This document shows positions 1-50,371 of a stretch of 50,371 nucleotides of DNA, in pieces. Each line of letters opens with the position of its first letter. Position 1 is the stretch's first letter. Below the pieces are notes generated by a model, which had not been told where the DNA came from, searched no databases, and saw nothing but the letters and a program-made list of their open reading frames with translations. The DNA is taken from assembly GCA_002085155.1 (NCBI GenBank), contig NASX01000013.1:1-50371 (forward strand), given 5' to 3'. Both the position numbers and the translations under genes were made by a program. The DNA is from Sorangiineae bacterium NIC37A_2 (lineage in GTDB: Bacteria > Myxococcota_A > Polyangia > Polyangiales > Polyangiaceae).

Positions 1-41
1 CGCTTGAAGTCGTCGTTGTAGTTCTTTCTCTTCTTCGCCAT
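1..41 (-). CDS. IS3-family transposase OrfA, N-terminus only (partial)
   Basis: An ATG at 41-39 begins a frame reading MAKKRKNYNDDFK and runs off the left edge. Basic residues followed by Y-x-D/E-F-K are how many IS3-family OrfA proteins start, at the head of their HTH_Tnp_1 DNA-binding domain. OrfA binds the IS ends, and an OrfA-OrfB frameshift product normally carries out transposition. A purine-rich GGGAGAATGG lies just upstream and could be the ribosome site. Only 13 complete codons are visible, so the family call rests on this short signature plus the IS-like flank. Confidence 0.55.
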   Translation of the reverse strand, partial: MAKKRKNYNDDFK

Positions 42-101
42 GGTCCATTCTCCCGGAGCATTGTTGCTCCATTTTGTCTCCGGGAAATCGGATCAGGTCC
101 A
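1..101 (-). mobile_element. End of an IS3-family insertion sequence (partial)
   Basis: The window opens inside what looks like the left end of an IS3-type element read on the minus strand. The start of an OrfA-like transposase lies at 41-1. Upstream of it, minus-strand sequence beginning TGGACCTGATCCGATTTCCC (from about 101) resembles the terminal repeats of IS3/IS911-type elements, which begin with TG and carry a CCGGAGAC-like stretch. The leader contains nested hairpins: TCCCGGAG (51-58) with CTCCGGGA (78-85), and GGAGCA (55-60) with TGCTCC (65-70). The exact outer boundary (about 93-101) is a guess, and target-site duplication cannot be checked because the other end is outside the window. 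Confidence 0.55.
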
Positions 102-159
102 ATGTTCGCTGAAGGTGCGTTGGTGCACGAGTAAGGCGAACGCCCCCAATCAAAAGAAG

Positions 160-192
160 AAAGCCCTCAGAGCATAAGGTTCTGAGGGCTTT
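160..192 (-). terminator. Strong intrinsic terminator, probably bidirectional
   Basis: A perfect 12-bp stem, AAAGCCCTCAGA (160-171) and TCTGAGGGCTTT (181-192), encloses a 9-nt loop. On the minus strand it is followed by CTTCTTTTG, and on the plus strand by CTCGTTTT. It sits 24 bp past the stop of the minus-strand HTH gene (216-506) and probably ends that transcript, while shielding it from the IS element. Confidence 0.85.
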
Positions 193-215
193 CTCGTTTT
201 CATCTGTCTGCCTGG

Positions 216-506
216 CTAGCAGGCTTTGCGAAGCTCAATGTCTTCTGTAGGGGGCATGAGCCGCTCCATGAGGAGGGCCCTCACGGCCTGCCTCAGCATG
301 GCGTCCATGGGACGTTCCTCCCGTTCCCACCGAGAGATGCTTTCTCCCGTGCTGGCTAATTTCTTGGCGAACTCCGTTTGGGTCAGGCCGAGTGCCTCGA
401 TTGCGTAATTCAAGATCTGCGGAGAATGAACCCCTCCAACGGAAGCTGAGTGGTGACAGCTCTCGACCCCGAGTGCCAAGGCCCTTGTCACCAGTCTCAG
501 AGCCAT
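216..506 (-). CDS. Small XRE/MqsA-like helix-turn-helix protein
   Basis: Predicted 96-residue DNA-binding protein. The last ~55 residues form a Cro/C1-type HTH (ILNYAIEALGLTQTEFAKKL, then an SISRWERxERP recognition-helix pattern), closest in feel to the C-terminal half of MqsA/YgiT-type antitoxins. The first ~40 residues resemble no domain and lack the zinc-binding CxxC pairs of MqsA, so the protein may be truncated. The frame stays open back to 644, but the ATG at 506 is preferred because the upstream part is an AT-rich palindrome. No clear ribosome site precedes it. GGTGACA heptamers overlap its 5' end and surround its promoter region, which fits autoregulation (inference). It ends at the terminator 160-192. 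Role in the mobile element: repressor or orphan antitoxin; not decidable here. Confidence 0.6.
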   Translation of the reverse strand: MALRLVTRALALGVESCHHSASVGGVHSPQILNYAIEALGLTQTEFAKKLASTGESISRWEREERPMDAMLRQAVRALLMERLMPPTEDIELRKAC

Positions 507-558
507 TTTAGGCCGCGAGAGCCGTTTGGTGACAGGTGACAGGCTTCCACAAACTATT

Positions 559-588
559 TCTATACGGACTTCCAAAAAGAAATTCCAA
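559..588 (-). promoter_or_regulatory. Possible sigma70-type promoter for the HTH gene
   Basis: On the minus strand TTGGAA (588-583) is followed after 18 bp by TATAGA (564-559), a fair match to -35/-10 hexamers inside the AT-rich core. Transcription would start near 552 and reach the ATG at 506. The tandem GGTGACA pair (528-541) would then lie between transcript start and gene start, a natural repressor position. Single weak match; not proven. Confidence 0.3.
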
Positions 589-609
589 ATCGATTTATTT
601 TTGGAAGTC
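567..609. repeat. AT-rich perfect inverted repeat (12 bp arms)
   Basis: GACTTCCAAAAA (567-578) pairs perfectly with TTTTTGGAAGTC (598-609) around a 19-nt loop. It lies in a ~100-bp pocket (542-640) of roughly 35% GC, far below the surroundings. TTCCAAA-like words recur around it (545, 571, 583). It is the centre of the larger heptamer palindrome and could be a DNA-unwinding element, an operator or a bidirectional promoter core. Confidence 0.75.
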
Positions 610-744
610 TCCCTATGGAAGGTTTTCATCAAATTTGCTGTCACCCTGTCACCAGAGGGGTTTTGTGGCTGAATTTGGCTGCGGAAGTGGTGACAGGCAA
701 CTTGTCACCCGTTGTCACCGCTCGCACGTTCGAGCCCCAAATGG

Positions 745-798
745 CTGAGAGGGCGGTGACAAGCATCATGTATTCATAATGCGTCACCGCCCTCTCAG
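745..798. repeat. Long stem-loop with heptamers in the stem
   Basis: CTGAGAGGGCGGTGAC (745-760) pairs perfectly over 16 bp with GTCACCGCCCTCTCAG (783-798). The loop itself continues pairing (GCAT...ATGC, ATG...CAT around TATT), giving an almost fully paired ~54-nt hairpin. No T-run follows on either strand, so it is not a standard terminator. Both arms contain the heptamer of the 452-788 array together with its TGGCT(CT)GAGAGGGC extension. Confidence 0.8.
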
Positions 799-955
799 AG
801 CCAAATCAAAGCACTTCTAGATCTCACGACGGAGGCGCTCATCCAGCTCCGCCTCGGCTACGTCTGTCTCGCGGACGAGGGGGAAGCGCCGCACGGCGTA
901 GCGCCTGTTTTGTCCCTGGCCCAAGTCGGCCGTCCTCGTCGGTGTAACTCCCTAG
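799..955. other. Gap with a possible short minus-strand ORF remnant
   Basis: Between the stem-loop and the HNH gene no complete gene is evident. A minus-strand frame open between stops at 954-952 and 819-817 has GC-rich, coding-like third positions and ends in ...RRFPLVRETDVAEAEL-DERLRREI. It has no ATG and only ~44 codons, so it may be the end of a decayed gene or chance. Confidence 0.25.
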
Positions 956-1405
956 ATGGAGTCACTCAGAGAGCGGTTCGAGGCGAAGTACGAGGTAGAT
1001 GAGGCAACGGGATGCTGGCTTTGGACAGCTTCCAGGGGTGAGAAGGGCTACGGCCGCTTCGAGGTAGGCGGCAAGATGAGGAGGGCCCATCGGGTTTCCT
1101 ACGAGCTTTTCGTAGGGCCGATTCCAGAAGGGCTACTGGTCTGCCATCGCTGCGACAACCCTACGTGCGTGAACCCCGCCCACCTCTTCTTGGGCACGAA
1201 CGAGGAGAACCTGAAGGACATGGCAGCCAAGGGCCGAGCCGCACGCCTTCTTGGGGAGGCCAACGGCAAGTCCAAGCTCAGCCCCGAGACCATCGAGAAG
1301 ATTAGGGCAGCGAAGGGGAAGACTCTGGGTCAACTCGCCGTCGAGTTCGGGACGTGCGTAAGCAACATTAGCCAGATCCGATCTGGCAAGAGGCGGGCCT
1401 CCTAG
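956..1405 (+). CDS. HNH endonuclease (phage/homing type)
   Basis: Predicted 149-residue HNH_3-type nuclease. Residues ~18-90 follow the family layout: GCWLWT, Y-G-R-F, then [39 protein letters not shown] with two Cys pairs and the N-P-x-H metal-binding core, then an ENLKDM helix. Residues ~100-145 ([26 protein letters not shown], then SNISQI) look like the HTH tail found in many phage HNH proteins. Such enzymes nick or cut DNA and move as free-standing homing genes in phages and integrative elements. The ATG at 956 lacks a clear ribosome site. Its position 250 bp from the tRNA-Gly fragment fits mobile-element cargo. Confidence 0.85.
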
Positions 1406-1470
1406 ATTCAAACCCACGGCATCAACCCTTCCGGGTTCAAATCCGAATCTCAAGAAATCCCGACAAAACG

Positions 1471-1518
1471 CCAAGTGGACAGAGGATCGGCTCTCTGGCC
1501 ACTTCTCTGTCCACTTGG
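1471..1518. repeat. 14-bp perfect inverted repeat near the element end
   Basis: CCAAGTGGACAGAG (1471-1484) pairs perfectly with CTCTGTCCACTTGG (1505-1518). A second, overlapping near-copy in the loop (CTCTCTGGCCACTT) can pair with the left arm instead, so two alternative hairpins exist. There is no T-tail. Nearby, AGCCATTTTAGGC (1564-1576) is an exact 13-bp copy of 501-513. These could be arm-type integrase or excisionase sites. Confidence 0.7.
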
Positions 1519-1621
1519 GCGGAACTTCTAGGATCGCCAGGGATCGCCCTGAAACGCTGTTGAAGCCATTTTAGGCTGGGATCCTCGTTGTTCTCCGGTG
1601 CTTTTCGACCCCCAATTCACC

Positions 1622-1666
1622 TTCCCAAGGTCGAGGTCGAGGGTTCAAATCCCTTCTCCCGCTCCC
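1622..1666 (+). other. 3' half of tRNA-Gly(CCC): probable attachment site
   Basis: The sequence matches a bacterial tRNA-Gly(CCC) from the anticodon loop onward: loop TTCCCAA (1622-1628, anticodon CCC at 1624-1626), 3' anticodon-stem strand GGTCG, variable region AGGTC, T-stem/loop GAGGG-TTCAAAT-CCCTT (1639-1655), acceptor strand CTCCCGC (1656-1662), discriminator T1663, then CCC. The 5' half is absent: no GCGGGAG partner strand or D-arm lies upstream. Tyrosine-recombinase elements commonly insert in tRNA anticodon loops and leave such a 3' duplicate at one end. It is therefore read as the right att site of an element extending left. The intact tRNA should lie outside the window. Confidence 0.75.
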
Positions 1667-1683
1667 TTCTTTTCAAACTTCAG

Positions 1684-1716
1684 AAAGGCTCGAGGTCAAA
1701 AACCTCGGGCCTTTTT
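1684..1716 (+). terminator. Intrinsic terminator behind the tRNA-Gly remnant
   Basis: A 13-bp stem with one G-T pair, AAAGGCTCGAGGT (1684-1696) and ACCTCGGGCCTTT (1702-1714), encloses loop CAAAA and ends in a TTTTT run (1712-1716). It sits ~18 bp past the tRNA 3' end and is probably the original tRNA terminator, now stranded next to the element. Confidence 0.85.
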
Positions 1717-1717
1717 C

Positions 1718-1770
1718 GTTGGGGCTCGTTGGGGGCTCGTTGGGGCCTCGCTGGAGCTCGTTGAGGGCTC
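1718..1770. repeat. Degenerate 10-11 bp tandem repeat
   Basis: Five consecutive units start at 1718, 1728, 1739, 1750 and 1760: GTTGGGGCTC, GTTGGGGGCTC, GTTGGGGCCTC, GCTGGAGCTC, GTTGAGGGCTC. The period is about one helical turn. It fills the space between the tRNA terminator and the 3' end of dnaB. Confidence 0.7.
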
Positions 1771-1837
1771 ATTGGATGCCGCTCGAGCGAACATCGGGCG
1801 CCGACGGCCATGTCGAAGCCGATCCCGGGGCGCCCCC

Positions 1838-3337
1838 TCACGCCCCCTGGAAGGGGTCGTATTCGTCGTCGAATTCGTAGCCGGAGTCGAGGTTGTCGAA
1901 GCGGGTGAACTCGGAGGAGAACTTCACCTTGGCGGTGCCGGTGGGGCCGTTCCTTTGCTTGGCGCAGATGACTTCGGCGACGCCTTTGTCCGGGCTGTCC
2001 TGGAAGTAGTACTCGTCGCGGTAGATGAAGAAGATGGCGTCGGCGTCCTGCTCGATAGCGCCGGATTCACGCAGGTCGCTGAGCTGAGGACGTTTGTCCT
2101 TGGTGGTGCGCGTTTCGACGGAGCGGTTCAGCTGACTGAGCGCGATCACCGGCACGCCCATTTCCTTCGCGAGCTGCTTCAGGCCTCGGGAAATTTCCGA
2201 GATCTCTTGTTCACGGCTCGTGACGCCTTTTCGCCCGCTCATGAGCTGCAGATAGTCGATGGCGACGAGGCCGATCTCTTTCGGACCGTCTTCGTTTCGC
2301 TTCATCTCCGCCTGGAGCCGGCGCACCCGGGCGCGCACGTCCAGCAAGGAAATCGCAGGAGTATCGTCGAGCCAGAGCGGGAGACGACTGAGGCGGGCGG
2401 CGGCATCGGTGAGCTTGTTCCACTCGTCTGGGCCGACCTGTCCCGAACGCAAACTCGCCATGTTCACCCGCGCTTCGCTCGCGAGCATACGCGCCGCGAG
2501 CTGTTCCCGGGGCATTTCGAGAGAGAAGAAGAGCACACCAAAACCGGGCTCGAGAACCTTTCCTCCATCGGGCGCTGTGACCTTTCGAGGAGAGGCGATG
2601 TTGGCCGCGACGTTCAAGACGAACGACGTCTTTCCCATACCCGGGCGCCCCGCGACGATATAGAGGTCGCCCTTGTGGAGGCCCGAGGTCCTCTTGTCGA
2701 GCTCGACGAACCCTGTCGGGAACCCCGTGACACCACCGCCGCGACTCCGCGCTTCGCTCAGAACGTGGAAAGCTTTTTGGATCGCGCCGCGGATCGGGGT
2801 GACGCTCGACTCCGCCTTGACGCGAGCGAGCTCAAAAATCGCCTGCTCCGCCTGGTCGACGAAGTCCTGCACCTCACCACAATCGCCGTACCCTTCGACC
2901 GCAAACTTCTGACAGGTGGCGATGAGCGAACGAAGCCGCCACTTCTCCCGGACCGTGCGGGCGTGCTCTTCGACGTGCGCGATGGCCGGGGTCGCGTCGA
3001 CCAAACGCGCGAGATAAGGCGTGCCGCCGATCTGATCGAGACGGCCTCGATCCCGGAGGAAGGTAGCGACACTCACGGTGTCGATGGGTCGGCTCTGGGC
3101 GCCGAGTTCGAGCACTGCCTCAAACACCCGCCGATTGGCCTCGGAGTAGAAGTGCTTCGGCTCGAGGATCTCCTGGACCTGATCGAAGGCCTCCGTCGAA
3201 AGGAGCACCGAGCTCAAGACAGCCGCTTCAGCGTCGAGGTCCGAAGGCGGAACTCGACCGCCAGTAGCTTTCAGCTCGGAGGCAGGATCGACGGGGGCAG
3301 CTCGTCCGGGAGCCTGTCCAGCAGCGAAACGCTCCAT
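1838..3337 (-). CDS. dnaB: Replicative DNA helicase DnaB
   Basis: 499-residue hexameric 5'-3' helicase that unwinds the replication fork and binds primase. The N-terminal primase-interaction domain (PPSDLDAEAAVLSSVL, about residues 30-130) is followed by a linker and a RecA-like ATPase core. Walker A is GRPGMGKT (about 230-238), Walker B lies in VAIDYLQLM, and the C-terminal core has VPVIALSQLNR and DLRESGAIEQDAD. It is slightly longer than the usual ~460-470 because of a basic/Ala-rich N-terminus and a short acidic tail. No intein. It ends the co-directional rpsF-rpsR-rplI-dnaB series. The ATG has no strong ribosome site, and a hairpin (3381-3425) separates it from rplI. Confidence 0.97.
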   Translation of the reverse strand: MERFAAGQAPGRAAPVDPASELKATGGRVPPSDLDAEAAVLSSVLLSTEAFDQVQEILEPKHFYSEANRRVFEAVLELGAQSRPIDTVSVATFLRDRGRLDQIGGTPYLARLVDATPAIAHVEEHARTVREKWRLRSLIATCQKFAVEGYGDCGEVQDFVDQAEQAIFELARVKAESSVTPIRGAIQKAFHVLSEARSRGGGVTGFPTGFVELDKRTSGLHKGDLYIVAGRPGMGKTSFVLNVAANIASPRKVTAPDGGKVLEPGFGVLFFSLEMPREQLAARMLASEARVNMASLRSGQVGPDEWNKLTDAAARLSRLPLWLDDTPAISLLDVRARVRRLQAEMKRNEDGPKEIGLVAIDYLQLMSGRKGVTSREQEISEISRGLKQLAKEMGVPVIALSQLNRSVETRTTKDKRPQLSDLRESGAIEQDADAIFFIYRDEYYFQDSPDKGVAEVICAKQRNGPTGTAKVKFSSEFTRFDNLDSGYEFDDEYDPFQGA

Positions 3338-3380
3338 GTGCAGAGCCTAACACGCTGCGCCGCCAAATGGCTGCCCAAAT

Positions 3381-3425
3381 GCGAAAGCGCCCTACTCGCT
3401 TCCGAGAGAGGGCGCTTCGCTTTTT
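3381..3425. terminator. Hairpin between rplI and dnaB
   Basis: GCGAAAGCGCCCT (3381-3393) pairs with AGGGCGCTTCGC (3409-3420) with one bulged A. A TTTTT run follows on the plus strand (3421-3425), while on the minus strand, the direction of the flanking genes, the tail is only TTTCGCATTTG. It may act as a partial terminator lowering dnaB expression relative to the ribosomal genes. Confidence 0.55.
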
Positions 3426-3462
3426 ACTGACGCCACAGAGCGTCAGCGGACGCTGAACGAGT

Positions 3463-3921
3463 TCAGCCGGCCTTGATGACTTCGACGCGCAAGGTAGCGA
3501 CAACCTCCTTGTGGAGTCGCACCTCGACGTCGGAGAGACCGAGGCTCTTGATCGGCTCGGCGAGCTCGATCTTCTTGCGATCCACGGTCAGACCGAGCGC
3601 AGAGTACGCTTCCTCGATGTCCTTACTCGTGACCGAGCCGTACATCTTGTTGTCAGCGCCCACGGCGCGCTCGAGCTTGATGCTCGTCGCTTCCAGCTTC
3701 GCCTTCAGCGCCTGAGCCTCGGCGAGCTCCGCCGCTGCGAGAGCTGCTGCCTGCTTCTTCAGGTCCTCAGCGCGCGCCAAGTTCTGAGCCGTAGCCGGAG
3801 CGGCGAGGCCCCGCGGGATCAGGAAGTTTCGCGCGTAACCGGGGCGGACGCGGACGATCTCCCCGCCCTGACCCAGGTTTTCCACGTTCTTCTGGAGAAT
3901 CACTCGAATCGGACTCGACAT
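3463..3921 (-). CDS. rplI: Large ribosomal subunit protein bL9
   Basis: 152-residue 50S protein. The N-terminal RNA-binding domain (VILQKNVENLGQGGEIVRVRPGYARNFLIP, residues ~7-37) contains the family's G-x-x-G and Y-A-R-N-F/Y-L-x-P signature. It is followed by the long helix (~45-80) and the C-terminal domain. Length is normal (E. coli 149). The ATG at 3921 is preceded by AAGGAG with good spacing. It follows rpsR after 11 bp, as in most bacteria. Confidence 0.97.
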   Translation of the reverse strand: MSSPIRVILQKNVENLGQGGEIVRVRPGYARNFLIPRGLAAPATAQNLARAEDLKKQAAALAAAELAEAQALKAKLEATSIKLERAVGADNKMYGSVTSKDIEEAYSALGLTVDRKKIELAEPIKSLGLSDVEVRLHKEVVATLRVEVIKAG

Positions 3922-3932
3922 CTTTGTTCTCC

Positions 3933-4187
3933 TTAGTAGTTCGTGGTGAACGGCAAGAAGGCGATCACTCGGGCCCGCTTCACGGCGGTGGTGAGCTCAC
4001 GCTGATGTTTGGCGCAAACACCCGACACGCGGCCGGGCACGATCTTCCCACGCTCGCTGATGAAGTACTTCAGCGTGCCCGGGTCCTTGTAATCGATCGT
4101 CATCGCGGCGTCCGAGCAGAACGGACATCCACGCCGGCGCACCTTACGCGGCGCCTCCTTCTCTGCGTTCAAATCCTGTTGCTTCAT
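3933..4187 (-). CDS. rpsR: Small ribosomal subunit protein bS18 (zinc type)
   Basis: 84-residue 30S platform protein that pairs with bS6. It carries Cys21, Cys24, Cys58 and His61, so it is a zinc-ribbon (C+) form; many paralogues lack these residues. The core [16 protein letters not shown]...[18 protein letters not shown] is diagnostic. Its ATG overlaps the stop of rpsF (ATGA, 4184-4187), indicating translational coupling. Confidence 0.97.
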
Positions 4188-4681
4188 GAGAACTCCTCCA
4201 TCGCTTCTTCTTCGTCGCTGAGCTCATCCTGCGACTGGTACTCGCGGTTCGGCGAGGCTGCGAGGCCGAGACGCTGCTCGAGCGTCAGCCCCTGCTCCTC
4301 TTCAGCGGGTGCATCGTCCGCTTCGAAGTGGAGAGCGTCGCTCGAAACCTCATTCGCGCTCGCCTCGTCGGCGATCTTGACGGACTGGAAGCGAATGACC
4401 TCGTCGAGCATGCGGAAGTTGCGCTCGAGCTCGGCGACAAGGGCTCCGTCTCCACGATAGGTGACGTAGACGTAGAGGCCACGCTTGCTGTGAGCGATCT
4501 CATAGGCAAGCATGCGACGGCCCCAGTTCTCGATGCGCGTCAAGGTGCCGCCCATACGAGTGATCACGTCCGCCACGCGGGTCGCGACCTTCTCCGCGAC
4601 TTCCTTCGTCACGTCAGGTTTCAGGATGTAGATGACTTCGTATTCACGGAGCGGATGCTCCTTCTTCTGTGCTTCTGCCAA
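4184..4681 (-). CDS. rpsF: Small ribosomal subunit protein bS6 with acidic tail
   Basis: 165-residue 30S protein. Residues ~12-105 are the bS6 fold ([32 protein letters not shown]). The remaining ~55 residues are Glu/Asp-rich, longer than in E. coli, where a shorter acidic tail is poly-glutamylated by RimK. The start codon is TTG: AAAGGAG lies 5 nt upstream, and the next in-frame starts would delete part of the fold. First gene of the rpsF-rpsR-rplI unit; a 56-bp gap separates it from pth. Confidence 0.95.
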
Positions 4682-4737
4682 TGTGGCTCCTTTCGGTCGA
4701 TTGGCCCCCTCGAGTGAGGGAGCAAGGAGGCCGCGCC

Positions 4738-5316
4738 CTAAGCGGGACGGCGATTCACGAGATTCATTGCCTGGCTGATTCCCTTGTCGACAATCAGCTC
4801 CAAGGCATCCGCGGCCCTCGAAATCATGGAATCCACGACTTCCCGGTCCGCCGGGGGCACGGGCATTAACACGAAATCGGCCACATCGCCCTGAAAATCA
4901 GCAGGCGGGCGTCCGATTCCGAGCCTCAAACGAATGAAATCCGGGCCGCCGAGGCAGCGGATCGCGGACTTGAGCCCATTGTGGCCGCCGGTCCCGCCCC
5001 CCACTTTGAGCTGAATGCGGCCGAGCGGAAGGTCGAGCTCGTCATGGATCACGACGATCTCCGAGCGCTCGGCCTTGAAGAACTGGGCAGCAGCGACGAG
5101 CGCTTCCCCCGAGAGGTTCATGAAGGTTTGGGGCTTCAGGAGCACATGCTTGTCGCCGCTTCGCGGAGGGATCGCGAGCGCGAACTCGGATTTGAACTTG
5201 TCCCTGAAATCGGGTCGACCCCACCGCTCGGCGATGAGGTCGATGACGAGAAAGCCCAGGTTGTGGAACGTATCTCGATAACGCGCGCCCGGATTTCCGA
5301 GCCCAGCAAAGATCAC
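4738..5316 (-). CDS. pth: Peptidyl-tRNA hydrolase
   Basis: 192-residue cytosolic esterase that frees tRNA from stalled peptidyl-tRNA. Catalytic residues fit the family: Asn8 and His18 (LGNPG...TFHNLG), Asn67 in KPQTFMNLSG, Asp92 in VIHDELDLP, and the GGGTGGHNGLKS loop. Length is normal (E. coli 194). The start is GTG, forming a GTGA overlap with the rplY stop (5313-5316), so the two are translationally coupled. The rplY-pth pair is common across bacteria. Confidence 0.97.
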   Translation of the reverse strand: MIFAGLGNPGARYRDTFHNLGFLVIDLIAERWGRPDFRDKFKSEFALAIPPRSGDKHVLLKPQTFMNLSGEALVAAAQFFKAERSEIVVIHDELDLPLGRIQLKVGGGTGGHNGLKSAIRCLGGPDFIRLRLGIGRPPADFQGDVADFVLMPVPPADREVVDSMISRAADALELIVDKGISQAMNLVNRRPA

Positions 5317-5912
5317 TTCTTCTTATCCTTTTCCTCTTCGCCCTCGTCCTTCTTCGCGCGACGATCCATGGCGACGCTGACGACGGTGCGCTTCTCGGGC
5401 AGAAGAACCTCAACGCCTTCCGGAACGTTCAGGTCGGCGACGCTGAGGTGCGAGTCGAGCTCGAGGCTCGTGATGTCGTGGACGATCTTCACCGGAATCT
5501 TGCTGGGGGTGCAGCGAACCGGGAGCTCACGGAAGACCTGCCGCAGGGCGCCACCCATGACGACGCCGCGGGCGCGACCGGAGAGCTCGAGCGGAACCTT
5601 CACGGTGACCTTGGTCTCTTCGCTCACGCGAATGAAATCAGCGTGGAGAAGCGAGCGGGACACGGGGTGGTACTGGTAGTCGGCGATCATGGCCTTACCG
5701 GCCGCCTTGCCGTCCACCTCGAGCTCCACCACGACGTTCACGCCGTAGTCGCTGAAAAGCGCCTTCTTCACGTCCTCCGGCGAAACCGAGAGCGACAGGA
5801 CGTCCTGCCCCTCACCGTAAGCGACAGCCGGGATTTTCCCCTCAGCGCGCAAGCGGCGGGCAGCGTTCTTTCCTCGGACGGAGCGGGCGGTGGCGGAAAC
5901 CTTGGTCAACAT
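5313..5912 (-). CDS. rplY: Large ribosomal subunit protein bL25, Ctc form
   Basis: 199-residue 5S-rRNA-binding protein of the long CTC class: an N-terminal bL25 beta-barrel (residues ~1-92, ending YHPVSRSLLHADF) and a C-terminal TL5/Ctc domain (~95-185), with a Lys/Glu-rich tail. A TTG two codons upstream is also in frame, but the ATG at 5912 with GGAG 8 nt before it is the better start. It overlaps pth by 4 nt. Confidence 0.95.
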   Translation of the reverse strand: MLTKVSATARSVRGKNAARRLRAEGKIPAVAYGEGQDVLSLSVSPEDVKKALFSDYGVNVVVELEVDGKAAGKAMIADYQYHPVSRSLLHADFIRVSEETKVTVKVPLELSGRARGVVMGGALRQVFRELPVRCTPSKIPVKIVHDITSLELDSHLSVADLNVPEGVEVLLPEKRTVVSVAMDRRAKKDEGEEEKDKKK

Positions 5913-6233
5913 GGGCAATACTCCAAAAGCGCCCTACAGGGCGGGGCGCGGTCTTTACCACTTGCCGAGAAAAACGCGAGAGGTTTTCTTCCTGAAGCGC
6001 GCAATTCGTCGAATTTTTTGGTGGTGATGGGCAGAAACGACGGGCTCGAGACGAGTCGAGGGGCTCGAGACGAGTCACTCGGGCCCCGAGAGCCCCTCAA
6101 GGCCCCCGAGGGCCTGCTGAGCGAGTCGCGCGCGGGAAGAGGGTCTATAGTCGCCTCGGGTCGCCCGGCCCCCGGGAGAGCCCTCCTCGGGGCGGCAAGG
6201 GTCCCATCGCGATAGGCGTGAGAGCCCCCGGAC
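5913..6233. other. prs-rplY intergenic region with 16-bp direct repeat
   Basis: No gene is seen in these ~320 bp. They hold a 16-bp exact direct repeat, GGGCTCGAGACGAGTC, at 6042-6057 and 6061-6076, and a hairpin AGGCCC-CCGA-GGGCCT (6100-6115). The latter, on the minus strand, could attenuate read-through from prs into rplY. There is no T-run. A promoter for rplY should lie here but is not obvious. Confidence 0.6.
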
Positions 6234-7181
6234 TCAGACGAAGAGCGAGCTCACTGAGTCGCTGTTGTGGATGCGGCGGATGGCCTCGGCGAGAAGCTTG
6301 GCGATCGAGATGACCCGGATCTTTCCGGACGCCAGCACCTCGGGGGTCGGCGCGATCGAGTTCGTCACGACCACCTCGCGGAGCGGAGATTCGACGATGC
6401 GCTGAACGGCCGGACCGCTCAGGACGCCGTGGGTCGCACAGGCGACGACGCTCTTGGCTCCCTTGTCCATCACCGCGCGCGCCGCGTTACAGAGCGTGCC
6501 CGCTGTGTCGATCATGTCGTCGATGATGATGCAGTCTTTGTCTTTGACGTCGCCGATGATGTGCATGACCTCGGAGACGTTCGCGCGTTCGCGGCGCTTG
6601 TCGATGATGGCCATCGAGGCTCCGAGCCGCTTCGAATAAGCTCGCGTGCGCTCGACGCCGCCTGCGTCCGGCGAAATGAAGACAGCGCTGTCGTCGAAGG
6701 ACTGAACCAGGTAGTCGTTCAAGAATACCGGGAGCGCGTACAGATGATCGAAGGGGATGTTGAAGAAGCCTTGGATCTGTCCAGCGTGCAGATCCACACA
6801 TACCACACGACTCACACCTGACGCGACCAAAAGGTCCGCCACGAGCTTTGAGGTGATCGGGGTGCGCGGAGCGACCTTTCGGTCCTGACGGGCGTAGCCG
6901 TAGTACGGGATGACCGCGGTGATCGAGGCCGTGGAGGCCCGGCGGAGCGCGTCACACATGATGAGCAGCTCCATCAGGTTGTTGTTCACGGGCGAGGAGG
7001 TCGGCTGGACCACGTAAACGTCAAGACCACGGACGTTCTCCTTGATTTCGACGAAGGTCTCGCCGTCGCTGAACCTCGGAACTCTCACCTCTCCGAGGGG
7101 TGACTCGAGCTCCTTCGCGATCTCCGCCGCGAGGTCAGGGTTAGCGTTGCCGGTGAATAAGCTGACTCTTTTTAGCGCCAC
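6234..7181 (-). CDS. prs: Ribose-phosphate pyrophosphokinase (PRPP synthetase)
   Basis: 315-residue enzyme making PRPP from ribose-5-phosphate and ATP for nucleotide, His and Trp synthesis. It shows the N-terminal [10 protein letters not shown], the FSDGE loop, [17 protein letters not shown], the flexible loop YGYARQDRK, and the PRPP-binding motif [12 protein letters not shown]. The frame extends 27 codons further upstream, but GTG at 7181 is chosen: GAGGAAAT lies directly before it and the length equals E. coli Prs. It is separated from the upstream kinase by 160 bp. Confidence 0.97.
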
Positions 7182-7289
7182 GATTTCCTCACAGATGCGA
7201 GCGATCGAAGGGCCACATCCCAACGACTTGCTCGGGCCGACCGCGGGCACGGCGCATAGCACGCCTGCCTAGGGGGAGCCACGGGCAAC

Positions 7290-7304
7290 CGAGGGTTTCC
7301 CTCG
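7290..7304 (-). terminator. Weak hairpin between kinase gene and prs
   Basis: CGAGGG (7290-7295) and CCCTCG (7299-7304) pair around TTT. It lies just past the kinase stop on the minus strand, without a T-run. It may be a weak terminator or merely part of the prs leader. Confidence 0.3.
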
Positions 7305-7341
7305 TTCCCATCCAGGCGAACGTGGGCCCCTCGTCCGGTCG

Positions 7342-8838
7342 TCATCGGTAAGGATTCGAATCGAGAAGAGGATCCGCTCCTGACTTGGCCTTGGACTCGG
7401 TCTTCGGCTTCGTGACCTTCTTCTGGGGCTGGGACGCGGGGGGCCGCACAGGTTCAGGACCCGGCGCAGGCGCAGGCGCAGGCGCGGGGGTGGGTGTGAT
7501 GGTCTCCACGGCCGGCTCGGGAGCAGGCAGTGGCGGCGGGGTGAGCTCGACCTTGGTGCTGGTGGGCTCGGCCACGCCCTCGGGCTGTCCAGCGGCGACC
7601 TCAGGGCCACCATCGGTGCTGAGGCGATTGATGACCTTGTAGGCGACGAAACCGCCCGCCAAGACAAGGACAGCCCCCGCAAAGGTCAGCGCCCGGCCCC
7701 AGGTGGCGCCTCTTCGATCCTCGTAAAGTCCGGAGCCGTAGGTCGTCCCGCTCGTCTCCTTCGTGATCGCGGGAATGGTTCGGCCCAAGGAGGGCGTCAG
7801 CGACTGGGTAACGGGACCCGGAATCGGCATCCCCTCGGCCACCGCCGCCCAGCCCCGGATGGCGCTGCGCTCTTGCTCGAGCTCGCCGCCGAGAACCCGC
7901 TGCATGTACCCCTGAAGGTCACGGCTCGAAGCGAGGAGGTTCGAGGCCACCGCCGCCTGTTCCAGAGCATCCGCGAATTCAGCGCAGGTCGAGTAACGTC
8001 GAGACAGGTCTCGCTCGAGGGCGCGCATGACAACCTCGGCGATCCGGGGAGGCACATGGGGAGCGACCTCGGCCAGGCTCGGGATCTGTTCGTTGAGCAC
8101 ACGCGCCAGGGTCGCCGCTTCCGTTTCAGCCTTGAACAGGCGCCTCTGAGCCAAGCCTTCCCAGAGGACAACACCCGAAGCAAACACGTCGGCGCGCCGA
8201 TCGAGCTCCTCACCCCCCAGCGCTTGCTCCGGGGCCATGTAGGCGATCTTGCCCTTGAGCTGACCCGCGCGCGTCGCGTTCAGCCGACTCGCCGCGCGGG
8301 CCACTCCGAAATCCGTGATGCGCGCGATACCGTCCGCGCCCACCAGCACGTTTTGCGGAGAGACGTCCCGGTGGACCACACCGGCCGGAGCGCCCGACTC
8401 GTCCCTCAGCTCGTGCGCGGCGTGCAGCCCCTGCAGCGTGTCGAGCATGATTCGGATCGCGATCGCCTCCGGCACCCTCGTCCGAGTCTGGGCAGCCCGC
8501 GCGAGCAAACGCGCGAAGGTCTCCCCTTCGATGAATTCCATCACAAGGTAGTACCCGACCGCCGGGTTAGCCCCGACTTCCAGGATCGGCACCACGTTCG
8601 GATGGTGAATACCGGCGGCGAGGCGCGCCTCGTCCAAGAACATCTGGACGAACTCCCGCTCTGACTGAAGATGTGGATGGAGACGTTTCAGCGCAAACAG
8701 ACGCTGGAATCCGGCGACTCCCGTAACACGGGCCAAGTACACCGTGGCCATGCCGCCCGACGCAATCTCGCCCATCAGTTCGTATCGATCGACGAACTGC
8801 CTGCCGAGAGTTTGTGTGTCGAGGAGTCGAGTCGCCAC
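7342..8838 (-). CDS. Membrane-anchored Ser/Thr protein kinase
   Basis: 498-residue Hanks-type kinase. Residues ~19-290 are the kinase domain: glycine loop GEIASGGMATVYLA, Lys51 (ALKRL), HRDVSPQN (156-163, the variant common in myxobacteria), DFG at 176-178, and APEQ. A juxtamembrane stretch is followed by one transmembrane segment (~385-405, TFAGAVLVLAGGFVAYKV). The outer part is a low-complexity Pro/Ala/Lys tail with no sensor domain visible. The start is GTG. The gene follows the TPR/PEGA-like gene by 10 bp, and the two are probably one operon, suggesting that protein is partner or substrate. Ligand unknown. Confidence 0.93.
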   Translation of the reverse strand: MATRLLDTQTLGRQFVDRYELMGEIASGGMATVYLARVTGVAGFQRLFALKRLHPHLQSEREFVQMFLDEARLAAGIHHPNVVPILEVGANPAVGYYLVMEFIEGETFARLLARAAQTRTRVPEAIAIRIMLDTLQGLHAAHELRDESGAPAGVVHRDVSPQNVLVGADGIARITDFGVARAASRLNATRAGQLKGKIAYMAPEQALGGEELDRRADVFASGVVLWEGLAQRRLFKAETEAATLARVLNEQIPSLAEVAPHVPPRIAEVVMRALERDLSRRYSTCAEFADALEQAAVASNLLASSRDLQGYMQRVLGGELEQERSAIRGWAAVAEGMPIPGPVTQSLTPSLGRTIPAITKETSGTTYGSGLYEDRRGATWGRALTFAGAVLVLAGGFVAYKVINRLSTDGGPEVAAGQPEGVAEPTSTKVELTPPPLPAPEPAVETITPTPAPAPAPAPGPEPVRPPASQPQKKVTKPKTESKAKSGADPLLDSNPYR

Positions 8839-8848
8839 GCCCTTTAAC

Positions 8849-9895
8849 CTAAAATTTCCCGCTCAAGCCGAGGCCCGGCCCATCAGCAAAACCTAACATC
8901 GGTTGCATCTCCACCTTGCCGAACTGCTTGGACAGGAGCGCCGTCTCTTTCTTCTTTCCACCCCAGTCGGTCAGCCACGCCCCGGTGACCACCGTGAGCA
9001 CACCCACCGCCACCGTTGCCCCTAAAGCCACGTTTGCGATGGTCTGATTTTGCAGGCCTTGCTGGTATTCAGGGCAATCCGCGTTGCCCATGCAGTTTTC
9101 GCGGACTGCGTCCACGCCGGGTTCGTTGATGGCTCGTACCCCGAGGATTGTGGTCGCCACCACACCTGCGCCGGTCAGCCCCACGCCGGTCCAGAACACC
9201 GCCGGAGACCAGCCGCGACCACCGTCCGCCTCGGCCGGCTTTTTCGCGTACTCTTCGTCACTTTCCTCGTCTTGTCGCGAGTTCAGCCACTCAGAGGTCT
9301 CCTGGCTCACAGGCTCAGTCGGGGCGATCAGGTCGAGGGATTCTGTACCGCCCGCCTCGATCTTCACACCGAGATTCCTCACATGTCCCCCAGACCAGTT
9401 CACTCGGAGCCGATGTTTGCCAGGAGTAACGTAGAGAGTCCTCTCATAATCCTCGGCGCCATGGACTAACTTGTTGTCCAAGAGCAGCTTACAGGGCTGA
9501 TCGCAGCGAATATTGATCTGTCCGAGGCCCGCTTCGTGAGCGCCTATCAGCGCGGTCGCCTCTTTCTGAAGCTCGGCTTCGTCGGGATAGAGGCGAAGCG
9601 CCAGCGCTGCCAAGGTGAGCGCACGATCGAACTGTTCAGCCCTCGCCCTCGACAACATCGCGAGGCGCAGGGACGCAGAGCTCGGTGCGTAAGCGTCCGC
9701 CGCTTCGAAACTCTCCGCTGCCTCGATGAAACCGCCACTACGGAACGCAGCGCGCCCTCGGTCGAATGATTCCGCGGCCTTCTCGATCTCGACGGCAGTT
9801 GGCGCGTCCGATGCAGCAGAAGACACGGACGCGAAACAGAGCGCAGCGCCGATCAGCGAGGTCTGAATGAGCGGAGGGAATTTACGTAACCGCAT
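8849..9895 (-). CDS. TPR/PEGA-like membrane protein, kinase partner
   Basis: 348 residues. A Sec signal peptide (about 1-27, ending ASVSSAAS) is followed by a short TPR-like helical region (~35-115, with ALTLAALALRLYPDEAELQ), a beta-rich PEGA-like segment (~125-195, CDQPCKLLLDNKLV and YVTPGKHRLRVNW), an acidic linker, and two hydrophobic helices (~235-255, ~290-310). This layout is common beside Ser/Thr kinases in myxobacteria. It is the first gene of a two-gene unit with the kinase. No catalytic motif. Likely exported and membrane-attached; function unknown. Confidence 0.75.
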   Translation of the reverse strand: MRLRKFPPLIQTSLIGAALCFASVSSAASDAPTAVEIEKAAESFDRGRAAFRSGGFIEAAESFEAADAYAPSSASLRLAMLSRARAEQFDRALTLAALALRLYPDEAELQKEATALIGAHEAGLGQINIRCDQPCKLLLDNKLVHGAEDYERTLYVTPGKHRLRVNWSGGHVRNLGVKIEAGGTESLDLIAPTEPVSQETSEWLNSRQDEESDEEYAKKPAEADGGRGWSPAVFWTGVGLTGAGVVATTILGVRAINEPGVDAVRENCMGNADCPEYQQGLQNQTIANVALGATVAVGVLTVVTGAWLTDWGGKKKETALLSKQFGKVEMQPMLGFADGPGLGLSGKF

Positions 9896-10262
9896 GCCTG
9901 GTTATCCAGTCAGGCTACCCCGAGAGGCGGGCTCGTGCGAGGTAGATTCCCCCGCTCCACCCCGCAAAGGTGGCCTAGCGGCCTACACTCTACTCCTCTC
10001 CCCGACGTTTCGTCTCCTTTTCGCCTCCGCGTCGTTTCCAAGCAGCGGTCGCGCAGCTTTTTCGCCTGCTTTGACCCTGGGACGGGGCTCTCTGAGCGCT
10101 CTTTTGTCGAGCGTTCAATGTCTCTCCAAATTCTCAAGCAGAAGAGAATGAATGAAGGCTCGCACCAAGGCTGAGACGCGAGGCGCAAAGGCGCGCATTT
10201 CGAAGGGTCCCCCAAAGGGACCCGCGGCCCGGCACGCGAGAGCCCCATCACCACAAACGCAT
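9896..10262. other. Gene-free region upstream of the TPR/kinase operon
   Basis: No convincing gene; short ORFs here lack protein-like composition. It contains TGAGCGCTC (10093-10101) pairing with GAGCGTTCA (10109-10117) around TTTTGTC, and a perfect 7-bp hairpin GGGTCCC/GGGACCC (10205-10223). On the minus strand it is the leader of the TPR/kinase operon, so the first hairpin could be an operator. No clear promoter hexamers. Confidence 0.5.
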
Positions 10263-10295
10263 CACGGGCCAGAACCTCTCTGGTCCTGACCCGTG
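10263..10295 (-). terminator. Hairpin terminator after the 2-oxoacid dehydrogenase genes
   Basis: CACGGGCCAGAACC (10263-10276) and GGTCCTGACCCGTG (10282-10295) pair over 14 positions with two mismatches around TCTCT. It lies 35 bp past the E2 stop on the minus strand, followed by GATGCGTTTG. A smaller GCGGC-GAA-GCCGC hairpin (10310-10322) precedes it. Confidence 0.55.
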
Positions 10296-10329
10296 TGAGA
10301 TCCAAGAGGGCGGCGAAGCCGCTGGCTCT

Positions 10330-11616
10330 TTAGCCCATGCTGACGAGCAGTCGATCGGGCTCTTCGAGGAACGCCTTGACGTCCTGAGTGAAGGCCGCGC
10401 CTACGTGGCCGTCGATCACGCGGTGATCGAAGGAGAGCGCGAGCACCATCACATTGCCGATCTTGATCTCGTCGCCGACAATCACGGGGCGCTTCTTCAT
10501 TTCGTGCACGCCCATGATCGCAACCTCCGGGTAGTTCACGACGGGCGTCGAGAAGAGTCCGCCGAGCTTACCGAGTGAGGTCACGGTGAAGGTCGACCCG
10601 CCGAGGTCTTCGGGCTTGCTCTTGCCGACGCGCGCGTCAGCGGCCAAACGCTGAATTTCAGCTGCAATCTCGAGGATGCTCAGACGATCGGCGCCGCGGA
10701 CCACGGGGACGATCAGACCCGCGTCGGTCGCCGTAGCGATACCGATATCGTAGGTGGCCTTCTGGACGATCTCCATCGTGGAGTCGTCGATCCAAACGTT
10801 GAGCTGAGGGTTCTTCTTGAGCGCCGCGACCGTCGCCTTCACGATGAAGGGGAGGAAGGTGAGCTTGACGTTCGCCTCTTCGCCGAACGGAAGGACACGC
10901 TTGCGGAGCTCGATGAGCTTTCCACAGTCGACCTCATCCGCGTAGGTGAAGTGAGCTGCGGTGCGCTTCGAACGCGCCATGTTCTCGAAGATGCGCTTGC
11001 GGAGTCCACGCACCGGAATGCGCGTGTCGGTCGCAGCCTTCGGGGGCGGCGTAACGGGGAGCGGAGCGGGCTCGAGGCGAGCGCCTGCAGAAGCTGCCGG
11101 AGCAACACCGCCGCGCGCGCCGGCCTTTTCGACGTCTTCGCGGGTGATTCGTCCCGCGGGTCCGGAACCGGGAACCGTCGAAAGATCGACGCCGATCTCG
11201 CGGGCCAGCTTTCGGGTGGCCGGAGCGGCCAGAGGCTTGTCGTTGCCAGCATGGGGCAACTGGTCCGGCACGGGGAAGACGACAGGAGCTTCGTCCTTCT
11301 TCTTGTCGGCCTCGGTTTTCTCGCCCGCCGGAGCTTCGGGAGCCTGGGCGGGAGCCGAAGCTTCCGCTCCTCCTTCGCCGACCTCGAGCAGAACGAGCAA
11401 GCTGCCCACCGGCACCACATCGCCCACGTTTCCACCGAGCTGGAGGATCTTGCCCGCCTTGGGCGCACCGATCGTTACGGTGGCCTTGTCGGTCATCACC
11501 TCGACCATCTCCTGGTCTTCGGCCACCGTATCACCAACGGCTACCAACCAGCTTACGATTTCACCCTCGGCAACCCCCTCCCCGATATCGGGGAGCTTGA
11601 ACTCGAATTTGGACAT
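10330..11616 (-). CDS. 2-oxoacid dehydrogenase E2 (probably branched-chain)
   Basis: 428-residue dihydrolipoamide acyltransferase core. It has one N-terminal lipoyl domain (1-78) with lipoyl Lys44 in VEVMTDKATV, a typical sequence of branched-chain E2s, a Pro/Ala linker, a peripheral-subunit-binding domain (~128-165, PATRKLAREIGVDL...GPAGRITREDV), a second linker, and a catalytic domain (~200-428) ending in the active site SFDHRVIDG (His398, Asp402). Its lipoyl arm shuttles acyl groups from E1 to E3. It follows E1beta by 73 bp. No E3 (lpd) gene is in the window. A pyruvate-type substrate is possible, but a separate aceE at 28811 argues for branched-chain acids. Confidence 0.9.
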   Translation of the reverse strand: MSKFEFKLPDIGEGVAEGEIVSWLVAVGDTVAEDQEMVEVMTDKATVTIGAPKAGKILQLGGNVGDVVPVGSLLVLLEVGEGGAEASAPAQAPEAPAGEKTEADKKKDEAPVVFPVPDQLPHAGNDKPLAAPATRKLAREIGVDLSTVPGSGPAGRITREDVEKAGARGGVAPAASAGARLEPAPLPVTPPPKAATDTRIPVRGLRKRIFENMARSKRTAAHFTYADEVDCGKLIELRKRVLPFGEEANVKLTFLPFIVKATVAALKKNPQLNVWIDDSTMEIVQKATYDIGIATATDAGLIVPVVRGADRLSILEIAAEIQRLAADARVGKSKPEDLGGSTFTVTSLGKLGGLFSTPVVNYPEVAIMGVHEMKKRPVIVGDEIKIGNVMVLALSFDHRVIDGHVGAAFTQDVKAFLEEPDRLLVSMG

Positions 11617-11689
11617 CTAGCAGTTTCCTCGGGCGTCCAAACAGCTCGGACGCTCCGCCTTTGAGAGACAGATTTTGGCTTTACAGAAC

Positions 11690-12667
11690 TCAACTTGCTT
11701 TCGCAACATCAAGCACGGCAGGCAAGATTCGATGCGAAAGAGGCATGTATTCGGCCTCGAGCGTGTACGGGAACGGCGTGTCGAAACCTGTGACACGAAC
11801 CGGAGGCGCCTGTAGATAGTAAAAAGCGCGCTCGGTCAGGAGCGTGATCAGCTCCGCGCCAAAGCCGAGCGTCCGCGGCGCTTCGTGAACGACCACGACG
11901 CGACCGGTTTTCTTGACGCTCTCGGTGATGGTCTCGATGTCGACGGGCCAGATCGTGCGCAGATCGATGATCTCGCACTCGACCCCTTGCCGGTGCGCCT
12001 TGGCCGCGGCGTCGAGCGCCTCGTACACCATCGCGCCGTACACCAGGATCGTCACATCACGACCGGGTCGAATGACCTGGGCGCTGCCGATCGGCACCTT
12101 GTAGTCGCCTTCGGGAACCTCTCCCCTCGCCGCGCGGTAGATCCGCTTCGGCTCGAAGAAGATGACCGGATCTGGATCCTCCAGCGCCGAAAGCAAGAGT
12201 CCCTTGGCGTCGTAGGCGCTCGCCGGACAGACCACCTTGAGCCCAGGCAGGCAGACAAACTGCGTCTCGGGGTGTTGTGAGTGGTAATGGCCGCCGCGGA
12301 TGCCGCCGCCGACGGGCGTTCGGATGACCATGCCGGCCGTGTATTCGCCACCCGAGCGGTAACGATACTTCGAGAGCTCGTTCACCACCTGCTCATAAGC
12401 AGGCCAGAAAAAATCGGCGAACTGGATCTCCGGGACCGGAACGAGCCCGTAGAGAGCCATCCCGATCGCGGCGCCGACGATGCCGTTTTCGGTGAGCGGA
12501 GTGTCGATCACTCGCTCACACCCGAACTCATCGGCGAGACCCGCGGTCACGCGGAAGACTCCGCCGACCTTTCCGACGTCCTCTCCGAGGAGGACCACAC
12601 GTCGATCCCTCTTCATCGCGACGCGAAGCGCGTCGTTGATGGCCTGGACCATGTTCATTTGCGCCAT
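11690..12667 (-). CDS. 2-oxoacid dehydrogenase E1 beta subunit
   Basis: 325-residue transketolase-like subunit that forms an alpha2beta2 E1 with the preceding gene and binds the pyrimidine side of thiamine diphosphate. Family signatures: LLGEDVGKVGGVFRVT (~26-41), DTPLTENGIVGAAIGMA (~55-71), PEIQFADFFWPAYEQ, and RTPVGGGIRGGHYHSQHPE. The C-terminal transketolase_C domain starts near residue 200. Length matches E1beta of branched-chain and acetoin-type complexes (~325). ATG with an AGGA-like site; 9 bp after E1alpha. Confidence 0.95.
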   Translation of the reverse strand: MAQMNMVQAINDALRVAMKRDRRVVLLGEDVGKVGGVFRVTAGLADEFGCERVIDTPLTENGIVGAAIGMALYGLVPVPEIQFADFFWPAYEQVVNELSKYRYRSGGEYTAGMVIRTPVGGGIRGGHYHSQHPETQFVCLPGLKVVCPASAYDAKGLLLSALEDPDPVIFFEPKRIYRAARGEVPEGDYKVPIGSAQVIRPGRDVTILVYGAMVYEALDAAAKAHRQGVECEIIDLRTIWPVDIETITESVKKTGRVVVVHEAPRTLGFGAELITLLTERAFYYLQAPPVRVTGFDTPFPYTLEAEYMPLSHRILPAVLDVAKAS

Positions 12668-12676
12668 GTCGAATTC

Positions 12677-13789
12677 CTAGTGGAGCTTGGGCGCGCGGGG
12701 CCCTTCGAAGAGCTGCACCCTCTGTTCGAGCAAATGCCACGGCAAAGTTGCGTAGACGTCGTCAAACATCGATCCGAGATCCGGAGGGGGCGTCGACTCA
12801 CTGGTCGCTACTGCGCGCTTGAATTGCGCTTCAATTTCAGCAACCCACGCGGCCTCGTCAGAGGCGCGCCAGGCGCCGCGTTTCTCGAGATAGTTCCGCA
12901 CGCGCTGCAGGGGGTCTTGTTGTGCCCAGGGGGTCAGCTCTGCATGTTCCCGGTAGCGATCGGGATCGTCGCTCGTGGAGTGCCCACCCATGCGGTAGGT
13001 GAGCGCCTCGATCAGGGTCGGTCCTTCCCCTCGCGCGGCGCGCTCCCGAGCGCGCCTAGTCACCGCGATCACGGCGAACAGATCGTTGCCGTCGACGCGC
13101 ACCCCCGGCATGCCGTACGCGCGCGCCTTTTCGGCGAAAGTCCGCGAGGCGGTCTGCTTTTCGGCGGGCACGCTGATGGCCCAGCCGTTGTTGCGGCAGA
13201 AAAACAGCGTCGGAACCTTGAAAACCGCGGCCAGGTTCATGCCGCTGTGGAAGTCGGGGGTCGAGGTCGCGCCGTCGCCGAAGTACACGAGCGTGGCCGT
13301 GTCGGCGCCGTCAATCTTCGCGCCCCAGGCAAAACCTACGGCCTGGGTGATCTGAGTCCCAACCGGGGAACTAATCGACCCCCAACACTTCTCACGGCAG
13401 GTGTAGTGATCCGGCATCTGACGACCCTTCACGGTGTCGTTCGCGTTGCCGAACATGTTGTCCATGAACTTCTGCAGGCTGAGTCCGCGCAAGAGCGCTG
13501 ACCCGAACTCGCGGTAGCAGGGGAAAATCCAGTCCGTCTCACGAACGGCGTAAGTCGAGCCAATGATGGCCGCTTCCTCCCCCAAAGACCCCACGTGGAA
13601 CCCGATTCGCCCCTGGCGCTGGAGTAGCACAAGCCTCTGGTCGAGCGTCCGGGTGAGCACCAAGTGTCGATAGAGGTGCACGACCTCCTCGAGAGATAAG
13701 CCAGGGTCGAGGGACGGGTCGAGCTCGCCCTCCGAGGAGAGCGCCCGAACGATGGGATATTCGTCGTCGTCCATGCTGATATGTCGCAT
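12677..13789 (-). CDS. 2-oxoacid dehydrogenase E1 alpha subunit
   Basis: 370-residue thiamine-diphosphate-binding subunit that decarboxylates the 2-oxoacid and passes the acyl group to E2. The ThDP motif runs from GDG (about 171-173) to NN (about 200-201), with the E1 signatures GFHVGSLGEEAAIIGS and YRMGGHSTSDDPDRYR, the phosphorylation-loop equivalent. The open frame starts at 13885, but the ATG at 13789 has GGAG 5 nt upstream and gives a normal length, so it is chosen. First gene of the E1alpha-E1beta-E2 operon. Sequence features lean to the branched-chain (BkdA) class. Confidence 0.93.
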   Translation of the reverse strand: MRHISMDDDEYPIVRALSSEGELDPSLDPGLSLEEVVHLYRHLVLTRTLDQRLVLLQRQGRIGFHVGSLGEEAAIIGSTYAVRETDWIFPCYREFGSALLRGLSLQKFMDNMFGNANDTVKGRQMPDHYTCREKCWGSISSPVGTQITQAVGFAWGAKIDGADTATLVYFGDGATSTPDFHSGMNLAAVFKVPTLFFCRNNGWAISVPAEKQTASRTFAEKARAYGMPGVRVDGNDLFAVIAVTRRARERAARGEGPTLIEALTYRMGGHSTSDDPDRYREHAELTPWAQQDPLQRVRNYLEKRGAWRASDEAAWVAEIEAQFKRAVATSESTPPPDLGSMFDDVYATLPWHLLEQRVQLFEGPRAPKLH

Positions 13790-13893
13790 CGTCGCTCCGT
13801 CCAATTGACCCGGCCTCTGGGGGTCGCTCTCGCGACCCGCGGCCGGGTACGTCGGCGAGCCGGAGACTAGTCGAACGCCCTTCATTTGGAACT

Positions 13894-13911
13894 ACTGACG
13901 CCAGTGTCAGT
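13894..13911. promoter_or_regulatory. Possible operator upstream of the E1-E2 operon
   Basis: ACTGAC (13894-13899) and GTCAGT (13906-13911) form a short dyad ~105 bp upstream of the chosen E1alpha start. It lies between lipA and E1alpha, in the only sizeable gap of this cluster. Its role as an operator is inferred from position only. Confidence 0.3.
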
Positions 13912-13921
13912 TATTTGGCCC

Positions 13922-13945
13922 AGTTCGCTCCGGCGGGAACGAACT
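13922..13945 (-). terminator. Stem-loop at the lipA stop
   Basis: Read on the minus strand, AGTTCGTTCC (13945-13936) and GGAGCGAACT (13931-13922) pair over 10 positions (one G-T) around CGCC. The stem begins inside the lipA stop codon. No T-run follows, so termination may be partial or the stem may only protect the mRNA 3' end. Confidence 0.45.
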
Positions 13946-14910
13946 TACGCATCTCCGACCTCACGGGCCCGGGCTTCGCGCTCGAGCGCCATGACGAATC
14001 CTTCGGCTGCGTGATAGCTGCTCCGGACCAGAGGTCCCGAGGCCACGAACTTGAGGCCCATGGCGAGCCCCTCCTTTTCGTAAAGAGCGAACTGCGCAGG
14101 CTCGACGAAACGCGCCACCGCTGCGTGTTTCGGAGTCGGGCGAAGGTACTGACCGATGGTCACAAGGTCGACGCCGGCGTCCTTCAGGTCCTGGAGCGTC
14201 TCGAGGACCTCCTCATCCGTCTCGCCCATGCCAACCATGATCGAGCTCTTCGTGTAACGAGAAGGCGCGCGCTCTTTGGCCACGCGCAGAGTCTCGAGCG
14301 AAAGGTCATAGTCGCAGCGACCATCACGAATGAACGGTGTGAGTCGCCGCGGAACCTCGATGTTGTGCGCGTAGACGTGGGGAGCGGCGTCCACCATCGT
14401 CAGCACGTCGCGCTTACGTCCGCCGAAGTCACCGACAAGCGTCTCGACCAGGAGCTCAGGATCGAGCTCCCGGAGGAGCGTCACAGTGCGCGCCATGTGA
14501 CTCGCGCCGCCGTCGAGCAAATCATCACGATCGACCATCGTCAGCACGACGTACTTGAGCTTCATTGTCGCGATCGCTTGCGCCACGTTCTCGGGCTCAC
14601 GTGGATCGACAAAACCGCGAGGATTCCCTGTCTGAACCGCGCAGAAGCGGCAGCCCCGCGTGCAGGTGTGTCCGAGCAGCATGACCGTGGCGGTCCCGGA
14701 GCTCCAGCATTCACCCACGTTCGGGCAGCGCGCCTCTTCACAGACCGTGTAGAGGTCGAGCTTGCGCAGGGTCTCTTTGATCCGGACGTAGTTCTCGCCG
14801 CCCGGGGCCTTCACCTTGAGCCAGTTTGGCTTCCGCTCTTGATGAACGACATTGAGACGGACCCGCCGCGTCTCACCGCTCGCTCTACTCGCTTCGACCT
14901 CGTGATCCAT
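13945..14910 (-). CDS. lipA: Lipoyl synthase
   Basis: 321-residue radical SAM enzyme that inserts two sulfurs into octanoyl groups on E2 and GcvH lipoyl domains. It has the auxiliary cluster motif C-x4-C-x5-C (CEEARCPNVGEC), the radical SAM motif C-x3-C-x2-C (CTRGCRFC), and the conserved C-terminal R-S-S-Y (PLVRSSYHAAEGF) whose Ser ligates the auxiliary cluster. GTG at 14931 is also in frame, but ATG at 14910 behind AAGGAG is better and gives the usual length (E. coli 321). Its place directly before the E1-E2 operon links cofactor supply to the complex that needs it. Confidence 0.97.
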   Translation of the reverse strand: MDHEVEASRASGETRRVRLNVVHQERKPNWLKVKAPGGENYVRIKETLRKLDLYTVCEEARCPNVGECWSSGTATVMLLGHTCTRGCRFCAVQTGNPRGFVDPREPENVAQAIATMKLKYVVLTMVDRDDLLDGGASHMARTVTLLRELDPELLVETLVGDFGGRKRDVLTMVDAAPHVYAHNIEVPRRLTPFIRDGRCDYDLSLETLRVAKERAPSRYTKSSIMVGMGETDEEVLETLQDLKDAGVDLVTIGQYLRPTPKHAAVARFVEPAQFALYEKEGLAMGLKFVASGPLVRSSYHAAEGFVMALEREARAREVGDA

Positions 14911-14979
14911 CTCGCCGCCTCTCCTTAGCACAGCCCACGGGGCGGGCTCGCGATCTCTGGCCTCTTTACCCCGTGCCGC

Positions 14980-16416
14980 TCAAACCTCGGCGATCAGCTT
15001 CTCGAGGAGCTCACTCACGAGCTTCGGATCTGCCTTGCCTGAGGTCTCTTTCATGACCTGACCCACGAAGAACCCAGCCAGCTGCTTCTTTCCGTCACGG
15101 AGCCCCTGGGCTTGTTTCGGGTTTTTCACGATGAGGTCCTTGAGCAGCGCTTCAAGAGCCCCCCCGTCGCTCACGACGCTGAGCCCCTGCTCCTCCACAA
15201 TCTGAGCGGGGTCCTCGTCCGTATTTTCGAGCAGCGCGAACACCTCTTTGGCCTGTTTGCCGCTGATGGTCCCCTTCTCGACGAGACTGAGGAGGCTCGC
15301 CGTCTGGGCCGGGGTCACGGAGAAACGCGCTTCGAGACCGTGGAAGACGGCGCCGCGGAGGATCTCGGTCTGCACGAAGTTCGCGATCTTCTTCAGGCCG
15401 AGCTGAGGAGCGTGCTTGCGGGCGTCCTCGACGAAACGCACGAGGCCCGGATGTTGCGTCAGGGTCTGCGCTGCAGACTCGGCGATTCCTTCCTCGATCC
15501 AGCGCTTGCGAGTCGCGCGCGGAAGCTCAGGGAGCCGGGCGCGTTCCTCTTCGATGAGCTCCGAAGGGATCGTCACCGGCGGCAGATCCGGATCGGGGAA
15601 ATACCGATAGTCGTGCGCCTCCTCTTTGGAGCGCAGCGAGTAGGTTCGGTTCCCCTCTGCGTCATAACCGCGCGTCTCCTGGACCACCGCTAGGCCATCC
15701 TCGAGCAGCGCAATTTGACGCGCGATCTCGACGTCGATCGCCTTCTGGACGAAGCGAAAGGAGTTGATGTTCTTGAGCTCGACGCGCGTCCCGAACTTCG
15801 TTTCCCCCTTCGGGCGAACGGAGACGTTTGCGTCACAGCGGAAGCTCCCCTCCTCAAGGTTTCCGTCGTTCACGCCGGTCGCAACGAGGATCTCGCGGAG
15901 CGCCTTCATGTAGGCGACCGCCTCCGCGCTCGAGCGCAGGTCGGGCTCGCCGACGATCTCGATGAGCGGAGTGCCGGCGCGATTCAGATCAACAGCGGAG
16001 TCGTTCCCGACACCATGCACGTTCTTCCCCGCGTCCTCCTCCATGTGAATACGCGTGATGCCGGCGCGCTTCACTTCGCCGCTGAGCTCGTACTCGAGAT
16101 GGCCCGAGGAGCTGTAGGGACGATCGAATTGGCTGATTTGGTAGCCCTTCGGGAGATCGGGGTAGAAGTAGTTCTTCCGCGCAAAGACGCTCTCGGGAGC
16201 GATCGTGAGCCCAAGCGCGAGCGCGGCTCGCACCGCCAGGCGCAGCGCCTCAGCGTTCAAGACAGGCAGCGCGCCCGGCAGCGCCAAGCACACCGGGCAC
16301 ACGTTCTGATTCGGCTCCGCGCCCACCTCCGCCGCACAGGAGCAGAAGAGCTTGGTCTTCGTCAGCAGCTGCGCGTGAATCTCGAGGCCAATGACCGGCT
16401 CGTATGTCACGGGCAT
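14980..16416 (-). CDS. gatB: Asp/Glu-tRNA amidotransferase subunit B
   Basis: 478-residue subunit of GatCAB, which converts Glu-tRNA(Gln) and/or Asp-tRNA(Asn) to the amidated forms. The N-terminal cradle starts YEPVIGLEIHAQLLTKTKLFC with the zinc-site cysteines Cys25, Cys27, Cys40 and Cys43. HMEEDAGK and DLNRAGTPLIEIV follow. The C-terminal helical YqeY-like tail (~330-478) binds tRNA. Length is normal. gatC and gatA are not in the window, so the operon is split. It starts 6 bp after nuoI and may be transcribed with the nuo genes. Confidence 0.97.
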   Translation of the reverse strand: MPVTYEPVIGLEIHAQLLTKTKLFCSCAAEVGAEPNQNVCPVCLALPGALPVLNAEALRLAVRAALALGLTIAPESVFARKNYFYPDLPKGYQISQFDRPYSSSGHLEYELSGEVKRAGITRIHMEEDAGKNVHGVGNDSAVDLNRAGTPLIEIVGEPDLRSSAEAVAYMKALREILVATGVNDGNLEEGSFRCDANVSVRPKGETKFGTRVELKNINSFRFVQKAIDVEIARQIALLEDGLAVVQETRGYDAEGNRTYSLRSKEEAHDYRYFPDPDLPPVTIPSELIEEERARLPELPRATRKRWIEEGIAESAAQTLTQHPGLVRFVEDARKHAPQLGLKKIANFVQTEILRGAVFHGLEARFSVTPAQTASLLSLVEKGTISGKQAKEVFALLENTDEDPAQIVEEQGLSVVSDGGALEALLKDLIVKNPKQAQGLRDGKKQLAGFFVGQVMKETSGKADPKLVSELLEKLIAEV

Positions 16417-16422
16417 GGGACG

Positions 16423-17094
16423 TTAGTGGTGCTGAAGGCGCGTGATGCCAGGGAAGCCGGGCTCTCCCGGTTCGATGCGGGGATTCGCCGACTCGTGATC
16501 GCCGTGACGTCCGGGGATCGAGAGCAGCAGGTCCTTTTCGTAGATGAACTGATCGCGCGAGTCGTAGGGCGCCGGGTGAATACCGGTGTCCATCCGGATC
16601 GCGTCGCAGGGACAAGCCTCGACACAGAAGCCGCAGAAGATGCAGCGGAGCTCGTCGATGACGAAGCGCTTCGGATACTTCTCGTACCCGGCGTGCTTCT
16701 TGTCGCCTTCGTAGTCCCCAGCCTCGATGTAGATGCACTGAGCCGGGCACGCCGTCGAACAACACAGGCAGGCCACGCAGCGGGGAGAGCCGTCCTCGCG
16801 CTGGGTCAAACGATGCACCCCGCGGAAGCGCTCCGGATAAGGGCGGCGCTGCTCCGGGTAGCTGATCGTGTTGATACCGTCGTTGATCGCCTCGAGCACC
16901 GGATCGGGCCGGGTACCGAGCACCATCTCCTTGGTATTCACCAGAGCCCGGCCGATCGTCTGGCCGAGGCCTCCGATCAGCGCAGGGATGAACGCCTGGA
17001 CGCCCACCGAACGGTCAGGCCTCGCCAGAGGCTTGCCTTGGACTTTGCGGGGCCCGAGACCCTCGGCGCTTGAAAATGTCTCTTGTGTCGTCAT
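16423..17094 (-). CDS. nuoI: NADH-quinone oxidoreductase subunit I
   Basis: 223-residue peripheral-arm subunit with two [4Fe-4S] clusters that pass electrons toward the quinone site. Cluster motifs: Cys106, Cys109, Cys112, Cys116 (CVACLCCSTACP) and Cys151, Cys154, Cys157, Cys161 (CIFCGFCVEACP). It is longer than E. coli NuoI (180): ~30 extra N-terminal residues and a ~40-residue His-ending tail. It starts 4 bp after nuoH. Confidence 0.97.
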   Translation of the reverse strand: MTTQETFSSAEGLGPRKVQGKPLARPDRSVGVQAFIPALIGGLGQTIGRALVNTKEMVLGTRPDPVLEAINDGINTISYPEQRRPYPERFRGVHRLTQREDGSPRCVACLCCSTACPAQCIYIEAGDYEGDKKHAGYEKYPKRFVIDELRCIFCGFCVEACPCDAIRMDTGIHPAPYDSRDQFIYEKDLLLSIPGRHGDHESANPRIEPGEPGFPGITRLQHH

Positions 17095-17098
17095 CTCG

Positions 17099-18880
17099 TT
17101 ATGCCTCGAGCTTGGCCTCGCGGGTTCCGCCGAGCGCTTGAGCGTAGCGGGCGGCGCTCGTTGCCAAAATGATGCGCTTGTTGCGCGGAGCGAACAGGAA
17201 CACGACCAGAGCGAGGGCGCCGACGATCACGGCAACTCCCACGCCAAGCATCGAGAGCTCAGCTGCGCGCTCGAGACTCTCCTTCACGCCGGCGGAGGCT
17301 CCGTCGGCCGCCAGGATCAGGACCGCGGTCACCGCGAGGTTGAAGAGCGAAGCAGGCAAGAGCTTGCGCCAACCGAGGCGCATCAGCTGGTCGTAACGGA
17401 AGCGCGGCAGCGTCCAGCGGATGATCACCTGGAGCACACACAGCGCGATGATCTTCACGATGAAGGTCAGGGCACCGAGAGCAACTAGAGCCCCCGAAGA
17501 CACCTCTGAACGGAAGAGCTCCGAGTCACCGATCGTCACGATGATCCCTTCGGCGGTCATGAAGGGCACGTGCCAGCCACCGAGGAACAACGCTGCGATC
17601 AGCGTGCTCGAGGACACGACCGCGATGAACTCCGAGAAGAAGAACATCGAGAACTTCATGCCCGCGTACTCGGTGAAGTAACCGGCGACAACTTCGCTTT
17701 CGCCTTCAGGAATGTCGAAGGGAATGCGCTTGGTCTCGGCGATCGCCGCGGCCAAGAAGAGGAAGAACGCGAAGGGCTGAACAAAGATGCCCCAGGTGTT
17801 GTTCGCCTGCCACAGGACCATCTCGTCGATGCGCACGGTGCCGTAGACCATGAGCAGACCGACGACGGTCAGGCCGAGGGTCACTTCATAGGAGACCATT
17901 TGGCTCGCGGCGCGCATGCCGCCGAGCAAGCTGAACTTGTTATCGCTAGCCCAGCCTGCCAGAGCGGCGCCGACGATGCCGGTGCCGGCCATCGCGAAGA
18001 AGTAGAGAATACCCACGTTCAGGTCAGCGACCTGGAGCGAGAGGCGGCTCGCCTCACACATCTGCCCAGGAGCCTCGATGCCCTGGAACGCGCTGAGATC
18101 GATCTGGCCGTCTTCGCCCTTCCCGAAGCAAAGGGCAGGTCCGAAGGGCACCACCGCGAGCAGAACCAGGGTCGGGAAGAATGAAATCCAGGGAGCGAGG
18201 TTATAGAGGAACTGGTCGCTCTTCGGCGGGACGAAGTCCGCCTTGAAGACGGTCTTGAGGCCGTCAGCCGCCGGGTGCAGAAGGCCGAGCAGGGTGATGC
18301 GCACGGTCTTCTGACTCGAGAGCGCCGCCCCGACGTGCCCGGCCCCTGCCACAGCGGTACCCGCCAAAGCGAGCGCGCCGATCGTGAGAAGGAGCGGACC
18401 CGTGAGAACCTCACCGATCAGGAGCGGAACGATCATCAGCAGCGCAACCTGCAAGAGAACGCCTCCGAGAGCGATCCCACGGGGAGAACCGAGGGAAGCG
18501 ATCGCCTGCTCGAGAGGATTGCGCGCGCCGCTCTCCTGAGCCGAGCGTGCGATCGCCGCGAGCGTCACCCAGCCCACCAGCACTCCCGCCTGCAGCATGA
18601 GCTTGCCGTAGAAGACAGCGTCCTCCGACTCCGGGAGCTCCGAGCCAAAGGCCAGGTAGAGCACCGAGCCAGCCAGGAGGAACGCGGGGCCGGTCGCCAG
18701 GCCTGCGGCCACGAAGCCGGGCACCGGGATAGCTGCTCGGTTCGGGCCGACGCTGTCCTGAATCATGCCTCGCATGCGTCGCTCGACCCAGGTCAAAATG
18801 ACCCCGACGTTCATAGCGAACATGGCCACAGCGAAGGCCTTGAGAAAATCGATACCGATGATCGCGAGTGAGGGCACCAT
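17099..18880 (-). CDS. nuoH: NADH-quinone oxidoreductase subunit H, enlarged
   Basis: 593-residue membrane subunit that, with NuoB and NuoD, forms the quinone chamber. Conserved blocks are present: WVERRMRGMIQDSVGPNR (~31-48), LGLLHPAADGLKTVFKADFVP (~198-218), and AETKRIPFDIPEGESEVVAGYFTEY (~381-405). Family members are ~325-350 residues (E. coli 325). Here ~145 residues are inserted between GPNR and LGLLHPAADGLK, with four hydrophobic segments (~62-80, 94-112, 136-156, 160-180). There is also an extra ~30-residue loop (~252-283) and a C-terminal extension with one more helix (~545-565). The frame is unbroken, so this is a real insertion, not a sequencing fusion. Sits 11 bp after nuoG. Confidence 0.95.
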   Translation of the reverse strand: MVPSLAIIGIDFLKAFAVAMFAMNVGVILTWVERRMRGMIQDSVGPNRAAIPVPGFVAAGLATGPAFLLAGSVLYLAFGSELPESEDAVFYGKLMLQAGVLVGWVTLAAIARSAQESGARNPLEQAIASLGSPRGIALGGVLLQVALLMIVPLLIGEVLTGPLLLTIGALALAGTAVAGAGHVGAALSSQKTVRITLLGLLHPAADGLKTVFKADFVPPKSDQFLYNLAPWISFFPTLVLLAVVPFGPALCFGKGEDGQIDLSAFQGIEAPGQMCEASRLSLQVADLNVGILYFFAMAGTGIVGAALAGWASDNKFSLLGGMRAASQMVSYEVTLGLTVVGLLMVYGTVRIDEMVLWQANNTWGIFVQPFAFFLFLAAAIAETKRIPFDIPEGESEVVAGYFTEYAGMKFSMFFFSEFIAVVSSSTLIAALFLGGWHVPFMTAEGIIVTIGDSELFRSEVSSGALVALGALTFIVKIIALCVLQVIIRWTLPRFRYDQLMRLGWRKLLPASLFNLAVTAVLILAADGASAGVKESLERAAELSMLGVGVAVIVGALALVVFLFAPRNKRIILATSAARYAQALGGTREAKLEA

Positions 18881-18891
18881 GGAAAGTTCTT

Positions 18892-20454
18892 TCAGGCTTG
18901 AGCGCTCGGAGCGGTGGACGGCCTCGGCTGGACTCGAGCGCGCACCTCACTGCCCTTGGTGAACGGGAGGCTGACTCCCAGGGCGCCGGCCAGGTGAAGG
19001 GCCCAGCGCCAACCGGGCTGAGCGTCGCCCGGCGGGTTCACGGCCTTCTCGCTCACCTGAGAGAGGCCAGCCGCGTTCGTGAATGTTCCCTGCGCTTCCG
19101 CCCAGCTCGCGGCCGGAAGGGTCACGCGAGCGGCTTGTGCGATGGGTCCGTCGTGGACCGAGAGGGCCACCACGGGAACCTTGCGGAGGAAGTCGGCGGA
19201 GCCGTCGACGGCGCTGCCGAGCGCCAGAACGCGCGTCACCTGCCCTGCTTCGACGGCCTTTTCGAGAGCTGCGAGGCTCGAGACGGTCGGCAGCAAGTTC
19301 AAGATGCCACGGCGGTTCGGGTTCTTGTCCGCGTTGCGGAGGATGTTGTCGCCTTCCCCGTTCGGCCGACCGGTCATGAAGAACTGCTCTGCGCCGAGGG
19401 CCTTGCCGAGCTCGAGGACGCTCACATTGTCCTCACTCGAGTGCTCCGCGCTCAGCAGGACCGCAAGTCCGGGACCCTTGAGCAGAGCAGCCGCCTTGTG
19501 CAGTGCGTCGGTCGCGGATGCGCCCGGGTCCGACTGGACGCGGGCCCGCAGGATGCGCCTTTCGCGGATGCGCTGGTAGTCGAGCATACCCTCGTCACAC
19601 ATCCAGTAGCGGTTCACCGCGGCGTTCTCGCGCGGGCGGTAGCGATAGACGGTCTGATCGCGAGGATCGAAATCCGTGTACGAGTTGCACCCGGTGGCGC
19701 AGCCGACGCAGATCGACTTGACCGACTTGAGGAACCAGACGCGCGCCTTGAAGCGGAAGTCCTTCGCCGTGAGCGCGCCCACGGGGCACACGTACTCGGT
19801 CATGAGCGTGTACGCGTGGTCGAGCTTGCGCCCGGGGGCGAGCACGATCTCGCCGAGATTTCCGCGCTCGCGCTTGTCGAGCACGGGATCGCCGACGACC
19901 TCTTCACAGAAGCGGACGCAGCGCGTGCAAACGATGCAGCGCTCGGCGTCGTAGACAATCGTCGGGCCAAAATCGACGGCCTTCGGCTTGTGGATGATCT
20001 CGTCACGCATGCGCTTCGAGCGCCCCGAGTGATCGAGCCAGTAGTCCTGCAGACGGCACTCACCAGCCTGGTCGCAGATCGGGCAATCCACCGGATGGTT
20101 CAGGAGGAGGAACTCCTGGACCGCGGCGCGCGCCTCGATCACGTGCTCGGAGGTGTCGCTCTTGATCTCCATGCCGTCGCTCGCCGCCAACTGACAGGCG
20201 GGCTGGAGCTTCGGCTTCTTGGCTTTGACGTAGTCACCCTTCTTCTCGTCGAAGCGGAGCACGTCCAAGCTGAGCGCGGGACGACCGGGCGGCGGCATCA
20301 CTTCCACCAAACACATGCGGCAGTTCGCGGCGACACTGAGTCCCGGATGCCAGCAATAGTGGGGGATCGAGCGTCCGGCGCGCTCGGCCGCCTGGATGAC
20401 GGTTTCCCCGGGCGAGAACTCGATCTCGTAATCGTCGAGCTTGAATTTCGGCAT
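18892..20454 (-). CDS. nuoG: NADH-quinone oxidoreductase subunit G, short form
   Basis: 520-residue iron-sulfur subunit. Ligands visible: [2Fe-2S] Cys34, Cys45, Cys48, Cys87; His-ligated [4Fe-4S] His120, Cys124, Cys127, Cys133; [4Fe-4S] Cys173, Cys176, Cys179, Cys223; and an N7-type site Cys249, Cys252, Cys256, Cys286. About 20 extra residues separate Cys48 from Cys87. The C-terminal molybdopterin-oxidoreductase-like domain is shortened (E. coli NuoG 908, Thermus 783) and ends in a Ala/Pro-rich tail. Directly between nuoD and nuoH; nuoE and nuoF, usually located here, are absent. Confidence 0.95.
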   Translation of the reverse strand: MPKFKLDDYEIEFSPGETVIQAAERAGRSIPHYCWHPGLSVAANCRMCLVEVMPPPGRPALSLDVLRFDEKKGDYVKAKKPKLQPACQLAASDGMEIKSDTSEHVIEARAAVQEFLLLNHPVDCPICDQAGECRLQDYWLDHSGRSKRMRDEIIHKPKAVDFGPTIVYDAERCIVCTRCVRFCEEVVGDPVLDKRERGNLGEIVLAPGRKLDHAYTLMTEYVCPVGALTAKDFRFKARVWFLKSVKSICVGCATGCNSYTDFDPRDQTVYRYRPRENAAVNRYWMCDEGMLDYQRIRERRILRARVQSDPGASATDALHKAAALLKGPGLAVLLSAEHSSEDNVSVLELGKALGAEQFFMTGRPNGEGDNILRNADKNPNRRGILNLLPTVSSLAALEKAVEAGQVTRVLALGSAVDGSADFLRKVPVVALSVHDGPIAQAARVTLPAASWAEAQGTFTNAAGLSQVSEKAVNPPGDAQPGWRWALHLAGALGVSLPFTKGSEVRARVQPRPSTAPSAQA

Positions 20455-20499
20455 GTTCGTCCTGGATCCTATCTCTCTATGTCTCTCAGCCTCGGGGAC

Positions 20500-21714
20500 T
20501 CAGCGATCGCACTCGCCTCCGATCATGTTCAGGGACCCGAAGCAGGGCACCACGTCGGCCATCATTTGACCGGTGATCACGCGCTCAAGGCCGCCCGTCA
20601 CGAGGAAGCACGGGGGACGGATACGCACGCGGTAGGGCGTGCCGCTGCCGTCTGAAACGAGGTAGAAGCCGAGCTCACCATTGCCGCCTTCGGTGTAGGA
20701 GTAGACCTCACCAGCCGGGATCTTCAGACCTTCCATGATGATCTTGAAGTGGCGGATGGTGTCCTCGATCGTCGTGTAGACGCTCTCCTTGGGCGGGAGC
20801 ATGACGCGCGGGTCCTCGATGTTGATCGGGCCCGAGTCGGGCATGCGATCAAGACACTGACGGATGATGCGGATGGACTGACGGATCTCTTCGAGACGAA
20901 TCAGGAAGCGATCGAGGCAGTCTGAGGTCTTACCGACCGGCACGTCGAACTCGACCTCGCTGTACTTCATGTACGGATGCGCCTTGCGCACGTCGTACGC
21001 GACGCCCGCGGCGCGGAGGCAGGGTCCGGTCCAGCCGAGCGAAACCGCGTCCTCGGCGCTGATGATGCCGACGCCCTCGAGACGATCGAGGAAGATTCGG
21101 TTGCCGAGCAGGAGCCCTTCGCTCTCGTTCACGATCTTGAGAACCTGGTCGATGACCGCGCGGGCGTGCTCCTTGAAGCCGGTGGTCGGAGGCTTCGCCA
21201 TGCCACCCACTCGGCCGAAGCTGTGGGTGAGGCGAGCGCCGGTCTCCTCCTCCATGATGTCCCAGATCATGTCGCGGGCCTTCACCATCCAAAGGAAGGG
21301 GGTGAACGCTCCGAGCTCCATCGCCATCGCGCCGTCGCAGGTGAGGTGATCCGAGATGCGCGCGAGCTCACCGAGCGCCATGCGGTACCACTGGCAGCGC
21401 TCCGGGACCTCCATGCCGAGCATCTTCTCACAAGCCAGGGCGAACCCGACATTGTTGAGCATCGGCGAGACGTAATTGCAGCGATCGACGTACGGGAAAA
21501 CCTGCGACCAGGTCCCGCGTTCGCACATCTTCTCGAACCCGCGGTGCAGATAGCCGACCTGAACGTCGACTCGCGTGATCGCCTCTCCGGAGAGCTCCAT
21601 GACGCAACGCACGGTGCCGTGCATCGCGGGGTGTGACGGGCCCACGTTCACGAGCATCGGCTCGATGGCGAGCTCGACTTCGGACTCGTCGAGATCAATG
21701 TCCAAGGCTTCCAT
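20500..21714 (-). CDS. nuoD: NADH-quinone oxidoreductase subunit D
   Basis: 404-residue 49-kDa-type subunit related to hydrogenase large subunits; it lines the quinone-binding site. Characteristic NVGPSHPAMHGTVR (~23-36, containing the quinone-site His), VGYLHRGFEKMCE, and the ARISDHLT and SFGRVGGM blocks. The C-terminus LERVITGQMMADVVPCFGSLNMIGGECDR matches the family end. NuoC and NuoD are separate here, unlike the E. coli NuoCD fusion. Starts 13 bp after nuoC. Confidence 0.97.
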   Translation of the reverse strand: MEALDIDLDESEVELAIEPMLVNVGPSHPAMHGTVRCVMELSGEAITRVDVQVGYLHRGFEKMCERGTWSQVFPYVDRCNYVSPMLNNVGFALACEKMLGMEVPERCQWYRMALGELARISDHLTCDGAMAMELGAFTPFLWMVKARDMIWDIMEEETGARLTHSFGRVGGMAKPPTTGFKEHARAVIDQVLKIVNESEGLLLGNRIFLDRLEGVGIISAEDAVSLGWTGPCLRAAGVAYDVRKAHPYMKYSEVEFDVPVGKTSDCLDRFLIRLEEIRQSIRIIRQCLDRMPDSGPINIEDPRVMLPPKESVYTTIEDTIRHFKIIMEGLKIPAGEVYSYTEGGNGELGFYLVSDGSGTPYRVRIRPPCFLVTGGLERVITGQMMADVVPCFGSLNMIGGECDR

Positions 21715-21727
21715 TCGTCTTCTCAGC

Positions 21728-22303
21728 TCAATCTTCTTGCGCGGGCGGTCCCGAGCGGCGGCTAAAACTCATGCCCTCATGGGGACCAAAGGGCGGAACC
21801 TTCTCGATTCCGGGGACGTCTCGGAACGGAATCAGGGGCTGGATTCGATCCGCGGGGTAGTCCTTGCGAAGGGGATGCCCTTCGAACTCGGGGTAAAGCA
21901 GGATACGGCGGAGGTCCGGGTGACCGACGAAACGGATCCCAAACATGTCGTAGGCCTCACGCTCGAGCCAGTTCGCGCTCGCCCAAAGCGAGGTCAGCGA
22001 ATCGACATCCGCGCTATTGCCTTCGAGATCACCGACGCGCGTCTTGAGGCGGAGACGATGACCGAGCTCGAGAGAGTAGACGTGGCTGACGACCTCGAAG
22101 CGCGGTTCACGCTCGGGGTAATCAACCGCTGTCAAATCGCTCAGCATCGAACAGCGAGCGCGCGCATCGTTGCGCAAGAACGCGTGAATGGCGTACCAGG
22201 CGGACGGCCGCACGACGACCGTCTCGTCGCCGTGCTGTGCGTGCGTCTCGATGACGTCCGCTCCAAATTGGCCCACGACGAGGCTCTGAAGTTCTTTTGA
22301 CAT
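21728..22303 (-). CDS. nuoC: NADH-quinone oxidoreductase subunit C
   Basis: 191-residue 30-kDa-type subunit of the peripheral arm. It contains the family signature ERE(A)YDMFGIRFVGHPDLRRILLYPEFEGHPLRKDYP (about residues 129-163) in shorter blocks. The ATG is preceded by GAGGAGCTT. It follows nuoB by 7 bp and is a separate protein from NuoD. Confidence 0.97.
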   Translation of the reverse strand: MSKELQSLVVGQFGADVIETHAQHGDETVVVRPSAWYAIHAFLRNDARARCSMLSDLTAVDYPEREPRFEVVSHVYSLELGHRLRLKTRVGDLEGNSADVDSLTSLWASANWLEREAYDMFGIRFVGHPDLRRILLYPEFEGHPLRKDYPADRIQPLIPFRDVPGIEKVPPFGPHEGMSFSRRSGPPAQED

Positions 22304-22310
22304 AAGCTCC

Positions 22311-22901
22311 TCAGACCTCTGCGTCGCGCCCGCGCCTGAGCGTTACCAGGCCGAGCTCCTGATTCGTCGCCGGATCCCGGCGGGGCTTCACGATGCCAGG
22401 CGTGCGGTCGCCCCTCTGGATTTTGTCCTGCAGGAGCATGAGACCGTCGAGCACGCCTTCGGGGCGCGGAGGACAGCCCGGGACGTAGACGTCGACCGGG
22501 ATGATCTTGTCGATGCCCGCGACGCACGCGTAGTTGTCGTAAAATCCGCCGCTCGACGCGCAGGTTCCGAAGGCCAAGACCCACTTCGGCTCCATCATCT
22601 GCTCGTAGATGCGTCGAAGGACGGGCGCCTGGCGCTGCGTGATCGTCCCGACCACCCAGAGCAAGTCACTCTGGCGAGGAGAGAAGCGCGGAGCTTCCGA
22701 GCCGAACCGCGAGAAGTCAAAGCGCGGACCCGACAGGCTCATGAACTCCATGCCACAGCAAGCGGTGACAAAGGGGTACATGAAAAGCGAGTATTTCTGT
22801 GCCCAGGACAACATGTCCTTGAGGCGTGTCGTGGCAAACCCGGCGCCTTCTCCTGCCTCGAGGACGACAGAACTCGGGCGCTCTAAAGTCAGCTCTCCCA
22901 T
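22311..22901 (-). CDS. nuoB: NADH-quinone oxidoreductase subunit B
   Basis: 196-residue subunit carrying cluster N2, the last electron carrier before quinone. It has the tandem cysteines in TACCGMEFM, GTCASSGG, and the CPPRPE motif, the four ligands of N2. The frame opens at 22925, but the ATG at 22901 has AAAGGAG 7 nt upstream and is preferred; it overlaps the end of nuoA by 13 bp, suggesting coupling. Confidence 0.97.
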   Translation of the reverse strand: MGELTLERPSSVVLEAGEGAGFATTRLKDMLSWAQKYSLFMYPFVTACCGMEFMSLSGPRFDFSRFGSEAPRFSPRQSDLLWVVGTITQRQAPVLRRIYEQMMEPKWVLAFGTCASSGGFYDNYACVAGIDKIIPVDVYVPGCPPRPEGVLDGLMLLQDKIQRGDRTPGIVKPRRDPATNQELGLVTLRRGRDAEV

Positions 22902-23248
22902 TCGAGTGCTCCTTTCTTCCAGCAATACGCAAGGGCGACGACGAGGGCGACGACGAATGCGCTCATCGTCGCGAAACCGCTCCAGCCAAGCTGTCTAAAG
23001 AGCGTAGCCCAAGGGTAGATAAAAACCACCTCGATATCGAAGACGACGAACAAGATCGCCGTGAGGTAGAACTTCACGTCCAGCCGAATGCCAGCGGCGC
23101 CCGTCGAGTCATTTCCACACTCGTACGGGGCAGCCTGCTCTTCCGAGTAAGGCTTCTTTCCGACGAAGTGGCCGAGACCGAACATGGCTCCGCCTATCAC
23201 CAGCGATAGGACGAAGATAAAGAGAACGGGCAGGTATACTTGGAACAT
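22889..23248 (-). CDS. nuoA: NADH-quinone oxidoreductase subunit A
   Basis: 119-residue membrane subunit with three transmembrane helices (~5-27, ~62-82, ~90-110). The conserved loop PYECGNDSTGAAGIRLDVKFY and the acidic FVVFDIEVVFIYPWA helix are diagnostic. First gene of the nuoABCDGHI series. Confidence 0.97.
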   Translation of the reverse strand: MFQVYLPVLFIFVLSLVIGGAMFGLGHFVGKKPYSEEQAAPYECGNDSTGAAGIRLDVKFYLTAILFVVFDIEVVFIYPWATLFRQLGWSGFATMSAFVVALVVALAYCWKKGALEWES

Positions 23249-23281
23249 GATCCTCGGTTTTCTTGCGAAACCTTACCGCGA

Positions 23282-23370
23282 GAGCCTCGGCTGAGGCTCG
23301 GTCGAGAGCTCTGCGGGCTCCGGCCCGCGCCCTGGACTCCACGGGCGGCCCGCGATGTAGCGTGACGCTA
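23282..23370. promoter_or_regulatory. Three hairpins between the TPR gene and nuoA
   Basis: TAGCG-TGA-CGCTA (23358-23370), GCGGGC-TCCG-GCCCGC (23313-23328) and GAGCCTC-GGCT-GAGGCTC (23282-23299) lie in the 131-bp gap before nuoA. All are perfect stems; none has a T-tail. They may end the TPR transcript in part or structure the nuo leader mRNA. Confidence 0.45.
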
Positions 23371-23379
23371 GAAGTCCTG

Positions 23380-24546
23380 TCAATCCGCGCAGTCAGACGC
23401 TGGCACGGTGGTCCGGGGTGGCGCTTCCGTTTCGCCGGAGGCGCGGGGAGCGAAGCGGCTGGCCCAGGGTTCAAAGAGCGATCCCCCCTGCTCGACCGCG
23501 CGCTCGAGGAGGGCCTCAAAGGCTGGACCCGTGGCGCCGGACTTCGCCGCAGCAGCTGCGCAAGAAATCGCCGCAAGGACCCTCCCCCGCTCCAGGAACG
23601 CCTCGCCGAGGGCCGGCCAGACCTGCTCGGGGTCGCCGTCCATCGCCGCCGCCCGCCGAAGGGGGCCAATCGCCTCCCCGGGACGCCCATGGGCCAAAAG
23701 GACCAGACCGAGCCGGAGGTAGACGTCACCGGCGCCCCGCGACTCCGCCGCATATTGGACCCCGAGGCGAAGAATTTCCTCCGCCTTGTCGTAATCACCA
23801 AATTCGGCACACGCTGTACCGAGCAGACCGAGCCCCCGAGCGACGCTCAAGCGAGCGTCGGGCCCGAGGGCCTGCCCCTCCGGGGTGCGGAGGAAAATGG
23901 CGAGGGGGGCGGGCCAGCCGCCGAGCAACTCGATGACTCTGCCGAAGTCCTGAGCCTTGGCGGCCTCTTCGGCTTCGGTGACCTTACCGAGATCGATCGT
24001 GCCCTGGTTCTGGTTCCGCTGAGCGCGCTCCAGCTCTTGTCGCACGTGGGTGCGCAGGCGGGCACGGAAGGCAGGTAGCGGATAGGTCTCCTCGATATCA
24101 CCTGCAAAAAGCTCAAGCTCAGAACCTCCTCCGCCGACCCTGAGTGCGCGGAGCGAGTAACCGAAAAGCGGAGCAAGCAAGAGATACCGCGGACCAATAT
24201 GGCGCTGGAGGCCTTCGGTATCGTCGGCGCTCGCGGGCACCGGATATTCCGTCTCTTCTTGGACAAGCGCAGAGACGAGCCGCTTTCGGAACTCAGCGAG
24301 CGTCGTTGTTTCGATCATCCCCGTGCCCTGTCCATCATCCCCCATCGAGAACTCGATGAGCGTATTGTCAGGGAGCCGCCTGTCGACGGTGAGCGAGGTG
24401 ATGCGCACACCAGCGATCATCGCGAAGGCGAAGAAGCGCGGCCCAATGATGTCACAGAGAGCTTGGAAACTCGTGATGGTTTCCCCGATACGCTCGAACC
24501 AGCCATCGGCCCGTACCGCATCGAGGGGAAGGACGCTCACCTGCAT
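23380..24546 (-). CDS. TPR-repeat protein of unknown function
   Basis: 388 residues, no signal peptide, so probably cytoplasmic. The N-terminal ~200 residues (VSVLPLDAVRADGWFERIGETITSF...) resemble nothing I recognise. The C-terminal half (~205-360) is Ala/Leu/Gly-rich helical with TPR-like units such as LGTACAEFGDYDKAEEILRLG and LGLVLLAHGRPGEAIGPLRRA. The open frame starts at a GTG at 24621; the ATG at 24546 is preferred because residues before it look non-coding, but GTG at 24555 is possible, and neither has a clear ribosome site. It lies between mutY and nuoA on the same strand; neither neighbour explains it. Confidence 0.65.
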   Translation of the reverse strand: MQVSVLPLDAVRADGWFERIGETITSFQALCDIIGPRFFAFAMIAGVRITSLTVDRRLPDNTLIEFSMGDDGQGTGMIETTTLAEFRKRLVSALVQEETEYPVPASADDTEGLQRHIGPRYLLLAPLFGYSLRALRVGGGGSELELFAGDIEETYPLPAFRARLRTHVRQELERAQRNQNQGTIDLGKVTEAEEAAKAQDFGRVIELLGGWPAPLAIFLRTPEGQALGPDARLSVARGLGLLGTACAEFGDYDKAEEILRLGVQYAAESRGAGDVYLRLGLVLLAHGRPGEAIGPLRRAAAMDGDPEQVWPALGEAFLERGRVLAAISCAAAAAKSGATGPAFEALLERAVEQGGSLFEPWASRFAPRASGETEAPPRTTVPASDCAD

Positions 24547-24665
24547 CGGATTCACAATAGCGAAGATCTTGCTCGGCCCATAGACCAACGCGCACCGGGG
24601 GGCACATGCATAAACGCGCACATGGGAGGCCAGCGCGCTCCGCCAGAGCCAGCGCCGAGGACTCG

Positions 24666-25886
<1,221 letters not shown>

Positions 25887-25983
25887 GGCGCGCACTCTGC
25901 TCGAGATGGAAGCCCGGCGGCAAGTCCCCGCCTGCCTCCCTCAGATTGACGGGGCCAATTGCGAGAGGACGCGTTGTTCGTGT

Positions 25984-27879
25984 ATGCCGGAGTCCATCGT
26001 GCCTTCGAGCGCTTGGCATCTCCCGAAGTTCCTGAGCGCCGCGCTCGCTCTCGGCATGCTTGTCGTCGCCTGCGGCACAAGCAGTCAGAAGCCTCGGGAC
26101 GACGACGGCAGCGCGGGAGCCGGAAACGCCATCGACCCACCCACCTGCGAGGAGGGAAAGGTCTGCGACGGAGTGTGCGTCGACTTGCTCACGAGCGGGC
26201 GAAACTGCGGAGCCTGCGGCGTGGCCTGTGGCGAGACGTTTCGCTGTATCGGAGGCAAGTGCGCCTGCGCCGAGAACAACGCAGCATGCGAGACCGGCTG
26301 CGTACCCATCAAGACCGATCCCAACAACTGCGGCAGCTGCGGGAACAAGTGCAAAGAAGGGCGCTCCTGCGAAGACGGCAAATGCGTCTGTCCCGAGGGG
26401 AGCACCGTCTGCTCGGGAACCTGTGTCGACCTCCAGAAGAGCCAAGAGCACTGCGGAGAGTGTGGTCTTCGCTGCGGGCCCCTCGACGTGTGTCAAAACG
26501 GCATCTGTCGTCACACGCCCGGCCCTTCGAGCGACGGCTGCGGCGGAAGCGCGCGGAACGTCTCCCTTCGTCAGATCACCTGGAACCAAGGCGTCGAGGT
26601 CCCCGTCTATTCAGATGACGAAGAGCCCGAGGAGAACGCTCCTCTCCTTTCCGGCCGCCCCCTGCTCGTGAGGGCGTTTGTCGACGTCGAGCCTGCTTTC
26701 ACCAAGCGCACTCTCGCGGCTCGCCTGTTCCTGAGCTCGGACAACGAGCCGTCCGTCTACTACGACAAACGCGAGATCAGCTTCGACTCGAGACCCTACG
26801 ACCTGGACACGACATTCCAGTTCCTCGTTCCCGCCGCGGCGCTCATGGACAGCGCAGAGCTTGCGATTGAAGTCGTAGAATGTGAGCTTTCAGTGAGTGG
26901 ACCCGTGCTCTCCCCTCGCGCTCCCAAGGAAGGTGAGCTCTCCCTCGAACTCCAAGAGAGTTCCGAAATCTCCGTCGCCATCGTCCCCATCGAACACGAC
27001 GGGCGACTCCCCGACACTTCTGAGGAACACTTGGCTCCCTACGCCAGGGCCCTCGAAGCGATGTTCCCGCTCGCCCAGGCGAAACTGGCCGTCCTTCCGC
27101 CCATGACGAGCGGACAAGAAGGGACTCTCGATTTCGACGCGCTCCTCACCCGGCTCCAAGAGCGGCGCGCCACCGACCAACCGGCCCCGGACATCTACTA
27201 CTTCGGATTCGTTCGCCCGAAAGCCACGCTCAAGGAACATTGTTCGTCGAGCGACTGTACATACGGGATCGGCTACCAGACTCGCAGCTCAGCCTTCCGC
27301 GTCGCCCTCGGCATCGAATACGGCGATCGCGCCTCCGAGGACACTTTCGTGCATGAGCTCGGGCACAACATGGGCCTCGGCCACGCGCCCTGCGGAACCG
27401 ACGGAGATCCCAAGTATCCCTACCCGGACGCCGCGCTCGGCTCGCTCGGGTTCGATTTCCGCTCCCAAGAGGCGCTCGATCCGACGGAAACCAAAGACGT
27501 CATGAGCTACTGCGAGCCGACCTGGGTCAGCGACTACACCTACCGCACCGTCTTTTCGGCGCTGAACAGAGCCCAGCGCGCTCTTCGCGCCAAGGCCGAG
27601 GGCGCTCCTTCCGTAACCACGAGCACCTTCCTCTCGATTCGGACGCGAGACGGAGTCGCCCGTGTTGGCGCCGCTCCCTACCGCCTTGAGATCCCCGAAG
27701 AAGCTCCCCTGCCCGGTCTCGTGCTCGGGGCCGAGGGCACCGAGCTCCTCGAGATTCAGGTCTACCGGATCACGACGGGCGACTCACCGCTCGTCACTTG
27801 GCTGATCCCCGAGCCGGAGCAAGACTGGTACACCGTCCGCCTCCCGGACGGCACTGAGGTACCCCTCTCGCGTCCGTAG
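25984..27879 (+). CDS. Cys-rich metzincin-type metalloprotease lipoprotein
   Basis: 631 residues. The signal peptide ends in a lipobox (LGMLVVAC), predicting an outer-surface or periplasmic lipoprotein. After a short linker come three Cys-rich repeats (~45-175; pattern C-x-G-x-C-V/xD-L...NCG-x-CG-x-C) like the Stig1-type repeats of myxobacterial surface proteins. A beta-rich region follows, then a zinc protease core: H457-E-L-G-H461-N-M-G-L-G-H467 and a Met-turn DVMSYC near residue 507, the HExxHxxGxxH metzincin layout also seen in StcE/M66 and gametolysin-like enzymes. The open frame begins 33 codons earlier at 25885, but only the ATG at 25984 gives a proper signal peptide. Substrate unknown. 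Plausible secretion partner: the gsp system at the right end (inference). Confidence 0.85.
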   Translation: MPESIVPSSAWHLPKFLSAALALGMLVVACGTSSQKPRDDDGSAGAGNAIDPPTCEEGKVCDGVCVDLLTSGRNCGACGVACGETFRCIGGKCACAENNAACETGCVPIKTDPNNCGSCGNKCKEGRSCEDGKCVCPEGSTVCSGTCVDLQKSQEHCGECGLRCGPLDVCQNGICRHTPGPSSDGCGGSARNVSLRQITWNQGVEVPVYSDDEEPEENAPLLSGRPLLVRAFVDVEPAFTKRTLAARLFLSSDNEPSVYYDKREISFDSRPYDLDTTFQFLVPAAALMDSAELAIEVVECELSVSGPVLSPRAPKEGELSLELQESSEISVAIVPIEHDGRLPDTSEEHLAPYARALEAMFPLAQAKLAVLPPMTSGQEGTLDFDALLTRLQERRATDQPAPDIYYFGFVRPKATLKEHCSSSDCTYGIGYQTRSSAFRVALGIEYGDRASEDTFVHELGHNMGLGHAPCGTDGDPKYPYPDAALGSLGFDFRSQEALDPTETKDVMSYCEPTWVSDYTYRTVFSALNRAQRALRAKAEGAPSVTTSTFLSIRTRDGVARVGAAPYRLEIPEEAPLPGLVLGAEGTELLEIQVYRITTGDSPLVTWLIPEPEQDWYTVRLPDGTEVPLSRP

Positions 27880-27923
27880 TCTGAGCTCGCAGGCCTGGCC
27901 GGGCCACAGACGTCAAGAGACGC

Positions 27924-28754
27924 TCAGAGCCGGATCGAAAACTCGCCGCGGCCGGTCACGACCGCCGAACCGCCCACTCGGACCAATAGCCCCCTCGTCG
28001 TCTCACGCGCGACGGACGTCCGCACCACACTCCGACGACCCGGAAGGGTTTCAAACTCGATCTCCGTCGGCTCGGGGCCCGGGGCCCCTCCCTGGAGATG
28101 GAAACCGAGAGTCGCCATCGCGGAGAGCTCCGGGAGGGCACCGCGCTCAGAATCGCTCGAAAAATAGCGGGCCTGGGCGCCGTCTGAATAGACGACGACG
28201 CTGCCAGAATAGCCCTGAAGGCGCGTCGGATCGAAGCGGACCTCTTCGAGCGGCCCCGAAACCCGGGCCAGCACACACTGCCCCACTTCGCTCTGGTAGG
28301 CCTGAAGCTGAGCTTTCGTCTCCGCGGAGAGACCGAGGGCCGACTGAATCCCCTCCTCGCTTTGCAGCTCTACCGCCCGAGGCGCGGATAGCGACCAATG
28401 AGCGAGATGTAACAGGTCGCCGCTTCGCTCCATCTCGAGCTCAAATCGACCCGAGGGAGTCTCGAGACAAAGCCGCGGGATCACGAGGTGGCTCCCGAGG
28501 ATCCAAGCAGCGCCGAGCAGCGAGGGACCGGGCAAAGAGCGCTCACCTTCCGGGGAGAAGGTCCGGATGTGACCGTGAACCCCCTGTTCGCCGCGGGTGA
28601 CGAAGACCACTTCGGGCAAGTTCAGGCTCGCCGCGATCTTGTGCATCGCAGAGGGCGCGAGGCCCCGCGCGTCGACGAAGACAGCGGTCGGAATGCCTTC
28701 GAACTGAACGTCGGTCAGGACCTCAAGGGTGTTGTAGCGAAGGATCTTGGACAC
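27924..28754 (-). CDS. Diverged PhzF-superfamily protein
   Basis: 276 residues with PhzF/DapF-like fold signatures in the N-terminal half: a VLTDVQFEGIPTAVFVDARGL opening in the place of the usual F-G-G-N-P-x-A-V, Glu48 in NLPEVVFV at the position of the PhzF catalytic Glu, and RTFSPEGE...LLGAAWIL where the family has F-TP-E-x-E-x-P-F-x-G-H-x-TLGAA. The typical N-P and G-H-P motifs are changed (IP; LPGPSLLG), so isomerase activity is uncertain. The start is GTG. It converges on the metalloprotease gene and precedes nothing obviously related. Not evidence for phenazine synthesis. Confidence 0.7.
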   Translation of the reverse strand: MSKILRYNTLEVLTDVQFEGIPTAVFVDARGLAPSAMHKIAASLNLPEVVFVTRGEQGVHGHIRTFSPEGERSLPGPSLLGAAWILGSHLVIPRLCLETPSGRFELEMERSGDLLHLAHWSLSAPRAVELQSEEGIQSALGLSAETKAQLQAYQSEVGQCVLARVSGPLEEVRFDPTRLQGYSGSVVVYSDGAQARYFSSDSERGALPELSAMATLGFHLQGGAPGPEPTEIEFETLPGRRSVVRTSVARETTRGLLVRVGGSAVVTGRGEFSIRL

Positions 28755-28810
28755 TCTCGCCTACGGCTCGAATCAGAAGGGCTCCCCCAGTCCCGGGAGC
28801 CCTCTCTCAC

Positions 28811-31540
<2,730 letters not shown>

Positions 31541-31877
31541 TCTTGTGTTCTCCGGTCAGTTTCGCGGCGCCCGGCGACGCGCGCTCAGCGAGGGAACTCG
31601 TCGTTCCGGCTGGAGGCGCCGAGTCGTTTTGGAACGCGGCTCAATGGAGGTGTGGTTCTGGGGCCTCGGGTGAGGCCGGCTCGGGGCGCCCTTGGATCGG
31701 CCGAGCCCCTTACTTCGAGTCATAGTGCCCCCCGGTCCCGCCGTCGAGGGATCCAGGTTCGAGAAAAGACATCACCGGGGCGCAAGTTTTTAGGGTTTCC
31801 GGGCTGTGAAAGGCGCGTACCCCATGCCGCGCCCAGGGCGTCAGTGTTTCCGGCTGGGTGTGCTAGGAAGAAGGCGA
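31541..31877. other. Divergent intergenic region aceE / metallophosphoesterase
   Basis: About 340 bp without a gene; a + frame entering from 31806 is upstream of a better start. It must hold promoters for aceE (-) and the phosphoesterase (+). Visible structure: GGCTCGG and CCGAGCC (near 31678 and 31708) as a loose dyad. No clear hexamers are seen. Confidence 0.45.
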
Positions 31878-33062
31878 ATGACCGCGTCTCAGCTCCTGGT
31901 CTGGGCACTCCTTGCAGGCAGCGTCACGGGCCTTGGACATTATTACGTGTGGCGCAGGCTGGTCCGGGACGCCTCCCTGCCGCGCCCTTGGCACAGGGCT
32001 CTGACCGTTGCCCTGTCGGCTCTCGCCGTCGGCCTGCCCCTGACGATGATCCTGGGGCGGCAGCTGCCCCGCGAAGCCGTCAGCTGGCTCGCGGTCATGG
32101 CGTTCCTCTGGATGGGGATCCTCTCCAACCTCTTCTGGTTCCTGGTGCTTACGGAGCCGGGCCGCCTTTTTCTGGTGTCGTGGAAGAGAAGGTCGGATAG
32201 CGCCCCCGAAAATGCCGCCCGGCGCCAAATTTTCAAGCGCGGCTTGGCCGCAGGCGTCGCCTTCGCCGGGGCAAGCTTCTCGGGTCTCGGCGTCGCTCGT
32301 GCCCTCGGTCCGTTTCAGATCACCGAGCTCGACGTCACCCTGAAGAGACTGCCTCGGACCTTTGACGGCTACCGGATCGTCCAGGTCTCAGACATCCACG
32401 TCGGACCGACCATCGGGCGCTCCTTCATCGAAGCCATGGTCGAGGAAGTGAATCGCCTCGGCGCCGACCTCGTCGCCATCACCGGAGATCTCGTCGACGG
32501 CAGCGTCGCCTCTCTCCGTCATCACACCGAACCTCTCCGGGACCTTCGTGCAACTGACGGGACCTACTTCGTGACCGGCAACCACGAGTACTACTCAGGC
32601 GCTGATGACTGGGTGATGGAGCTTGAGCGGCTCGGCATCGTGACTCTCAAGAACTCACGCGTGGAACTGGCGCGGGGCGACGCTCGCATCGATCTAGCGG
32701 GTGTCACCGACTACCGTGCAGCTCCCTACGGAGACGCTCCCGATCTCGCTCTCGCCCTGGAAGGTCGCGATCCGAATCGAGAGCTGATCTTGCTCGCGCA
32801 CCAGCCCGCAGAGCTCGAAAATGCGCGCAAACACGGCGTTGGACTTCAGCTCTCCGGACACACCCACGGCGGGCAGTTCTGGCCCTGGACCTTGGTCGTG
32901 GCGATGATTCAGCCAGTGGTCCGCGGGCTAGCGCGATTCGGCGACACTCAGGTATATGTGAACACTGGCACAGGATATTGGGGTCCGCCGCTCCGAACCG
33001 ACAACGCGCCCGAGATCACGCTCGTTCGGCTGCGCGCTCCCTCGGTCGACCGCGCGCCGTAA
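31878..33062 (+). CDS. Membrane-anchored metallophosphoesterase
   Basis: 394 residues. Three N-terminal hydrophobic segments (~5-25, ~40-62, ~70-92) are followed by a basic RRQIFKRG stretch with another hydrophobic segment, then a calcineurin-like phosphoesterase domain (~150-390). Metal motifs occur in order: SDIHVG, GDLVDG, GNHEYY, AHQP, GHTHGG. This matches the YkuE/YaeI group, some of which act on lipid or UDP-sugar phosphates; the substrate is not deducible. The ATG at 31878 is chosen because AGGAAGAAGG precedes it. Converges on the FAD protein gene with only 2 bp between stops. Confidence 0.9.
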   Translation: MTASQLLVWALLAGSVTGLGHYYVWRRLVRDASLPRPWHRALTVALSALAVGLPLTMILGRQLPREAVSWLAVMAFLWMGILSNLFWFLVLTEPGRLFLVSWKRRSDSAPENAARRQIFKRGLAAGVAFAGASFSGLGVARALGPFQITELDVTLKRLPRTFDGYRIVQVSDIHVGPTIGRSFIEAMVEEVNRLGADLVAITGDLVDGSVASLRHHTEPLRDLRATDGTYFVTGNHEYYSGADDWVMELERLGIVTLKNSRVELARGDARIDLAGVTDYRAAPYGDAPDLALALEGRDPNRELILLAHQPAELENARKHGVGLQLSGHTHGGQFWPWTLVVAMIQPVVRGLARFGDTQVYVNTGTGYWGPPLRTDNAPEITLVRLRAPSVDRAP

Positions 33063-33064
33063 CG

Positions 33065-34669
33065 TCAGCTGCGCGCGGCTTGACGCAGAGCGACCTTCTC
33101 GGCGACTCGAAGTCCATCGACTGCGGCGCTCACAATGCCCCCGGCGTAACCAGCACCTTCTCCGGTCGGGAAAAGTCCGGCCGCCTTCGGTGCTTCGAGA
33201 GAGCTCGGGTCACGGGTGATCCGGACCGGGGAGCTGGTCCGGGACTCCACGCCGACCAAGATCGCGTCTTCGGTCACATAGCCGCGCAAGTTCCGGCCAA
33301 AACGCATCAAGGCTGCCCTGAGCCGCGCCGCCAACTTGAGCCCGGTCGCGTCGACTGCCTGGCCCACGTCCGCCGCGGTCAGCCCAGGCAGATAGGAGGT
33401 CTTCGGAAGGGTGCTGCTCTCACGCCCGGCCAGAAAATCCGTGACCCGGATCGCCGGCGCACGATTCTGACCTCCGCCGAGCTCAGCGGCGCGACGCTCG
33501 GCACGTACCTGGACCTCAAAGCCCACAAGCGGCGAATCGATCCCGAGCGTCTGCATGTCCGAGACGTCGATCTGAACCACAAGACCCGAGTTTGCGAAAT
33601 CTGAGTCGCGCTTGGAGAGGCTCATTCCGTTGACGACGAGGTGCTCTGTGTCCGTGTGCGCCGGCACGATCCAGCCGCCCGGGCACATGCAGAACGAGAA
33701 CACCCCGCGCCCGTCGATCTCTTGAGCGACGCGATAGGAGGCGGCGCCGAGCTTCGGATGGCAAGCGTCTTTGCCGTACTGGATCTCATTGATGAGGCTT
33801 TGGGGATGTTCGATGCGGACGCCGAGCGCAAAGCCCTTGACCTCGAGATCGAGCCCGAGCGCCGCGCAGAGCTGCCCGACGTCGCGCGCCGAATGACCCG
33901 TCGCGAGCACAACCGAATCCGCAGGCCACATCGACTGCTCCTGGGTCTCGACGTCCTCGACCTTTACCGCGACAACGCGGCGCGCCTCTCCCTGTCCTTC
34001 AAGCTCAATTCCGACAAGGCGAGTTCCGAAGCGGAACTCTATGCCCACGGACTCGAGCTCCTCCCGCATGCTCGAGATCACCTTCGGCAAGAGGTTCGAG
34101 CCGATGTGAGGCCGAGCGTCGAGCAGGATGTTCGCGGGCGCGCCGTGGCGCACAAGGATCTCGAGAACATCACGAACGTCCCCGCGCTTATGGCTGCGCG
34201 TGTAGAGCTTGCCGTCGCTATAGGTCCCGGCTCCACCTTCTCCGAAACAATAGTTGCTGTTCGGATCCACCCCACCGCGGGCGTTCAATAGTTTGAGATC
34301 CCTGCGCCGCGGTTGAACAGGTTTGCCCCGCTCGACGACAGTGGCCGCGACTCCGCGCCGGGCGAGCTCGTAGGCGCAAAAAAGACCGGCCGGTCCATCA
34401 CCCACGATGATGACCCTGGCAGGGCCTCTCACCTCGCGCGGCGGATTGTGCTCTTCTCCGGCCTGTTCTTCCTCGTCGAACCCGAGCAGAAAGTGGATCC
34501 TCACCCTGCCCCCGCGCGCGTCAATGCTGCGCTTCAGAAGGCGCGGCAGAGCGAGCTCGGCTGCCGGAACCCCCAGGGCGCGCGCAGCCTTATTCCGGAG
34601 GTATTCCGGATCCTCGGGTTCATCGAGCCCGAGCGTTACCTCGACCTCTTTCGGCCACGCCTTGCTCAT
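33065..34669 (-). CDS. COG2509-type FAD-dependent oxidoreductase
   Basis: 534 residues. An N-terminal ~85-residue domain (KEVEVTLGLDEPEDPEYLRNKAARALGV...RSIDARGGRVRIHFLLGF) precedes the FAD-binding Rossmann motif VIIVGDGPAGLFCAYEL. Further family blocks: NYCFGEGGAGTYSDGKLYTR, CMCPGGWIVPA, GYVTEDAILVGVESRTSSPVRI, and GLFPTGEGAGYAGGI near the C-terminus. These define the uncharacterised 'NAD(FAD)-utilizing dehydrogenase' group found in many bacteria; the reaction is unknown. It follows the sulfatase-like gene by 12 bp. Confidence 0.88.
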   Translation of the reverse strand: MSKAWPKEVEVTLGLDEPEDPEYLRNKAARALGVPAAELALPRLLKRSIDARGGRVRIHFLLGFDEEEQAGEEHNPPREVRGPARVIIVGDGPAGLFCAYELARRGVAATVVERGKPVQPRRRDLKLLNARGGVDPNSNYCFGEGGAGTYSDGKLYTRSHKRGDVRDVLEILVRHGAPANILLDARPHIGSNLLPKVISSMREELESVGIEFRFGTRLVGIELEGQGEARRVVAVKVEDVETQEQSMWPADSVVLATGHSARDVGQLCAALGLDLEVKGFALGVRIEHPQSLINEIQYGKDACHPKLGAASYRVAQEIDGRGVFSFCMCPGGWIVPAHTDTEHLVVNGMSLSKRDSDFANSGLVVQIDVSDMQTLGIDSPLVGFEVQVRAERRAAELGGGQNRAPAIRVTDFLAGRESSTLPKTSYLPGLTAADVGQAVDATGLKLAARLRAALMRFGRNLRGYVTEDAILVGVESRTSSPVRITRDPSSLEAPKAAGLFPTGEGAGYAGGIVSAAVDGLRVAEKVALRQAARS

Positions 34670-34681
34670 CGTCGATCCCCG

Positions 34682-36067
34682 TCACTTCGAGGTCTTGGCG
34701 GGCCCCGTCGGGCCGTCGGCGCTCTTGCCGCTCTTGAGCTTGCTGCCGCCGTAGGGTTTCACCACCGGAAGCTCCTTGAACTTGGCGTCGATGAGCGCGG
34801 AGAGCTCTTTGACCTTCTCGGGCTCGTCCTTGCTCTTGTCGGTCAGCTCCCCGGGATCGCTCTCGAGATCAAAGAGCATCTTCTTTCCGCTGTCGAACAC
34901 GATCAGCTTGTATCGCCCAGACACCACGGCGCGGCGGGCCGCATTGTTGGTGTCCTCGGCGAGCTCGAGGAAGAGCGGCTCTCGATTCTCCGGCTCTGCT
35001 CCGTAAAGCTCCGGAACCATGCTCTTGCCTTGGAAGCCCTCGATCGGGTCGATCCCCATCAGCTCGAGGATGGTCGGCGCGAGATCAATGTGGGTGCGGC
35101 CAGCTCCGATGCGCCGCGGAGGGACGCCCGGCAGGTGGACGATGAGCGGGATGCGCGTGAGCACCTCCCAGAGCTCAAAGGCATGTTTGTACATGCCGTG
35201 CTCGCCGAAGGCTTCGCCGTGGTCCGCGGAGATCAAGAGCGCCGTCGACTCCCAGTACGGCTGTTTCTTCGCAAACTCTAGGAATTCGCCGATGTGACGG
35301 TCGACGAAGAAGACCTCCGAGTCGTAGCGTCCCCGGTTATCCTTGCCAAAATCAGGCGTCTCCTCGTGTTTGACGTACTGATCGTGGGGATCCATGAGAT
35401 GGCTCCAGAGGAAGAACTGGCCGCTCGTGTTCTTCGGATCAGAGAGGAGCTCAGTGATCGCGGCGAAGCTCCGCGGCGTGGTGACGCTCTCGTCCGTCTG
35501 CGCATTCCAGCTGAGCCCCGGGACCATCTTCCAAATATCGAAGCCCTGTTTCAGGCCGGGCGCTCGGTCGAAGTACAGGTGCGCGTGGACCGCCATGGTG
35601 CGCGCGCCGCTCGCCTGCATGGACTCGCTGATCCAGTCATTGGCCAGGGAATAGTTCGTGAAGAACGTGCCCGTCCGGTAGAGGGTCGAGGCGTACCGTC
35701 CGCTCAGCATGGTGGCGACGGTTTGCGCCGTGTAGCTCGAGACGCTCCGATAGTTCTCGTAAACGATGCTCTCTTCCGCGAGCTTCGTGAGATGGGGCGC
35801 GATCTGTTTGGGGTACCCGGTCCAGGGCATGTCCGCGCGCAGAGCGTCGATCGTCAGGAGCACGACGTTCCACTTCTTCTTCTCCGGACGCGGAGGTTCC
35901 GCCGGAGGCTCGACCGTCTTCTCTTTCGCTGGCTGAGCCTCGTCCGCGGCGCTCGCGGCGGGGTCAGGCATTTCTTTTTGGGTCGCCGAAGGCGAGTCGT
36001 TCTTTTTGCACCCGAGCGACAAGAGCGCGGAGGACAAGAGGATGACGCTGGTCCGTGTACGAATCAT
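34682..36067 (-). CDS. Sulfatase/alkaline-phosphatase superfamily lipoprotein
   Basis: 461 residues. The signal peptide has lipobox LSLGC (Cys20), followed by a ~45-residue Pro/Glu/Lys linker and a sulfatase-fold domain: VVLLTIDALRAD (metal Asp74), a nucleophile region SSYTAQTVATMLSG, GQFFLWSHLMDPHDQY, and ISADHGEAFGEHGMYKH. The Cys-x-Pro-x-Arg of formylglycine sulfatases is replaced; alignment puts Thr113 at the nucleophile. It is therefore more likely a phospho- or sulfo-transferase/hydrolase of the Thr-type than a classical sulfatase. Short Lys/Ser/Gly tail. Co-directional, 64 bp after the SbcC-like gene. Confidence 0.85.
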   Translation of the reverse strand: MIRTRTSVILLSSALLSLGCKKNDSPSATQKEMPDPAASAADEAQPAKEKTVEPPAEPPRPEKKKWNVVLLTIDALRADMPWTGYPKQIAPHLTKLAEESIVYENYRSVSSYTAQTVATMLSGRYASTLYRTGTFFTNYSLANDWISESMQASGARTMAVHAHLYFDRAPGLKQGFDIWKMVPGLSWNAQTDESVTTPRSFAAITELLSDPKNTSGQFFLWSHLMDPHDQYVKHEETPDFGKDNRGRYDSEVFFVDRHIGEFLEFAKKQPYWESTALLISADHGEAFGEHGMYKHAFELWEVLTRIPLIVHLPGVPPRRIGAGRTHIDLAPTILELMGIDPIEGFQGKSMVPELYGAEPENREPLFLELAEDTNNAARRAVVSGRYKLIVFDSGKKMLFDLESDPGELTDKSKDEPEKVKELSALIDAKFKELPVVKPYGGSKLKSGKSADGPTGPAKTSK

Positions 36068-36131
36068 CGGTGGGGCGCTCTATAGCGCATCTCGGAAAAA
36101 TATGTCCCTTCACGGCCGAAAAGCGCGACAG

Positions 36132-39100
36132 TCAGGCGCCCAGGCGGTGATAGCGAAAGAGTTTTCGGGGCACGGCGTCCGCGGCGCGCTCGAGATCTCG
36201 GGACAAATGGGTAAAATAGAGGATTTGGACGCGCTCGCTGAGCTCCCCGAGCACCTCAAAGGCGGCCGTGGCGCGCTCGTCGTCGAAATCTACGAGCAAG
36301 TCGTCCAAGACGAGCGGCACGGGCTCATGATGAGCAAAGTAGGACTCCAGGCTCGCCAGGCGCAACGCCAGGTACATCTGAGCGCGCGTGCCGCGGGAAA
36401 GTTCGGACGGCGTGAGCTCCTTGGAGTCGGTCGCGACGCGGAGCTCCAAGTCGAAGGGGTCCACGGAGATGCGCCGATATTTTCCGAGAGTCAGCCTCTC
36501 GAACAGGACCGAGGCGCGCTCCGCGGTCGGCGCCGCAAAGGAGCTCGCGTAGCGACTCACCTCTCTCGAGAGGAGCAAGCGCGCCGTGCGCCGCACCAAA
36601 TAGCCGCGGATGAGCTCACGGGTCTCTTCCCCGCGGAGCGCCACGAGCTGACGCACCTCCGCCGCATCCGCCGTCTGAAATCGAGCCAGGCCGAGCTCGA
36701 GGTTATGCAGCTCTGACTCGCGAGCGCTCACCTGTTCATTGAGGGCTTCGAGCTCTTCGCTCATGGCTTCGATGCGCCCGAAAATCGCCCGGTGATCGGA
36801 GGCGGCGGCCTCCTTGCGCAGCGCCGCAAGAGGCGCGTCCCCCGCCTTCTCCTGCAGGGAAGCGAGCAGCTTCGCCCTCCTCTCGCGGAGCAGGAGCACC
36901 CGCTCACTCGTCTCCTCCCGCCGCTCGAGCTCATCGAGGTCGGCCGCGTGAGCGTCCCTCAGGAGACGAGAGAGCTCGAGCTCCGCCTGCTCCTGTCGCT
37001 GGCGAATTTTCTCCTTCTGTCTCCGCCTCTCGGCCAGCTCCTGCTCGAGGCGCACAGCTTCCTCGTGGGCCCGTTCCGCCTCGGCGGCCCTCTCGAGCAA
37101 AATGTCCGCAGCGCGGAAGGCATCTGGCGCGGAGATGTCGGGCGCAATGCGCGCGATCAGCTCATTGATCTCTACAGTCAAAAGGTCGGCGTCCCGGGCG
37201 ATGCCGTCCTGCCGTTGAGCGAGCTGACGCGCCTCGGTGAGCGGAACGAGCGCTGCTTCGCTCGCGCCCAGCATTGCCTCGAGCTCGGAGACCGCCGTCT
37301 CAGAGGGAAGCCGGAGGTGCTCCCGGAGACGGGACAGCTCGTGGGCGACTTCCTTCAGCTCAGCTTCGACGGCGGACAGCTTACTCTTGAGCGTCGCGAG
37401 GCGCCTTCGGCCCTTTTCGGTTCGTTCCCGTCGCTCCTGCCCGATCCGAGCCGCGCTGCGGGCAGCGCTCACGACTTGCTCCGCCTGCGCAATCAGCTCA
37501 CGCAGCTCCAGAAGTTCGTGGCCCGGATGCGCCGCCGTTCCGAGCGCTTCGAGGAGATGCTCTCGTGCCTCGCGCTCCCGCGCGTCGTTCTGAGCCAGGG
37601 TTTCCTCGAGGTGTTGAAGGTCACCTCGGGCACGCACAAATTCCTCCAGCCGAGCGAACCTCTCGAGCAGCGCCGGCACATCTGCCTCGCCACTACGCAT
37701 GCCCAGCTCCTCGAGACGCCTCTCGAGCCCGACGGCGATCTCGCGAGCCCGAACGAGAGCCTCCTTCTGAGCCTTCAGGGAGTCCGCCGCCTCCTTCTCG
37801 AGCTTTTCGATGCGCGAGCGCAGCTCGCGCCCCCTCGCCACCCGAGCCGCCTCAGTACGAAGCTCATCAGAGATTCGGTCCGCCTTCGTCACCAGCGAAA
37901 GCAGCTCCTCTTGAAGGACCGCATCGAGCGCCTCCCCCGCCGCGAGCGCCCTCAGGATCGCCGTGTCCCGTTCCTTTCGCGCCTGGGCGAGGGCCGCAAG
38001 GCTCGGAAGTGCTCCCTGTTCAGCGAGGATCTCAAGCTCTCGAGCCGTTGCCCCGAGCTCCTCCGTCGCTCGAGAACGTGAACGCTCACATTGCTCACAT
38101 TCCCGCCGCAGCCTCTCGTATTCCGCGAGTTTCTTGGCTCGTTCCGAAGCTGAAAGGACGCCCTGTTCGACGCGGTCTCGGGAGCTCATTTCGCTCAGAC
38201 CGAGCTCACGCCCGAGGGCCGAAACGCGACTGCGAGCTGCGCTGACCTCGTCCTGCAATTCTCGTCGCGACTTCTGGCCATCGAGAACTCGGCGAGCGCC
38301 TGCGATCACCGTGCTGAGCCATTCCGGCCTGGGTAAGCCCTCGGCAGGAGCCTCTTTTTGCCCTGCCCCCTCTTCGCTCAAAAGGTCCTCTGTCAGCTCA
38401 CGGATCGCTCCCGACAAGTTGTTTTTCTCGGCGCGCAGCACCTCTTCTCTGCGCAAGAGCTTCCTGAGCGTGGGAGCGGAGACCGGTGCTATGAGAGACA
38501 AGCTCGCCGCCTCGATGAAGGAACGGCTCGCTTGACCAGCCAGGGCCTTCTCGATCCCTTCAGGCCGAATCCCCGCGCCGTCGAGCACGCGCGCTACCTC
38601 GGCGAGCGCTGTTTGCTCCTTGGTCCGGAGTCGAGAGAGGTCCGCCCGCGCATTGCGCGCTGAGCCGAGACGTTCCCGAAGCGAGACAGCCTCATCGCGC
38701 ATCTGCAGAAGGCGACTGCGCTCTTCGAGACGCCCGGGCTCATTGAGCTTGCTGAGCGCAGCTTCGAGGCGCTGGATCTCGCTGTCGCATTGAACCCCTT
38801 GGCGCTTGGCCTCGAACAGCTCCGCCTGGGCACGGGTCCGCCCTTCACGAGCTCCGCTCGCGAGCGGTTGACCCGAAGGCAGCTCGAGGATCAATCGGCC
38901 GTGTTCGCTCTCGAGCTCCTCGAGCTCGGCGAACTGAGACATCATCGATCCGAGCCGGCTGAGCGCAACGTGCTCGAGCCGAGTATTGCGCCGCGCTTCC
39001 CGAAGGCGCTCGAGCTCTTCGACGACCTTGCGCCGTGCGCTCTCCTGCTCCACCCAAAGCTCAGGCGGCTTCACGAGCTGAGTCAGGGAGCGGGCGGCTT

Positions 39101-39662
39101 CTCGGTACCTCTGGACCGCTTGGTTCAAGGGCCGAACTCGGCCGCGCTTGGTGAAGATCTCCTCGTGCTCTTTCTCGAGTTCGAGGAGCACTTGGCGAAC
39201 ATCCGCTCCCGCAGTTCCTGCCGCAAAGAGCCCCTGCTCGCGCCCTGCGAGCAGCGCCTCGGCCCCTTTTTCGAGCTCGACTTGATCCAGTCCGAAGCGC
39301 GTTTCGAAGGATCGTTCGTCGAGGTACCCGAGAGCTTCAGCAAGGCGTGGCTCTGGAAATGGATTCGAAGCCTCGTCGACGAGCGAGCTCTTCCGCCTGC
39401 GCAAACGAAACAGGCGCGCAGTAAATCCGCTCGCTTCGATCAGCCCGCCCACTCGCAGCTGGCTCGCCGGATGACTGTGAGCGTCAGGGCTCGTCTCCGG
39501 AATCCCAAAGAGGAGCCCCTTCACAGCCCTGAGGGAGGTGCTTTTTCCTGCCTCGTTGGGACCGAACACGAGGTGGAATCCACCCGGGGCTCCCGCCGAA
39601 AGGTCCAGAGACACGTTCGTGAAGGGGCCAAAGGCCACGAGCTCGAGCGTCCCAAGCCTCAC
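36132..39662 (-). CDS. SbcC/Rad50-like ATPase of the YhaN group
   Basis: 1176-residue SMC-like ATPase. The N-terminal half-site has VAFGPF and Walker A GPNEAGKST (~34-42). A very long Glu/Arg/Leu-rich coiled coil (~200-1000) lies between, and the C-terminal half-site has the signature-like ELSRGTRAQMYLALRLA and Walker B VPLVLDDLLVDFD. It has no Rad50 CxxC zinc hook that I can see. It likely partners the adjacent SbcD-like nuclease in DNA end processing, as in the B. subtilis YhaO-YhaN pair. The frame opens at 39743, but GTG at 39662 is chosen: it overlaps the upstream stop as GTGA and begins at the family's usual N-terminus. Confidence 0.9.
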   Translation of the reverse strand: MRLGTLELVAFGPFTNVSLDLSAGAPGGFHLVFGPNEAGKSTSLRAVKGLLFGIPETSPDAHSHPASQLRVGGLIEASGFTARLFRLRRRKSSLVDEASNPFPEPRLAEALGYLDERSFETRFGLDQVELEKGAEALLAGREQGLFAAGTAGADVRQVLLELEKEHEEIFTKRGRVRPLNQAVQRYREAARSLTQLVKPPELWVEQESARRKVVEELERLREARRNTRLEHVALSRLGSMMSQFAELEELESEHGRLILELPSGQPLASGAREGRTRAQAELFEAKRQGVQCDSEIQRLEAALSKLNEPGRLEERSRLLQMRDEAVSLRERLGSARNARADLSRLRTKEQTALAEVARVLDGAGIRPEGIEKALAGQASRSFIEAASLSLIAPVSAPTLRKLLRREEVLRAEKNNLSGAIRELTEDLLSEEGAGQKEAPAEGLPRPEWLSTVIAGARRVLDGQKSRRELQDEVSAARSRVSALGRELGLSEMSSRDRVEQGVLSASERAKKLAEYERLRRECEQCERSRSRATEELGATARELEILAEQGALPSLAALAQARKERDTAILRALAAGEALDAVLQEELLSLVTKADRISDELRTEAARVARGRELRSRIEKLEKEAADSLKAQKEALVRAREIAVGLERRLEELGMRSGEADVPALLERFARLEEFVRARGDLQHLEETLAQNDAREREAREHLLEALGTAAHPGHELLELRELIAQAEQVVSAARSAARIGQERRERTEKGRRRLATLKSKLSAVEAELKEVAHELSRLREHLRLPSETAVSELEAMLGASEAALVPLTEARQLAQRQDGIARDADLLTVEINELIARIAPDISAPDAFRAADILLERAAEAERAHEEAVRLEQELAERRRQKEKIRQRQEQAELELSRLLRDAHAADLDELERREETSERVLLLRERRAKLLASLQEKAGDAPLAALRKEAAASDHRAIFGRIEAMSEELEALNEQVSARESELHNLELGLARFQTADAAEVRQLVALRGEETRELIRGYLVRRTARLLLSREVSRYASSFAAPTAERASVLFERLTLGKYRRISVDPFDLELRVATDSKELTPSELSRGTRAQMYLALRLASLESYFAHHEPVPLVLDDLLVDFDDERATAAFEVLGELSERVQILYFTHLSRDLERAADAVPRKLFRYHRLGA

Positions 39663-40903
39663 TTGCCCCCCTCCTCCCCGCCTCCGGGCGCGAGGAGCTT
39701 CGCCTCGAGAAGCCGACTCGCCGAAGCGACGACCTCCTCCCAATCAGCGAGCTCTTGCTCCACGAGCTCGTGAGGAAGGCTGCTGAGCTCGGAGGCGATC
39801 GTGCTCTTGAGTTCCTCTCGAACCTCGCGGTCTGCCCGTGCGCTTTCGATGAAACGGAACAGGTCTGCCAACGCATCGGCGCGCGCGGTGAGCAGCGCCT
39901 CTGAGACAGGGCCGCGCGTCTTCACCGCGACCTTCTCGAGATACACCGGACCGAGCGCGACCGAAATCGCCCGCAGCTCCGAGACCAGGCGCTCTCGCGC
40001 CGCGAGCTGCGCATGAGCTTCGGTCTCACCGCTCAAGGTCACTCGACAGGCCACAATTCGCCCCGATGCCCGCTCCGTGGCCCGCGAAAGGGATCGCTCC
40101 ACGAGGTCGAGAACGTCCTCCAGGTTCCGCGCTTCCCCGAGAGAAATTTCGAGGTGCTCCCAGCGAACGACGTCGAGCTCAATTGGGGTCACCGCTTCGA
40201 TTTTTCCGCGGGGAGCTTCGATGAGGGTCGCCCCCTTCGGGCCTGTCTCTCTGATGTGCCGGCCCTGCAAATTCCCAGAGAAAACGACGTAGGGCTCCGT
40301 CGACAAGACTTCTCGCGTGTGCACATGACCAAGCGCAAAGTAGTCGTACCCTCTCGCGAGGAGCTCCGCGAGCGTGGCGGGCGCGTAGTTCGCGTGGCCT
40401 GGACGGCCTTCGAGCGCCGTATGGAGCAGGCCGACATTGAGCGCACCGGAGACGGGCGGAGGATAGGCGCGCACCAGGTTCTGGGTCACATCTCGCTCAC
40501 CGTACCCTTGCCCGTGAAATGCGGCCCCCAAATCTTCGAAGACGATCGTCTCAGGACTTTGGGTGCGGAGTTCGAAGACGTTGTCAGGCAGGCGCAAGTG
40601 CCGCGTCATTCGGCTCTCGGCGTCGTGGTTCCCCCTGAGCCAAACGACCCGGGTCCCTGCATCTTTGAGCCGCGTCACCTGTTCGACGAAGAAGAGGCCC
40701 GTCGCAAAGTCCCGAAAGTCGCCGTCATAGAGGTCCCCGGCCAGGAGCAGCACGTCGACCTTTTTTTCGAGACAGAAGTCGACGAGCCCAACGAAGGCGC
40801 GGCGCGTGGCTCGACGCACCTCCCCTACCGGCGCACCCTCATATTCGGCCAGCCCCGCCAGCGGACTATCGAGGTGCAGATCGGCTGCATGAACAATTCG
40901 CAC
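39659..40903 (-). CDS. SbcD/Mre11-like nuclease of the YhaO group
   Basis: 414-residue metallophosphoesterase nuclease. Metal motifs: AADLHLDSPL (residues ~6-15), LLAGDLYDG, RGNHDAE, LLHT, and GHVHTR. A C-terminal ~130-residue capping/ATPase-binding region is helical and acidic. The N-terminus MRIVHAADLHLD is typical, with a GTG start and no clear ribosome site. The 4-nt GTGA overlap with the YhaN-like gene implies a coupled complex. Follows the large kinase gene by 92 bp. Confidence 0.92.
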   Translation of the reverse strand: MRIVHAADLHLDSPLAGLAEYEGAPVGEVRRATRRAFVGLVDFCLEKKVDVLLLAGDLYDGDFRDFATGLFFVEQVTRLKDAGTRVVWLRGNHDAESRMTRHLRLPDNVFELRTQSPETIVFEDLGAAFHGQGYGERDVTQNLVRAYPPPVSGALNVGLLHTALEGRPGHANYAPATLAELLARGYDYFALGHVHTREVLSTEPYVVFSGNLQGRHIRETGPKGATLIEAPRGKIEAVTPIELDVVRWEHLEISLGEARNLEDVLDLVERSLSRATERASGRIVACRVTLSGETEAHAQLAARERLVSELRAISVALGPVYLEKVAVKTRGPVSEALLTARADALADLFRFIESARADREVREELKSTIASELSSLPHELVEQELADWEEVVASASRLLEAKLLAPGGGEEGGK

Positions 40904-40995
40904 GGTCCCGCCGGCTATAGCGCCGCTCGCCGAAAAAGAACACGCGCCCTAGGTCAAAGTGTGTCCGCCCGGGGACACAAAGAGCGGAGCGCGCC

Positions 40996-43900
40996 TCACT
41001 CCGATGCCGCCTCAAAGGCGCGAGCGAACTCGAGGGGGTGGGGTCTATCCTTGGGATCGAGCGCCACCGCTGCCCGCATGAGCTTGGCCAGGGCCGGCGG
41101 GTAGTCCTTGAGGAGCTCCGGGTTCTCGAGGGGATCCTTCTGCATGTGGGCGAACACGCGATCTCTCGGGTTTTTGATGTCGTCGAAGAAGGTCCGCCCG
41201 GTGGTGACCGCGTAGATGGTCCCCGCCAGGGCGTAGACGTCCGCGCGTCCGTCGAGCTCGACGGGATCGAGAACCTGGTCCGGAGCGATGAAGCCCGGAG
41301 TTCCGGCGACGAACTTCCCGCTCGCGTCCGCCGGCACCTTCATCGGACGCACCATGCCGAAATCGATGAGCACCGCAGAGAGCGGTCTCATGTTCGGGGC
41401 GCTTCTGTGCTGCTCGGGGGAGAAAGAGACGCCCTGCTCCAGCGGCAAACGGAGCCAAATGTTGGCGGGCTTGATATCCCGGTGGACGAGGCCCGCACCG
41501 TGGAGCGCGGCCAGCCCCGCGCAGGTATCGAGGACGATCGGCTTGAGCTCGTCCAAGGTCAGGAGCTTGGCCTGACAGTAGCGAAGGAGATCGGCGCCGA
41601 TGAGCAGCTCGAGCACCAAAAATGGCACATCCCCCGAAACTCCGCGATCGATAATGTTCGCGACGTTCGGGTGGTACAGGCTGGCGAGCGCGCGCGCTTC
41701 TTCCACGAACGAGGTCAAGAGGCCCTGGCGCTCGGAGTCGCTGGCTTTCTCGAGCGCCTCCTTCTTCGGAATCTTGAGCACGAAGAGCCGATCTGCGCCG
41801 GGCTTCCGCACGAGCCAAACCTTGCCCACGCCCCCTTCCCCTAAAGGCCGAACCAGCTCGTAGCCTTCGATCATTTCGGCCTTGAGCTTCTGGCGCGAAG
41901 GAGGCGGAGGCGGAGTTCTCTCCACGGCGCCAGCGATCAGCGCTTCAACGAGCGGCGAGACGGCTGGCCCAAGTGATGCGAGCCAGACGTCGAGCAGGCC
42001 CATCTCGCGGCCACGGATCGCCCGCACCACGAGCGCACTCGTCTTCAGCTCTGCATCACTCAGCGGTGCATTCTTCGCTTCGTCCGCGGCCAAATGCAGA
42101 CCGCGTACCGGATTCGAAAGTGCGGTGACCACCCGTCCGGCGGCCCCGACGAGGCGCTGACTCTTGTCGTCGAGATCCGGGTCTCGACCCGACGCCCCCG
42201 ACATTTGCGCCAGAACCCGCCCTAGCGAGAGCAGTGCCTCACCGAGCTCGGTCTTGTCCGCGAACAGCGCCTTGAGCATTCGCTCGGCGTCGTGGACCAA
42301 CGTGGGCGTCGGCCCCAGAGAGAGTCTCTGGCGGAGCTCCTCAGCGAGGGAAGCGCAGCGTTCGAGCGCTTCGATGCGGATCATCGGTAGCGCGTTCGCG
42401 AGCTGGATCAACATTTGCGGCTTCTCGATGACGAGCGCCCACCAAGCAGAGAAGGGACCCAGCCACTCGACATCATCGACGGCTCCGAGGGCCGTACCGC
42501 GCGTCGAGTCGACGAGACGCCAAAAGAGGGCGCTGAGCGCGCGCTGGAGCTCTTCCGTAGGCTGCGCGCCGCTGTCGTTCATGCCTTCGAGTTTGGTCAC
42601 GAAGCGGCAGATGGCGTGGGCCTGGGAGCCTTGGAGTTCTTTGAGTCCTGCCTCCTCGACGCAGGCGTCCAGGGAATACCCGGCGAGCTCGAGAGCGACG
42701 ATCTCCGCCACTTCGCGCCACTCGGACCCTCCTTGGGGGGGCGCTGCTTCGGTCGCGCGGATGCGATCCAAGATCTCAACCGGGGCTCGCGCGACCCGCT
42801 CCCAGGTCGGCGCGATCGACTGAGGAGCGAAGGTTCCATCAAGACTCCGCGCCCGCACCTGCGGGTGCCAGAGGCGCAGAGCTAAGCAACGCGCCGCCCC
42901 CACGAGAGCGTTCCATCCGGCAGCACGTTCCTCGAGCGTTGGACCATCAAACGCAAGCGAGAGCGCTTGTTCGAAAACGAGGGGGAGACTGGTCGCAAAG
43001 CGAGCAGCTCGCCGGTCCGCCTCCGCGTCCACGTGATCGGCGGCGTGACGCACAAGGTTCTCGAGCCCCGCCTCGAGATTCAGTGGATCCCGCTCGGCGT
43101 CCTCGAGCACATCGGTGAGCGACAGCACAGTGAGCCAGTCGCGCTCGGGTCCGAGCGTCTGCGGCCGCGCGTCTCGCGCCAGCTGTCTGAGGGCGCGGAG
43201 GGGCTCGCGCACCACGTCTTTTTGGGTGTCGGTCGAGAAGATGCCCGAGAGGGAACGGGCCATTTCGAGGGCCGCCCGGGCCCCCTCGTCACCCGCCGAC
43301 ACCACCTCTGCGAGCAGCCCGTCCCACAGATCGCGAGCCTGGAAGAAGAGATAGGGGGTCGCCGCTGACGCAGCCGCGAGCAGCTCACTGCGGCCCTCTT
43401 CGACATCGAGGGCAGCTAAGAACTCAGCCCAAATGGCGCGCACTCGCGAGGCGGGAAGTGAACCGAGCGCGGTGAGCGCTCGCCCGCGCAAAACACGAGC
43501 AGGCCCGTGGAGCCAGTCGAGCAACATGGCCCCGAGATGGTCCACGTGCCCTGAAAGCACACCCACCGCTCGCGCGGCAGGGATCGAAACGAGCGGCTCT
43601 GGATGCAACAATAGCGGCTGCAGGACGCGCAGCACCTCGTCGAGCAGACGTCCGGCCGAACGCGTGTCGAAATGGCGCGCCGCCAGCTCTACCGTGCGCG
43701 CCGCGAGCACTCTCTCACGAAGAGCTCCTTTCGACGGCCTCTTCACGAACTCTTCGAAATGATCCGGGGATTTCCAAACGAAGCGCCCAAACTCAGGGAC
43801 GTCGACGTTCCTGACCCCCGCTTCCCACAGCAAGATCTCCATGCGAAGGCGGACCCGCTCCCCTGCACGCAAGGCAAGGGCCTCGCCCCGCAGCGCGGCG

Positions 43901-44313
43901 CAAGCAAGCCCATCAGCGAGCGGCCCCTGAGCCACCCGCTCTCGCGCCAAAGAAAGGACCACCTCGCGGTGTTCTTCGAGGTTCGACAGCGCGCTCAGAA
44001 ATCCGAACAGCCGCACGTCACCGCGCGCCACTTGGGCCTCGCACCACCGCCGGAGGAGCCGTGAGCGCTCCGGGTTCAGGAAGGGGCCGAGCCGCTCGGC
44101 CACGTGACCCGAACGAGACAAAAGGCTCAGAAACTTATCGAGCTCGCGCGCTGCCTCTCGCACTTTGAGTGACTCGAGAGACCGCTCTGCGCCTAGCTTG
44201 AACCAGGACGCGCCCGGTCCTGCCGCGCTCGCTTCCGACTCACTATCGTCCCTCTCCGCAAAAGCGGAAACGAGGACCGAGAGGGCCTCCTCCAATCGAT
44301 GCGGCACCATCAT
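40996..44313 (-). CDS. Ser/Thr kinase with large N-terminal helical domain
   Basis: 1105 residues. The kinase domain is at the C-terminus (~814-1105): LGEGGVGKVWLV glycine loop, VLKIPK Lys, HRDIKPANIW catalytic loop, DFGMVRP, and GTPGFIAPDQ. The ~810 residues before it are almost wholly helical, Ala/Leu/Arg-rich, and read like HEAT/ARM-type repeats (for example PEPLVSIPAARAVGVLSGHVDHLGAMLLDWL). No transmembrane segment is seen, so the kinase is soluble. Most bacterial kinases of this family place the kinase first. ATG at 44313 is preferred over 44328 because TAGGA lies 6 nt upstream. Its neighbours are the SbcDC-like pair, so a DNA-processing target is conceivable (inference). Confidence 0.88.
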   Translation of the reverse strand: MMVPHRLEEALSVLVSAFAERDDSESEASAAGPGASWFKLGAERSLESLKVREAARELDKFLSLLSRSGHVAERLGPFLNPERSRLLRRWCEAQVARGDVRLFGFLSALSNLEEHREVVLSLARERVAQGPLADGLACAALRGEALALRAGERVRLRMEILLWEAGVRNVDVPEFGRFVWKSPDHFEEFVKRPSKGALRERVLAARTVELAARHFDTRSAGRLLDEVLRVLQPLLLHPEPLVSIPAARAVGVLSGHVDHLGAMLLDWLHGPARVLRGRALTALGSLPASRVRAIWAEFLAALDVEEGRSELLAAASAATPYLFFQARDLWDGLLAEVVSAGDEGARAALEMARSLSGIFSTDTQKDVVREPLRALRQLARDARPQTLGPERDWLTVLSLTDVLEDAERDPLNLEAGLENLVRHAADHVDAEADRRAARFATSLPLVFEQALSLAFDGPTLEERAAGWNALVGAARCLALRLWHPQVRARSLDGTFAPQSIAPTWERVARAPVEILDRIRATEAAPPQGGSEWREVAEIVALELAGYSLDACVEEAGLKELQGSQAHAICRFVTKLEGMNDSGAQPTEELQRALSALFWRLVDSTRGTALGAVDDVEWLGPFSAWWALVIEKPQMLIQLANALPMIRIEALERCASLAEELRQRLSLGPTPTLVHDAERMLKALFADKTELGEALLSLGRVLAQMSGASGRDPDLDDKSQRLVGAAGRVVTALSNPVRGLHLAADEAKNAPLSDAELKTSALVVRAIRGREMGLLDVWLASLGPAVSPLVEALIAGAVERTPPPPPSRQKLKAEMIEGYELVRPLGEGGVGKVWLVRKPGADRLFVLKIPKKEALEKASDSERQGLLTSFVEEARALASLYHPNVANIIDRGVSGDVPFLVLELLIGADLLRYCQAKLLTLDELKPIVLDTCAGLAALHGAGLVHRDIKPANIWLRLPLEQGVSFSPEQHRSAPNMRPLSAVLIDFGMVRPMKVPADASGKFVAGTPGFIAPDQVLDPVELDGRADVYALAGTIYAVTTGRTFFDDIKNPRDRVFAHMQKDPLENPELLKDYPPALAKLMRAAVALDPKDRPHPLEFARAFEAASE

Positions 44314-44400
44314 CGACCATCCTATCATCCCTTGCGGCTACCGATAGGCGCGAGCGTCCCGCGACGAACCGAGCCCGGCTTCATGAAGCGCGGGAGAGCG

Positions 44401-45450
44401 TCAGCAGCTCCTCGCCTCTCGCGCCGCCAGTTGACCACATGCGGCGCTCACATCGCTGCCACCCGAATAACGGCGATGAGGAGGATATCCACCCACCATG
44501 ACACCTCGCTCGAACTCCTCGAGCGCTTGAGTGTCGGGGCGCTCGAAGGGATCCTCGGGGCCGATCGAGTTGTAGGGGATGACCGAGATGCGCGGGCGGA
44601 GGCCAGAACGTTTCCAGAAGTCCATCGCCAACTGACCGATGCGCAGCCCGTCCTCGAAGCTATCGGAGACACCCTTGAGGGGAGCGACCGCGAAGAGCGG
44701 CGCGAGGCCCGTGACCTGAGCGTGATGCACAGCGGCGTCAAGCACGGACGAGAGCGGATGTCTTCCGCTGATCGGCATCAGCGAGCGGCGCTTGTCCTCC
44801 TGTGCGCTACCGAGAGACAGCCCGAGGCGAACCCGCGGCGCTTCGAGAGCCAGCCGCCGGATCCCAGCGGGCAGGCCGGCCGTGCACACTGTGATGTTGC
44901 GCCCGTCGATCGCGAGACCGGAGGGCTCCGAGAAGATCCTTATCGCGTCGAGAACGCGATCCAAGTTCGAGAGAGGCTCCCCCATGCCCTGGAAAACGAC
45001 ACCATGCACGCGGCCCTCTCCGAGGCTCCGACGCACGATGCGCACCTGCTCGACGATCTCCCAGGTCTCGAGGTTTCGCTGAAGTCCAAGTCGTCCGGTC
45101 GCGCAGAATCGACAGGCAAGAGCACAGCCTACCTGAGAGCTCACACAGACTGTGTAACGCCCCGGCCGCTCGAGAGGGATGCGCACGGTCTCAAAGATCG
45201 CGCCATCGGCCGCTCGGAGGCCGAACTTCACGAAGGGATCAAGCTGGCTCCGGGCCTCGTGCACGACCTCCAGTGATGGCACATGGCAAGACCTCCGGAG
45301 CCATTCCATCGACTGCCGACGCACCCCGGTGCGACCCCGAAAATCGAAATCGTCCCGCTGCACGCAAGCGTGCACCCGGCGGGCCTCCGCCGGATCCATC
45401 GCACCGAGAGCCGCGAGCGCATCCGGAGTTAGGCCTTGGAGCGGAAGCAC
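44401..45450 (-). CDS. RlmN-like radical SAM methyltransferase
   Basis: 349 residues. The radical SAM cluster motif is Cys109, Cys113, Cys116 (CALACRFC), preceded by VCVSSQVG with Cys102 at the place of E. coli RlmN Cys118. MGEPLSNLD and a C-terminal SAACGQL follow, with Cys338 equal to the methyl-carrying Cys355. Both mechanism cysteines are present, so an active RNA C2-adenine methylase (23S A2503 and/or tRNA A37) is likely. It is somewhat shorter than E. coli RlmN (384), and a paralogue may exist elsewhere, so the gene symbol is not asserted. Start GTG with AAAGAAG upstream. Confidence 0.88.
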   Translation of the reverse strand: MLPLQGLTPDALAALGAMDPAEARRVHACVQRDDFDFRGRTGVRRQSMEWLRRSCHVPSLEVVHEARSQLDPFVKFGLRAADGAIFETVRIPLERPGRYTVCVSSQVGCALACRFCATGRLGLQRNLETWEIVEQVRIVRRSLGEGRVHGVVFQGMGEPLSNLDRVLDAIRIFSEPSGLAIDGRNITVCTAGLPAGIRRLALEAPRVRLGLSLGSAQEDKRRSLMPISGRHPLSSVLDAAVHHAQVTGLAPLFAVAPLKGVSDSFEDGLRIGQLAMDFWKRSGLRPRISVIPYNSIGPEDPFERPDTQALEEFERGVMVGGYPPHRRYSGGSDVSAACGQLAAREARSC

Positions 45451-45472
45451 GGGAGCTTCTTTAAGAGAGGCG

Positions 45473-45820
45473 TCACCCCTCGTAAAGCTCCCACTCGGCT
45501 TTTGCGATCGTCATGTCCTCAAGGAGCTGCAAGAGCTCGGTCTCAACCCCTTGGTTTCCGACGATGCTGAGCGCCGAATTCAGCGCGACGAGATCCAGGT
45601 GACCGCTGCGCAAACGCGCCGTACGAAGGAGTCGCTCTTTCAGCCTCGGAATCCCCTCGATCCAGCGCGCGAGATCCATGCCCCCGGCCAAAGGGTCGTT
45701 CAGAACCCTGAGCAGCCCGTGGATCTTGTCGAGATCCTTGAGATCCTCAGGTATCACCTCCAGTTTCGAGGCGGCCCCTTTCTTCGCTTTGCCGTGCTCC
45801 TTCGGACGTGGTCCGGCCAT
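45473..45820 (-). CDS. Small protein of unknown function
   Basis: 115 residues, starting MAGPRPKEHGKAKKG with a basic N-terminus, then a helical, Leu-rich body (IPEDLKDLDKIHGLLRVL, then SGHLDLVALNSALSIVG and ETELLQLLEDM). No known motif. The frame is open up to 46096, but codons above 45820 cross a 25-bp tandem repeat and look non-coding; the ATG lacks an obvious ribosome site. It lies 22 bp upstream of the RlmN-like gene and is probably co-transcribed with it. Confidence 0.6.
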   Translation of the reverse strand: MAGPRPKEHGKAKKGAASKLEVIPEDLKDLDKIHGLLRVLNDPLAGGMDLARWIEGIPRLKERLLRTARLRSGHLDLVALNSALSIVGNQGVETELLQLLEDMTIAKAEWELYEG

Positions 45821-45886
45821 TGTCAGGCATTCTACCCGCGCGGCGGGGAAATAGCGACGCGACCAAAAGGGGCGCTCGATCGCCCG

Positions 45887-45942
45887 CCATCTGCGCCATC
45901 CGGACGAGGGTCCATCTGTGCCATCCGGACGAGGGTCCGTCC
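45887..45942. repeat. 25-bp tandem repeat, two copies plus remnant
   Basis: Units at 45887-45911 and 45912-45936 differ at a single base (CCATCTGCGCC... versus CCATCTGTGCC..., both ending GGACGAGGGT), and CCGTCC begins a third. It is placed in the divergent gap between the small unknown gene (-) and the flavin reductase gene (+), so it may carry regulatory sites for either. Confidence 0.75.
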
Positions 45943-46061
45943 AAGAGGCAGGCGAGAGCAGTCCGCAGGGTGCCGGGCATTTGCGCGCGCGAGGAGGCGC
46001 GCCGGCGCGCGACCGGAACCTTTGGACAGAGCCCCCAATCTCTACCAAGCTCGTCCCAACG

Positions 46062-46697
46062 ATGCACTTCGACATGGCGGAGCTCTCGCAGCCCAATCGT
46101 TACAAACTCCTGACGGCGCTCGTAGTGCCGCGACCGATCGGCTGGATCACGAGCCTCGATGCGGAGGGCCGGGTCAATCTCGCCCCCTACTCGTTCTTCA
46201 ACGTCCTCGGAAACCGCCCGCCCATTGTGGCTCTGGGACCGAATCGCCGACCCGACGGCACCATCAAAGACACCGCCAGGAACATCGAACAAAGCGGCGA
46301 GTTTGTGGCGAATATCGTCACTGTGGAGGCGGCCCCCGCTATGCACGCCACCTCCGCCGACTTCCCGCCGGAAGAGAGCGAAGTCGAGACGCTCGGTCTC
46401 GAGCTTCTTCCTTCCCTCAAAGTGAAGGCGCCTCGCGTAGCGATCTCTCCTGTGCACCTCGAATGCCGCTATCTGCAGACCGTCGAGCTCGGCGAGAACC
46501 GGGTGCTCTTCGGTGAGGTCTTACTCATCCACACTCCCGACGACTGGATCGACCCCAGCAACTATCGACTCTTGAAAGACAAGCTCGTCGCCGTCGGTCG
46601 TCTCGAAGGGCCCGGCGGCTATGCGACAACCCGCGATCGCCTCGATCTCGGGTCCGTGCCCAAGCCAGACGAAGTAAGGAGCCGAAGAGGCGCTTAA
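46062..46697 (+). CDS. Flavin reductase-like FMN-binding protein
   Basis: 211 residues with the split-barrel flavin reductase-like domain (DIM6/NTAB group): YKLLTALVVPRPIGWITSLDAEGRVNLAPYSFFNVLGNRPPIV (~14-56 in blocks) binds FMN, followed by KDTARNIEQSGEFVANIV and the YLQTVELGENRVLFGEV strand. Such proteins reduce free or bound flavin or bind FMN for unknown redox tasks; the substrate is not inferable. ATG at 46062 is chosen because the domain starts soon after. Its TAA overlaps the gspN stop on the other strand (shared TTAA, 46694-46697). Confidence 0.88.
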   Translation: MHFDMAELSQPNRYKLLTALVVPRPIGWITSLDAEGRVNLAPYSFFNVLGNRPPIVALGPNRRPDGTIKDTARNIEQSGEFVANIVTVEAAPAMHATSADFPPEESEVETLGLELLPSLKVKAPRVAISPVHLECRYLQTVELGENRVLFGEVLLIHTPDDWIDPSNYRLLKDKLVAVGRLEGPGGYATTRDRLDLGSVPKPDEVRSRRGA

Positions 46698-46704
46698 GGC
46701 GCCT
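46688..46704. terminator. Short convergent hairpin at the shared stops
   Basis: AGGCGC (46688-46693) and GCGCCT (46699-46704) pair around TTAAG, which holds both convergent stop codons. There is no T-run on either side, so at best it is a weak bidirectional terminator. Confidence 0.35.
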
Positions 46705-47716
46705 GCTCCTGCCGCTTGTCTTTGGCGCTCGACTTGGGCGCGGGGCGGAAAGCGGGTTTCGTGAGCAGGCCTGTCACGCGCCAGGTGTAAAAGCCCTTGT
46801 CGTCCTTGGCCTTACGCACGCCAGGGTCCATGTCGAAGAGCCCCGGCACCTTTCCGTCCGGTGATCCGAAGATGCTCTTCGTCATGTCGCTCTGAGTCGT
46901 GTAGCGCTCTTTGAACTGAAAGGAGGCTTCGACGTCGACGATGCTGCGATCGAACGGCTCACGCAGCCGGATCCTGCCGCTCGCGCCAAACTCGAGGTCT
47001 TTTCCCTTGGCCGAGAACTCGGCGATTTCGAGACGCCCTTCCTTGACGTCCGCGACCAGGTTCAAGGTGCCCGCGTCGATCTTGGGCAGCGCAATGGTTC
47101 CGCGCACCTTCGCTTTCCCATCACCGACGTTCAATCCATCGATCTTGAGCGCAAACTTGCCGACGGCGTCCGAGATCTTCCCCTTCGGCAAGACCATCTC
47201 CACCTCGCCGCTCATCGATCCAGCGAGCGGCAAGCCGATCATGTCTCCGAGCACGGACAAGCCGGAAATATCGACGTTCTCGCCCGTCACCTCGAGCTCA
47301 GCCTGCTCCTGATTCTGGTAGAAACGGCCTTCGATCTCTCCGCCGCCGACGTCGAGATCGTAACTCACCTTCACGTTGCCGAAGAGCGACGCCAGGGGCG
47401 AAAAGCTGATCCGCGCGCGATCGAACGAGAGGGAAGCGATCCCCGTTCCCGGACCCGACGTCGGAACGAGGCGTACGCCTTCAGCGGTCACGCCGAAGAT
47501 TCCTGCGCCCGAGAGCTCTTTGATCTCGAGGACGCGCTCCTGATTTCGCGCGTTAAACTCCATCACAATCCGCGACCTCAGCGCCTCGTATGGGAACGTC
47601 ACGCGAACAAAGAGGATCAGACAGAAGACATAAAGAACGGGAACCGCGAGCCAGCGCAGCACAGTGAGCTGCTTCGCAGAGAGCTGGACGTTGATCTTCG
47701 GGAGGCCTTTGATCAT
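46694..47716 (-). CDS. gspN: Type II secretion system protein GspN
   Basis: 340 residues. One N-terminal transmembrane helix (~20-42, LRWLAVPVLYVFCLILFVRV) anchors a periplasmic beta-rich domain with repeated short strands (LSFDRARISFSPLASLFGNVKVSYDLDVGGGEIEG...), the GspN layout of myxobacterial/deltaproteobacterial systems, which lack the canonical proteobacterial GspC. Pro/Lys-rich tail. Overlaps gspM by ATGA (47713-47716). The call leans on gene order as well as the sequence. Confidence 0.8.
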   Translation of the reverse strand: MIKGLPKINVQLSAKQLTVLRWLAVPVLYVFCLILFVRVTFPYEALRSRIVMEFNARNQERVLEIKELSGAGIFGVTAEGVRLVPTSGPGTGIASLSFDRARISFSPLASLFGNVKVSYDLDVGGGEIEGRFYQNQEQAELEVTGENVDISGLSVLGDMIGLPLAGSMSGEVEMVLPKGKISDAVGKFALKIDGLNVGDGKAKVRGTIALPKIDAGTLNLVADVKEGRLEIAEFSAKGKDLEFGASGRIRLREPFDRSIVDVEASFQFKERYTTQSDMTKSIFGSPDGKVPGLFDMDPGVRKAKDDKGFYTWRVTGLLTKPAFRPAPKSSAKDKRQEQAP

Positions 47717-48297
47717 TTGGTCCCCTTCGCCGGCGTCTCGGTCTTCGCCGCGGTCTTCGGCTTCGTTTCCTCGCGGTCAAAGGCGCTCACGTCCATCTCC
47801 ACGTCGTATTCATCCGGAGCCCCGCCGCGCTTTTTGATGTCGAGGCGCGAAATGTAGACCGGATACCCCGCGTTCGTCGCCGCTTCCATGAACTCCGAGA
47901 GCTGTCGCATCCCGACCTTGTTCAAACGAATGCGCGTCTGCCGTTCTTTGAAGGACTTTCCATGGGGAACGACCGAACGATCAGAAGTTTCCGGGATCTC
48001 GAGGCCAACCTTGTTGGCCGTGCTGGCGAGAAAACCCGCGAGCGCCGGGGCCTGCTTAGCGTAACGGGCAGTGAGTCTCTCAGTGAGCTGCTTCCGCTTG
48101 GCGATGGTGATCCGCTCGAGCGTGATCGCTTCGATCGTCTCACTCAACTTCTCATTTTCCTCAGCCTGCTCTGAGACGCCCATGCGGACGACAACGGGCA
48201 CGAGCACCAGGAACAGCGCAAAACAGACCCCTAGGAAGACGAGGAGAAGCTTCCTCTCACGCTCTGCGAGCTGGTTGAAACGTTCGGCGATGCTCAT
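47713..48297 (-). CDS. gspM: Type II secretion system protein GspM
   Basis: 194 residues: a short cytoplasmic start (MSIAERFNQLAERERK), one transmembrane helix (~17-38), a coiled-coil stretch (~40-80), and a periplasmic ferredoxin-like domain (~85-170, KERQTRIRLNKVGMRQLSEFMEAATNAG). It pairs with GspL in the inner-membrane platform. Overlaps both gspL and gspN by 4 nt, so all three are translationally coupled. Confidence 0.85.
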   Translation of the reverse strand: MSIAERFNQLAERERKLLLVFLGVCFALFLVLVPVVVRMGVSEQAEENEKLSETIEAITLERITIAKRKQLTERLTARYAKQAPALAGFLASTANKVGLEIPETSDRSVVPHGKSFKERQTRIRLNKVGMRQLSEFMEAATNAGYPVYISRLDIKKRGGAPDEYDVEMDVSAFDREETKPKTAAKTETPAKGTK

Positions 48298-49799
48298 TGT
48301 GCAGCCCCCGCCGTGGTCTTCTTCTTCGCTTCTTCTGGCTGCTTATCGAGGGGGCAGCGCACGTCCGCCTCGAGCTGGTAGCGCGCTCGCTCACTGTTCA
48401 CGACTTGCGTGATCTTCGTGATCTTGACCTCACTCAAGCATTCATCCTCTTCGAGGTATTTGGCGACGTCCTGGGCGTCCTCGGTCGTCTCGACCAGTCC
48501 GCGGATCTTGAGCTTGCCCTTGGTGAACTCGAATTGCTCAACGTCGTGCGTGAGATCCATCGGCAGCACCTTGGCGAGCGTCACCGCGGCACCAAACCCG
48601 TCCATGTAGGGCATCGGGTCTTCGGGGTTGACCTTGAGGAAGCGGTCCATGAGCGCCCGGGCTTCGTCTGGATCGGAAGAAGCCTGTCCAAAGGCGTCTT
48701 GGGTCACGAGCTCGAGGGTCTTCACGAGGACCTCGTGGTCCCGCTCCAGCGCCCTGCCCTCGGCCCAGGTCGCGAAAATGAACGAAAAGAGGATCGTCAC
48801 GGCGAGCGCACCGAGCAGGGGCGCCCGCTCCTTGATGAAGCCGTAGCCGCGCGAGAATGAAAGTGGCCCCTGGCGCAGGTCAAAGCCTTTGCCTTTGGCG
48901 CCGTGAAGCGCCAGCCCAAGCGCGCAAGCAAACTCGTGGACGAGGGCACTCGACTCGGGCGGGACCATTTCAAACGCGCCTTGACGCGCCGTCTGCGCTT
49001 CGAGCACGAAGACCGGAAGACCAAGAGAGCTTTCGAGGAAGTCACGAAGTCCTGAGACCATCGCCCCCTCTCCCACCAGGTACACCGAGCCCACCGGCAC
49101 CTCGAAGGCCCTCGTCTCATGGGCCACGATCGTCTGGCGGAGTTGTGCGATGAAGGCGGTCGCCTCGTTCGGGAAAGCGTCCGTGCCCAAGGGAAGCGAT
49201 CGCGCACCGCGCACGATGCCCTTGGATACGATGCACGTCTCCGAGGATTTTCGCCCTACCTCTACAATGAGAGCTGGATCCCCCGCCCCAAGTCCCGGCC
49301 AAAGTTCGACCAATAGGCCTAGTTCGAGCGCGGTGACGCCCACCCGCTCCGGCTCGTGACCCGTCGCCTCGCGAGTCTGGTTGATGAGCTCTTGGACTTG
49401 ATCGATGCGCGCGCAGACCGCAAGTTCATTCACGAACTCTTCACTGCCTTCGGTCATCGGAGGCAGCGGCTGGTGTGTGAAGACGAGGTCGTCGATGTCG
49501 AGCGGAAGATCAGCCTCGAGCTCAAACGGCAGGAGCTGATCGATGCGCTTCTGAGCGCTCTTCGGGAAGCGCGCGTATTGAATAAAAGCCTGTCGCGCCG
49601 GGACGCCGGTGATCACGCCGTCCACGCGACCTCCTGCGCTGAGCTCTACCATGAGCTCACGGACTACCTCTTCAAAAGGCTGGTCCGGCGCGCGCGCCGC
49701 GCTCTTCATCGATTCAACGACAACCGTGCGAAGTCCGCCGCGCACGACCGCGATGCGAACCCGATCAGCTCGGACATCGAGACCTACGACGCGACTCAT
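48294..49799 (-). CDS. gspL: Type II secretion system protein GspL
   Basis: 501 residues. The N-terminal actin-like cytoplasmic domain (~1-330) begins VVGLDVRADRVRIAVVRGG, the PilM/GspL-type opening that docks the GspE ATPase. One transmembrane helix follows (~332-352, ALAVTILFSFIFATWA), then a periplasmic ferredoxin-like domain (~400-485). A TTG at 49835 is in frame, but ATG at 49799 starts at the domain edge and has AAGGA upstream. Ends overlapping gspM (ATGA). Confidence 0.88.
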   Translation of the reverse strand: MSRVVGLDVRADRVRIAVVRGGLRTVVVESMKSAARAPDQPFEEVVRELMVELSAGGRVDGVITGVPARQAFIQYARFPKSAQKRIDQLLPFELEADLPLDIDDLVFTHQPLPPMTEGSEEFVNELAVCARIDQVQELINQTREATGHEPERVGVTALELGLLVELWPGLGAGDPALIVEVGRKSSETCIVSKGIVRGARSLPLGTDAFPNEATAFIAQLRQTIVAHETRAFEVPVGSVYLVGEGAMVSGLRDFLESSLGLPVFVLEAQTARQGAFEMVPPESSALVHEFACALGLALHGAKGKGFDLRQGPLSFSRGYGFIKERAPLLGALAVTILFSFIFATWAEGRALERDHEVLVKTLELVTQDAFGQASSDPDEARALMDRFLKVNPEDPMPYMDGFGAAVTLAKVLPMDLTHDVEQFEFTKGKLKIRGLVETTEDAQDVAKYLEEDECLSEVKITKITQVVNSERARYQLEADVRCPLDKQPEEAKKKTTAGAAQ

Positions 49800-49831
49800 C
49801 GCCTGGAGATTCCTTGTAAAAATGTCATGCG

Positions 49832-50371
49832 TCAATCCACCCGGAAGTAAACGAGAGAACCTCCCGGACTCGGGAGCAGAAACGGGTTGGCACTCGGGTT
49901 ATTCGGGTCGAGCTCGCCCCCCGATCGCTGAAGCTGCTCGTAAATGGCGAGGTCGGCCGCGCCGCCCGGCGGCGGCGCCCCGCGCATATCGACGACCGCG
50001 TGGACGGCCTTTTTGGTCTCGAACTTCCCGGCCCGAACGTAACCCGTGGCGTAGATCGAGAAGACCTTGCTCTCGGTGGAGAGCACCTTGAGGAGCTCGC
50101 TCTCCGAAAGCTGAGCAATCGGCTTGAAGTCGGGGATCATCATCGTCAAAAACGCCGCAGCCTTCCCTTTGCCTTGGATCGTGTTCACAAAGTCCTTAGC
50201 TGAGGAGAAAAGCGGCATACCTCCGCTGAAGCCGGCCAAGATCTGCAGCGTCTGAATGAACTGCATCTGCTGAACCGGATCCATGCAGAGTGGTGTGTCC
50301 GGCTTAGCGAGCATACATGCCAGAGACATGAGCGTCTGGGGATTGGCCGTGTTCACATTGACCTGCCCCGT
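49832..50371 (-). CDS. gspK: Type II secretion system minor pseudopilin GspK (partial)
   Basis: Only the C-terminal 179 residues are in the window; the frame stays open through the right edge. It contains the GspK signature VNVNTANPQTLMSLACML (compare I-N-x-N-T-A in the family), a helical region and a C-terminal domain. GspK caps the tip of the pseudopilus with GspI and GspJ. The stop is 32 bp before gspL. The upstream gsp genes should lie to the right of the window. Confidence 0.88.
   Translation of the reverse strand, partial: TGQVNVNTANPQTLMSLACMLAKPDTPLCMDPVQQMQFIQTLQILAGFSGGMPLFSSAKDFVNTIQGKGKAAAFLTMMIPDFKPIAQLSESELLKVLSTESKVFSIYATGYVRAGKFETKKAVHAVVDMRGAPPPGGAADLAIYEQLQRSGGELDPNNPSANPFLLPSPGGSLVYFRVD

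Follow-up and report, generated by a model that had tools for sequence, protein, structure and literature searches.

Origins of SaPI elements hold an AT-rich segment between sets of repeats, and the octamer of the phage P4 origin is GGTGAACA/TGTTCACC. The iterons of SaPI origins lie directly downstream of rep and are recognised by the C-terminal domain of Rep (passages of PMC7581432, citing Ubeda 2007). For SCCmec Cch2, a putative origin of three AAGTG iterons downstream of the helicase gene is described in the same passages, where SaPI5 Rep is named as the closest homologue of Cch2 (PMC7581432). Similarly, P4 alpha binds the repeats of its origin through a winged helix (passages of PMC4234260); in circular P4, alpha and the integrase are separated only by att, and P4-like sets lacking alpha exist (passages of PMC8628076). 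The origins of pRN1 and BIP-1 are described as a stem-loop 3′ of a Prim-Pol/SF3 replication gene, the pRN1 origin lying 3′ of its own replication gene and being reported, in passages of PMC4234260, without iterons. RepA_N origins are another origin type (excerpts of PMC7145576). Replicons can also exist without replication genes, as in the IncQ satellite plasmids, laboratory- and gut-evolved, which are rep-less parasites replicated by a full-length partner (excerpts of PMC6925257).

The locus described here lies in a window of 50,371 bp, the whole stretch of DNA that was analysed, which starts at the beginning of contig C91 of a draft genome. Like the SaPI origins, it concentrates several short words at a single site in a small integrative element; unlike them, the element carries no helicase, and the word is GGTGACA, in both orientations and in 42-bp pairs. 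The array and its parts are:

452–798, both strands: heptamer array, a putative iteron origin, with 10 exact GGTGACA and 1 GGTGACG
486–534, minus strand: copy 1 of the outward pair TGTCACC-N35-GGTGACA, reversed relative to copies 2 and 3
647–695, plus strand: copy 2 of the outward pair TGTCACC-N35-GGTGACA
713–761, plus strand: copy 3 of the outward pair TGTCACC-N35-GGTGACA
528–541, plus strand: tandem heptamers with a 7-bp step
639–653, minus strand: tandem heptamers with an 8-bp step
567–609, no strand: AT-rich centre, a candidate unwinding element, a 17-nt inverted repeat with the palindrome AAATCGATTT at 587–596
742–803, no strand: hairpin with perfect 16-nt arms (745–760/783–798) containing the 755 and 783 words

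The exact words lie at 452, 486(−), 528, 535, 639(−), 647(−), 689, 703(−), 713(−) and 755. The eleventh, at 783(−), is GGTGACG with one mismatch, and the span thus holds 10 exact copies and one near copy in 338 bp. Over the whole window GGTGACA is found 12 times against 3.31 expected, a count reached in none of 100 shuffles; ten of the 12 copies are inside the array and two elsewhere in the 50 kb. A preliminary description made from the sequence had reported eleven copies on both strands, one of them mismatched, as being above chance, and had noted three outward pairs of identical spacing; both statements are borne out. The spacing of 486/528, 647/689 and 713/755 is exactly 42 bp each, three outward pairs at one common distance have a probability of 0.0023 (100,000 random placements), and these three pairs are the only matches to TGTCACC-N30-40-GGTGACA in the 5.0-Mb draft genome. 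The 35-bp interiors are related, as had also been claimed: the first, reversed, is identical to the second at 20/35 positions on recomputation (0/20,000 shuffles as good), to the third at 17/35 (p=0.0034), and the second to the third at 14/35 (p=0.029). The (A/T)(A/T)TGGCT core attributed to the interiors is likewise found, and the composite WWTGGCT-N8-GGTGACA occurs exactly three times (486−, 674+, 740+), with an N10 variant at 783−.

The symmetry that had been placed at about 590 is recovered with a best dyad centre of the region at 590.5, where 57/120 positions are paired, an imperfect dyad. The central palindrome needs correction from 12 bp: the perfect palindrome is 10 bp, AAATCGATTT, and is surrounded by 17-nt arms at 567–583/593–609. 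AT content is 67–68% over 541–640 (60-bp steps) within a window of 63% GC. This AT-rich segment sits between the tandem words 528/535 and 639/647, an arrangement shared with the SaPI origins. The array also differs from the putative Cch2 origin, in which three direct iterons follow a helicase gene, whereas this locus has 11 words distributed over the two strands and lacks a helicase. The hairpin at 742–803 (dG −25.9, z −9.4), which was absent from the preliminary description, is strong and recalls the stem-loops of pRN1 and BIP-1, although the pRN1 origin is reported to be without iterons. A search of the window against Rfam gave only a sub-threshold His_leader at 63–197 (29.3 vs 49 bits).

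The array sits between divergent HTH and HNH ORFs, near one end of the element:

1–101, minus strand: IS end at the edge of the contig, with the opposite IS end closing contig C62 (ends compared by eye)
149–203, no strand: terminator-like inverted repeat 3′ of the HTH ORF, of which 158–194 is identical at the paralog locus
216–476 (upper bound approximate), minus strand: HTH ORF, remnant of the C-terminal part of an MqsA-type antitoxin, homologous to the paralog as far as 405
817–948, minus strand: short ORF of 43 codons ending just beside the array
956–1405, plus strand: HNH endonuclease gene of the phage-type HNH_3
1475–1514, no strand: GTGGACAG / CTGTCCAC inverted pair near attR, candidate integrase arm sites
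1619–1664, plus strand: attR, a perfect 46-bp match to the tRNA-Gly(CCC) 3′ end on contig C62

On contig C62, the tRNA-Gly is followed by a tyrosine integrase (Phage_integrase), an excisionase-like HTH_17 gene, small ORFs and a DUF7481 lipoprotein gene. The 46-bp att repeat, the tRNA-Gly 3′ end and the integrase next to attL are those of a tRNA-integrating tyrosine-recombinase element. C62 and C91 most likely each carry half of a single element, about 5.9 kb long when the IS is left out, a join that is deduced from a matching ATG beside both IS ends and from a lipoprotein frame that is open across it. The 3-bp ATG duplication flanks the IS at L026 4671–4673 (C62) and at window 102–104, and the lipoprotein frame, read by eye, remains open for ten codons beyond window 104, up to a stop. 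The element so joined would contain the integrase, the excisionase, the lipoprotein, the truncated MqsA-type HTH remnant and the HNH gene, and the array would lie about 0.8 kb from attR. This place at the attR end is comparable to that of alpha next to att in P4. The DUF7481 lipoprotein cargo gene (L026 3933–4673) is interrupted by the IS near its 3′ end. The IS is IS3-like by resemblance only, and the same IS end breaks the assembly at the starts of C82, C26, C45, C28 and C51 and at the end of C123. The sequence AGCCATTTTAGGC occurs once in the array (501–518) and once 38 bp before attR (1564–1581), with 89% identity over 18 nt. For the 817–948 ORF, no convincing relatives were obtained by HMM or BLAST; it was also considered as a helicase C-terminus and rejected, since a wing-only profile ranks it 384th of 834 open stretches and HMM and BLAST give nothing.

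As such, the array was met nowhere else in the sequences searched. DNA of the array region had no match in phage and plasmid records, and matched in three of the 108 family genomes, its own included. The two other matches cover window 846–906, outside the array and in unrelated sequence, and no copy of the array was found elsewhere in its own genome or in the 107 other family genomes. The pattern TGTCACC-N30-40-GGTGACA matches 9 of 59 genomes; the eight genomes other than its own have it at one place each, with N32 to N39 and N35 in one. Among viral contigs the exact N35 pattern was present in 117 stretches, and the matches listed (80) had one site each and no array. The shorter GTCAC-N37-GTGAC is present in 108/108 genomes and, as too short a pattern, is uninformative by itself. 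In the literature, no title or abstract opening was found that describes the array or the helicase family discussed below, which does not prove that neither has been published. The preliminary description had known of no described family with this layout, and this is half right: SaPI origins, according to passages of PMC7581432, are downstream iteron arrays.

Elements with similar integrases give a basis for comparison. The integrase has matches at E 1e-40 or better in 40/183 genomes of the order, its own included, the others at 35–59% identity, and 20 loci from these matches were fetched. All 20 carry the integrase and 18 an alignable excisionase, and none has relatives of the HNH, lipoprotein or small ORFs at E 1e-4. 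A homologous helicase is encoded in four of the 20 (L061, L072, L074, L078). In L074, which is at a tRNA-Val, a 724-aa helicase ORF is followed immediately 3′ by a 295-bp stretch that contains ten GTGAC words, on both strands. Two-strand TGAC-core arrays start 5 bp (L072, with the words ATGACG/CGTCAT) and 81 bp (L074) past the helicase stop, and none was seen at the helicase in L061 and L078. By eye, the GTGAC clusters of L066, L067 and L076 were attributed to chance.

The 724-aa protein of L074 has relatives in 12/183 genomes of the order, its own included. The same profile matched 11/377 genomes of the phylum and found no homologous helicase in the genome of the window, a negative that by itself does not demonstrate absence. 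Prim-Pol domains are present in two of five helicase members scanned (L086, L087); the L085 helicase has no match in Pfam (E 0.1), PHROGs (0.1) or NCBIfam (0.01), and a PDB sequence search with the helicase profile returned weak matches only, the best at E 0.019. An AlphaFold model of the L235 helicase built on 39 relatives (pLDDT 84.5, pTM 0.80) has the SaPI5 primase-helicase 7ola_C as its nearest solved fold by VIA-align Z (Z 20.3, rmsd 6.5, 382 residues), followed by poxvirus D5-type helicases at Z about 17–18. By Foldseek E-value, the C-terminal region of phage NrS-1 comes first and 7ola sixth. The last 65 residues of the model comprise a strand (492–496), helices (497–513, 521–537) and strands (540–547, 550–557), and residues 492–557 read as a predicted winged helix. 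With its Prim-Pol fusions and a predicted fold nearest the SaPI5 primase-helicase, the helicase is predicted to be a replication protein. The family is spread over several bacterial phyla (L085/L235, L081, L088 and the wider set).

Arrays at the 3′ end of the helicase gene were counted in two sets. From 14 order-level helicase loci fetched, 10 were scored; L084, L092 and L094 run off the stretch and L093 is the L083 gene. TGAC-core arrays lie 3′ of the helicase in five of these ten (L081, L085, L086, L088 and L089, the last on one strand only) and in none of L082, L083, L087, L090 and L091. The wider set consisted of the best 80 of 116 loci from the genome collection and 40 from a viral collection. 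Of these 120, 14 were left out for contig edges, near-duplication or partial or weak matches, and 102 of the 106 that entered were scored, three having less than 250 bp 3′ of the stop and L332 being dropped for the same counts as L331. Paired inverted words in 8–10-bp steps within −30 to +300 of the stop were found at 21/102 helicases vs 10/5945 control windows. By motif, GTCA/TGAC gave 13/102 vs 6/5945 (Fisher p 1e-19) and GTCC/GGAC 8/102 vs 4/5945 (p 2e-12), the p values being uncorrected for the relatedness of the loci. 7-mers with at least five copies on both strands occur at 19/102 helicase 3′ ends vs 55/3854 controls; by these criteria about a fifth of the 3′ ends bear an array.

The words of these arrays vary, for instance GTGACGA in 12 copies (L235), ATCGTCA (L262), CTGACGA (L306), CCGTCAC (L331) and ACCGTCA (L329). 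The cyanobacterial L291 has eight GTGAC, including GGTGACA four times. A frameshift seems to lie behind its called stop, another frame continuing the winged helix and running through the array, and the array words there would therefore overlap coding sequence. The viral contigs L329, L331 and L332 carry the same helicase with TGAC-core arrays 3′ of it. Alphaproteobacterial helicases (L274, L277, L281, L283, L290, L297, L302, L310) have GGCGGAC-type arrays and not TGAC words. By eye, 'FG' precedes xELRR in the winged helix of 8/8 GGAC-word and 0/20 TGAC-word helicases, an association that is not independent of phylogeny and is not used as proof.

The array of the window resembles this class in part. 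It passes the 7-mer count, with 10 copies on both strands, but fails the strict paired 8–10-bp motif; its tandem steps are 7, 8 and 10, whereas the helicase-linked arrays mostly step by 9. The exact 42-bp outward spacing occurs twice in L235, of the Polyangiaceae, and GTCAC-N37-GTGAC is in no other of the 111 helicase 3′ regions scored (103 plus 8 order-level regions, L235 and L268 being the same genes as L085 and L086); the whole L235 genome has this pattern in only three places. The TGGCT composite, with a spacer of 6–12, is present in 1/111 regions, L291. Like the SaPIs, some related elements carry their array immediately 3′ of the gene for a helicase that is nearest, in predicted fold, to the SaPI5 primase-helicase by Z, and as in P4 a C-terminal winged helix is predicted to read the helicase-linked repeats. 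Unlike P4, the element of the window has no alpha gene; its words may resemble the P4 octamer. It also differs from the SaPIs in that the array is not directly downstream of a rep helicase, no homolog of which was found in the genome.

Several other functions can be considered for the array. A regulatory operator array, to which an element-encoded protein would bind cooperatively at the heptamers, looping the DNA and controlling the neighbouring genes, is unlikely, yet of all the alternatives it keeps the most weight. The spacing of four helical turns in the three pairs would suit it, as would the position between divergent HTH and HNH ORFs and the related 35-bp interiors with their second word TGGCT, which is nearly absent from helicase-linked arrays (1/111). 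However, GGTGACA is not found beside int, xis or the small ORFs of C62, where the sole copy is inside the lipoprotein ORF (L026 4593), and a truncated antitoxin and an HNH gene are poor clients for an 11-site switch. An ORF of 125–139 aa on C62, ribbon-helix-helix-like by eye, serves as an example of a binder, but at E 1 neither Pfam nor PHROGs gives it a match. The version of the operator that the preliminary description had offered, a repressor-operator switch of the adjacent HTH gene, is scarcely credible. The MqsA-type HTH ORF is adjacent to the array and its HTH_3 domain is above the Pfam cut-off; nevertheless it keeps only the C-terminal part of the antitoxin. Window 147–405 has 79% DNA identity to the 3′ part of a complete gene on contig C78, an MqsA-type antitoxin gene preceded by a DUF4258 gene. 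The complete DUF4258–MqsA-type antitoxin pair is at L025 about 8966–9757. No GGTGACA cluster is present at this intact locus, the nearest word having one mismatch, and the array therefore does not travel with the HTH gene.

Recombination functions were weighed in the same manner. Tyrosine integrases use repeated arm words, and the array is within about 0.8–1.2 kb of attR, as arm-type or accessory sites of the element's integrase or excisionase might be. Such sites are nevertheless very unlikely here, for a different word, GTGGACAG, occurs near both att ends, twice near attL, and is a better candidate for the integrase arm sites than GGTGACA, which is absent beside attL. It is also very doubtful that the array represents decayed transposon ends or binding sites similar to the TnsB/TniA repeats, or that it serves in packaging or transfer. 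Short words repeated in both orientations close to one end of a mobile element would fit, but no transposase gene is seen by the array except in the separate IS at 1–101, and the lack of any array copy in the rest of the genome or in the 107 other family genomes does not favor transposition.

We consider it somewhat probable that the array is a cis-acting replication origin of the SaPI/P4 iteron style, orphaned here. The preliminary description had named the replication origin of the mobile element as one of its two proposals, and comparison supports it: the element is real, and some related elements have similar arrays on the 3′ side of a SaPI-Rep-like helicase. The best reading is that the array would work like a SaPI origin; SaPI membership is not claimed, as the adjacent helicase is absent. 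The short iterons, in both orientations around the AT-rich centre, would be recognised by a self-loading replicative helicase through its C-terminal winged helix. The helicase would assemble on the iterons and open the AT-rich centre, and priming could then begin on the excised circular element. The helicase gene being absent from the element, the origin is read as orphaned: it may have been left behind when rep was recently lost, or a helper may serve it in trans. That the words are nearly perfect speaks for a helicase lost not long ago or for continued use in trans.

The second of these possibilities can be carried further, tentatively. The element of about 5.9 kb might be a rep-less integrative parasite whose replication a helper element or phage with a SaPI-Rep-like helicase would provide in trans, a proposal that we regard as rather improbable. 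Such a parasite would have kept the integrase, the excisionase, the att sites and a well-preserved SaPI-type origin and no helicase. The IncQ satellites are a precedent for a replicon without replication genes, although they are plasmids and not integrative elements. The near-perfect state of 10 of the 11 words, together with the finding of no such helicase in the genome, suggests that the array may still be under selection.

With this array, a natural integrative element offers a concrete case of what may be a replication origin parted from its initiator. The comparison further reveals SaPI-Rep-like helicases as a family present in several phyla, some of whose members have self-adjacent inverted iteron arrays. 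As the arrays adjoin the 3′ end of the helicase gene in some members, origins may be predictable from the 3′ end of the gene, and the self-adjacent arrays would also allow the specificity of initiators for their words to be compared.
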